Assembly: GCF_038432375.1 (NCBI RefSeq)
Contig: NZ_JBCAUS010000001.1
Coordinates: forward strand, 1-41,394
Source: Methanococcoides sp. LMO-2
Lineage (GTDB): Archaea > Halobacteriota > Methanosarcinia > Methanosarcinales > Methanosarcinaceae
Length of the DNA stretch: 41,394 nucleotides
Reading direction: 5' to 3'
Position numbers and translations under genes: made by a program. This document shows, piece after piece, positions 1 through 41,394 of the stretch. The notes beneath the pieces are model-generated. The model saw only the letters and a program-made list of their open reading frames with translations, searched no databases and was not told where the DNA came from. Within the stretch, counting starts at the first letter, position 1, and each line of letters opens with the position of its first letter.

Positions 1-9
1 ATTAGAGAT

Positions 10-136
10 GAGTATGGCGGCCATAGTGGCAGGGCCACTCCTGTTCCCATTCCGAACACAGAAGATAAGCCTGCCCACGTTGTTTACTGTACTGAGGTAC
101 GAGAGTCCTTGGGAAATCTACATCGCTGCTATACTC
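10..136 (+). rRNA. rrf: 5S ribosomal RNA, copy 1
   Basis: This 127-base gene has the conserved 5S core, with the CCATTCCGAACACAGAAG segment and a closing helix between positions 10-20 and the 3' end at 126-136. It differs from the second copy (435-561) at four positions only. The ends are set from the terminal helix and could be off by a few bases. It lies at the window edge, so the 16S and 23S genes are presumably just upstream, which the window does not show. Confidence 0.95.
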
Positions 137-300
137 ACTCTTTACCTTAACTTTTCTTTGATTTGCTACAACCCATGAGTTGTGACTTAATGTTTTCCTG
201 GTATTCAACAGTCCTCCTGAGCTCTGCTTAAAGTAAACCGTGCAGAAGTTTTGCTGTGGTCAAAACAATACGATCACTAGCCTTCATTGTCGCAATGTAA

Positions 301-311
301 AAGCTTATATG
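301..311 (+). promoter_or_regulatory. Probable TATA box of tRNA-Cys
   Basis: The A/T-rich element AAGCTTATATG lies about 33 bases before the mature tRNA 5' end, which is where an archaeal TATA box is expected. It suggests that the tRNA, and perhaps the second 5S copy, has its own promoter. The call rests on spacing and composition only. Confidence 0.5.
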
Positions 312-341
312 CCTGTATTGCCTACTAGGATTCGTTCAAAT

Positions 342-413
342 GCCAAGGTGGCGGAGCGGCTACGCAATCGCCTGCAGAGCGATTCCATTCCGGTTCGAAT
401 CCGGACCTTGGCT
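342..413 (+). tRNA. tRNA-Cys (anticodon GCA)
   Basis: A full cloverleaf can be drawn. The acceptor stem GCCAAGG pairs with CCTTGGC, the anticodon arm ATCGC-CTGCAGA-GCGAT carries GCA, and the T arm holds GGTTCGAATCC. No CCA end is encoded and no intron is seen. It sits between two 5S genes. In many methanogens tRNA-Cys can be charged with phosphoserine by SepRS, whose gene is also in this window (15928-17547), and the product is then converted to Cys-tRNA. Confidence 0.96.
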
Positions 414-434
414 TTCATCCATTAACATGAGTAA

Positions 435-561
435 GAGTACGGCGGCCATAGCGGCAGGGCCACTCCTGTTCCCATTCCGAACACAGAAGATAAGCCTGCC
501 CACGTTGTTTACTGTACTGAGGTACGAGAGTCCTTGGGAAATCTACATCGCTGCTGTGCTC
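435..561 (+). rRNA. rrf: 5S ribosomal RNA, copy 2
   Basis: This second 5S gene has the same 127-base length as copy 1. The differences are at positions 440, 452, 556 and 558, and three of them fall in terminal helix I, where pairing is kept (U-A becomes C-G, and U-A becomes U-G). A T-rich stretch (TATTATCCTTTTCC) follows the gene and is a likely termination zone. Kept base pairing argues that this copy is functional and not a decayed duplicate. Confidence 0.95.
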
Positions 562-733
562 ACTCTATTATCCTTTTCCTTTACTTGATCTACACTCACC
601 TAGCTTTGAGTTTGTCTTTTTTTTAAGAATCTCTGATATGTAACCATACATGATCGCACTTTTCTATATCCCGCGCTCTAATCTGGGTGTGGATCTTGGT
701 GTATATTCTGAATGTAGAATCTGTTCTCATTAA

Positions 734-749
734 TTCAATAATTATTGAA
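734..749. promoter_or_regulatory. ArsR-type operator, distal
   Basis: This is a perfect 16-base palindrome, TTCAATAATTATTGAA, of the form TTCAA-N6-TTGAA. It lies immediately upstream of the TATA box at 759-767. The layout fits the imperfect 5/6-N-5/6 operators bound by ArsR/SmtB repressors. A second element with the same half-sites follows at 769-788. No ArsR gene is in the window. Confidence 0.65.
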
Positions 750-758
750 ATAGCTAAG

Positions 759-767
759 TTTATATAG
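759..767 (+). promoter_or_regulatory. TATA box of the ars operon
   Basis: TTTATATAG lies about 27 bases before the ATG at 790, so the transcript would be nearly leaderless. It is bracketed by two matching palindromes, so a bound repressor would block TBP/TFB on one side and the start site on the other. Confidence 0.6.
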
Positions 768-768
768 T

Positions 769-788
769 ATTTCAACATTATTTGAAAT
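769..788. promoter_or_regulatory. ArsR-type operator, proximal
   Basis: This inverted repeat ATTTCAA-N6-TTGAAAT has perfect 7-base arms and ends one base before the permease ATG. It shares the core TTCAA-N6-TTGAA with the palindrome at 734-749. It would cover the predicted transcription start. Confidence 0.65.
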
Positions 789-789
789 C

Positions 790-1830
790 ATGTCAACTGA
801 TTACTTCATATTTCTTATGAATGCTGGACTGCAATCGGTCCAGGAATATCTTGCACTTCATGTATTGCTGTGTTTGGTACCTGCATTCTTCCTTGCAGGT
901 GCAATAGCTTCATTGTTCTCAAAGGAATCTGTGTTGAAGTTCTTTGGAGCAGATGCACCAAAGTATGTCTCATACTCGGTAGCTGCAGCATCCGGATGTC
1001 TTCTTGCGGTTTGCAGCTGTACCGTTCTACCGCTGTTTGCAGGTATCTATAAAAGAGGTGCAGGGATCGGACCTGCAACAACATTCCTCTTCTCCGCACC
1101 TGCCATAAACATACTTGCGATCGTCTACACTGCTAAGATCCTTGGATATGACCTTGGTGTGGCAAGAGCTGTCGTTGCAGTTTCACTATCTATTGTAGTC
1201 GGTCTGACCATGGCTGCAATATTTGAAAGAGGCAAGGTCGAGAGAAAGAAGATCGCTACTTTCGGTGAAGATAAGCACAGGAACAGCGCTTACCTGTTCA
1301 TCCTGTTACTGGGAATCCTTGTTGTCCCGGAAATATTTGGTTCATGGTTGTTGATGCTGTCCATACTCATTCCATTGATAGCCATCACTGTGTACTTCTC
1401 GTTCAAATGGTTCACACGTGAGGAACTTTCTGACTGGATGGGTGAGACATGGTTCCTTGTAAAACAGATCACACCTTTGCTCCTGATCGGTGTGTTCTTT
1501 GCAGGTATCATTGTGGAGGTACTTCCTTCAGAATATGTTGCCAGGTTCGTAGGTGGTGACTCGGTCTCATCTTACCTGATAGCAGCGACCTCAGCAGCCT
1601 TAATGTACTTTTCAACACTTACCGAGGTTCCTATTATCAGTGCTCTCACAGTTCTTGGTATGGGAAGAGGTCCTGCTCTCTCAATGTTACTGGCAGGTCC
1701 TGCACTGAGTCTACCGAACATGATCGTAATCAGCAGGATCATGGGCGCTAAAAGAGGTGCTTCCTACATAATGCTGGTAGTTGTAATTGCTACACTGGCA
1801 GGACTTGGATTTGGTTATCTTATTGGCTGA
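790..1830 (+). CDS. ArsP-type (UPF0718/DUF318) permease
   Basis: This 346-residue polytopic membrane protein belongs to the ArsP_1/UPF0718 permease family. Members with known function export methylated or organic arsenicals, while others have no proven substrate. The family segment with clustered cysteines (C70, C75, C77) followed by a TVLPLFAG loop and a SAPAINILA helix is clear in the first half. A related segment (EVPIISALTVLGMGRGPALSMLLAGPALS) occurs near residue 280, as expected for an internally repeated transporter. The ATG at 790 follows a TATA box by about 27 bases and there is no Shine-Dalgarno, which suggests a nearly leaderless mRNA. It is the first gene of an operon with the ACR3 pump 57 bases downstream. 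The two operators upstream point to ArsR control. The exact substrate is inferred from context. Confidence 0.88.
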   Translation: MSTDYFIFLMNAGLQSVQEYLALHVLLCLVPAFFLAGAIASLFSKESVLKFFGADAPKYVSYSVAAASGCLLAVCSCTVLPLFAGIYKRGAGIGPATTFLFSAPAINILAIVYTAKILGYDLGVARAVVAVSLSIVVGLTMAAIFERGKVERKKIATFGEDKHRNSAYLFILLLGILVVPEIFGSWLLMLSILIPLIAITVYFSFKWFTREELSDWMGETWFLVKQITPLLLIGVFFAGIIVEVLPSEYVARFVGGDSVSSYLIAATSAALMYFSTLTEVPIISALTVLGMGRGPALSMLLAGPALSLPNMIVISRIMGAKRGASYIMLVVVIATLAGLGFGYLIG

Positions 1831-1887
1831 GTTATTTAAAAAAATCTGAATCTCTAATATAACAAAAAAATAAAATATTGGGATAAT

Positions 1888-2934
1888 ATGGCTGAAGAAA
1901 ACAAACTGGGGTTTTTTGAGAAATACCTGACCGTATGGATCTTTGCATGCATAGTCATTGGTATTGCTCTTGGCAAGCTTTTCCCACAGATAGCCGGGAC
2001 ACTGGATTCGATGCAGGTATATGAGGTTTCGATTCCTATTGCTATCTGTCTTTTCTTTATGATCTATCCGATCATGGTCCAGATAGATTTCAAACAGGTA
2101 GTAAAAGCAGGGAAGACCCCTAAGCCTGTACTTACGACACTGGTCATCAACTGGGTTGTAAAACCCTTTACCATGCTCTTCTTTGCATGGCTGTTCATGG
2201 CAAATATATTTGCTCCTTATCTCACAGAGCTCCAGGTATCACAATATATAGCCGGGATGATCCTTCTTGGAGTTGCTCCCTGTACTGCAATGGTGCTTGT
2301 ATGGGGATATCTTGCCAAAGGTAATCAGGGTCATACTCTGGTAATGGTTGCGATCAATTCCCTTGTCATGCTTTTCCTTTACGCTCCACTTGCAAGAATT
2401 CTGCTTGGAATAAGTGATATCGTAGTTCCCTGGGAAACAATACTACTTTCTGTAAGTATGTATGTGGGTGTACCTCTTGTTGCCGGATATTTCTCACGTA
2501 ACTATCTGCTGGAAAACAAAGGTAAGGACTGGTTTGAGAACCGTTTTTCCCCTGTCATGCACAATATTGCTATAACTGCACTGCTGGTTACACTGGTCGC
2601 CCTGTTCTCGCTTCAGGGAGATATTATCCTTGACATGCCTCTTGTGATCGCGATGATTGCAGTACCTCTTCTTGTGCAGGTGTTCTTTATATTCTTCCTT
2701 GGATATGGTATTGCAAAGGTCATTGGAATATCCTATGAAGATGCAGCACCAACAGCTCTGATCGGTGCATCTAATCACTTCGAGGTGGCAATAGCAGTGG
2801 CTGCAATGCTGTTCGGTATCAATTCAGGTGCAGCTCTTGCAACAGTTGTCGGAGTTCTTATAGAAGTTCCTGTGATGCTCGGGCTTGTGTGCATATGCCT
2901 GAGGACAAAGCAGTTTTTCAAACGGGAGGCTTAA
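1888..2934 (+). CDS. acr3: ACR3-family arsenite efflux permease
   Basis: This 348-residue protein with about ten membrane helices would export arsenite, and possibly antimonite, across the cytoplasmic membrane. The family signature GVAPCTAMVLVW places the essential transport cysteine at residue 132. The second signature, ALIGASNHFEVAIAVAA, contains the conserved Glu. Length is typical of the family. The start is the ATG at 1888, preceded by a weak GGGAT. It is the second gene of the operon, and its stop is one base from the ATG of the next gene at 2936, so translation is probably coupled. No ArsA ATPase or ArsC reductase is seen nearby. Confidence 0.93.
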   Translation: MAEENKLGFFEKYLTVWIFACIVIGIALGKLFPQIAGTLDSMQVYEVSIPIAICLFFMIYPIMVQIDFKQVVKAGKTPKPVLTTLVINWVVKPFTMLFFAWLFMANIFAPYLTELQVSQYIAGMILLGVAPCTAMVLVWGYLAKGNQGHTLVMVAINSLVMLFLYAPLARILLGISDIVVPWETILLSVSMYVGVPLVAGYFSRNYLLENKGKDWFENRFSPVMHNIAITALLVTLVALFSLQGDIILDMPLVIAMIAVPLLVQVFFIFFLGYGIAKVIGISYEDAAPTALIGASNHFEVAIAVAAMLFGINSGAALATVVGVLIEVPVMLGLVCICLRTKQFFKREA

Positions 2935-2935
2935 G

Positions 2936-3625
2936 ATGAAGTTACTGATAATATCAGACATTCATGGGAACAAAGCTGCTCTTGATGCCGTACTTTCCGT
3001 ACCCCATGATGAAGTGATCTGTCTTGGTGATCTTGTGGACTACGGTCCTGATCCGGCAGAATGCATCGAGCTCATAAAAAATGAGCATATCCCTGTGATC
3101 AAGGGTAATCACGACAATGCTGTGGCTTCAAGAGTTGACTGTGGATGTGGTTACAAGTACAAGCACCTTTCAACAGCTACCAGGGAATATACGTGGGACC
3201 AACTTGATGATTCTCACATGGAATTCCTCAGAGGTCTGACGATGTATATTGAAAAAGACCTTGCTGGTAAAAAGATGTATTTTGCCCACGGTAGTCCAAG
3301 ATCAATGTACGAATATATCAAGCCCGATACTCCTGAAGATGAAGTTCTTGAGATGATCAAAGGTGTGGAAGCAGACTTCATAGTCGTTGGTCATTCCCAC
3401 ATGCCTTTTGTCAGGCATGTTGGGGATGTTACAATAATAAATCCGGGGTCTGTTGGACAGCCCAGGGATGGAGATATACGTGCAAGTTGTGCTGTTTTCG
3501 ACACGGATGATTATTCTGTAGAAATGATCAGGTGTGAGTATGATTTGGAATCGGTGTGCCAGCGGATACGGGGGAGCATGCCCCATGCTGATGAACTTAT
3601 TGAGATTCTGAAAAGAGGTTTCTGA
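2936..3625 (+). CDS. Calcineurin-like metallophosphoesterase (YfcE/MJ0936 type)
   Basis: This 229-residue cytosolic enzyme has the complete dinuclear-metal phosphoesterase motif set: D8-x-H10 in SDIHGN, GDLVDYGPDP, KGNHD, an AHGS motif, and GHSHMPF near the C-terminus, followed by INPGSVGQPRDGD. Such proteins hydrolyse phosphodiesters or phosphomonoesters, and the substrate here is unknown. The gene begins one base after the ACR3 stop. Genes of this family are not standard arsenic genes, so its place in the operon is worth noting. A possible role in removing phosphate or arsenate esters is speculation. Confidence 0.85.
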   Translation: MKLLIISDIHGNKAALDAVLSVPHDEVICLGDLVDYGPDPAECIELIKNEHIPVIKGNHDNAVASRVDCGCGYKYKHLSTATREYTWDQLDDSHMEFLRGLTMYIEKDLAGKKMYFAHGSPRSMYEYIKPDTPEDEVLEMIKGVEADFIVVGHSHMPFVRHVGDVTIINPGSVGQPRDGDIRASCAVFDTDDYSVEMIRCEYDLESVCQRIRGSMPHADELIEILKRGF

Positions 3626-3681
3626 TAAAAACAAAAAGCTTAAATCAGTTATATTATTCAAAAATATTAAGAGGTGTCTAA

Positions 3682-3915
3682 ATGAAAATAGAAGTACTAG
3701 GTTCAGGTTGCGCCAAATGCAACAAGGTAAAAGAGATCGTGGAAAAGGTAGTAAAAGAAGCAGGCATTGATGCCGAGATCGTAAAGGTTGAGGACATCGA
3801 CAAGATACTTGACTATGGTGTAATGGTCACGCCGGGGCTTGTGATCGATGGCGATGTCAAGATCGCAGGTAAGATCCCTTCCGAAGATAAAGTTAAGGAA
3901 TGGCTGACCCAGTAA
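3682..3915 (+). CDS. Small thioredoxin-fold protein (MTH895/TM0996 family)
   Basis: This 77-residue thioredoxin/glutaredoxin-like protein has the redox pair C10-A-K-C13 right after the first beta strand (KIEVLGSGC) and a cis-Pro loop in VTPGLVIDG. Families like this are often found with arsenic permeases and may reduce or shuttle thiols. The ATG at 3682 has a good ribosome site, AGAGGTG, five to six bases upstream. A TATA-like TTATATTATTC around 3648-3658 could give this gene and the DGC gene an additional internal promoter. It lies 56 bases after the phosphoesterase gene. Confidence 0.88.
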   Translation: MKIEVLGSGCAKCNKVKEIVEKVVKEAGIDAEIVKVEDIDKILDYGVMVTPGLVIDGDVKIAGKIPSEDKVKEWLTQ

Positions 3916-3930
3916 CTGAGGGATGTCTCA

Positions 3931-4311
3931 ATGGCAGACGAAATAAAATGTGCTTGTGATTCCACCAACGTGGCATTGTTCTCATGCTCCGGCGCTTCCA
4001 ACGTCGGGCAGCTTTCCAATCAGCTTGCGATCGAACTAACTGAAAAAGGAGTTGGTAAGATGATGTGTGCTGTAGGCATCGGAGGTCAGGTCCCCGGTCT
4101 TCTCAGATCTGCAGAGGGCTGTGATCGTGTAATAGCTATTGATGGCTGTCCTCTCAACTGTACAAAGAAGACCCTTGAACTTGCAGGAATTGGAATTGAT
4201 CGTCACATTCTGATAACCGATCTTGGAATAAAGAAAAACAAGGATCTGAGAATTAAGGGGTCGGAAATTTCTGATGTACTTGAGAAGGTCTCAGATATTC
4301 TGGCAAATTAA
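3931..4311 (+). CDS. DGC-domain putative zinc-binding protein
   Basis: This 126-residue protein matches the DGC domain family, named for its Asp-Gly-Cys motif, here IDGCPLNCTKK near residue 72. Further cysteines in CACDS and FSCSGASNVGQ near the N-terminus complete a probable zinc site. The biochemical function is unknown. Such genes commonly travel with small thioredoxins and permeases of the ArsP/UPF0718 type, as here. A ribosome site (GAGGGATG) precedes the ATG, and the spacing to the thioredoxin stop is 15 bases, so it is the last gene of the arsenic-type operon. Confidence 0.85.
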   Translation: MADEIKCACDSTNVALFSCSGASNVGQLSNQLAIELTEKGVGKMMCAVGIGGQVPGLLRSAEGCDRVIAIDGCPLNCTKKTLELAGIGIDRHILITDLGIKKNKDLRIKGSEISDVLEKVSDILAN

Positions 4312-4369
4312 CTATGCATATCGTTTTTTGCAGGCATTGTCTTTATTTTGTGTGCTGGTCATGAAATAC

Positions 4370-4379
4370 AAATATATAA
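4370..4379 (+). promoter_or_regulatory. TATA box of tgtA
   Basis: AAATATATAA lies about 29 bases before the tgtA ATG. With initiation about 25 bases downstream of the box, the mRNA would be almost leaderless, in agreement with the missing Shine-Dalgarno. Confidence 0.55.
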
Positions 4380-4403
4380 TATCAGCCAATATCTAATGCT
4401 CAA

Positions 4404-5855
4404 ATGTCATCGATATTCGAGATTACCCAAAAAGACGCTGCAGGACGTATCGGGAAACTGAAAACACCTCATGGTGTTGTGGAAACTCCTACAGTCATGC
4501 CTGTAATAAACCCGAACCTTCAGGCCATCAAACCTTCCGAGATGAGAAGCTTTGGTGCCCAGATGCTTATTACAAATTCATATATCATATCACGCAAGGA
4601 AGAGCTTCGCGAAAAGGCAATGACGGAAGGCCTTCACGCACTTCTTGATTTTGACGGTCCCATCATGACAGATTCCGGTTCATTCCAGCTTTCTGTCTAT
4701 GGTGATATAGAAGTGACCAATGAGCAGATAATCGAGTTCCAGAAGACCATCGGTTCCGACATAGGTGTGCCACTGGATATACCCACTCCACCGGATGTTC
4801 CACGCAGTCGAGCGGAATCTGAATTAGAAACAACCCTTGAGCGCCTGATCGAAGCACGAGGGATGGTAAATGACGAGATGCTTCTGGCAGGTCCGGTACA
4901 GGGTTCTACATATCCTGACCTGCGCCAGAAGGCTGCAGAGTCTCTCCGGGAACACAAGTTCGATGTATATCCTCTTGGTGCAGTGGTTCCATTGATGGAG
5001 ACCTACAGGTATGCTGATCTTGTGGATGTGATCGTATCATCAAAGAAGGGCTTGGACCCGACCGTGCCTGTACACCTGTTCGGTGCCGGACACCCGATGA
5101 TGTTCGCACTTGCAGTAGCACTTGGCTGCGATCTGTTCGATTCTGCTGCTTATGCATTATATGCCAAGGACAGGCGTTACATTACTGCTAACGGTACATA
5201 TCATATTGATAACCTGAGCTATCTCCCATGTTCCTGCCCGATATGCGTATCCCATACGGCAGAAGAGATGAAGAAAGCTGATAATTGCAAAGAGCTTCTT
5301 GCAAGACACAATCTCTATGTTACATTTGAGGAAATGCGCCTTGTCAAGCAGTCCATCAAGGAAGGCAATCTCCTGGAACTTGTGGAGCAGAGGTGCCGCA
5401 CTCACCCGAGGATGCTGGAAGCCCTTAAAAGGATGTATTCCTATTCCGACTGGATAGAGGAACATGATCCTGCATCAAAGTCCACATTCTTCTATTGTGG
5501 TCCTGAGTCTGCACAGAGGCCGGAAGTGCTTCGCTTTTCCAATAAACTTGACCGTTTCACAATAAAAGGTTCAGCCATCATCAGGCCGGCTTCAAAGAAA
5601 GAGTTCAAGAATTACGATAACGACCTTGTATTCAAGGCTCCATTTGGTGCATTTCCTGCTGAGCTTATTGAAGTATATCCTTTCAATGCAGAAGTTATCA
5701 GCACACCGGATGTGGAATCTCTCGGGAAGGCTCTTGAGAACACGATTGCTCTTATTGAGCTAAACCCTGATGCAAAGTTCACATTTATCAAGGAAGAAGG
5801 ACTTGAACATCCACTGTTCGAAAAGCTTGGAAAGATCGCAGAGATCAAAGAGTGA
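4404..5855 (+). CDS. tgtA: Archaeosine tRNA-guanine transglycosylase
   Basis: This 483-residue protein exchanges guanine 15 in the tRNA D-loop for preQ0, the first step of archaeosine formation. The catalytic motif MTDSGSFQLSVYGD (about residues 90-103) and the nucleophile region DLFDSAAYALYAKDRRY (about residues 240-256) are present. A zinc site follows in CSCPICVSH near residue 275. The length fits the Methanosarcina-type enzyme, shorter than the roughly 650-residue forms that carry a C-terminal PUA domain. The partner that turns preQ0 into archaeosine is not in the window. No Shine-Dalgarno is seen, and the start follows a TATA box at the distance of a near-leaderless transcript. Confidence 0.95.
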   Translation: MSSIFEITQKDAAGRIGKLKTPHGVVETPTVMPVINPNLQAIKPSEMRSFGAQMLITNSYIISRKEELREKAMTEGLHALLDFDGPIMTDSGSFQLSVYGDIEVTNEQIIEFQKTIGSDIGVPLDIPTPPDVPRSRAESELETTLERLIEARGMVNDEMLLAGPVQGSTYPDLRQKAAESLREHKFDVYPLGAVVPLMETYRYADLVDVIVSSKKGLDPTVPVHLFGAGHPMMFALAVALGCDLFDSAAYALYAKDRRYITANGTYHIDNLSYLPCSCPICVSHTAEEMKKADNCKELLARHNLYVTFEEMRLVKQSIKEGNLLELVEQRCRTHPRMLEALKRMYSYSDWIEEHDPASKSTFFYCGPESAQRPEVLRFSNKLDRFTIKGSAIIRPASKKEFKNYDNDLVFKAPFGAFPAELIEVYPFNAEVISTPDVESLGKALENTIALIELNPDAKFTFIKEEGLEHPLFEKLGKIAEIKE

Positions 5856-5908
5856 ACTATACTTTTTATGAGTATAAATATTGAAGAAATCATCCAATGG
5901 TGATTCAT

Positions 5909-6847
5909 TTGGTATCAACAACAGGATCAAAGACACGCAACCCCTACTTAGAATTGCTAAGGCCGGAGATCGCGGATATGGATTTTGCTCTCCCGGCAGC
6001 AAGTGCCCTGCTGGCATCCTATCTGGCAACATCCGGATTCCCTCCGCTTATTCCATTCATTATTGCTGTTATCGGTGGGTATGCCGCGATCACAAGTTCT
6101 TATGTGTATAACGATTGCTGCGATGTGGACATTGATCAGATCAATCTCCCTGACAGGCCACTTGCTTCAGCGCAGGTCTCCCAGAAACAGGGACTTACAT
6201 ATGCATTTATTCTGTTCTTAATTGCAGGAGCTGCGGCATTCTACCTGAATCCGGAATCGTTTCTGGTTCTTGTTGTTGCTGTTCTGACTATCAGCATCTA
6301 CTCCAAAATGGCAAAAAGGCTAACATTCCTGAGCTTTGTTCCAGTTGGTATTGCATACGGTCTCGTTCCTGTGGGCATCTGGCTTGCGTTCGATCCTGCC
6401 GGAATACTCAGGGGTAGCGATGGTGTGATCCTTCCATTGCCAGGAATCTTCTTTTTCATAATGATGTGCGTGGCCGATTGGGGTTTCACCCTTTCGGGAG
6501 TATCCAGGGATGTAGAGGGCGACCGTGCAAAAGGTGCTCCGACCTTCCCTGTGACATTCGGAGTCCCGGCGACCTCTAAGTTCGTTTTCTCCTGCTGGCT
6601 CGTAGGTGTTCTTTCATCCTTTGCCATTGGAATTACTGCAGGCCTTGGTCCTATATTCTTCACAGGAGCAATTCTTTCAGGTTTCTGGATGCTGTCACAG
6701 GCATTCGACTTTGTGAAAAACCCTCTTCCTGAGCGTGGTGGCAGACTTTTCCTGCAGGGTTCGAGGTACAGGGGATTCATGTTCGGTTCCCTGATAGTTG
6801 ATGTAGTGCTTTCTATATTGTTCACATCTTATGCAGGTATCCTGTGA
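5909..6847 (+). CDS. UbiA-family prenyltransferase
   Basis: This membrane prenyltransferase of about 312 residues carries both Asp-rich motifs of the UbiA family: NDCCDVDIDQINLPDRPLAS in the first half and SGVSRDVEGDRAKG in the second. Seven to nine membrane helices are visible. I prefer the TTG start at 5909, because GGTGAT at 5899-5904 sits four bases upstream and matches the pattern of other starts here. An ATG at 5897 in the same frame would add four residues. It overlaps the next gene closely and is followed by a geranylgeranyl-reductase-like gene and a radical SAM gene. It could make archaeol precursors (DGGGP synthase), but the company suggests transfer of a prenyl chain to a ring, for example in methanophenazine. 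The substrate is not settled. Confidence 0.8.
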   Translation: MVSTTGSKTRNPYLELLRPEIADMDFALPAASALLASYLATSGFPPLIPFIIAVIGGYAAITSSYVYNDCCDVDIDQINLPDRPLASAQVSQKQGLTYAFILFLIAGAAAFYLNPESFLVLVVAVLTISIYSKMAKRLTFLSFVPVGIAYGLVPVGIWLAFDPAGILRGSDGVILPLPGIFFFIMMCVADWGFTLSGVSRDVEGDRAKGAPTFPVTFGVPATSKFVFSCWLVGVLSSFAIGITAGLGPIFFTGAILSGFWMLSQAFDFVKNPLPERGGRLFLQGSRYRGFMFGSLIVDVVLSILFTSYAGIL

Positions 6848-6864
6848 TGTTCGAGGTTTTTCAA

Positions 6865-8022
6865 ATGGATGCAGATATTATTGTAATAGGTGCTTCCCCT
6901 GCAGGCCTTATGGCAGCGAGGAATGCTTCCCGAAAAGGTGCAAAGGTACTGGTGATAGACAAAAAAGAGATAATAGGCCATCCTACCCATCCTGCGAATA
7001 CTTTCTTCAAGGGCATGTTTGACAGGTCCAATGAACCTGTTGACCAGAGCTATGTGATTAAGAACATGAGGGGAGCTTACCTGATCGCTCCGTCCGGTGG
7101 CAGGGTTGCTATTGAGAGTCCTGCGTATTTCCTTGATCGTTTGAAGTTCGATGAGTTCTATGCAAAGCAGACCATGGATGCCGGCGCAGAGATTCGCATG
7201 GGTGTTGAGGTTACCAGTATTTTCAGGAGCAAGGGTGTCATGAACATCAGCACACCAGGTGGAGTTCTTACATGTTCCCTTGTGATCGTGTCCGATGGTA
7301 TTAATTCTAAGATCGCCAGTCTGCTAGGGCTTGAACCGATGAAGCATCCCAATGATATTGCATGGGCAATGGAAGCTTTCGTAGAGGCAGATGGCATCGG
7401 TGAGCCTGATATGTTCGAATATTATGTTGGGAACCATTGTCCCGGATGGAAATCCACCTATTCCCCATGTGGTGGGAACCTTGCAACCCTCGGGGTTTAC
7501 GTAAGGCGTCATGGAAAGGATGTATCGCCTTTCTTTGAGAAATGGGTCGAGAACTTCAAGAAACTAAAAGGTATTGATGACCTTGAGGTCCTTGAAAGGT
7601 CGGTTGGCGGAGATCCCATTGTGACCATTCCCAAACAGATGCTTGCCGATGGTGTGATGCTGGTGGGAGGTGCTGCAGGTCAGTCAGGTATAGGGTACAG
7701 TATGCATGCCGGCCAGATGTGTGGTGATGTGGCAGCAGATGCAGTTGCAAAAGGAGATGTTTCTGCAAGGTTCCTTTCAGAGTACCGTAAGAGATGGAAC
7801 ACCGAGTACCGGGCAGAATATGTGCTTGGCCGAATAGGCCTGGAAACATTGCGCAAGATGAAGGACAATGAAATAGATGATCTTATGAAGACCTTTGAAG
7901 GAGAAGACTTTACGTTCCTATCAGGTACATCTCTCCACAGGTCAATGCAGCTAGGCCTTTTCATGATGAAAAAGAATCCTAAGTCCCTTCTGGCTTACAG
8001 GGCCTTATTAAGAAAGAAGTGA
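6865..8022 (+). CDS. Geranylgeranyl-reductase-family FAD protein
   Basis: This flavoprotein of about 385 residues begins with the FAD-binding strand DADIIVIGASPAG and carries the downstream GGAAGQSGIGYSMHAG motif of the geranylgeranyl reductase family, which saturates isoprenoid double bonds. The usual PGYAWIFP-like segment is changed (around CPGWKSTYSPCGG), so it is a divergent member. I choose the ATG at 6865, since GAGGT at 6853-6857 lies seven bases upstream and the FAD motif then starts at residue 2. A GTG at 6844 and an ATG at 6847 overlapping the UbiA stop are alternatives. It is translated in a tight operon with UbiA and the radical SAM gene. A likely job is partial reduction of the prenyl chain of the same product. 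Confidence 0.8.
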   Translation: MDADIIVIGASPAGLMAARNASRKGAKVLVIDKKEIIGHPTHPANTFFKGMFDRSNEPVDQSYVIKNMRGAYLIAPSGGRVAIESPAYFLDRLKFDEFYAKQTMDAGAEIRMGVEVTSIFRSKGVMNISTPGGVLTCSLVIVSDGINSKIASLLGLEPMKHPNDIAWAMEAFVEADGIGEPDMFEYYVGNHCPGWKSTYSPCGGNLATLGVYVRRHGKDVSPFFEKWVENFKKLKGIDDLEVLERSVGGDPIVTIPKQMLADGVMLVGGAAGQSGIGYSMHAGQMCGDVAADAVAKGDVSARFLSEYRKRWNTEYRAEYVLGRIGLETLRKMKDNEIDDLMKTFEGEDFTFLSGTSLHRSMQLGLFMMKKNPKSLLAYRALLRKK

Positions 8023-8026
8023 TCTT

Positions 8027-9172
8027 ATGGTAGATAGCAAAAGGTATTATTTTTACAAAAATCCATTTTTCAAGGTATTTGCCACGGTTGAAGATGGCCT
8101 TGTCAGGATGCATACTTCCGGAGTTGCATCACGTGCCATTAAACCTCTTACTTCTGAGATGATGGACCTTTTTGAAGGGCAAAGGCCGGCATTGGTAAAG
8201 GAAGACGAATTGATCTTTTCCACATGGATGCCACCTATACCCAGCAAGGCCTTTGACCGCCTTGTTTCAAGCCAGATGGGGTACATACGTGGAAAGATGG
8301 TTCCCGAACAGGTCACAATTTCAATAACCGAGGATTGCCCTAACAACTGCATTCACTGTGCTCTTCCTGATACCAAAAACAAGGCATCTTTGCCTGCAGG
8401 TGATGTAAAAAGTGTAATTGACCAGGTCATTGACATGGGTTCCACTTTCATAGTCTTTGATGGCGGTGAACCTCTTGTCTATGAAGGACTTGAAGATCTG
8501 ATCAGCTATGTCGATGGCGACCGTGCTATTGCCGGCATGTTCACTTCAGGTGTGGGGCTTACAAAAGAGCGTGCACTTTCTCTGAAGAAAGCCGGTCTAG
8601 ATATGTTGAGCGTGAGCCTTGACAGCCCCAACGAAAAGGGTCATGATACCATGCGTGGCCGTGCAGGTGTTTTCAATGAAGCTATTGCTGCTATTCAGAA
8701 TGCAATGGATGTGGGGTTGCTCGTGAACATCTATGTGGTCATATCTCCAAGGAACATCGACCAGCTCGATGATTTCTACAGTCTGGCTACAGATCTCGGT
8801 GTCCATGAGATCTCTTTCTTTGAGATAGTACCTACCGGACGCTGGATGAACCGTCTGGATGAGATGATGAGTGCTGAAGATCACAGGAAGTTCGATGAGT
8901 TCGTAAAGCGCACTGAGGATATGGATGGTCCGAAAGTTTTTGCCATTCCTCATGTATTGAAGAAAATGGGATGTTTTGCCGGAAGAAAATGGCTTCATAT
9001 TACTCCCGAAGGTGACATTTTCCCCTGTTCATGCCTTCCTTTATCCTTTGGAAATATCCATAAGAACAGAATTTCCGATGTCTGGAAGAAGATCCGCAAG
9101 GATTCAACCTACAAAGGTGGCACCTGCCTCATGAGAGATTCGGATTTCAGGAAGTTGCATAACTTTGACTAA
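8027..9172 (+). CDS. Radical SAM protein with SPASM-like C-terminus
   Basis: This 381-residue protein has the radical SAM cluster motif CPNNCIHC (about residues 103-110), a GGEP motif (FDGGEPLVYEGLEDL), and the FEIVPTGR segment seen in the MoaA/PqqE-like branch. The C-terminus has cysteines in MGCFAGRKWLHITPEGDIFPCSCLP and in GGTCL, like a SPASM/twitch auxiliary cluster. The first 90 residues are not recognised. The ATG lies four bases after the reductase stop, so it is the third gene of the UbiA operon. The reaction is unknown. Ring formation or modification of the prenyl acceptor is a reasonable guess from the neighbours. Confidence 0.82.
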   Translation: MVDSKRYYFYKNPFFKVFATVEDGLVRMHTSGVASRAIKPLTSEMMDLFEGQRPALVKEDELIFSTWMPPIPSKAFDRLVSSQMGYIRGKMVPEQVTISITEDCPNNCIHCALPDTKNKASLPAGDVKSVIDQVIDMGSTFIVFDGGEPLVYEGLEDLISYVDGDRAIAGMFTSGVGLTKERALSLKKAGLDMLSVSLDSPNEKGHDTMRGRAGVFNEAIAAIQNAMDVGLLVNIYVVISPRNIDQLDDFYSLATDLGVHEISFFEIVPTGRWMNRLDEMMSAEDHRKFDEFVKRTEDMDGPKVFAIPHVLKKMGCFAGRKWLHITPEGDIFPCSCLPLSFGNIHKNRISDVWKKIRKDSTYKGGTCLMRDSDFRKLHNFD

Positions 9173-9249
9173 ATATATCTTTTAAAGACATTTTGTCATT
9201 TTAACTTAGAAATAGTGGTGATGAGTCATTTTTTCTGACTTATCGCTTT

Positions 9250-9273
9250 TTGATTGATTGATTGATTGATTGA
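9250..9273. repeat. Simple repeat, six copies of TTGA
   Basis: Six uninterrupted TTGA units lie 77 bases after the radical SAM gene and before the stop of the minus-strand gene at 9314. The repeat lies in non-coding DNA between convergent genes, so changes in copy number would probably have little effect on coding. Confidence 0.9.
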
Positions 9274-9313
9274 ATCTATATGCAATTGCTATAAAAAACC
9301 AAAAGAGTTAGGT

Positions 9314-9793
9314 TTAGTTCAAGCCTAAAGCCTTATCAAAATATTTCCGGGATTCTTCCGGATCGGCTTCATAGCTCATATATGCCAAAAGCATAAAGAT
9401 ATCCTTTATATCAATTATCATATTGCCGTAGCTGTTTTCTGTTCCGGTGAATGTCTTACTTTGTTCCTCCAACAATTCAACATTGCTAAGTAATGATGCA
9501 TACAATTCCACAGCTTCTTGCTCCTCCATTTGTCCAACATCAACAATATGGATAAACAATGATTTCTTCTGTTCTGCAAGAGCCTTTGCAATTTCCACAC
9601 CCTTTTCACAAGGGGCAATTGCTATCTTGTCAGAATGATCTTTGTTCTGGATCCATAGTGGGAACATGTCCATCGAGACGCCGTTTTTCTCCTTCACATT
9701 TTTGCACTTCTCACATCCTTCCGGACATTTAAAAAAGTCCAAAAGTTTCATTAGATCTTCGTTATATTCTCGAAATTCGTTCTCAACAGTCAT
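9314..9793 (-). CDS. Hypothetical protein with Cys cluster
   Basis: This soluble protein of 159 residues was not recognised. Near the N-terminus it has CPEGCEKC (C-x3-C-x2-C), which could bind a metal or iron-sulfur cluster, and the rest looks alpha/beta. I choose the ATG at 9793, because AAAGGTGG sits just upstream. An ATG at 9817 in the same frame would add eight residues that overlap this ribosome site. It stands alone, convergent with the radical SAM gene. A motif shared with the serB promoter region lies upstream at 9964-9979. Confidence 0.65.
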   Translation of the reverse strand: MTVENEFREYNEDLMKLLDFFKCPEGCEKCKNVKEKNGVSMDMFPLWIQNKDHSDKIAIAPCEKGVEIAKALAEQKKSLFIHIVDVGQMEEQEAVELYASLLSNVELLEEQSKTFTGTENSYGNMIIDIKDIFMLLAYMSYEADPEESRKYFDKALGLN

Positions 9794-10045
9794 CTTTTCC
9801 ACCTTTATGATCTTCATATGTTCATTTTAACAATCAGTATCCACATTCATGTTTATTCAGCATTCCAATAAAGAATTGTGTTCCATTCCTTTCCATCTTA
9901 AAAATTTTCTTACTTTTTATAGGTCACTTGATCGATTTCCATTTATATTCTGAAACAAATGGTGATTACTATCAGTAATTAGTTATTAAAAAACAGTATT
10001 CAAAAAGGATGGATCTGATGGATCCTATGAATATTAGAATAAATT
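9794..10045. other. Gene-free stretch with shared palindromic motif
   Basis: About 250 bases without a convincing gene separate the hypothetical gene at 9314 from the terminator of the coiled-coil gene. It contains the promoter side of the hypothetical gene and, at 9964-9979, GATTACTATCAGTAAT. That sequence differs at one base from the element at 11729-11744 upstream of serB. Confidence 0.5.
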
Positions 10046-10065
10046 GAGGGTGTAGCAACACCCTC
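10046..10065 (-). terminator. Hairpin after the coiled-coil gene
   Basis: A perfect 8-base-pair stem, GAGGGTGT with ACACCCTC, closes a 4-base loop 28 bases past the stop at 10094. On the minus strand it is followed by the A/T-rich AATTTATTCTAATATT. It is a likely transcription stop or mRNA 3'-end stabiliser for the serB operon. Confidence 0.6.
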
Positions 10066-10093
10066 GAAGTTGTCAAAATTTTCGATTTTTCGA

Positions 10094-10954
10094 TTAAAGC
10101 AGACCGGATTTCTGAAGGACCATGAGGTTCTCGGTGGTGAGTTTTTCACCGGACTTGAACTTGTCAAAGATGTCCTCTGCATCCTTTCTAACATCTTCCA
10201 TGGATGCGACCTTCTTTCCACCAGTGTCTTCGCCCTTCTTGATCTTGCGAACTTCTTTATCGATGTCCCTGATCTCTTTCTGTGCTGCGATGAACAACTT
10301 GTGCTGCTCGTCAGCCTTTTCCTGGAACTCGACAAACTGCTTGTGTGCAGCATCAGATTCTGCACGCATCTTGTCAGCTTCCTTGAATGTGGAGATCATC
10401 TTGTCATGATATTCCTGAGCTTTCTGTGCATACTCGGAAAGGACATTGTGGAATGTGGACGCCTCGTCGCGGATCTCCTGTGCTTCTGTTAACAGGTTCT
10501 TGAGCTCTGTGTTGCTCTCGAGCTGATCCTTCTTGATCACATAGAGTTTACGGAGCTCTGTGATCTTGTTGACAAGTTCCTTCTCCTTGCTTGGGGAAAG
10601 TACTTCTGTCTGCTGTGTGAATTCAAGACGGTCAATATCTTTTCTGATATCCTTGATGGATGGACCTGTAAGGTTATTTGCGGTACGTAATGCATCGACC
10701 TTTGCAAATACTTCGTTAGCCTTGGCGTTGATCTCGTCACGCTTTGCCTTGTTCTCTTTGACCTGCTCATTGTTCTCATCACGGAGCTTCTTGTATTCCT
10801 GTGCTTCGTTGATGAGTTCTTTTGTGCGCTTGTTAAGTTCATTGCGCTTTGCAGCCAGAGTACTTGCTTCGGCGTTTAATCCATTTCTTTTCTCTTTCGC
10901 TTCTTCAGATGCAGCTTTTAATTCCTGCCTTTTGGTGTTCAGTTCTTTCAACAT
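10094..10954 (-). CDS. Archaeal coiled-coil protein (COG1340 type)
   Basis: This 286-residue protein is almost entirely charged coiled coil, with long Glu/Lys/Arg heptads from residue 1 to about 235, then a short C-terminal tail ending in TTENLMVLQKSGLL. It resembles the uncharacterised archaeal coiled-coil proteins often encoded beside serB. It follows serB in the same direction after 71 bases, with GGGAGGAT upstream of its ATG. Function is unknown. The conserved linkage suggests a partner or scaffold for phosphoserine metabolism, but nothing in the sequence proves it. Confidence 0.8.
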   Translation of the reverse strand: MLKELNTKRQELKAASEEAKEKRNGLNAEASTLAAKRNELNKRTKELINEAQEYKKLRDENNEQVKENKAKRDEINAKANEVFAKVDALRTANNLTGPSIKDIRKDIDRLEFTQQTEVLSPSKEKELVNKITELRKLYVIKKDQLESNTELKNLLTEAQEIRDEASTFHNVLSEYAQKAQEYHDKMISTFKEADKMRAESDAAHKQFVEFQEKADEQHKLFIAAQKEIRDIDKEVRKIKKGEDTGGKKVASMEDVRKDAEDIFDKFKSGEKLTTENLMVLQKSGLL

Positions 10955-11025
10955 GTTCTATATATCCTCCCTCTCCAGCAAAAAAGCTGGCATTTCATGC
11001 ATTTCTAATGCACGATACGAGGACT

Positions 11026-11700
11026 TTAATCCAGATCAAGCGAATCTATGATCGGAATTATTGCCCTGAGGTCTTTTTGAGTAATAACCTCATCTGCATA
11101 TTGGCGCAGAATTGGTTTTGGATTAAATGCAATTGCACATCCTGCGTTTTTAAAGAGACAAATATCGTTGGCACCATCGCCAACAACGATACAATCTGTG
11201 GTGTTGAATCCCATCTCCTTTGTGATCTTCTCAAAGACCACTTCTTTGGAGTTGTTACCTGTCATCGGGCCACTGACCTCGCCTGTTAGATGTCCATCTT
11301 CTACAGCAAGTATGTTCGAGTAAACATAGTCGATGCCAAGGAGCTTTCCAACCCTGTCGGTTGAAAGTGTGAAGCCTCCTGAAAGCATTGCTGTTTTGAA
11401 TCCCAGGTTTTTAACATGTTTAACAAGTTCTTCCGCACCGGGCATGAGCTTCATAGCATTCATAGCTTCCTTTGCAGTTTCCAGCTTTAATCCTTTTAAA
11501 AGTTTGACCCTGTCCTTCAAGGCCTGATTGTAGTCGATATCGCCATTCATTGCCTTTTCTGTAACAACAGAAACTTTGTCAACAACGCCGGCAGCACGTG
11601 CAAGTTCATCAATGCTTTCTGCATCGACGAGTGTACTGTCCATATCAAAAACGATCAGTTTAGAATATCTTTTCTTAGAAATATTATTGCTGGAATTCAC
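11026..11700 (-). CDS. serB: Phosphoserine phosphatase
   Basis: This 224-residue HAD-family enzyme removes phosphate from O-phosphoserine in the last step of serine synthesis. The nucleophile motif FDMDSTLVD lies at about residues 18-26, followed by MLSGGFT (motif II) and VGDGANDICLF (motif IV), all intact. The start is a GTG at 11700 with AGGT about eight bases upstream, and no in-frame ATG precedes the catalytic motif. An inverted repeat at 11726-11741 overlaps its probable promoter. It is first in an operon with the coiled-coil gene. It uses the same phosphoserine pool that SepRS (15928-17547) attaches to tRNA-Cys. Confidence 0.94.
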   Translation of the reverse strand: MNSSNNISKKRYSKLIVFDMDSTLVDAESIDELARAAGVVDKVSVVTEKAMNGDIDYNQALKDRVKLLKGLKLETAKEAMNAMKLMPGAEELVKHVKNLGFKTAMLSGGFTLSTDRVGKLLGIDYVYSNILAVEDGHLTGEVSGPMTGNNSKEVVFEKITKEMGFNTTDCIVVGDGANDICLFKNAGCAIAFNPKPILRQYADEVITQKDLRAIIPIIDSLDLD

Positions 11701-11725
11701 TTGACCATACCTGAAACTTTAAAAC

Positions 11726-11744
11726 ACTGATTACAATCAGTAAT
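11726..11744. promoter_or_regulatory. Palindromic element upstream of serB
   Basis: ACTGATT-AC-AATCAGT is a perfect 7-2-7 inverted repeat, 25 bases upstream of the serB GTG and beside a TTTAAA element on the minus strand. Extended by three bases it matches the element at 9964-9979 with one change (GATTACWATCAGTAAT). Its position at the promoter suggests an operator. The regulator is unknown. Confidence 0.45.
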
Positions 11745-12038
11745 AACTGGATGTACTGAGATGGAACTACAATTCCCCACATTACTTTTAAGCTTTACGG
11801 GTAGAATATGGCTTCGGAGAACAGATCGTTAATCCAAATACTAACACATAGGATGGAATATGAATTTCACATGTAGGATATAAGTGTTACTGTTTTGTTC
11901 TGTCTTTACAAAATAATCGCCTATTGCCTCTAATAATATGTGTGGACAATTCTTCTAAGCTCTTTATGTAACTCGTTATACATATGGATAATCACAAATA
12001 TTATATCCTAAACCGTAGTTGCAGTAATGTGATCTACT
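11745..12038. other. Divergent intergenic region, serB and mtd
   Basis: This is a gene-free region between the divergent serB and mtd genes. Close to mtd, AAATATTATATCC (about 11996-12008) is a likely TATA box, giving a transcript start around 12028. GTGATC at 12030-12035 is a short ribosome site before the ATG at 12039. No ORF or strong hairpin is evident in the rest. Confidence 0.5.
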
Positions 12039-12869
12039 ATGGCAAAAATAGGATTTATTAAGTTAGGTAATCTTGGTATGAGTCAGGTCATTGACCTTGT
12101 ACAGGACGAGATCGCAGCAAGAGAAGGTATCAGTGTACGTGTATTCGGAACTGGTCCTAAGATGGGTAAGGGCGAAGCTGCAGAAACAGAACAGCTCAAG
12201 GAATGGGACGCTGACTTCTATGTTATGATCAGCCCTAACTCCAGTGCACCAGGCCCAACAGCTGCACGTGAGCTTTACAAGGATGTACCATGCATCGTAA
12301 TTTCCGATGGTCCAACCAAGAAAGACGACAGACAGGCACTTCAGGATGCAGGCTTCGGTTACATCATCATGACCGTAGACCCACTCATCGGTGCAAAGAC
12401 CGAGTTCCTTGATGCTGTAGAGATGGCTTCCTTCAACTCTGACGCAATGAAGGTCCTCTCAACCTGTGGTGTTGTCAGAATGATCCAGGAAGAGCTTGAT
12501 GCAGTTGCTGCACAGGTCGACGAAGGCAAGTCCGGAAAGGACCTCGAGCTTCCACACATTCTCGCAAAGCCAGAGAAGTGCATCGAGCGTGCAGGTTTCA
12601 ACAACCCATACGCAAAGGCAAAGGCACTTGCAGCACTCCACATGGCTGACAAGGTCGCACAGATCAACTTCCCAGCATGCTTCATGATGAAGGAGATCGA
12701 GCAGGTTGCACTCACAACCGCAACCGGTCACGAAATGATGCGCGCAGCAGCACAGCTCGCAGTCGACGCACGTGAGATCGAGAAAGCAAACGACTCTGTC
12801 TTCAGGCAGCCACACTCCAAGAAAGGCGTCCAGATGACAAAGACCGCATTGTACGAAAAGCCACAGTAA
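12039..12869 (+). CDS. mtd: F420-dependent methylene-H4MPT dehydrogenase
   Basis: This 276-residue cytosolic enzyme interconverts methylene- and methenyl-tetrahydromethanopterin (or sarcinapterin) with coenzyme F420, a central step in methanogenesis and in oxidation of methyl groups. The N-terminus KIGFIKLGNLGMSQVIDLV, the segment FGTGPKMGKGEAAE and the length are those of the Mtd family. Codon use is strongly biased towards C-ending codons compared with its neighbours, as expected for a highly expressed gene. It appears to be transcribed alone, with its own promoter and a hairpin terminator that overlaps the stop codon. Confidence 0.97.
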   Translation: MAKIGFIKLGNLGMSQVIDLVQDEIAAREGISVRVFGTGPKMGKGEAAETEQLKEWDADFYVMISPNSSAPGPTAARELYKDVPCIVISDGPTKKDDRQALQDAGFGYIIMTVDPLIGAKTEFLDAVEMASFNSDAMKVLSTCGVVRMIQEELDAVAAQVDEGKSGKDLELPHILAKPEKCIERAGFNNPYAKAKALAALHMADKVAQINFPACFMMKEIEQVALTTATGHEMMRAAAQLAVDAREIEKANDSVFRQPHSKKGVQMTKTALYEKPQ

Positions 12870-12898
12870 GTGTCTTTTCGACACTTATTCTTTTTTTA
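12868..12898 (+). terminator. Terminator of mtd
   Basis: A perfect 7-base-pair hairpin (AAGTGTC, loop TTTTC, GACACTT) starts within the mtd stop codon and is followed by a run of seven T. This is a strong candidate for termination of a highly expressed transcript. Confidence 0.75.
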
Positions 12899-12903
12899 AT
12901 TAC

Positions 12904-13122
12904 ATGGATACTTTAACCGTAATCGGCATTGCTATTATTGCCTTTGTTCTCATTGTAGGGTTTACCGCAATGAACCTTAAAGCAGCTTCAAGTTTCCAAA
13001 AAGAAGCATCCGGATCTTCTGTTTCTTCTCAGGATAATGCTCGGATCAAGGGCGATGATGGTGAAAACAAAGCTGATGAAGACAAAGTAGAAGATGAGTC
13101 CGAAAATGAAAATAAAAAGTGA
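12904..13122 (+). CDS. Small single-span membrane protein
   Basis: This 72-residue protein has one N-terminal membrane segment (residues about 5-24, TVIGIAIIAFVLIVGFTAM) followed by a strongly acidic, low-complexity tail rich in Asp, Glu and Lys. No family was recognised. It lies 34 bases after mtd, beyond the mtd terminator, with no clear ribosome site, so its expression may depend on read-through or a leaderless start. It could be a small membrane-anchored adaptor. No function can be claimed. Confidence 0.6.
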   Translation: MDTLTVIGIAIIAFVLIVGFTAMNLKAASSFQKEASGSSVSSQDNARIKGDDGENKADEDKVEDESENENKK

Positions 13123-13189
13123 TGCTGAGATCGGGAACTGAATAAGTCCTGAAAGTAGTATCAATGTAAAAAAAGATTTGAAAAGGGCT

Positions 13190-13206
13190 GGCATCTTAAA
13201 GATGCC
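13190..13206. terminator. Hairpin between convergent genes
   Basis: GGCATC and GATGCC form a 6-base-pair stem around TTAAA. A T-rich stretch follows on the plus strand (GTTTTATTTTTGATTTG). It lies between the convergent genes at 12904 and 13264 and may terminate the plus-strand transcript. Confidence 0.4.
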
Positions 13207-13263
13207 CGGATTGAAATTCGTTTTATTTTTGATTTGTCTGTGACTGGTCAGTTCTTATTTTAT

Positions 13264-13857
13264 TCACTTTGGCTCTTCCTTTGCGCGTGGCATTGCAAGG
13301 ATCTCGCGAACCTGCATGTTGAAGAAGTTCTGTGAATGTGCCGGTCTTACAACAAGTGCTACATCAGCACCCTGACGTGTTCCGCCGATTGCGATTATTT
13401 CTGTATCCTGTGAGACAGGTATATGGCCGGAATCTGCAGCCATCATTACGACCTCCAGGGCGACCTTGAAACCTTTTCCAAAGACTGCACGGAGTGTGTC
13501 TGAGATCACATCCGTACGGCTTGCACCGCCCAGTCTCTTTTGGATCGCACGCTCCACTCCTGAGAACATGTGTGATTGTGTGGTGACCACTACGCCCATT
13601 TCCTGAAGTTTCTTCATGTTGTCTTCATTCATCTCCCACTTGCCATCCTCACGAAGTCCGTACTGGTGGCTTATGGCAACGATCTTCACATCCTTGCCCT
13701 TGACCGCTTCTGCCATCTTCAGGGCTGTATATCCTTCTGTACTTGAAAGTACGATGTATTTGATCCCCAGTTCTTCTGCTCTTTCAGCAGCCACTTTCAC
13801 AATAGCATCGGTGTTCTCTTTGCCGACATCATCGAAATATAGTATAGGTCTTTCCAT
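13264..13857 (-). CDS. Pyruvate kinase C-terminal-like domain protein (COG1751 type)
   Basis: This stand-alone 197-residue protein resembles the pyruvate kinase alpha/beta (C-terminal) domain without the catalytic barrel. Visible features are the strands and turns around YIVLSSTEGYTALKMAEAV, VKIVAISHQYG, VVTTQSHMFSGVERAI and EIIAIGGTRQGADVALVV, which is a phosphate-binding-like Gly-rich turn. The family is common in methanogens and its activity is unknown. Length is normal for it. It is divergent from the PAC2 gene at 14042, with a shared upstream region at 13858-14041. Confidence 0.78.
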   Translation of the reverse strand: MERPILYFDDVGKENTDAIVKVAAERAEELGIKYIVLSSTEGYTALKMAEAVKGKDVKIVAISHQYGLREDGKWEMNEDNMKKLQEMGVVVTTQSHMFSGVERAIQKRLGGASRTDVISDTLRAVFGKGFKVALEVVMMAADSGHIPVSQDTEIIAIGGTRQGADVALVVRPAHSQNFFNMQVREILAMPRAKEEPK

Positions 13858-14041
13858 GATAATTCCTCTCTTTCTTTGGAGTCATTTTGTCATCATCGGT
13901 CTTATGTATATCGTTCTTATGCAAGCATTTCTCCGAACTAAGACGATGTTCTTATCTATGAGAATTTACAATTATATAATAAGTGTAAAGTACATGAACT
14001 GAAGCAGTGATGGGGTATATTTTTACAGAGGGTGATTTTTT

Positions 14042-14791
14042 TTGTCAGAAACAGACGACTATGATGCGATCGATGTAGAGATCATAACAAAACCTATCCG
14101 GTCAAAGGAACCGATACTTATCGAAGGTTTTCCGGGAATTGGACTTGTAGGTAACATTGCCAGCCAGCAGATCATCGAGGAGCTGGATATGGATTATATA
14201 GGTTCCATCGAATCCAGGTATTTCCCTCCTATAGCAGTTCTTTATGAGGGTCTTGTCAATATGCCTGTGAGGATCTATGAGAGTGAGGAGCATAACATTG
14301 TGATGGTGGTATCTGATATCCCTATCAATCCATCTGTATCCTATGATGTCAGCAAGGCCCTGGTTGGCTGGGCAAAGTCTGTAGGGGTAAAGGAAGTTAT
14401 CTCTATTGCAGGTATTGCCACAATGGGAGAGGACAACAAGGTCTTTGGTGCAGCTACAACTGAAGAAATGCTGGAAAGGATCAAAGAGAAGGTCGAGATC
14501 TTCCAGATGGGTACTATCTCCGGTATTTCCGGTAGCGTAATGGCAGAATGTTTCATGCATAATCTGCCTGCTATAAGCCTGCTGGGTGCTACCAAGACCC
14601 AGAATCCTGATCCAAGGGCAGCAGCAGTTGTCGTAGATGTTCTTAATTCCATGTATGGATTTACGATCGATACACAGGACCTCATTGAACAGGCCGAGAA
14701 GATCGAAGTTGAGATGCAGAAGCTTGCTGAGGACGTTCGCACAACCGAGCAGACAACAACTCCAAGAAAAGAGTTCCCAATGTACGGGTGA
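14042..14791 (+). CDS. PAC2 (proteasome assembly chaperone-like) family protein
   Basis: This 249-residue protein belongs to the archaeal PAC2 family, related to proteasome-assembly chaperones. Typical segments are PILIEGFPGIGLVGNIA near residue 25 and the IAGIATMGEDNKVFGAAT region in the middle. A predicted helical tail ends the protein. The start is TTG at 14042, supported by GAGGGTGAT at 14028-14036. No ATG lies near, and the family N-terminus fits. Its stop overlaps a GTG and lies just before the DUF473 ATG at 14797, so the two are probably co-translated. A TATA-like ATTATATAAT precedes the gene at about 13972-13981. Confidence 0.82.
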   Translation: MSETDDYDAIDVEIITKPIRSKEPILIEGFPGIGLVGNIASQQIIEELDMDYIGSIESRYFPPIAVLYEGLVNMPVRIYESEEHNIVMVVSDIPINPSVSYDVSKALVGWAKSVGVKEVISIAGIATMGEDNKVFGAATTEEMLERIKEKVEIFQMGTISGISGSVMAECFMHNLPAISLLGATKTQNPDPRAAAVVVDVLNSMYGFTIDTQDLIEQAEKIEVEMQKLAEDVRTTEQTTTPRKEFPMYG

Positions 14792-14796
14792 TAAAA

Positions 14797-15186
14797 ATGG
14801 AATACGTGGCACTTACGGGTATATCGGATCTGGTAATGTCTGAGCTGAAGAACCATCAGTTGCGCACGATCGAGATACGTACACCTCAGAACTTTTTCAC
14901 AGCTTTAAATGTGGATGCAGGGGACACTGTATTTCTTACCCATACTTCCATACATGACCTGACACGTGGCACCACCGGCCTGATTGCAAAGGTGATAAAA
15001 CATCAGTTATCCACGCATAGGACAATAACCGGGAATGACATGTTCTTTGAGGAACATGAGACCATGATGATCCGCCTTCAGCTACAGACCAAAGGCATTG
15101 CCCGCATAAGCAATGTACTTTCAAGCGAGGTCGGGAAAGAGACTCGTGTTGTGGCTGAGGACATGTGCTTCTATGAGGCACGTTGA
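14797..15186 (+). CDS. DUF473-like archaeal protein
   Basis: This 129-residue protein most resembles the archaeal DUF473 family, with an N-terminus reading MEYVALTGISDLVMSELK, a central IRTPQNFFTALNVDAGDTVFLT and DLTRGTTGLIAKV. The fold may be a small beta-barrel, but function is unknown. I choose the ATG at 14797, because GGGTGAT at 14786-14792 lies four bases upstream. The GTG at 14788 would place that site inside the gene. It is coupled to the PAC2 gene, with the PAC2 stop at 14789-14791. The family assignment is from memory of the motif pattern. Confidence 0.6.
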   Translation: MEYVALTGISDLVMSELKNHQLRTIEIRTPQNFFTALNVDAGDTVFLTHTSIHDLTRGTTGLIAKVIKHQLSTHRTITGNDMFFEEHETMMIRLQLQTKGIARISNVLSSEVGKETRVVAEDMCFYEAR

Positions 15187-15244
15187 CCTGAGGTCAAAAC
15201 ATTCTTAAAAATATCCGGGAAAAGAAGATCTAACAAAAAAGGAA

Positions 15245-15264
15245 AACCCGGGATTCATTGGGTT
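15245..15264. terminator. Hairpin between convergent genes
   Basis: AACCC and GGGTT can pair around a 10-base loop between the convergent DUF473 and DUF169 genes. A second small palindrome, TTGACCTGAGGTCAA, lies at 15183-15197 across the DUF473 stop. Either could mark a transcript end. Evidence is structural only. Confidence 0.35.
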
Positions 15265-15279
15265 CTGATCGTTCTTTGA

Positions 15280-15906
15280 TCAGTTCCTGGTTTCGGGGAT
15301 GTTCTTCAATCCCTTCTCTATTTTTTCTGCTTTATCAAAGCGTATACCTATGGGTATCTCATCATCGCTATACTCGCTGTGTTTGCGGGAACCTTTACAG
15401 CCATAGGTCAGTGCGATCCCTTTCTCATCTGCAAGAGCTGTGCAGTCTCCGCATATTGAGGCCGCACCAAAAGTATCGATACTTACACGTTCTCCATCGT
15501 TATATGCCATTGCCTGAACGATCCTCATAGCCTTCTCAGGCCTCAGGTATAGTATCATCACATCAAAAGTGCCGTTGTTCTTTGATAAGGGTTCTATCCT
15601 TATGCGATCGTATTCCCTGCTGACCCTTGGAAGATTGGCTGCAGCGTTGGCAGCAGTTTCCTTGTCGATATAACGGCCCGACTTAAGATAATAACTGTCA
15701 GGCCTGTCCTCTGATTCCCTAAGAACGAATTTACCGGGAGGGCAACGCTGGGAAGAGGCAAGAAATACCTCTCCATCACGTGCTTTTGTGATCAGTTCAC
15801 AGTACAGGAGTTCGTAATCATCTCCTTTTTCTGCGTTTTCTCCTTTTTCAAAGGTGACGCAGACCGGTTCACCTTTGTCCATGATTTTTGCGATCTCTGT
15901 GAACAT
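15280..15906 (-). CDS. DUF169 family protein
   Basis: This 208-residue protein matches the DUF169 (COG2043) family. The characteristic C-terminal half is present: LYLRPEKAMRIVQAMAYNDGERV, then GAASICGDCTALADEKGIALTYGCKGSRKHSEYSDDEIPIGI, with conserved cysteines that suggest a metal or cluster site. The biochemical role is unknown. GAGAGATC precedes the ATG at 15906, which lies 21 bases after the SepRS stop at 15928, so it is probably co-transcribed with SepRS. Confidence 0.85.
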   Translation of the reverse strand: MFTEIAKIMDKGEPVCVTFEKGENAEKGDDYELLYCELITKARDGEVFLASSQRCPPGKFVLRESEDRPDSYYLKSGRYIDKETAANAAANLPRVSREYDRIRIEPLSKNNGTFDVMILYLRPEKAMRIVQAMAYNDGERVSIDTFGAASICGDCTALADEKGIALTYGCKGSRKHSEYSDDEIPIGIRFDKAEKIEKGLKNIPETRN

Positions 15907-15927
15907 GATCTCTCTTATAATGTATTT

Positions 15928-17547
15928 TTACTCGATCTCTGCCCTGACGGTCGTGAAGACTGGTCCGCGGATATCGATCTTCTTGTTCTTGCCGGTAATG
16001 TATCTCTGGGCAAGCGGGTCGAGCTTGATGTTGACCTCGGAAGGTACCTTTACTATCCTGATACGGGTCTCTGTAGAGCTCTCACCGTTCTCAACAGCCT
16101 CTTCGATCTCTCTGGCTGCCTGTGCGGCAAATGCATCAAGGAAACGTACTCCTGTCCTTGCGGAGTGGTTCTCGAAAGCCTTCTTCCATTTCTTGTTGTT
16201 TGGAAGTCCCAGTATGTCGTTCTCATAGACAACTACTTCATTGAATGTTGCAGGTCCGCAGAGCTTTGTTTCCTCTTCAGGCTCCACTACGGATACCTTC
16301 ACCTTCTTTCCACCGATCTCTCCTTCCCATGCAGCAAACTCGCATGGGCTTGGTTCTGATGAGTGGAGTTCGCACTGTTCAACGATGCTGTCCATGATCT
16401 CCTGACCCTCTGCGGTCTCCGGCAGTTTGTCCACATAGATCATTGTTGCCAGCTCCCCGTCCTTCAGGTTCCATTCGGAGTACTGTGGGATCTGCGGATA
16501 TGTCATGGCACGCAGGTCAGTTGAGTCGTGCAGTATCATTGCAAGCCTTTCCACACCAAGTCCGAGGTTCATGACCGGGTATGGGATCTCATACTCTGAA
16601 AGTGCGGTTGGTGAGTAGATCCCAAAGGTTGCGATCTCTATCCAGCCATCGGAGTATTTTGTATTTGAGCCTACGAGTTTGGGATGGTATGCGAATACTT
16701 CGATCTGTGTGTCAGGCACGTAGTATTTGCTTCTCTTCTCATCAGGCCTGAAAAGGAACTTCTCGAAACCAAACTGTGAGAGAAGGCCCTGTGCAACTGC
16801 TTTACCATGGTCTACTGTTACATCCTCGTCCATGATGACACATGAAGCGGTGTAGTAGGTCATGAGCCTTGAAGCATCTTCCTGCTGTTCTCTCCTGAAT
16901 GCACGGTCAATTGAGAAGAAGTGGAATGGTGGTCTTGCACGTTCCAGTATGCCCGCAAGGGAAAGGAACCAGCCTGAGGTCATGTGACTTCTGAGTGTCT
17001 TCTTTGTGGCCTGTGGTATGAGTTCCTTGAACTCCGGGAAGACCTGGTCGATCATTTCCACCACAAGCGCATCTGATACATCGAGCTTATGTGAGATCTC
17101 CGGGACAAGGTCATCTCCTTCTACCTCTCCTTTCTTGTATGAGTGAAGGACCTTCCTTATGATCTCGATTCCCTCATCATCAATTCCTCCGAGCATCTCT
17201 TTTATCTTCGCGATGCGCTGGTCAGATATGCCGACATTTGGTCTTGGCAATCCTGCCAGGTAGAAACAGCGGTCAAGGACTGCAAGTGCCTCATGGCCGA
17301 ACTGCTTGTGAACTTCACGCTCATCCACGATCAGTGGATTCATCATCTCGTCAAAACCCATGCGCAGGTAGGCTTCCCTGAGCTTTGAGATCGTGTCGTA
17401 TACCGGGTGTGCTTTTCCGAAATTGAAAGATGTGTGTGGGTACTGCTGGTTAATGCCAGACCTGTGTACAAGGTCCTTTCCACTCTTCCACGCAGCATCA
17501 AAATCTTCCTTTGTTGCTTTCCTTATGGCTTCAGGATCGAATTTCAT
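15928..17547 (-). CDS. sepS: O-phosphoseryl-tRNA(Cys) synthetase (SepRS)
   Basis: This 539-residue class II synthetase attaches O-phosphoserine to tRNA-Cys. A second enzyme, SepCysS, which is not in this window, then converts it to Cys-tRNA. The family N-terminus (KFDPEAIRKATKEDFDAAW), the HTSFNFGKAHPVYD region, the motif 2 part AFRREQQEDAS and the motif 3 part MNLGLGVERLAMIL are all clear. The start is the ATG at 17547, which gives the usual family length. An upstream ATG at 17607 would add 20 residues unlike the family. The cognate tRNA-Cys gene lies at 342-413. DUF169 follows in the same operon. Confidence 0.95.
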   Translation of the reverse strand: MKFDPEAIRKATKEDFDAAWKSGKDLVHRSGINQQYPHTSFNFGKAHPVYDTISKLREAYLRMGFDEMMNPLIVDEREVHKQFGHEALAVLDRCFYLAGLPRPNVGISDQRIAKIKEMLGGIDDEGIEIIRKVLHSYKKGEVEGDDLVPEISHKLDVSDALVVEMIDQVFPEFKELIPQATKKTLRSHMTSGWFLSLAGILERARPPFHFFSIDRAFRREQQEDASRLMTYYTASCVIMDEDVTVDHGKAVAQGLLSQFGFEKFLFRPDEKRSKYYVPDTQIEVFAYHPKLVGSNTKYSDGWIEIATFGIYSPTALSEYEIPYPVMNLGLGVERLAMILHDSTDLRAMTYPQIPQYSEWNLKDGELATMIYVDKLPETAEGQEIMDSIVEQCELHSSEPSPCEFAAWEGEIGGKKVKVSVVEPEEETKLCGPATFNEVVVYENDILGLPNNKKWKKAFENHSARTGVRFLDAFAAQAAREIEEAVENGESSTETRIRIVKVPSEVNIKLDPLAQRYITGKNKKIDIRGPVFTTVRAEIE

Positions 17548-17735
17548 GGTAAAATCTCTTTTTAATTTATGATAATGATCGTAGCTAGTAATCGTAATTT
17601 CATGCATAAAAAGTTATCAATAGGTATTATACTTACGTTCGGAAAAAAAGCATGTAAGCTAGGGGCATGAAATAAAAGGATAAGGTAGGCCTGAAGTGTC
17701 AGACCGTTTTTCCACAGATTATGATGTGGCTTGTT

Positions 17736-18011
17736 TTATTCATCTACTGGAATTGTTTCAAGCTGGCTTGCAACATTCCAGATAAGGGTTCTTGTGTGCA
17801 ACGGGATGTTTGGGTCGTTGCTTATGTCCTCCAGTATGGAAATACTGGATGATGTTCTAAGGAAAAGTGGCTCTGCTTCGTTGTTCAATGTTGCAAGGAT
17901 GTCATTTGCTGAACGTCTGATATTCCTTGGAACTGAATTATCGTTTGCGATGTGTTCTAGCACTTGTGTACATTGCTTAATGACGTCTTCAGGTTCGCTG
18001 GCTCCTAACAT
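17736..18011 (-). CDS. UPF0147 family protein
   Basis: This 91-residue, all-helical archaeal protein belongs to family UPF0147. The pattern [22 protein letters not shown] followed by [26 protein letters not shown] is diagnostic. Its function is unknown, although HEAT-like helical repeats are likely. The start is the ATG at 18011, with a near-perfect ribosome site, AAGGTGATCC, ending two bases upstream. A GTG at 18020 lies inside this site and is unlikely to be the start. It is divergent from the zinc protein at 18129. Confidence 0.88.
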
Positions 18012-18128
18012 TTGGATCACCTTAATAATGGTTTAATGATATAGAATAAGAATCAATATTGCAGTACCCCTAACAATTATATCCTATAAAAAGACTTTCA
18101 TTCATGGAGTATGCTAAAAGGTGAATTA

Positions 18129-18617
18129 ATGAGCGACAGTGACGATAAGATAAAACAGATATCAAGATTACTGGAACTTGGAGGCACAATGCTTGCACAG
18201 CACTGTACCACATGCGGTGCCCCTATGTTCAGGTATCACGGTGAGGTCCTTTGTCCGATATGCCAGGGTGAAGGAGTAGGTGCAGACATTATTCCGCCGG
18301 AACCAGTAAAGCGACCGGAGGCAGCAATAGCTCCGCAAGTGGTTGCAACAGAACAACCAACAGTATCTCCGGGGATTGAAACTCAGATCCCGGCAGACCA
18401 AGTCCCGATCTCATTTACTTCTCCTGAGGTCAGAACTGAAGCAATCCCAACAACACCTGCTAAACAAGTAGAATGTATGGGCTCAGTTTCCGATATGTTG
18501 AAGATGAAGTTAGAGTCTCTTGCAGCTCAGATCCAGTCCGAGAATGACCCTCGCAGGATCAATGAATATCTTGAGACAATGGAAAAGATAATTAATATTC
18601 TTGACAGGCTCAGCTGA
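18129..18617 (+). CDS. SSSCA1/autoantigen p27-type zinc protein
   Basis: This 162-residue protein has an N-terminal domain of the Sjogren/scleroderma autoantigen 1 family: ISRLLELGGTMLAQHCTTCGAPMFRYHGEVLCPICQGE, a four-cysteine zinc knuckle in the first 50 residues. A Pro-rich, probably disordered linker follows, then a C-terminal helix (residues about 120-160) that may pair with a partner. AAGGTGA directly before the ATG at 18129 decides the start over the in-frame ATG at 18111. Function in archaea is unknown. The stop codon is the first element of a run of GAATT repeats. Confidence 0.8.
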   Translation: MSDSDDKIKQISRLLELGGTMLAQHCTTCGAPMFRYHGEVLCPICQGEGVGADIIPPEPVKRPEAAIAPQVVATEQPTVSPGIETQIPADQVPISFTSPEVRTEAIPTTPAKQVECMGSVSDMLKMKLESLAAQIQSENDPRRINEYLETMEKIINILDRLS

Positions 18618-18640
18618 ATTGAATTGAATTGAATTGAATT
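18616..18640. repeat. Simple repeat, five copies of GAATT
   Basis: Five exact GAATT units begin within the TGA stop codon of the zinc protein gene. The repeat is in the 3' untranslated region and does not alter the protein. Confidence 0.9.
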
Positions 18641-18680
18641 GAAAAGTTGGGTGAACACGATTAAGTTCTCTTCATCAGAT

Positions 18681-18715
18681 GCAGGGTACTTTAAACCCTG
18701 CTTGATCTATTTTTA
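18681..18715 (+). terminator. Terminator between convergent genes
   Basis: GCAGGGT and ACCCTGC make a perfect 7-base-pair stem around ACTTTAA, followed on the plus strand by CTTGATCTATTTTT. It ends the transcript of the zinc protein and overlaps the 3' end of hef on the other strand. Confidence 0.6.
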
Positions 18716-20977
18716 ACCTTTGTATTCACTAGTGAGAATTTCTCTTATCTTTGCAGCGGTCTTCGGTCCGATGTTCTTGACCTCTTTTAATTCATCCTGG
18801 TCCGCTTTCATTACGTTCTCGATGGTTCCGAAATGTTCCAGTAGGTTCCTTGCGGCATTTGGTCCTATATCACTGATTGATGAAACAACGTACTCCTGTT
18901 GCTGTGAAAGCAGCATTGAGGACTTTTTCCCGTGTACGCTGATCTCCCGCTTTTCATCGATCTGCTCTCGTTTTGCAAGGATGCTGATAAGGGATGCTGT
19001 GTCTTCAGGGTCTCTGGTGTAAAGTACAGATACTCCGAAATCCAGCACAAGGGATGCGATCGTCCCATGGATGGCATTCGGGTTAAGCATTCTGGAAGTG
19101 AACAGACCTTCGCCTTCAATTATCAGGATCGGCTTGTCATAAGAACCCGCAAGATCTGAGATCTGCCTGAAGAGGTCCCTGTCAAGAAGAGAACTGACAA
19201 AGTCCTCAGTGCTCTTACGTTCGATGGCTGTTCTGTCACTGACGATGTAATCTCCAACCTCGAGTGTTTTTACAGAGATATCAACTCCCATCTTCTCAAG
19301 GCTTCGGGCAACAGTACTGCGTATCTCTCTCTGGTCGAGAACGACCGTGATCCCATTATCGGCATCTGCAAAATCTGCCAGTCCTGTTTGCTGCTTCTGT
19401 GTAACCCCGAACTCATTTGCAATATCCTCATTGCTATTTTCGGATGACATCGACTCCTGCCATTGCTTCATGTTGCTTTGCATCCGGCGTTCCTTGTGGG
19501 TACAGCTCCAGTAATAGGCTTCATCACGTGTGCCTTTTGTAACAAGGACGACCACTCTTCCTTCGTGTTTCCTGCCCGTACGACCTTTTCTCTGAATGCT
19601 TCTGATCTCAGAAGGCACCGGCTCGTAGAACAATACAAGATCCGTGGCAGGTATGTCAAGCCCTTCCTCGGCAACTGAGGTTGCAACAAGGACATTGTGT
19701 TTTCCTGCCTTGAAATCCTCGATGATCTCGACCTGCTGTTTCTGAGTAAGCCCTTTGTCGCGGAATTTTGAGCTCTGCCCCACGAACTTTATGGGTCTTA
19801 TTCCCTCGATCTCAGAAAGAGCATTCGTCACCATCTCCGAAGTATCGCGGTAATTTGTAAAGATAATCACTCTTGAATCAGGTTTACCATCCAGTTCCTT
19901 TGATACGATGTCACGTACCACAGCAAGCTTTGGATGCTCGGTATCGCATTCCTTTATCCTGTGGTAGAACTGACGCATGTACATGTCTTCAGAAAGACGT
20001 TTTGCAGCTTTGCTTCCACTCTTTGAGACTGCTTCGTTCTCCAGCCGGTCGGCATATTTTGAAAGGGATTCAAGTCCCTGGGTTTCAATGACCTCAACGG
20101 CATGGCTGACCTTCATGATCTCTGCCAGTATGGATAGTGCACTGAACACTGCCGGATCCGCCATTCCTCTCAACTGCCCCTGCAGACTTTTCTGCAGGCC
20201 CAGCAGGTCTCTTTTTGAAGAATTCTTTCCGTATGGAAGTGAATAGCCAAGTTCTCCGAGTTTCTTGAACCTGTCATCCAGCACCTTGTCCAGAAGTTTC
20301 TTCAGCTCCTTCATCTCATCCGGTAGTATCACATGCTTCCATTCGATCTCTTTTTTGTGAATGTAAGGGGAAACATCCGAATCGGATTCAGTCTTGATGG
20401 CAACTGAACTTATGAAGAGGTTGGTGCAGACCTCACTGATCTTCTCATCTGAGCTCCCAGGGCTTGCAGTGATCGCAAGGCAGTGAGGGTCCTTAGCATC
20501 CTGGAAGTATCTCTCTGCAATGTAGGTATAAGCATAATTGCCCACAGCTCTGTGTGCCTCGTCAAAAGTGATGTGTGAAACGTCCTCAAGGCTTATTCTT
20601 TTAGTGAGGATGTCGTTTTCGATGACCTGTGGTGTTGAGATGATGATTCGTCCTTTTTCCCAGAGGTCTGCTCTTTTCTCAGGTGAGACTGCTCCTGTGA
20701 ATGTCAGTATCTCTTCTTCGGGTATGTTAAGGGCAGTTTTCAAAAAAGAAGCATGCTGTTCCACCAGCGGTTTTGTAGGGGATAGGACAAGGGCTTTACC
20801 TCCGGTCTTTTCCAGTCGCGAGGCAATAACAAGAAGAGCAACGATCGTCTTGCCAAGGCCGGTTGGCAGAACTACCAGTGTTGGTGCTGATAGTGCCTTC
20901 CCGGCAAGGTCAAGTTGGTAAAGCCTTTGTTCTATAGTGTCCGGTTTTACCAGAGGATGTTTGATGTAGTTGCTCAT
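18713..20977 (-). CDS. hef: Hef helicase/nuclease (XPF-FANCM type)
   Basis: This 754-residue archaeal protein acts on stalled and branched replication forks. The N-terminal superfamily 2 helicase has the Walker A motif LPTGLGKT (K43), DEAH at about residue 138, TASPGSSDEK, and the C-terminal helicase motif QRKGRTGRKHEGRV near residue 480. The XPF-like nuclease domain follows, with the catalytic ERKSTEDF segment around residue 590. Two helix-hairpin-helix motifs close the protein (ISDIGPNAARNLLEHFG and VKNIGPKTAAKIREIL). All domains are intact. The gene starts 94 bases after the glyS stop in the same direction, so the two may be co-transcribed. Confidence 0.95.
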   Translation of the reverse strand: MSNYIKHPLVKPDTIEQRLYQLDLAGKALSAPTLVVLPTGLGKTIVALLVIASRLEKTGGKALVLSPTKPLVEQHASFLKTALNIPEEEILTFTGAVSPEKRADLWEKGRIIISTPQVIENDILTKRISLEDVSHITFDEAHRAVGNYAYTYIAERYFQDAKDPHCLAITASPGSSDEKISEVCTNLFISSVAIKTESDSDVSPYIHKKEIEWKHVILPDEMKELKKLLDKVLDDRFKKLGELGYSLPYGKNSSKRDLLGLQKSLQGQLRGMADPAVFSALSILAEIMKVSHAVEVIETQGLESLSKYADRLENEAVSKSGSKAAKRLSEDMYMRQFYHRIKECDTEHPKLAVVRDIVSKELDGKPDSRVIIFTNYRDTSEMVTNALSEIEGIRPIKFVGQSSKFRDKGLTQKQQVEIIEDFKAGKHNVLVATSVAEEGLDIPATDLVLFYEPVPSEIRSIQRKGRTGRKHEGRVVVLVTKGTRDEAYYWSCTHKERRMQSNMKQWQESMSSENSNEDIANEFGVTQKQQTGLADFADADNGITVVLDQREIRSTVARSLEKMGVDISVKTLEVGDYIVSDRTAIERKSTEDFVSSLLDRDLFRQISDLAGSYDKPILIIEGEGLFTSRMLNPNAIHGTIASLVLDFGVSVLYTRDPEDTASLISILAKREQIDEKREISVHGKKSSMLLSQQQEYVVSSISDIGPNAARNLLEHFGTIENVMKADQDELKEVKNIGPKTAAKIREILTSEYKG

Positions 20978-21058
20978 ATTTATTTCAGGTTATTCATTTA
21001 AGGTCTGAAAGTTGCTTGATGCAATTACGTCCTTAACCTTATTAAATATGAGGCAAGC

Positions 21059-21086
21059 GGTGTGAAAGTGTTTAAAGCTTCACACC
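21059..21086 (-). terminator. Hairpin at the glyS 3' end
   Basis: GGTGTGAA and TTCACACC form an 8-base-pair stem that spans the last glyS codons and the stop. On the minus strand, A/T-rich DNA follows after about ten bases. It may reduce read-through into hef or protect the glyS mRNA end. The evidence is the stem only. Confidence 0.4.
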
Positions 21087-22817
21087 TGCGTTCTCAAAGT
21101 CCTTCTTTCCATAGACGAGGTCGTATATCACGTTCTCAATTCCATCGACAGGTGTCCTGACCTGTGCCATTGAATCACGGTCACGGATGGTAACGGAATT
21201 GTCCTCAAGGGTATCGTAATCGATTGTAATGGAATATGGTGTTCCGATCTCATCGTTCCTGCGGTAGCGGCGACCGATAGCTCTTGAGTCATCATAGGCT
21301 ACAAGAAGTCCACGATTTCGAAGTTTTTCTGCGATCTCCTTTCCAGGGTTCATCAGTTCTTCCCTTGTAAGCAATGGAAGGACAGCTACCTGGACAGGTG
21401 CGACTTCTTTCTGGAATCTGAGGACTATTCTCTCCTCTTCCTCTTCCTCGCCTTCAGCAGCGACCATTTCTTCTTCGAATGCGTGTTCCATGGTACAGTA
21501 GAGAATTCTGTCGATACCATAGGATGGCTCGATAACATGAGGTACGATCTTTTCACCGCTGACCTTGACTGTTTCCTGTGAATAGGAGATTATGTCGGAA
21601 GGTACTGTGAACTCTTCACCATCGATGTTGACCTTGATCTCATCCTTATCAAGTTCTTCTGAGCTTAATTCCTTAAGTGCATCTGCAACAGCCTTTGCCT
21701 TTCCTTTGAAAAGAGGTCCGAGCTTGCCCATATCCGGCTTGACCACGAACTGTTCGATCATCTTTGGTTCATCGTATTCGATGTGAATAACCAGTTCTGT
21801 GCCGCTTGTTTTTGCATGGGCCATGAGGTCGTAGTCGGTCCTGTCTGCAATACCGACAACCTCGATCCAGCCGAACCTGTCCGTCAGGATCTCAGCATCC
21901 CAACAATCGATAGCGTAGTGTGCCATCTCATCCTTCTGGTGCTGCCTGAACCTGAGCTTGTCTGCAGCAATACCTACGCGCTGCAGGAAATTGTTCGTAA
22001 GTGCAATGTGGTATGCCAGGAATTCGTGTGCAATAATGTTATTGTCAATAGCTTCCCTGACGGTCATCTGCTCAATAACGCCTTTCTGCTGTGCTTCATC
22101 TGAGTAGAGGCTTAACGTTACATCCTCGAACCTTCCGATGTTCGGGTGGGTCTTCTCTTCAGGATGTGTGAATATCTCAGCTTCTGCCTGTGTGAACTCA
22201 CGAAGTCTTATTACACCCTGTCTTGGTGAGATCTCGTTACGGTATGACTTGCCGATCTGTGTTGCACCAAAGGGTAGTTTTTCACGGTAATACCTGGAAA
22301 GTCTCTGGAAGTTCACGAACATTCCCTGTGCGGTCTCCGGGCGCATGTAACCCTGCCTGCCGGTGCCCGGTCCGATGCTTGTCTTGAACATAAGGTTGAA
22401 CTCATAGGCCTCACCGAGCTCACCGCCACATTCGGGGCACCCGATGTTATTCTCTTTGATCAGCCTGTCAAGTTCCTCGTTGCTAAGGGCATCTGCAATT
22501 TCAACGATCTTATCTACAAGGTGGTCTGCACGGAATGCTTCACCACATTCCTTGCATTCACAGAGCGGATCGGAGAATCCTCCTACGTGGCCGGATGCAA
22601 CGAATACATCTTCGATGCCGACTGTAGGTGTTTCGATCTCCATGAATCCTTCATGGATCACATACAGTTCACGCCAGATCTGCTCGATCCTGCGCTTTAA
22701 AGTGCTTCCAAGGGGTCCGTAATCATAAAATCCTGCAGTACCTCCATACAGCTCAAAGGAGTTCCACAGAAAACCTCGTCGTTTTGCCAGTTCAATAACC
22801 TGTTCATACCTGTCCAT
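21072..22817 (-). CDS. glyS: Glycyl-tRNA synthetase (homodimeric class II)
   Basis: This 581-residue enzyme charges tRNA-Gly. It has the archaeal/eukaryotic-type features: WNSFELYGGTAGFYDYGPLGSTLKRRIE at the N-terminus, MRPETAQGMFVNF, SYRNEISPRQGVIRLREFTQAE (motif 2), and IEPSYGIDRILY (motif 3). A C-terminal anticodon-binding domain is present from about residue 470. A zinc-like CxxC pair lies in LCECKECGEAF and NIGCPECGGEL. Length and motifs are normal. It is followed by hef. Confidence 0.96.
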   Translation of the reverse strand: MDRYEQVIELAKRRGFLWNSFELYGGTAGFYDYGPLGSTLKRRIEQIWRELYVIHEGFMEIETPTVGIEDVFVASGHVGGFSDPLCECKECGEAFRADHLVDKIVEIADALSNEELDRLIKENNIGCPECGGELGEAYEFNLMFKTSIGPGTGRQGYMRPETAQGMFVNFQRLSRYYREKLPFGATQIGKSYRNEISPRQGVIRLREFTQAEAEIFTHPEEKTHPNIGRFEDVTLSLYSDEAQQKGVIEQMTVREAIDNNIIAHEFLAYHIALTNNFLQRVGIAADKLRFRQHQKDEMAHYAIDCWDAEILTDRFGWIEVVGIADRTDYDLMAHAKTSGTELVIHIEYDEPKMIEQFVVKPDMGKLGPLFKGKAKAVADALKELSSEELDKDEIKVNIDGEEFTVPSDIISYSQETVKVSGEKIVPHVIEPSYGIDRILYCTMEHAFEEEMVAAEGEEEEEERIVLRFQKEVAPVQVAVLPLLTREELMNPGKEIAEKLRNRGLLVAYDDSRAIGRRYRRNDEIGTPYSITIDYDTLEDNSVTIRDRDSMAQVRTPVDGIENVIYDLVYGKKDFENAGVKL

Positions 22818-23291
22818 GATAGATCCTCATAAGTTCGCGATCATATTGCAGGGGGATTTTGAAATCTCTTTGATTTTTCCGGTTTTGATCCAAAAGAGAT
22901 CTGAAGCCCCAGTTTCATTTTCGCTTTTTTCAATATGTTAGCGGGTATATATTCTGATTAACTCACTTTCCACATATAAATTTGTGTCTGTTGGGTAAAT
23001 GATCTGGTCATCAGATGATCGGCCTTTTGAATTGGATGTTCGGGTTTTTCCATGTCTGATGGAATTTTGTGGGAGTGAACAATTACTAATTGATTCTATT
23101 TTCACCAATCGTCATCATTCGGTTTAGTTGTGATACGTTCTACAAATTTATAATGTCACGCTGTTAATACAAAATTATTTATATTAATGATTTAGTATGA
23201 CGATTTATAATATAAGTAACACTAAAACAAACGATCAAGTAAAAAAATGTTACTTATCTCTAGCATTTGTGTGTTTACTAAAAAAGGAGGA
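22818..23291. promoter_or_regulatory. Intergenic region with stacked TATA elements
   Basis: No gene is seen in these 474 bases between divergent genes. Three TATA-like elements face the S-layer-type gene: TTTATAAT at 23147-23154, TTTATATTA at 23178-23186, and TTTATAATAT at 23204-23213. The last would start transcription near 23235 and leave a leader of about 55 bases. Strong or multiple promoters suit a surface protein gene. Confidence 0.5.
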
Positions 23292-24542
23292 ATGACTATT
23301 AAGATCAAACTTGCTAATAAAGCAAATATTGCAATTTTGCTGTTCTTGTCACTTGTTCTTACAGTGGGTGTCTGTTCAGCAGAATCAGTGACAGTACGTG
23401 GAGAGATCCTTGACAGCGGAGATGTTACTTCTATATCCTGGGACAGATCTAACTGGGGTGCACTGTATTTTGCATTGAATGATGCAGGCTCTAACACGGA
23501 ATCAGTTTACTATGAGAATATCGATCCTGAGAACCCTGCAATCGGTGCAGATCCTGTTAACAATGTCATTGATAAAAAGGAACTCATCTATAGCACTCAT
23601 ACGTATAATAAGAAATTCATGTTGAGTAAAAAGACAGATGTTACTGTTGTTTCCACATATTCAGTCATACCATTGTTCGGTGCAAAGTATATTTCTGTCA
23701 ATGATGATGCCAGTAAGATGACAACACTGATCACAGAACAGGGTGGAGGCTCAGAGAAACAGCTGATGGAAGGTGAATCCTGGGAGCTGGGTAAGGGTTA
23801 CAGCCTGAAAATGGATCAGCTGGATGCAGATGCAGGTAAAGCTTTTGTTATTCTCTATAAGGATGGCGTTGAACTGGATTCTGCTATACTTGATATGGAT
23901 GGGACCGATGATGACCGTGCATTTGTTGCGAAGGAATATATTGCAGGAATGGATGATGTGGTATACTTTGCTACATATCTTGAGAACACCTTCAAGGGAA
24001 CTTCCGACTCTTTTGCTATAATCAAGTATACCTGGCTTATCGACAAGGATAATATAATTTCCATTGAAGAGGGAGACAAGTTTGGTCTTCTTAAATGCAG
24101 GGAAGTTTCAGAGAACTACATCAATATGTCCAACGATGAAACGATCACCCTGGAAATGAATGATGCTGTTTACTTTACTGACGACTGGTATCTCAAGACC
24201 TCTAAAGCAGGTAAGGGTACTGATGGTGGATTCCTATTCTATCCTGCAATGAATGTTGTATTTGAAACTGCAACCGAGACTGAAAAGGCTGTTGAAGTTC
24301 CGGCTTCAACCGAGATTGAGAGCGAAAACTCTGAGGAGACGACTTCTGAGGCAGATGCTTCTGTGGAAGATTATACCGTTGTTTCTTCTTCATCAGAATC
24401 TTCTTCTGAAGACTTAAGCACTGTGGAGTACGGACCTGAAGAATATGCACAGTCAGGTGAAAGTCTGCCTGGCTTTTTGTCCATAACTGCAATTGCAGGT
24501 CTTGTTTCAGCGCTTTTCATCTTGAGGCGCAAAGTTGATTGA
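23292..24542 (+). CDS. S-layer-type surface protein, PGF-anchored
   Basis: This exported protein of about 416 residues has a signal peptide (residues about 1-32, ending near VCSAES). It then has one domain of the Methanosarcinales S-layer family (DUF1608), seen in VTVRGEILDSGDVTSISWDRSNWGALYFALND, the GAKYISVNDDASKM and KMDQLDADAGKAFVILYKDG segments. A Ser/Glu/Thr-rich, likely glycosylated stalk follows (about 345-390), then a PGF motif near residue 393, a membrane helix and RRK. This is the PGF-CTERM signal for archaeosortase processing and lipid attachment. Known S-layer proteins of this group have two domain copies, so this is a shorter relative. GGAGG at 23286-23290 is only one base from the ATG at 23292, which is unusually close. 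Confidence 0.82.
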   Translation: MTIKIKLANKANIAILLFLSLVLTVGVCSAESVTVRGEILDSGDVTSISWDRSNWGALYFALNDAGSNTESVYYENIDPENPAIGADPVNNVIDKKELIYSTHTYNKKFMLSKKTDVTVVSTYSVIPLFGAKYISVNDDASKMTTLITEQGGGSEKQLMEGESWELGKGYSLKMDQLDADAGKAFVILYKDGVELDSAILDMDGTDDDRAFVAKEYIAGMDDVVYFATYLENTFKGTSDSFAIIKYTWLIDKDNIISIEEGDKFGLLKCREVSENYINMSNDETITLEMNDAVYFTDDWYLKTSKAGKGTDGGFLFYPAMNVVFETATETEKAVEVPASTEIESENSEETTSEADASVEDYTVVSSSSESSSEDLSTVEYGPEEYAQSGESLPGFLSITAIAGLVSALFILRRKVD

Positions 24543-24581
24543 ATCTATTTATAAGTCTGATCAAAAATGTGGTGTAGTATA

Positions 24582-25433
24582 ATGAAAAACAAATCAATTG
24601 ATTGGAATGTGGTCTGGATTGAAATGATGAAGGCCAATCGAAAAGCAGATCATCAGGACCGTGGGAACTGCGCGACTCTATGGGACAGCAGGGAGAACGC
24701 AGAACGTTTCTGGAATAGGTCGCAGGAGAACAGGGGAAGGGTCGAGAAGACACTGAACGAACTTCCTCTTAAAGAAGACTCCCGTGTCCTGGACATTGGA
24801 GCCGGTCCGGGTAGTCTTGCTATCCCTCTTTCAGAGAGGGTTGGTCATGTGACTGCTGTAGAGCCGGGGAAAGGCATGATGGAACTTTTACAGGAGAACA
24901 TCATCAACTCCGGAATTAGCAACATCGGCTGTGTTAACAAAAGATGGGAGGATCTGGATGTCGAAAAGGATCTTGAAGGCCCTTATGATATTGTAATCGC
25001 ATCCTTCTCGCTGGGTATGCCTGATATAAAGGATGCTATAGAGAAGATGCAGCGTGTTTGCTCAGGTTACATCAACCTTTACTGGTTTGCAGGAGAGACG
25101 CCATGGGAAGAACATTCTACGAATCTGTGGCCTGCTATGTACGGGAAGGAATATTCTCCCGGCCCGAAGTGCAATGTGCTTTATAACCTGCTTTACAGTA
25201 TGGGCATCTATCCGGATATGCACATTTTTCCACTTGAGTTCGTAAACTCATTTGATTCAATGGACGAAGCGTTCAATTACTTCAGTTCTCGCTACACAAT
25301 TGATACAGAACAACAGGAAGCAGCTCTCAGGAACTATCTGGAAGATACACTGGAGGAGCAGGACGGCCAGTTTGTGGATCGTGGCCAGTCTACCAGGGTA
25401 AAAGTCTGGTGGGATCAGGGGGCGATGGATTGA
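24582..25433 (+). CDS. Class I SAM-dependent methyltransferase
   Basis: This 283-residue protein has the Rossmann methyltransferase motif VLDIGAGPGSLAIPL (about residues 75-89), an acidic second strand (VTAVEPGKGMM) and the DIVIASFSLGM motif IV. The 60-residue N-terminal helical region and the C-terminal half are not recognised. The substrate is unknown. GTGGTG upstream supports the ATG at 24582, and an in-frame ATG at 24567 is less likely. A TATA-like CTATTTATAAG lies at about 24545-24555. Its stop overlaps the start of the CooC-like gene (TTGA), so the pair is probably co-translated, which suggests a shared role with the metal-uptake genes downstream. Confidence 0.8.
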   Translation: MKNKSIDWNVVWIEMMKANRKADHQDRGNCATLWDSRENAERFWNRSQENRGRVEKTLNELPLKEDSRVLDIGAGPGSLAIPLSERVGHVTAVEPGKGMMELLQENIINSGISNIGCVNKRWEDLDVEKDLEGPYDIVIASFSLGMPDIKDAIEKMQRVCSGYINLYWFAGETPWEEHSTNLWPAMYGKEYSPGPKCNVLYNLLYSMGIYPDMHIFPLEFVNSFDSMDEAFNYFSSRYTIDTEQQEAALRNYLEDTLEEQDGQFVDRGQSTRVKVWWDQGAMD

Positions 25434-26194
25434 AAGCATTGCTCTGTGGAAAAGGCGGCTGTGGCAAAAGCACACTTACTGCTCTGATCGCCAGGTCACT
25501 TTCTGACAGGGGTTGTAACGTCCTTGTTATTGATAATGATGAATCCAATTTTGGTCTGCACAGGCAATTGGGTCTGGAATTACCGGATGATCTCCTGAAC
25601 TTTATGGGAGGAAAGAAGGACCTCATCGGAAAGATGATGGAAGCCTTTCCAAAGGGTGAAAAACTAACCCTTTTCGACCACAAATGGGAGATCCCGACCA
25701 TCCCTGAGGGCTATGTCAGCAGAAAGGATAATGTGTCATTGATGGCAGTTGGTAAGATCCATGAATTCGGGGAGGGTTGTGCATGTCCCATGGGGGCTCT
25801 TGCAAAACAGCTGATACAGAATATAAATCTCGATGACGATGATTTTGTTCTCGTTGATACGGAGGCTGGAATTGAACACTTTGGCAGGGGTGTGGAAGAA
25901 GGATGTGATGTTCTTTTCATGGTTGTTGACCCTTCCTACGAATCCATACGTCTTTCTGAAAAGATCAGTGAGCTTGCAGCAAAAGCCGGAAAACAGCTTT
26001 ACTATATACTGAACAGGGCTGAGGGCGCAGGCAGGGAAATATTGTGCTGTGGCATTCCCGAAGATAGGATCATCTCTACCGTTCCTATTCATGAGTCCGT
26101 CTTCAAGGCGGGTCTTCTGGGAGATGAGTTCCTGACCTCAGTTCCTGAGGTTGATCTGGTTGCTGATTTTTTGATAGAACTTAAGTCAAAATAA
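25430..26194 (+). CDS. CooC-like nickel-insertion ATPase
   Basis: This 254-residue SIMIBI-class ATPase resembles CooC, which helps load nickel into carbon monoxide dehydrogenase. It has the deviant Walker A motif GKGGCGKST (about residues 7-15), a VIDNDESN motif, and the Cys-x-Cys pair C117-A-C119 in EGCACPMG that binds the metal in CooC dimers. The VDTEAGIEHFGRGVEEGCD switch region is also present. I choose the TTG at 25430, because family proteins begin a few residues before the P-loop, and it overlaps the methyltransferase stop as TTGA. A GTG at 25409 is the alternative. No CODH genes are in the window, and the neighbours are an ABC importer, so nickel handling on uptake is possible. Confidence 0.82.
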   Translation: MKALLCGKGGCGKSTLTALIARSLSDRGCNVLVIDNDESNFGLHRQLGLELPDDLLNFMGGKKDLIGKMMEAFPKGEKLTLFDHKWEIPTIPEGYVSRKDNVSLMAVGKIHEFGEGCACPMGALAKQLIQNINLDDDDFVLVDTEAGIEHFGRGVEEGCDVLFMVVDPSYESIRLSEKISELAAKAGKQLYYILNRAEGAGREILCCGIPEDRIISTVPIHESVFKAGLLGDEFLTSVPEVDLVADFLIELKSK

Positions 26195-26206
26195 GATCTG
26201 AAAAAC

Positions 26207-26231
26207 GAAGTCTCTGACTTCATGTAATTTT
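26207..26231 (+). terminator. Hairpin between the CooC-like and PGF genes
   Basis: GAAGTC and GACTTC form a 6-base-pair stem with a 3-base loop, followed shortly by a T run. It lies 13 bases after the CooC-like stop and before the ribosome site of the next gene. It could be a full or partial terminator, because no clear promoter follows. Confidence 0.45.
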
Positions 26232-26243
26232 TGGAGGATTCCA

Positions 26244-26858
26244 ATGAAATTTAACAAATCGATTATCTACTTAGCTCTGCTTATGATCGCAGGGTCTGTG
26301 TTATCCCCCGTAGCCCTTGCTGCGGAGGGAGATATTCTGGAGATCAAACGTAACGTTCCTTCCGCTCTGCCATCCGGAAGCAGCGTTGAGATAACACTTG
26401 AAATTTCAGGTGAGACACCTTTTATGGTTGGTATTGTGGAGACAATACCTGAAGGTTTTTCTTTTCCTGATGACGATTCCGAGGTATCGGATGCAAGTCA
26501 TTTCAAAGTTGACAGGAATGCAGGTAAGATCGCTTTTTCTGTAAGCAATGAAAATGAGATTACATACAAGGTGATTCCTTCCGGAACCGTTGAGTACACA
26601 TTTGAAGGATATTGGGTTGATATGCTTTTCCAGACCCAGGAGCTCAACGAAGGGAAGGAAAGATGGATTCCGGTAACTGATCCGAACGCTGATCCTGCGA
26701 CCTTTTCTGCTTCAGAAGTTTGCACGTCCGTTTCAGAAGGATCTGAGGCAGCTTCTACTTCCAATGCACCTGGTTTTGGAGTATCTGTTGCTTCATTGGC
26801 GATCATTGGTTGCATGCTTGTTTTCCGAAGATATAATTCCAGGGGTAATAAAAAATGA
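26244..26858 (+). CDS. PGF-CTERM surface protein, partner of importer
   Basis: This 204-residue exported protein has a signal peptide (residues 1-26, ending ALAAE), a beta-rich domain of about 120 residues (including SGSSVEITLEISGE and ETIPEGFSFPDD) and a short Ser-rich stalk. It ends with APGF at about 175-178, a membrane helix and RRYNSRGNKK, a PGF-CTERM anchoring signal. GGAGG about nine bases before the ATG is a strong ribosome site. Its stop overlaps the ATG of the binding protein (ATGA), so they are made together. The domain is not identified. A role in holding or feeding the binding protein is inferred from coupling alone. Confidence 0.75.
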   Translation: MKFNKSIIYLALLMIAGSVLSPVALAAEGDILEIKRNVPSALPSGSSVEITLEISGETPFMVGIVETIPEGFSFPDDDSEVSDASHFKVDRNAGKIAFSVSNENEITYKVIPSGTVEYTFEGYWVDMLFQTQELNEGKERWIPVTDPNADPATFSASEVCTSVSEGSEAASTSNAPGFGVSVASLAIIGCMLVFRRYNSRGNKK

Positions 26859-28135
26859 GATACATACCAAAGTTCTTAGCTGGAACATTAATGATCACAT
26901 GTTTGGTCGTTTCAATAATGAGTGCAGCAGCATTACCTTCAGTTCTTCCATGTGACAATGGCGATAACATCCTTACAGATGATGAGGTTTCAGGTGCTAT
27001 TTGTGATTACATGCTCGATGACAGTTCATATTCACTTGATGATGTAGGCGATGCTTCATACATACTGACTTTCTGGGAAGGAAAGCCAAAGTCGGTCACT
27101 GACAGCCATGAACGTGTAGTGACCTTCTACAGGCCTGTAGAGAGGATAATCACAACCAATCCTGACAATTCCAGGATGGTCATTGCTCTTGGCGATCTTG
27201 ATAAAATAGTCTCCACCGACGAATGCACTCGTTCCGGATGTGTTCTTCCAAGAGATGCAAATGATGAGAAAATAGCGAAGAATGCCTGGCAATCCCTCCG
27301 GATATATGAAGGAGGTCAGCTCGACGATCTTCCTGAAACAAATACCCGTAAAGAGATTGATTATGAGACAATGGCAATTCTTAAGCCGGATGTTGTTTTC
27401 GATGCGACCTGGTACAACAGGGGAGACCTTATCGAAGAGAAGGTAGGTTGTCCATGTGTTGATGCAGGTGCAGGTTTTACTTTTGCTGAAAGCTATGATC
27501 ACATCAGTTTGCTGGGTAATGTTCTGGATCAGCAGGACAGGGCAGTTGAACTGGAGGATTATGTTAGTTCAAAGGTTGACATGATCGCATCCGTGACCTC
27601 ACAGATTGAGGAAAATGAGAAGCCAACGGTCTACTTTGCGCCAAGAGGGGCAAAAAAAGGTTTCTACGATGCTGTTGAGGGAAGAGACTTTACCCGCACA
27701 GAAGCTGTTTATGAGCCTCTGGATATTGCAGGTGGTATTAACGTTGCAAGGGAATGTACAGGTGAGAATGTCAATGTTCCTCCTGAACAGATCGTTGCCT
27801 GGAAGCCTGATTACATATTTGTCGCATGGTCTTCAACCTCAACATTTGGAGAACCCAATGGTGTTGATTTTGTAATGGAGACAGCTGAACTTTCAGAGAT
27901 TCCTGCTGTGTCTGAAAACAATGTCTACTCCTGTGTCTATCCATATTGCAGAGGGCGACCTCTGGACAGGAGTCTTTTGAACATGATGTACATGGCAAAA
28001 TGCCTGCATCCCGAAGAGTTCAGTGACCTTGACCTGGAAGAGGAAGGAAACGAGGTATACCGCCAGATCCTGGGGATTGATGGTGTATACACCGAAATGG
28101 CAGAATACCAGCCTTTCCTGAAGGAGATCAATTGA
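26855..28135 (+). CDS. ABC importer substrate-binding protein (FecB/BtuF type)
   Basis: This 426-residue exported binding protein belongs to the class III (FecB/BtuF/TroA-like) group that captures iron chelates, corrinoids or other metal complexes. A signal peptide covers about residues 1-27. Residues about 33-65 hold a dockerin-like or EF-hand-like segment (DNGDNILTDDEV, then GAICDYML and DDVGDASYI). The binding lobe starts at ERIITTNPDNSRMVIALG. Cysteines in SGCVLP, VGCPCVDAG and CVYPYCRGRP may form disulfides or bind metal. No lipobox and no C-terminal anchor are seen, which is unusual for such a protein. It overlaps the PGF-anchored gene by four bases. The ligand is unknown. Confidence 0.85.
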   Translation: MRYIPKFLAGTLMITCLVVSIMSAAALPSVLPCDNGDNILTDDEVSGAICDYMLDDSSYSLDDVGDASYILTFWEGKPKSVTDSHERVVTFYRPVERIITTNPDNSRMVIALGDLDKIVSTDECTRSGCVLPRDANDEKIAKNAWQSLRIYEGGQLDDLPETNTRKEIDYETMAILKPDVVFDATWYNRGDLIEEKVGCPCVDAGAGFTFAESYDHISLLGNVLDQQDRAVELEDYVSSKVDMIASVTSQIEENEKPTVYFAPRGAKKGFYDAVEGRDFTRTEAVYEPLDIAGGINVARECTGENVNVPPEQIVAWKPDYIFVAWSSTSTFGEPNGVDFVMETAELSEIPAVSENNVYSCVYPYCRGRPLDRSLLNMMYMAKCLHPEEFSDLDLEEEGNEVYRQILGIDGVYTEMAEYQPFLKEIN

Positions 28136-28166
28136 TCCGGTCTGTTTGCCGGAGCAAGGACTTATA

Positions 28167-28225
28167 GAGGATATGGGGTGGTAGCCTTTGAAATTTCCAA
28201 CCCCATATGGTCTTCTCATATCCTC
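28167..28225 (+). promoter_or_regulatory. Competing hairpins before the permease gene
   Basis: Two perfect 9-base-pair helices share a strand and cannot form together. ATATGGGGT (28171-28179) pairs with ACCCCATAT (28200-28208), and GAGGATATG (28167-28175) pairs with CATATCCTC (28217-28225), which is followed by TTTTG. The element lies in the 113-base gap between the binding-protein and permease genes. It may be an attenuator, an RNA-processing site or an mRNA stabiliser. Confidence 0.5.
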
Positions 28226-28248
28226 TTTTGTCCAGATGCGGTGAGAAT

Positions 28249-29370
28249 ATGAAAGAAAATTTCAATAAACAACGTGATTCCGGACTGGAAAATACTGATA
28301 TTCCAGGTTCAGGGACGAGTACCCAAGTGAGGGAAAGTTACCACCGTTATGTGGGGAAAAAACTTGTTTTCCTTGTTTCAATGTTATTTCTGGTAACCTT
28401 ACTTTCAGCATTTATAGTTACAATTGGTCCTCTTGAGATCTCAATTCCGGATGTCTACAAAATATTGATCTCCAGTTTATTTCCCGGTTATTTTGTGAGT
28501 GAAGAGCTACCTTCACAGATCGTATGGAACATTCGTCTTCCACGTATCGTTGCCGGTATAATGGCAGGTTTCGGGCTGGGTATCTGCGGTTGTGTAATGC
28601 AGGCGGTACTTAAGAACCCGCTTGCAAGTCCATTCACTCTGGGTATCTCTTCGGGGGCAAATTTTGGTGTGGCAGTGGCAGCTGTGATGGGTGTAGGTGT
28701 TATTGGAGGTCCATATCTTATGGTGGGAAATGCCTTCCTTTTTGCAATGTTATGTGCACTGTTCATAATTGCGCTTGCAAGCTTTAAAGGTGCAACTTCC
28801 GAGACCCTGATCCTTGCAGGTATTGCGATAAATTATCTTTTTGGATCCCTCAGTGACCTTTTCCGCTATTTTGCAACGGATGAACAATTGAGAGTTATGG
28901 TAAGCTGGGGTATGGGTGACCTGTCCGCTTTTTCATGGAGCAACTTTGCACTTCTGCTTGGTGTATTTGTTTTTTGCACACCTTTACTCTACCTGAAGGC
29001 AAACGATCTGAATATAATGGCAATCGGTGATGAAAACGCTAAAAGCCTTGGTATAGATGCAAACCGGGTAAGAATGTTCAGTATGCTTCTTGCCAGTCTT
29101 CTTATAGCGACTGTAGTCTGTTTTACGGGAACTATCGCTTTTATAGGACTGGTTGCACCCCATATGGCACGCATGGTCATAGGTTCGGACCACAAATACC
29201 TGTTTCCTGCATCCGGCCTGCTTGGGGCTCTCATATTGATCTCAGCGGACGCTACCGGTATGAATATACTCAGACCCACAATGATACCGACGGGTATTAT
29301 GACATCTCTGCTTGGAGTGCCGTTCTTCATGTATCTTATACTTAAAAGGAAAAAGAAGGAGTTCTGGTAA
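28249..29370 (+). CDS. ABC importer permease (FecCD/BtuC type)
   Basis: This 373-residue membrane protein has about ten helices and typical FecCD motifs: WNIRLPRIVAGIMAGFGLGICGCVMQAVLKNPLASPFTLGISSGA in the first half and GTIAFIGLVAPHMARMVIGSDHKYLFPASGLLGA in the second. The N-terminal 45 residues are polar and extra. The start is the ATG at 28249, supported by CGGTGAG just upstream. An in-frame ATG at 28207 lies within the hairpin region and is unlikely. It works with the ATPase that begins two bases after its stop and the binding protein before it. Confidence 0.92.
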   Translation: MKENFNKQRDSGLENTDIPGSGTSTQVRESYHRYVGKKLVFLVSMLFLVTLLSAFIVTIGPLEISIPDVYKILISSLFPGYFVSEELPSQIVWNIRLPRIVAGIMAGFGLGICGCVMQAVLKNPLASPFTLGISSGANFGVAVAAVMGVGVIGGPYLMVGNAFLFAMLCALFIIALASFKGATSETLILAGIAINYLFGSLSDLFRYFATDEQLRVMVSWGMGDLSAFSWSNFALLLGVFVFCTPLLYLKANDLNIMAIGDENAKSLGIDANRVRMFSMLLASLLIATVVCFTGTIAFIGLVAPHMARMVIGSDHKYLFPASGLLGALILISADATGMNILRPTMIPTGIMTSLLGVPFFMYLILKRKKKEFW

Positions 29371-29371
29371 T

Positions 29372-30160
29372 ATGGTGAAAGTAAAGATCAAAGACATGTG
29401 TTTTGGCTATGCCAGTACACCAATATTGGAAGATGTGTCTGTTGATATCCACAGATCAAGCTTTGTGAGCCTTGTAGGTCCCAACGGGGCTGGCAAATCG
29501 ACTATGCTAAAATGCATGAACAAGATATTGATGCCTGATTCAGGCGATATACACATCGATGGATGCAATTTGAAAAACATGAAGCGTATGGAAATTGCAA
29601 GGAATCTTGCTTATGTTCCCCAGAGTTCTAACAGGGTATTTCCTACAACGGTCTTTGAGACTGTATTGATGGGAAGAAGGCCGCATATTGGCTGGTTCAG
29701 TAATGAAGAGGACAAGGAAAAGGTCTGGCAGGTGCTTGAGGAAATGGGTATTGATGATCTGGCCCTATGCAGCTTTGATGAGCTTAGTGGCGGTCAGCAA
29801 CAAAAGATCCTCATTGCAAGGGCACTGGCACAGGATACAGGTGTTATTCTACTTGATGAACCCACCAGCAACCTGGATATCTGGCATCAACTGGATGTCA
29901 TGGAGAGCGTGCAAAAGCTTGTAAAGGAAAAGAAGGTCACAGCCTTAATGGCTGTACACGACCTGAATCTGGCTTCCAGATATTCCGATCAGATCCTGAT
30001 GATGAAAGATGGTAAAGTTGTTTCTGCAGGTGAGCCTTGTAAGGTTCTTACAACTGAGAACATAGCAAAGGTCTATGGAGTTGAAGCGCACGTACACAGT
30101 CATGCAGAAACGCCTTATGTTATGCCACTTAAGCAACTTAATATTGGTATTGGTATCTGA
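29372..30160 (+). CDS. ABC importer ATP-binding protein (FecE/BtuD type)
   Basis: This 262-residue ATPase powers the FecCD-type permease. It has the Walker A motif GPNGAGKST (about residues 35-43), a Q-loop in VPQSSNRVFPT, the signature LSGGQQQK, Walker B VILLDEPTS, and the switch His in AVHDL, all intact. The ATG at 29372 has AAGGAG ten bases upstream and follows the permease stop by one base. A His-rich end (HVHSHAETPYV) may be a regulatory or metal-linked tail. It is the last gene of the operon, and a stem follows at 30177-30197. Confidence 0.93.
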   Translation: MVKVKIKDMCFGYASTPILEDVSVDIHRSSFVSLVGPNGAGKSTMLKCMNKILMPDSGDIHIDGCNLKNMKRMEIARNLAYVPQSSNRVFPTTVFETVLMGRRPHIGWFSNEEDKEKVWQVLEEMGIDDLALCSFDELSGGQQQKILIARALAQDTGVILLDEPTSNLDIWHQLDVMESVQKLVKEKKVTALMAVHDLNLASRYSDQILMMKDGKVVSAGEPCKVLTTENIAKVYGVEAHVHSHAETPYVMPLKQLNIGIGI

Positions 30161-30176
30161 AATCTTTGATTAATTT

Positions 30177-30197
30177 TTTCCATATATATTATGGAAA
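30177..30197 (+). terminator. Hairpin after the importer operon
   Basis: TTTCCATA and TATGGAAA form an 8-base-pair stem 16 bases after the ATPase stop, and a T-rich tract (CTTTTTTATTTTTTTC) follows near 30224-30240. It is a likely end of the importer transcript. Confidence 0.5.
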
Positions 30198-30303
30198 TAA
30201 TGTCAGATTTAATTCTCCTCCCATCTTTTTTATTTTTTTCTCTTAGCAATTTGTATTATCAACACAACAGACACATCATCATAATTATCATAGAATGCAA
30301 TAG

Positions 30304-30331
30304 TTTTATATACTAGCTACTTTATAGTAGT
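30304..30331 (+). promoter_or_regulatory. Promoter of small-RNA candidate 1
   Basis: TTTTATATAC at 30304-30313 is a TATA box about 29 bases before the RNA stem at 30338, and TAGTAGT lies at 30325-30331. The second copy has the same parts at the same distance, which supports a real promoter. Confidence 0.6.
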
Positions 30332-30337
30332 ATTTAG

Positions 30338-30450
30338 GCAAGACCGAAGAAAATCATATCGTACCACCACCACCACAAACTGATTTTTTATTGGTCATTC
30401 CATCACGGTCTTGCTATTACTCTTCATTCCGTTCTTCTCCTCAGGTTTCT
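30338..30450 (+). ncRNA. Structured small-RNA candidate, copy 1
   Basis: A perfect 9-base-pair outer stem (GCAAGACCG at 30338-30346 with CGGTCTTGC at 30406-30414) encloses a second stem, AAAATCA with TGATTTT (30350-30356 with 30381-30387). The 24-base loop contains ACC repeats (TACCACCACCACCAC). A conserved pyrimidine-rich tail follows to about 30450. No ORF is present. A second copy with the same structure lies 199 bases downstream, with base changes that keep pairing. The strand is set by the TATA box upstream. Function is unknown. The loop could pair with ribosome sites of the GGTGGT type. The 3' end is uncertain. Confidence 0.7.
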
Positions 30451-30502
30451 TATCATTTTAAATTATTATCTATTTAGTTTAAAACAAAAACGATTTCGGA
30501 AG

Positions 30503-30533
30503 TTATATATAATAAATAATATATTCTAGTAGT
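30503..30533 (+). promoter_or_regulatory. Promoter of small-RNA candidate 2
   Basis: TTATATATAA at 30503-30512 is a TATA box about 30 bases before the stem at 30537, and TAGTAGT recurs at 30527-30533. The arrangement matches copy 1. Confidence 0.6.
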
Positions 30534-30536
30534 CGA

Positions 30537-30645
30537 GCAAGATCGTAAAATCATATTGTACCACCACTACTAACTGATTTTGTTGGTTATTCCATCACCG
30601 GTCTTGCTATCCTTTTCATTCTATCCTTTCTTCAGGTATATTTAT
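30537..30645 (+). ncRNA. Structured small-RNA candidate, copy 2
   Basis: This copy repeats the plan of copy 1. GCAAGATCG (30537-30545) pairs with CGGTCTTGC (30599-30607), with U-G replacing one C-G pair, and AAAATCA (30547-30553) pairs with TGATTTT (30575-30581). The loop is 21 bases, three fewer than in copy 1, and reads TACCACCACTACTAAC. The segment TATTCCATCA before the closing strand and the pyrimidine-rich tail ending in TTCAGGT are also kept. Conservation of stems with change in loop length indicates selection on RNA structure. No coding potential was seen. Confidence 0.7.
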
Positions 30646-30711
30646 TCATATATGATAGCCAAAGCTATATCCTGGATATACTGTCATAAATATTAGTAAA
30701 TAAAAAATGAG

Positions 30712-30728
30712 TGCCGGAAATTCCGGCA
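30712..30728 (-). terminator. Terminator of ADH synthase gene
   Basis: TGCCGG and CCGGCA form a 6-base-pair stem around AAATT. On the minus strand it is followed by CTCATTTTTTATTT. It lies 18 bases past the stop of the aldolase gene. Confidence 0.7.
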
Positions 30729-30745
30729 TGTGAATTATAGTGCTC

Positions 30746-31537
30746 TCAGTCTTCCATGGCTTCGTCTGCTGTCATTCCACCGTGTACGACCTTTGAGATC
30801 CTGGTCACAAGTCTTGTTGGATTGTCGGACTGGAAAACGTTCCTGCCCATTGCGACACCCTTGCAGCCGACCTGGAGCGCATCGTAGACCATTTCGAGTA
30901 TCTCCTTTTCGGTGTCCATCTGCGGACCGCCTGCGATCACTACAGGGACCGGACAGCCATCAATTACCTCTTTGAAGGAATCAGGGTCGCCAGTGTAGCT
31001 TGTCTTGACGATGTCAGCACCAAGTTCAGCACCAACCCTTGCTGCGTGCTTCACGTATTCCACGTCAGTCTCGGATACAACTTTTGCACCTCTTGGGTAT
31101 GTCATTGCGAGAAGGGGCATTCCCCACTCGTCACATTTCTTTGCGGTATATCCGAGATCCTGAAGCATTTCTGCTTCATCAGCTGCGCCGACATTGATGT
31201 GAACTGAAACTGCATCAGCACCCACCTTTATAGCTTCCTCAACGGTTGTGACAAGGACCTTGTGGTTTGGGTCAGGTCCGAGTGCTGTGGAACCGGAGAG
31301 GTGGATGATAAGTCCTACATCCCTTCCATATCCACGGTGACCGTGTTTTGCAAGTCCCATGTGGCCAAGGACAGCATTTGCACCGCCCTCTGCTACCTTA
31401 TTTACTGTTGATGGCATGTCGATCAGACCTTTGATAGGTCCTGCACCGACGCCATGGTCCATTGGTATTATTATAGCATTACCCGTATTTCTGTCGAAAA
31501 TACGCTCCATCCTGACAGATTTGCCGATTTCACTCAT
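30746..31537 (-). CDS. ADH synthase (2-amino-3,7-dideoxy-heptulosonate synthase)
   Basis: This 263-residue class I aldolase-like enzyme (MJ0400/AroA' type) makes the seven-carbon precursor of dehydroquinate, the archaeal entry to aromatic amino acid synthesis. The N-terminus ([22 protein letters not shown]), the [12 protein letters not shown] segment, the Schiff-base lysine region [11 protein letters not shown] (about residue 183), and [12 protein letters not shown] are present. Length is typical. The partner dehydroquinate synthase II is not in the window. A close relative with fructose-bisphosphate aldolase activity is the main alternative. Confidence 0.92.
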
Positions 31538-31570
31538 GCTACGGGAGATACCTATTATATTACATATCCT

Positions 31571-31672
31571 TTACGTAGGTGCTACTTCCTGCCATGTTAG
31601 AGATTCTCATGCTGGTATCTTCTACAATAGCCTTCTTATGGTTGGGGTGATAGAAAAGCAGTTGCGTTGTGT
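31571..31672 (-). pseudogene. Remnant of a dUTPase gene 3' end
   Basis: This segment matches the last part of the dUTPase gene at 33131, including an exact 20-base identity (31603-31622 with 33137-33156). On the minus strand, QLLFYH and GYC-RRYQHEN are both recognisable but lie in different frames, with a stop between them. It is a broken copy of the C-terminus. It shows that a block including dUTPase and a MEDS gene was duplicated and one dUTPase copy decayed. Confidence 0.7.
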
Positions 31673-31909
31673 ATAATTTTCAACAAATTATTTCGAAAGG
31701 CTTCTTTTGTGAATATCAGTTCTCTCCATCATCTCTTTTTGTGAATTTGTTGAGAACTGTGTGGCTATGGTCAAATATATATACAACATCAACAATACAG
31801 GCAAAATTGATGTATGTAAAGTCAAGTTGTTTTAATTCGATGGCAAGTTCAAACCTGACTATTTCCCTATTTATAAATACATATTATGAAGGATTCTGGT
31901 GGCAATAAG
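31673..31909 (+). promoter_or_regulatory. Promoter and leader of the first MEDS gene
   Basis: AAATATATATAC at 31773-31784 is the probable TATA box. A 20-base leader segment at 31817-31836 matches the leader of the second MEDS gene (33805-33824) at 18 of 20 positions and a similar distance from its TATA box. This leaves a leader of about 100 bases. No other gene is seen between the dUTPase remnant and the MEDS start. Confidence 0.55.
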
Positions 31910-32953
31910 ATGCAAAATTCATCAAGAAAAATGGGCTTTCCTATATCAGATGTTCCGCATGGGGAGCATATTACGCTTGTATACAAAGAAGGCGATAAAG
32001 TACTTGATTTTGTTTCGTCTTTCTTAAGGTCCGGTTTTAAAAATAATGATCTATGCCTCTGGCTGACACCCGGGATAAAAGATAGTGAAGATCAGGATGC
32101 TTTTTTCGAGGAAAAGACCATTTTTGTTAAACAGAATTCCGGTTCATCTAATTTTGATCTTGTTTTTGTGAGTCCTACACTGCTTTCAAATGTAGAAGAT
32201 CTTTGCAATGCTATATTGGAATTTATCGAAAAGAAGCAAAAATATGCATCAAACTGTGGATTTGACGGACTGCGCATCAATATTGACCTGATGGCAGACG
32301 AAGGCCAGATGCTAAATTTCCTCAAACAATGCCGGAAATCTATCATTTCTGCAACTTCAGGTATGAACCTTACAACCCTATTTACCTGTCCTCTGGATTC
32401 TTTTTCCTCCTCTGATGTCTTTGATCTGATGGATGACCGGGAAAAATGTACTATTATGAAAAAAAATGGAATCTGGGTAAATCTGATGGATCTTATCAGC
32501 AGCAAGTACAGGAAAGAACTGCGCATTTCTTCTGAGCTGATGGTGAGAGAAAAGGAGCTACATTCGGTTTACTGTAATAGTCCTGTAGTTGCGTTCCAGA
32601 GGAATTCGGAAAATGGTTTCCCTGTTGAATTCGTTTCTGAGAACATATCCCAATTTGGTTATTCGGCAGAAGATCTCATGTGCAACAGGGTTCTGTATGA
32701 GGATCTGATTCATCCCTGGGACATTGACGATTATTTCATGTCATTTTCGGAATGCATTAAAAATGGGGATGCCAAATTTACAAAAGAATACAGGATCCTG
32801 GATCACAAATGTAATCCTCGCTGGGTCAATGAAACTTCATTGATCGAGACTAATAATTCAGGTCAGCCAACTCGCTTCCAGGGAATTATTGTTGATATTA
32901 CTGAAAGAAAACTTGCAGAAGGGTCCTTAAATGGATCAATGGTCAACGCTTAA
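31910..32953 (+). CDS. MEDS-PAS sensory protein without kinase
   Basis: This 347-residue soluble protein has an N-terminal MEDS domain (about 1-195, with DVPHGEHITLVYK and FTCPLDSFSSS), then one PAS domain with a C-terminal PAC part (about 205-335, NISQFGYSAEDLM and RFQGIIVDITERK). It stops there, so no histidine kinase domain follows. MEDS domains occur in methanogen and methylotroph sensors and are thought to sense C1-related signals. The ATG at 31910 is chosen because GGTGG lies seven bases upstream and the paralogues begin at the same aligned residue. An ATG at 31886 adds eight residues. A hairpin follows the stop. Confidence 0.85.
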   Translation: MQNSSRKMGFPISDVPHGEHITLVYKEGDKVLDFVSSFLRSGFKNNDLCLWLTPGIKDSEDQDAFFEEKTIFVKQNSGSSNFDLVFVSPTLLSNVEDLCNAILEFIEKKQKYASNCGFDGLRINIDLMADEGQMLNFLKQCRKSIISATSGMNLTTLFTCPLDSFSSSDVFDLMDDREKCTIMKKNGIWVNLMDLISSKYRKELRISSELMVREKELHSVYCNSPVVAFQRNSENGFPVEFVSENISQFGYSAEDLMCNRVLYEDLIHPWDIDDYFMSFSECIKNGDAKFTKEYRILDHKCNPRWVNETSLIETNNSGQPTRFQGIIVDITERKLAEGSLNGSMVNA

Positions 32954-32960
32954 TTTTTAA

Positions 32961-32980
32961 GGATCCCAGCGATCCATTTT
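32961..32980 (+). terminator. Terminator of the first MEDS gene
   Basis: GGATC and GATCC form a short stem around CCAGC, followed by ATTTTCC, eight bases after the stop. The stem is small, so confidence is moderate. Confidence 0.45.
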
Positions 32981-33130
32981 CCTTTATGTCCCGTATGGAT
33001 GTGAATGCTGGATGAAAATGAAAATGAATATTCTATAAAAGTTCTTATTAAAATGGATGGATGCCAATGGCATCCGGACACATTCATGCGCTCTTCCACA
33101 TTTCTCACTTAGGTGCCATCTAATTACACA

Positions 33131-33643
33131 TCAGATATTCTCATGCTGGTATCTTCCACAATAACCCTCATCCACTTCTGTGTGAAGGTGGTAGAAAAGA
33201 AGCTGCATTATGCGTGCATCTTTCTGAAGATCGAATCCTGCTGCATTGTGTACTACAAGCATGCATTCGCTCCTTCCACAATATCCTGCATCCCATACAG
33301 CAGTTTCAAGGGTGGCTCCGCACCTGATAAGGCTGGAACGGGGTTTAGCGATCGCTGCCAGTGTCTTCGGTATATTGACGATCTCATTCAAAAGGACCTT
33401 GTATATGCCGGGGTCGAGGTGTATCCATCCGTTCTCATCGAATCCGATCCTTTTCCCATCTGATATCTTCCTTCCTGAATTATCAAAGTCCACTGCTCCT
33501 GCTCCATCAATGGTCCTGACCTCCTGAAGTGTCATTTCCACACCGTTGGGCTGGAGCTGGATATCAATATCTATCATGTTCTCTACAAGAGGCGGATTCG
33601 CAAGTACAAGCTCTTTAAGTTCATTTTTTGATAAGAGGGTCAT
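33131..33643 (-). CDS. dut: dUTPase of the DCD/DUT family
   Basis: This 170-residue enzyme belongs to the dCTP deaminase/dUTPase trimer family. The motifs AKPRSSLIRCGATLETAVWDAGYCGRSECMLVV and DARIMQLLFYHL resemble the archaeal form annotated as dUTP nucleotidohydrolase, which hydrolyses dUTP to dUMP and keeps uracil out of DNA. A dCTP deaminase or a bifunctional activity cannot be ruled out from sequence alone. It is divergent from the second MEDS gene. No ribosome site is seen before the ATG, so translation may be leaderless. Part of its 3' end is repeated at 31571-31672. Confidence 0.82.
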   Translation of the reverse strand: MTLLSKNELKELVLANPPLVENMIDIDIQLQPNGVEMTLQEVRTIDGAGAVDFDNSGRKISDGKRIGFDENGWIHLDPGIYKVLLNEIVNIPKTLAAIAKPRSSLIRCGATLETAVWDAGYCGRSECMLVVHNAAGFDLQKDARIMQLLFYHLHTEVDEGYCGRYQHENI

Positions 33644-33764
33644 AGCTATTGGATGGTCTGGATGGCTTATTATGATTTCGGAATGCTTATTTGAACCATT
33701 TCCAGTGGTGTTTTTGTTAGTTTGTTTTCATAATTGATGATATAAGTTACCCCAATTGGCAATG

Positions 33765-33775
33765 TTTATATACAA
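33765..33775 (+). promoter_or_regulatory. TATA box of the second MEDS gene
   Basis: TTTATATACAA lies 40 bases before a leader motif (33805-33824) that is shared with the first MEDS gene. Together they indicate a conserved promoter-leader unit with a leader of about 100 bases. Confidence 0.5.
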
Positions 33776-33894
33776 TGCTGTTTTACAGTCGAACTTGTCG
33801 GATATAAAGTTAATTTGTTTTAATCAACAATTACTTTCACTCTCGTAATTTAGTCGTTACAGAAGTCCTCGATTCAGAAAAAGGTGTTAAAAGC

Positions 33895-34524
33895 ATGAAG
33901 GAATATTCAAGGAAAATTGGTTTGCCTATATCAGACGTTCCTCATGGCGACCATATAACGCTAGTTTATAAAAATGATGATAATGTGCTTGACTTTGTTT
34001 CATCTTTTTTAAGATCCGGATTTAGGCGAAATGATCTATGCGTATGGATTACGCCTGGGATGAAGGTTAAAGAAGATGCGGATAATATTTTCAAAGAAAA
34101 AACGATCTATGTAAACCATAATTCCTGTTCCACGAATTTCAATCTTGTTCTTGTAAATCCAGAAATACTTTCAAACGTTGGTTTGTTCTGTAATTCTATA
34201 CTGGAACTTATTGAAAAAAAGCAGAAATTTGTTCTTAAAAGCGGTTTTAATGGCCTGCGGATCAATGTTGACCTGATCGCAGATAAAGGTCAAATGTTTC
34301 CTTTCCTCGAACAGTGCCGAAGATCTATCATCTCTTCAACTTCAGCTATGGATCTTACGACATTGTTCACATGCCCTCTGGATTCATTATCCTCTTCAGA
34401 GGTACTTGAACTGGCCGATGACCGGGAAAAAACGATCATGAAAACGAATGGTATGTGGATGAATCTGGTAGATATGCTCAGTAGCAAATGCATGAAGCAA
34501 TGCGCTCTTTCACGCACTTGTTGA
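33895..34524 (+). CDS. MEDS-only protein, truncated paralogue
   Basis: This 209-residue protein is a MEDS domain alone (DVPHGDHITLVYK at residues 14-26, FTCPLDSLSSSE near 160). Alignment with the paralogues at 31910 and 34598 is good to SSKCMKQ. Then the frame meets TGA where the others go on to the linker and PAS domain. It ends 73 bases before the next paralogue. It may be a functional single-domain regulator or a decaying duplicate. The intact reading frame over 200 codons favours function. Confidence 0.8.
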   Translation: MKEYSRKIGLPISDVPHGDHITLVYKNDDNVLDFVSSFLRSGFRRNDLCVWITPGMKVKEDADNIFKEKTIYVNHNSCSTNFNLVLVNPEILSNVGLFCNSILELIEKKQKFVLKSGFNGLRINVDLIADKGQMFPFLEQCRRSIISSTSAMDLTTLFTCPLDSLSSSEVLELADDREKTIMKTNGMWMNLVDMLSSKCMKQCALSRTC

Positions 34525-34597
34525 AGTACAAAAGCCGATGAACATTAAATTGGACTTTATGAATTGTTATCATTGAAGATTTCCGGGCGTTGATGGC

Positions 34598-36706
34598 ATG
34601 TATGGATATTCAAGAAAGATCAAATTGCCTGTATCAGATGTTCCTTGCGGTGAACATCTCACACTTGTGTATAAAAATGATGATGATGTGCCTGATTTTG
34701 TCCACTCTTTCTTAGCTTCAGGTTTTGAACGTAATGATCTATGTGTTTGGATAACTCCCGGGATAAAAGATAGTGAAAACATGGGTGAGCTTTTCAGGCA
34801 AAATGCAATCTATGCCGATCATAATTCCTGTTCCACAAATTTCGACCTTGTTCTTATAGATCCAAATTTATTCTCTAATGCCGGTGCATATTGCAATGCT
34901 ATAATGGAAATAATAGAAAATAAACAGAAATATGCTATTAAAAATGGATTCAATGGACTGAGTATTAATATTGATCTGATCAGAGATGAAGTTGCGATAC
35001 TTCCTTTTCTGAGGGAGTGTCAAAATTCTATCATTTCCTTTAGTTCAGTTTTCCATTTTACTACTTTATTTACCTGTCCGCTTGAATCTTTTTCTTCTTC
35101 AGAGTTTCTCGAATTGATGGATGATCGGGAAAAGATTATCATGAAGGCGGATGGGGTGTGGATCAACCTGGTAGATCAGCTCAGTAGCAAGTACAGGAAA
35201 CACCTGCGAACTTCTCCTGAGTTAATGAAGAAGGAAAAAGAGCTGAAATCGATCTATAGGAACAGCCCTGTGGTGGCATTTCTCAGGAACTCGGAAAATG
35301 GTTTTCCTGTTGAATTCGTTTCTGAGAACATATCCCAGTTTGGATATTCAGCAGCATGTCTAATGTCTGATAAGGTACTATATGAGGATATAATTCATTC
35401 TGAAGATGTTTCTGATTATTTTTTGTCCTTTTCTGAATGCATAAAGAATGGCAACTCCGAATTTACAAAAGAATATAGGATAATAGATTCTGAACGTAAT
35501 ATTCGCTGGGTAACCGAAACGTCACTTATAGAATTGGACAATTCCGGAAAACCAACTCGTTTTCAGGGAATTATTGTAGATATTACTGAAAAGAAACTTG
35601 CAGAAGAAGCTCTGAAAAAAACAGAGCTAAGGTTCAAAACCCTCTTTGATCATTCAAATGATGCAGTTTCCCTTTACGATCTGACGGGTTATATCTATGA
35701 AGTGAATGACAAACTATGTGAGTGGCTAGGTTACACAAGAGATACCTTGTTGAAGAAGAACATACTTGATACGTTCAGTCCGGAATGTGTGGCGGTCTTC
35801 CATAAAAAGATGACAGATTTTTTCCATACTGGCGGATGCATCTTTGAAATGGTACATCTTCGAAAAGATGGATCTGAAATACCAGTTGAAATGAGTGCCC
35901 ATTTTATCGAATATAATGGTAATGTAGCTATTCTGAGCATTTCCAGAGATATAACTGCACGTAAAAAGATAGAAAAAGCCCTTTTAGAAGCAAAGGCCAA
36001 CGCAGAGGTATCAAATAAATTAAAAAGTGAATTCCTGGCTAATATGAGCCATGAACTCCGCACTCCTTTGAATTCGATTATTGGATTTTCAGATGTCCTT
36101 CTCTATAATGGTGAAGATCTGCTTAATGACAAACAGGTTAGATATATTACGAATATATCTAAAAGCGGCAGGCATTTATTAAGTCTTATTAATAATATTC
36201 TTGACCTTTCAAAGATAGAAGCTGGTAAAGCGGAGCTTCACTATGAAACATTCATATTTTTAGATATGTTGGATGAAGTATTGTCAATTGTTTCTCCTCT
36301 TGCGCAACAAAAGGACTTATGCTTGGATACAATTGTTGAATCTGATAATTTTTGCATTAATGCTGACAAGTTAAAATTAAAGCAGGTTATTTTCAACCTG
36401 TTTTCCAATGCTATAAAGTTCACTCCTGAAGGTGGTTCAGTACTTCTTAGGGCCAAAAAGACTAGTACGTCTTTGGTTATCAAAGTTGAAGATACAGGCA
36501 TTGGAATTCCAAGATCAGAACAACATAATCTATTTCATCCTTTTACACAGGTGGATTCAGCTTCGAATCGCAAGTTTGAAGGAACAGGTCTTGGGCTTTC
36601 CCTTGTTAAAAAATTAGTAGATATGCATGGTGGCAATGTTTGGGTCGAAAGTGAACCCGGTGTTGGAAGCACTTTTGGCTTTAGTGTTCCTTTGTCTCCT
36701 GAATGA
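34598..36706 (+). CDS. MEDS-PAS-PAS sensor histidine kinase
   Basis: This 702-residue soluble histidine kinase has a MEDS domain (about 1-195), PAS 1 with PAC (about 210-335), PAS 2 (about 338-460), HisKA with the phosphorylated His in NMSHELRTPLNSIIGFSDVLL (H485), and HATPase with LFSNAIKFTPEGG (N box), VEDTGIGIP (G1) and GTGLGLSLVKK (G2). No membrane helix and no receiver domain are present, and no response regulator gene is adjacent. It is the only one of the three local MEDS paralogues that can signal by phosphorylation. It may act on methanogenesis-related gene expression, as related kinases of Methanosarcina do. Confidence 0.92.
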   Translation: MYGYSRKIKLPVSDVPCGEHLTLVYKNDDDVPDFVHSFLASGFERNDLCVWITPGIKDSENMGELFRQNAIYADHNSCSTNFDLVLIDPNLFSNAGAYCNAIMEIIENKQKYAIKNGFNGLSINIDLIRDEVAILPFLRECQNSIISFSSVFHFTTLFTCPLESFSSSEFLELMDDREKIIMKADGVWINLVDQLSSKYRKHLRTSPELMKKEKELKSIYRNSPVVAFLRNSENGFPVEFVSENISQFGYSAACLMSDKVLYEDIIHSEDVSDYFLSFSECIKNGNSEFTKEYRIIDSERNIRWVTETSLIELDNSGKPTRFQGIIVDITEKKLAEEALKKTELRFKTLFDHSNDAVSLYDLTGYIYEVNDKLCEWLGYTRDTLLKKNILDTFSPECVAVFHKKMTDFFHTGGCIFEMVHLRKDGSEIPVEMSAHFIEYNGNVAILSISRDITARKKIEKALLEAKANAEVSNKLKSEFLANMSHELRTPLNSIIGFSDVLLYNGEDLLNDKQVRYITNISKSGRHLLSLINNILDLSKIEAGKAELHYETFIFLDMLDEVLSIVSPLAQQKDLCLDTIVESDNFCINADKLKLKQVIFNLFSNAIKFTPEGGSVLLRAKKTSTSLVIKVEDTGIGIPRSEQHNLFHPFTQVDSASNRKFEGTGLGLSLVKKLVDMHGGNVWVESEPGVGSTFGFSVPLSPE

Positions 36707-36779
36707 CCTTATTTCTGTTTCTTTCAGCATAAACTCCGATGAATATCTATTTCTTCCATAAAGCAAAATTTAACTTAAC

Positions 36780-36800
36780 AAAGGAAATTCATTTTCCTTT
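36780..36800 (+). promoter_or_regulatory. Hairpin abutting the ribosome site of the lipoprotein gene
   Basis: AAAGGAAA and TTTCCTTT form a perfect 8-base-pair stem with loop TTCAT, ending one base before GGGGGG at 36802-36807. It may mark the end of the kinase transcript or affect translation of the lipoprotein gene. Confidence 0.4.
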
Positions 36801-36813
36801 AGGGGGGTATAAT

Positions 36814-37353
36814 ATGAGCGATCTTAAGGCTATAATCTATATTCTATTCACGGCTGTCCTCTTACTGACAGTCGCTGGCTGTGTGCAGTCAGATGACACT
36901 TCCGCTTCTGAGCAGGAGGGCCAGGCAGTTGACGAGGAGCAGTTCGCACTGTCCTCAGAGGAAGAGTATACGTTATCACGGGTCAATGCGGCCATTGACC
37001 TGATACAAGAGAAGGGCGAACTGGCATTTCCGGAGTTCAGGGAAGCCGATAGTGAGTGGTTCCATGATGATTTCTACATATTCATCTGGAGAACAGACGG
37101 AATGCGTGTCGTCTATCCGCCGGACCTGAGTGGTGAAGGCCAGGACATGAGCAAACTTGTGGATTTCAACGATAAATCTATAGGCCAGATCTTCATTGAT
37201 ACAGCTCTCAGCGAAGAAGGAGAGGGTTGGGTTGATTACTACTGGCCAAAGCCTGGTGAGAGTGAGGCTTCAATGAAGCACACGTTCATCAAGATGACAT
37301 CGATAGGGAATGAGACATATCTTGTGGGGTCCGGTTTTTACGTGGATGAATGA
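36814..37353 (+). CDS. Cache-like extracytoplasmic lipoprotein
   Basis: This 179-residue protein has an N-terminal signal and lipobox (LTVAGC, Cys at residue 23), an acidic linker and a domain resembling a single Cache sensor. Features include ALSSEEEYTLSRVNAAIDLIQEKGELAFPEF, then FYIFIWRTDGMRVVYPP, and WVDYYWPKPGES followed by KMTSIGNETYLVGSGFYVD. These are typical of small-ligand-binding Cache domains. It lacks a membrane-spanning signalling part, so it would bind its ligand outside the cell. The start at 36814 is set by GGGGGG six bases upstream. A longer in-frame ATG at 36739 has no ribosome site. Confidence 0.75.
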   Translation: MSDLKAIIYILFTAVLLLTVAGCVQSDDTSASEQEGQAVDEEQFALSSEEEYTLSRVNAAIDLIQEKGELAFPEFREADSEWFHDDFYIFIWRTDGMRVVYPPDLSGEGQDMSKLVDFNDKSIGQIFIDTALSEEGEGWVDYYWPKPGESEASMKHTFIKMTSIGNETYLVGSGFYVDE

Positions 37354-37382
37354 TCTACACGAGAATAGGGGGAAGTGCTAAG

Positions 37383-37706
37383 ATGACTGAGAATAAACCA
37401 ATAATCAGAATGTATTTTGCCAGGATCAAGGAAGCATTTTATGATCTGTCTGATGAGGAAAAGTCTGAGTTCATGCGTAAGGATCGCGAGGAAATGGATG
37501 AACTCGGAATGAAGGTCCTTATGATGATCGACTGTCGGTGGTCCAACGAAGAGTGGGATTTTGTTGGGATCGAAGAATGGCCAAGCATAGAAGCTCTTGA
37601 GGAGCCTGGCAGATTCGAAAAAGAAGAACTGGAAGCATTCAGATATGTTGAATCAAAGACATATTTGGGTACTAGTGAATCCTTTGCTGAATATGGCAAT
37701 GAATGA
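37383..37706 (+). CDS. Small protein, possible alpha-beta barrel
   Basis: This 107-residue acidic soluble protein was not recognised with certainty. The order of a beta strand (PIIRMYFARIK), a helix of charged residues, strands KVLMMIDCRWSNEEWDFVGIEEW and a final helix suggests a dimeric alpha-beta barrel of the kind seen in small monooxygenase-like proteins. The ATG at 37383 has GGGGGAAG about eight bases upstream. An in-frame start at 37350 overlaps the lipoprotein stop. It is likely co-transcribed with the lipoprotein gene. Confidence 0.6.
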   Translation: MTENKPIIRMYFARIKEAFYDLSDEEKSEFMRKDREEMDELGMKVLMMIDCRWSNEEWDFVGIEEWPSIEALEEPGRFEKEELEAFRYVESKTYLGTSESFAEYGNE

Positions 37707-37727
37707 GATCAATATCAGTAGGGATTG

Positions 37728-37760
37728 ACACCGTTTCCAAAGTGTCTGATCTTACTTTTT
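37728..37760 (+). terminator. Hairpin after the small protein gene
   Basis: GACAC and GTGTC can pair around a 10-base loop, 22 bases after the stop, with CTTACTTTTTCC following. It is a weak terminator candidate. Confidence 0.35.
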
Positions 37761-37871
37761 CCTTATTTGAGCATGTTGAGCCTATATTGGGGCAGGAATG
37801 ATAAGATCGCTCATTGATAGACGCTATTCATTGGATAAGTAACAATATCTACAAAATAACGGGGTACTGAA

Positions 37872-38570
37872 ATGACAAATCAGATTGCAGATCTATCGCA
37901 GCCCAAAGCTGCAATTGTTGCAGGACTTGGGCTTCTGGGAATGACCATATTTGCTATTGTTGCTCATTATTTTATTCTCCCTGATCTTATTGTACCGGGA
38001 GATGCAGCAACAACAGCAAATAATATCATTGCTGGTGACTTTCTGTTCCGGGTTGCTATCTGCAGCTATCTTATAGTGATCATTCTTGATGTGTTGGTTG
38101 CCTGGGCACTTTATATTCTGCTCAAACCGGTGAACAACGCTCTCTCGTTGCTCACTGCCTGGTCCCGTTTGGTGTATGCAGCTATTTTTGGAGTCGCTCT
38201 GGCTGATCTTTTTGCTGTTCTGCAGCTTTTAAGTGATGCTAATTACCTGACAGTATTTGAAACAGATCAGTTGCATGCTCAGATGATGCTATCTCTGAGC
38301 GCTTTTGATCAAATGTGGGATATAGGACTCATATTTTTTGGGCTTCATCTTGTGCTGCTGGGTTATTTGGTTTTCAAGTCAGACTACATTCCTAGAATTC
38401 TGGGTGTCTTTCTGATAATTGCAGGTTTAAGCTATCTGATAGATTATTTTGCGATTTTTCTTTTCCCGGATTTCGATCTGGCAATCAGTCAGAGTCTGGG
38501 TTGGGGAGAATTGTTGTTTATGATCTGGCTTTTGTTGAAGGGAGGTAAGATACCCGAAATGGGATTATGA
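37872..38570 (+). CDS. DUF4386 family membrane protein
   Basis: This 232-residue protein has six to seven membrane helices and matches the DUF4386 family (order: GLGLLGMTIFAIVAHYF, an FLFRVAICSYLIVIILDVLVAWALY pair, SRLVYAAIFGVALADLF, IGLIFFGLHLVLLGYLVFKS). Function is unknown. GGGGTACTGAA precedes the ATG. It appears monocistronic, with about 165 bases before it and about 300 after it without a gene. Confidence 0.85.
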   Translation: MTNQIADLSQPKAAIVAGLGLLGMTIFAIVAHYFILPDLIVPGDAATTANNIIAGDFLFRVAICSYLIVIILDVLVAWALYILLKPVNNALSLLTAWSRLVYAAIFGVALADLFAVLQLLSDANYLTVFETDQLHAQMMLSLSAFDQMWDIGLIFFGLHLVLLGYLVFKSDYIPRILGVFLIIAGLSYLIDYFAIFLFPDFDLAISQSLGWGELLFMIWLLLKGGKIPEMGL

Positions 38571-38873
38571 GATTGCATGCGTAAGATCATGCTTCTGCAT
38601 ATGCTAGATTTCGCTTCAGGAGAGCGGATCGAGTTGCTGAGCTACACTCAACACCTCACTGACTTTAATATGGAAGTTTCAAGAGCAAACTCAGTTTTTT
38701 GAAGCCTGATAAAATACATTTTTCATCATTTTGTTTTGTTAACAGTGTTATAAATTATAGATTTCTTAACATATTTAACATGACATTCAATATTCTTTAA
38801 CAATGTTCTTATAAAATGAAATATAATTTTTAAATAGAGGTTCAGATTCGTCTGTGGGGACGATAAGGTGGTA
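38571..38873 (+). promoter_or_regulatory. Promoter region and leader of surface gene
   Basis: No gene is seen here. TATA-like elements TTATAAAATG (38810-38819) and ATATAATTTTTAAATAG (38821-38837) could start a transcript around 38845-38865. The early leader has a small hairpin, CGTC-TGTGGG-GACG (38849-38862), before the ribosome site of the leader ORF. A minus-strand ORF in this region was rejected as spurious. Confidence 0.45.
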
Positions 38874-38963
38874 ATGCCTTTTTTGTACCTGATGGTCTTT
38901 GGCATTTTCTGCCTTAGTGATAGTGATCTTTGCAGATGTGGACAATCTGGAAGATCGTTATAA
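38874..38963 (+). CDS. Leader ORF of 29 codons
   Basis: An ATG at 38874 follows AAGGTGG by two bases and opens a 29-codon frame that ends in TAA at 38961-38963, 15 bases before the ATG of the surface protein. The predicted peptide is hydrophobic at the start (MPFLYLMVFGIFCL) and has three Cys residues after it. It may be a leader peptide that couples or regulates translation of the surface gene, or a secreted small protein. The evidence is the ribosome site, the position and the frame. Confidence 0.4.
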   Translation: MPFLYLMVFGIFCLSDSDLCRCGQSGRSL

Positions 38964-38978
38964 TGTGGTGGTGGGGTT

Positions 38979-41394
38979 ATGAGGATTGAACGAAGTATAC
39001 TGATTTGTTTTGGGATGACTTTAGTATTGATGAGCATTGGAACGGTAACAGCTCTATCGCCTCCAATTGTTTACGTTTCCGCAAATAATGATGGTGACTA
39101 CAATTGTAATGGAGTAGCTGACCAGGTTCAGATCAATCAGGCTTTGGCTTATGTTAGGGATAATCCCGGGTACACTACGGTCTACCTTAAAAAAGATGGC
39201 CTTGCCAATGATTATATTATTGATGACACAATTGAAGTTCCTTCAAATACTACTTTTACAGGAGAAAAAGGGGTAGTTGTCAAACTAAAGGCCAATATCC
39301 CTAAACCTTCAAGTTACGAATGGTCAATGGTAACTGGTAATACAGCGGTACCTGGCCACTATTACAAGAGTGCCTACAATGTCACAATATCAAATATTAC
39401 TTTTGATGCTGACAGATGGAACCAGGACAAAATTATCGAATCCAATAAAGACATGTATGGTCTTATTGAGATACGCGGTCATGGGCTTACATTCCATAAT
39501 CTAAGCTTTATTACTGGAATAGGAGACTTTATAAAAATTCCAAACTGGCAGCAGATGACACCGGATGTTGAAATTTGTGATAATTACTTCGGACGTGCAG
39601 GTCACTGTGATGTTTACATACTTTATACAGGTTACACAGGCGATGACAGGATATGGATTCATGACAATAATTTCAGTTACGTTGCCTCCAATGCTGGTAT
39701 TCGTCTGGATGAATGTTCAGGTGCACTCGTTGAAAACAACATATTTACCTCAGACGATCAGGGAGATTCTGCTATCTATATGCTCTACAGGAACGACGCT
39801 TCAAGTTTTAGCAAAGATAACGAGATAAGGTATAATGAAATTTATAACGTCCGGGAGTACGGTATAGCATTATCGGCTGAAGTGTCAGGTGACAGTGTTG
39901 TAAAGTCTGAAACAACCGGTAATCACATCCACCACAATCTTATTTATAATACACAGGGTGACGGCAGGGCCGGTGGTATTTGTGTGTATGGATATGATGA
40001 TGTATTGATCGAATATAATACCATTAACGGGTGTGATGGTGACGGTATCACAACAAGGGAGTATTACGGCAGCACAAGTACAACCGGATTTATGATAACG
40101 GTAGAGAATAATATCATAACTAATTCTCAGCTGTATAATGATATGGGATATGGGATAAACAACGTTGAAAGTAGAAGACACACCATAAACAGCGATTATA
40201 ACAACTTGTATGGTAATGCACTGGGAAGCTACAATAATTTAGCAGCTGGAGCTCACGATATATACGCGGACCCGTTATTCTATGATACAGCCAATGGCAA
40301 GTATTATCTAAATTCCAGCTGGGGAACATGGAACGGTGCAGGGTGGGAAATAATACCGGTATCCAGTCTATGTATTGATGCCGGGGATCCTGCAGACAGC
40401 TACAACCTGGAACCTGAAAACAATGGTGACAGGGTTAATATTGGTAGATGGGGTAACACTATCTATGCTTCAAAGTCTGGTACAGAAGATGAAATCAATG
40501 TGTATCCTGGCTATTCCATCCAGGATGCTGTTGATGGTGCAACCAATGGTGATACGATTGTTGTCTATCCTGGTACGTACAATGAGAATGTGAATGTGTA
40601 CAGACAGGTGAACATCACTTCATCAGGTGGTGCTGCTTTGACGAATGTCACTGCTGTATCCAACAGTGACCATGTATTCGTGGTTACTGCTGATGGTGTG
40701 ACTATCAACGGCTTTAATGTCACGGGTGCCAGTATTGGAAGTAGTGGAATATCTCTCGATAGAGTTCAAGGATGCATTATCAGTAACAACAATATTAATT
40801 TTAACAAATACGGCATTTATCTGGATAATTCCAGCAATAACTTGATCTACAACAACTGCTTAAACAACACGAACAACACTCTAATTAATGATAGTACCGG
40901 GAACTTCTGGAACATCACCAAAACAGCAGGTACAAACATTATTGGTGGATCATATTTAGGTGGTAACTATTGGGCACACCCCAATGGCACAGGATTCAGC
41001 GAGACCAATAATACTGATGCAGACAGAGATGGCATATGCGACGAAACCTATACGATTGCAGCGGGTCACATTGACTATCTGCCTCTGGCTGCACCGTCCG
41101 TCTATCCAGTTGCTGACTTTACCGCTAACGTTACTGAAGGAGATGTTCCACTCACTGTTGCGTTCACTGATCTCTCAACCGATGCAACCTCATGGTCGTG
41201 GGATATTGATAATGACGGTACTGAGGATAACTCCAGTCAGAATTTCGTTCATACCTACGATACAGCTGGTCTTTACACTGTGAATCTTACTGTCAGTAAT
41301 ATCAATGGTACTGATTCCGAGGTCAAGACCGGTTATATCAATGTGACCTCAGCTCCGGTACCTCCGGTCCTTCCGGTTGCTGATTTCAGTGCCA
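38979..41394 (+). CDS. Large surface protein, beta-helix and PKD (partial)
   Basis: An open frame of at least 805 codons starts at 38979 and runs off the window end. A signal peptide (residues 1-27) is followed by a pectin-lyase-like parallel beta-helix (about 28-470). Next come a second NosD-type beta-helix repeat region (about 500-700, with GDTIVVYPGTYNENV, SSNNLIYNNCLNN, GNYWAHPNGTGFS and DGICDETYTI) and a PKD domain (about 705-785, with PVADFTANVTEG and DTAGLYTVNLTVSN). A new PKD start (PVADFSA) begins at the edge. Such proteins form the surface layer or bind polysaccharides in Methanosarcinales. The ribosome site is GGTGGTGGGG at 38967-38976. No C-terminal anchor is visible because the gene is cut. 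Confidence 0.9.
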   Translation, partial: MRIERSILICFGMTLVLMSIGTVTALSPPIVYVSANNDGDYNCNGVADQVQINQALAYVRDNPGYTTVYLKKDGLANDYIIDDTIEVPSNTTFTGEKGVVVKLKANIPKPSSYEWSMVTGNTAVPGHYYKSAYNVTISNITFDADRWNQDKIIESNKDMYGLIEIRGHGLTFHNLSFITGIGDFIKIPNWQQMTPDVEICDNYFGRAGHCDVYILYTGYTGDDRIWIHDNNFSYVASNAGIRLDECSGALVENNIFTSDDQGDSAIYMLYRNDASSFSKDNEIRYNEIYNVREYGIALSAEVSGDSVVKSETTGNHIHHNLIYNTQGDGRAGGICVYGYDDVLIEYNTINGCDGDGITTREYYGSTSTTGFMITVENNIITNSQLYNDMGYGINNVESRRHTINSDYNNLYGNALGSYNNLAAGAHDIYADPLFYDTANGKYYLNSSWGTWNGAGWEIIPVSSLCIDAGDPADSYNLEPENNGDRVNIGRWGNTIYASKSGTEDEINVYPGYSIQDAVDGATNGDTIVVYPGTYNENVNVYRQVNITSSGGAALTNVTAVSNSDHVFVVTADGVTINGFNVTGASIGSSGISLDRVQGCIISNNNINFNKYGIYLDNSSNNLIYNNCLNNTNNTLINDSTGNFWNITKTAGTNIIGGSYLGGNYWAHPNGTGFSETNNTDADRDGICDETYTIAAGHIDYLPLAAPSVYPVADFTANVTEGDVPLTVAFTDLSTDATSWSWDIDNDGTEDNSSQNFVHTYDTAGLYTVNLTVSNINGTDSEVKTGYINVTSAPVPPVLPVADFSA

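Follow-up and report, generated by a model that had tools for sequence, protein, structure and literature searches.

Background

Small RNAs (sRNAs) control outer-membrane proteins in bacteria, and to our knowledge there are few archaeal sRNAs with known targets. The closest described archaeal systems come from Methanosarcina mazei, where the intergenic sRNA41 is reported to mask ribosome-binding sites (RBSs) in mRNAs and where the structured sRNA154 possesses functional loops, one of them with an anti-RBS sequence, with RBS masking reported for this RNA too and a dual action in that it acts positively or on the stability of nif mRNAs (PMC5867862). Here we describe two tandem structured units in Methanococcoides sp. 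LMO-2, found in a window that comprises the whole stretch of DNA that we analyzed (41,394 nucleotides; contig NZ_JBCAUS010000001.1, positions 1 to 41,394, forward strand). RBS masking, as reported for sRNA41, is also what we propose for the family to which these units belong. However, the reported targets of sRNA41 are internal RBSs of the ACDS operons, whereas the predicted partners of the present family are surface-protein genes, and the present family is multi-copy and without a credible copy in the Methanosarcina-like genus g13. Likewise, sRNA154 is conserved in Methanosarcina, nitrogen-regulated and directed at nif/gln targets, and because the family we describe has no convincing member in g13 (31 genomes), which is taken to be Methanosarcina, the units are probably not a conserved Methanosarcina sRNA of the sRNA154/sRNA41 type.

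Outside the archaea, two reports on Neisseria describe NgncR_162 and NgncR_163 as related sRNA copies, siblings that have targets in common (PMC9973317, PMC4211561). We propose such a sibling arrangement for the present units, which differ from the Neisseria pair in being archaeal and unrelated in sequence, in using one fixed 15-nt seed over the Shine-Dalgarno (SD) sequence plus AUG, and in having one surface-protein class as their main predicted partners. Other multi-copy anti-SD sRNAs may resemble the present family as well. Within the methanogens, a dRNA-seq study of Methanolobus psychrophilus R15 found nine conserved intergenic sRNAs that are cold-induced (PMC5378194); the genus Methanolobus carries the present family, and some family members may already have been observed as transcripts among these R15 sRNAs.

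Structure and position of the two units

The original prediction, made from the sequence itself, held that two small RNAs of one plan lie 199 bases apart, and GCAAG indeed begins at 30338 and at 30537. The structured body of unit 1 spans 30338..30414 and that of unit 2 spans 30537..30607, both on the plus strand, and both match the covariance model described below (E 1.3e-12, 75.8 bits, and E 4.0e-11, 69 bits, respectively). Both possess the claimed 9-bp outer stem, formed by GCAAGACCG/CGGTCTTGC in unit 1 (30338-30346/30406-30414) and by GCAAGATCG/CGGTCTTGC in unit 2 (30537-30545/30599-30607) with the single C-G to U-G change that had been described, and both possess the claimed inner AAAATCA/TGATTTT stem (30350-30356/30381-30387 and 30547-30553/30575-30581). 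Folding gave -21.1 kcal/mol for unit 1 (z = -4.6) and -19.6 kcal/mol for unit 2 (z = -3.9), with none of 200 shuffles as good for either unit. Matching blocks of the two units make up the strongest direct repeats in the region.

The remaining parts of each unit follow the same order on the plus strand. A TATA-box-like element, as predicted, stands ahead of each unit (TTTTATATACTA at 30304..30315 and TTATATATAA at 30503..30512), some 25 bases upstream of where transcription presumably begins, and the homologues inspected also have TATA-like elements in front. The seed of unit 1, TCATATCGTACCACC (30354..30368), is the complement of an SD sequence plus AUG, is near invariant among 32 aligned homologues and has its reverse complement at translation starts, and the seed of unit 2, TCATATTGTACCACC (30551..30565), is one base off it. 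Each unit ends in a pyrimidine-rich 3' tail (30415..30450 and 30608..30645) that is probably a terminator. The loops had been said to differ by exactly one triplet, which is correct for their length, but they also differ by several substitutions, including a C to T change within the conserved 15-mer. In agreement with the prediction, the region contains no open reading frame (ORF) that reaches 60 aa.

Upstream of the units an ABC-transporter ATPase gene on the plus strand ends at 30160, and downstream lies a 2-amino-3,7-dideoxy-D-threo-hept-6-ulosonate synthase gene (30746-31537) on the minus strand. Because this downstream gene is convergent, we rejected the possibility that the units are its cis-acting leader. 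C/D box guide sRNAs were rejected as well, as CUGA is found in the inner 3' arm but RUGAUGA is absent from the plus strand of both units. Elsewhere in the window, a tRNA-Cys gene sits between two 5S rRNA genes at the contig edge (13-559), and three adjacent ORFs at 31886-36706 share related N-terminal parts (MKDSGGNK.., MKEYSRK.., MYGYSRK..), the last of them encoding a large histidine kinase; this trio probably arose by tandem duplication.

Distribution and conservation of the family

The original prediction named a comparison with Rfam and a covariance search over archaeal genomes among its checks. Across the whole window, the 4227 models of Rfam 15 at gathering cut-off returned the two 5S rRNAs and one tRNA and nothing at the units, and a permissive Rfam scan of 30200-30720 gave sub-threshold chance matches only; neither unit matches any Rfam family, and the two belong to a family so far absent from that database. 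Searching with unit 1 by blastn revealed relatives in 46 of the 112 genomes that represent the taxonomic family, some of which hold more than one copy or copies in tandem, and a pattern scan of genomes placed them in Methanococcoides, Methanolobus, Methanohalophilus, Methanomethylovorans and other Methanosarcinaceae, with a few further matching records set aside for absence of the stems.

We built a covariance model from 32 diverse members, which matched 61 of 238 genomes from the class. Among these matches, two were weak (E about 0.008), fell in apparent coding sequence of g13 genomes and were judged spurious, leaving 59 genomes from seven genera. The model thus gave no convincing copy in g13 (31 genomes), which is taken to be Methanosarcina, and no homologue in 126 genomes outside the taxonomic family. 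Nothing in the plasmid records searched matched the sRNA, and five viral-contig matches to the 16-mer seed all came without the sRNA stems, so that we saw no sign of phage carriage.

The claim that structure is kept while sequence drifts could not be carried by the two copies, between which a single pair varies, and the evidence for conserved structure therefore comes from the homologues. Among these, the outer stem shows covariation: pairing is kept in 97.6% of cells, 4 of 8 pairs are changed on both sides, and such double changes occupy 21 cells as compared with 5.6 in shuffles. The inner stem is swapped between genera (AAAATCA/TGATTTT, AATCATAT/ATATGATT, AAAGCAG/CTGCTTT and AAAAAATC/GATTTTTT), and yet the 15 loop bases UCAUAUCGUACCACC hardly vary over the 32 aligned homologues. 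In folds the loop is mostly unpaired, although when sequences are folded singly the seed is not fully open (mean unpaired value 0.79 over ATCGTACCACC). Homologues in 59 genomes, the covarying outer stem, the promoter-like TATA elements and the nearly invariant loop all support the suggestion that these are regulatory RNAs.

Loop complementarity to translation starts

The reverse complement of the loop reads GGUGGUACGAU-AUG-A, an SD sequence plus start codon, or GGTGGTACGATATGA as DNA, where the SD sequence, a spacer and ATG-A follow one another. GGUGGU is able to pair with AUCACC of the archaeal 16S tail. Allowing at most one mismatch, GGTGGTACGATATGA occurred in 61 of the 112 family genomes (the sRNAs themselves included), and in 0 of the 31 g13 genomes and 0 of the 4 g5 genomes, both genera being without the sRNA; the reversed pattern, as a control, gave almost no matches in the 112 genomes.

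Reading out more than 40 stretches around seed-complementary sites revealed that, at sites other than the sRNAs, the ATG is mostly in register and opens a protein whose N-terminus is a signal peptide, with some sites representing tiny ORFs or coding coincidences. When distinct proteins from these sites were compared with NCBIfam models, the majority showed a PEF-CTERM sorting signal at the C-terminus, with positive genes at ten loci (two genes at L123). A second class at such sites has a signal peptide and a mature part beginning CYLNDVQ, and gave no PEF-CTERM match in the part examined. Two Methanolobus loci, L064 (one of the ten positive loci) and L068, had been considered as further hairpin sRNAs but are actually places where secreted proteins begin on the opposite strand.

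For a selection made apart from the seed, we located PEF-CTERM genes by their C-terminal signal alone and hybridized the loop in silico to their start regions, using duplex energies because ungapped scoring under-counts PEF starts, whose spacer length shifts by about one base. PEF genes of sRNA-bearing genera had a median duplex of -17.5 kcal/mol (n=44), with 31 of 44 at -15 or better, as compared with -10.9 kcal/mol and 1 of 27 in genera without the sRNA (p 1.4e-6) and with -8.8 kcal/mol and 6 of 88 among other ORFs of the same loci (p 1.4e-10), although both p values overstate the strength since related genes are not independent. The best-pairing of those other ORFs themselves encode signal-peptide proteins, and the reversed loop reached -11.4 kcal/mol on the same PEF genes of sRNA-bearing genera. 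The contrast is plain in the sequence before the ATG of PEF genes, which is GGTGGTAC.. in genera with the sRNA versus AGGGGTAGATT or GGTTGTTA in those without.

At the level of the taxonomic family, these sequence comparisons indicate a loop complementary to start sites of surface-protein genes beyond chance. A conserved RNA structure and a conserved seed thus occur together with seed-complementary start sites that show class and genus specificity. Our search of open-access literature brought up no paper tying archaeosortase or PEF-CTERM to an sRNA, nor any regulator for the surface proteins that archaeosortase sorts.

Candidate targets in Methanococcoides sp. LMO-2

The genome of the window has no archaeosortase C and no convincing PEF-CTERM protein, and outside the sRNAs it holds no match to the 15-mer within one mismatch, from which we conclude that the main regulon is absent here. 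At two mismatches or fewer, the full-length target was found at the sRNAs and at one chance site only. Most Methanohalophilus genomes resemble this genome in that the sRNAs persist and the main regulon is absent.

Pairing predictions point to two candidate sites within the window, both on the plus strand. The first, GGGGGTATAATATGA at 36803..36817, contains the RBS and start codon of a secreted Cache-domain lipoprotein (ORF 36814-37353), can pair at 14 of 15 positions with the unit 2 seed (duplex -20.2 kcal/mol) and has an RBS that is near-identical in three congeneric orthologues. The second, ..GTGGTGGTGGGGTTATGAGG at 38957..38984, contains the RBS and start codon for a secreted, surface-located protein with Disaggr_assoc/NosD/PKD domains (ORF 38979 to the window end) and is predicted to pair with unit 1 through its ACC-repeat loop at -29.1 kcal/mol, the best of 36 window genes; it is retained in the orthologues of two congeners (-29.1 and -23.3 kcal/mol) and not in paralogues. 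The two best-pairing starts among the 36 window genes thus both belong to secreted proteins, with the third at -15.3 kcal/mol.

In a sample of 729 genes from this genome, secreted proteins were weakly enriched among the best pairings (5 of 77 versus 12 of 652, p 0.026), and the reversed loop paired about as well as the real one. Given this weak enrichment and the similar reversed loop, the genes at 36814 and 38979 stay candidates, although they may be among the likeliest targets in a species without PEF-CTERM. The start of mtrG (GGTGGTGTAATATGA; C7:42418, L176:501-515) can pair with unit 2 over all 15 bases, two of them as G-U, and recurs in most Methanococcoides; because the last codons of the gene upstream lie within this site, we left it out as evidence.

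Proposed mechanism and alternatives

We propose, with a probability of about 0.78, that the two units are sibling trans-acting sRNAs that repress translation of secreted surface proteins, above all PEF-CTERM proteins, by masking the SD sequence and AUG. Their RNA family occurs in the majority of the methylotrophic genera within a single methanogen family, and its closed outer stem would present a single-stranded loop whose 15 bases UCAUAUCGUACCACC would pair with the SD sequence, spacer and start codon GGUGGUACGAUAUGA of surface-protein mRNAs, chiefly those of archaeosortase-sorted PEF-CTERM proteins. Such pairing would hide the RBS and AUG, and as the loop is the exact complement of an RBS plus start codon, the sRNAs probably switch translation off. 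In the PEF-CTERM-less species of the window, the likeliest partners would be other secreted proteins, including those at 36814 and 38979. That the units are transcribed, that they pair with mRNAs inside cells and that the outcome is repression and not activation are the parts of this reading that we infer from sequence. If the reading is true, the family would play in archaea the part that sRNAs acting on outer-membrane proteins play in bacteria, possibly with a built-in sponge, and since in several genera the seed corresponds to the SD sequence and AUG of one defined class of proteins, simple compensatory mutations can test it.

Evidence for pairing alone leaves the sign of the effect unfixed, and a dual action is reported for sRNA154 (PMC5867862), so that the RNAs might pair with the same mRNA starts and yet activate them or alter their stability, either through protection of the 5' region against nucleases or through opening of a leader structure; we consider this improbable, as a complement that spans the SD sequence, spacer and AUG exactly should block initiation. 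More doubtful again is the view that G-rich ribosome-binding sites merely meet a C-rich loop and that the RNAs have other partners. The near-equal performance of the reversed loop on secreted-protein starts of the window's genome would fit such a view, but the non-SD part ACGAT and the AUG register are matched exactly in many genomes, the motif is absent from PEF genes of genera without the sRNA, and on PEF genes the reversed loop is 6 kcal/mol weaker. Finally, the presence of multiple tandem copies whose loop is strictly conserved resembles what is seen in RNAs that titrate a protein, but a CsrB-like role, in which the loop would bind a protein that also recognizes the RBS region, is very unlikely, since the start sites bear the reverse complement of the loop rather than its sequence, which indicates RNA-RNA pairing, and since a Methanolobus RNA described below retains that complement in a sponge-like manner.

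Further elements in related genera

Beyond the sibling sRNAs proposed to repress translation, Methanolobus possesses a second sRNA-like hairpin, GGCCGGGT..TCATATCGTACCACC..ATCCGGCC, with the same seed, an unrelated stem and a TATA box upstream. It was seen at nine Methanolobus loci with a GGCCGG stem, a seed at times changed by one base, and a loop with CCAACC repeats. A further conserved and transcript-like Methanolobus element, here called type C, was seen at seven loci and comprises a TATA box, an invariant CGGTGGTACGATATG and a 3' inverted repeat (GAACG.TAACAAACC with GGTTTGTTA.CGTTC), its only ORFs being tiny and unconserved. Because it carries the target sequence and not the seed, the type C RNA is a candidate sponge for the sRNA, this being its natural reading.

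In Methanohalophilus (genome G032), four seed-complementary sites lie in a row at L127:7840-8000, 44-48 bases apart, and at the last of them a gene for a PEF-CTERM/PKD surface protein begins; this leader may possibly serve as a decoy array. Taken together, sibling sRNAs that use two or more unrelated scaffolds to present one fixed 15-nt seed against PEF-CTERM start sites, a sponge in Methanolobus and sRNAs moved to other secreted proteins where PEF-CTERM was lost could form a three-layer riboregulatory circuit for the archaeal cell surface, a broader proposal for which we see about even odds. Separately, four Methanococcoides genomes hold a third element, a weak match with the stem TGAGTAAGGTT/AACCTT.CTCA and the loop TCATACCGTACCAAC.
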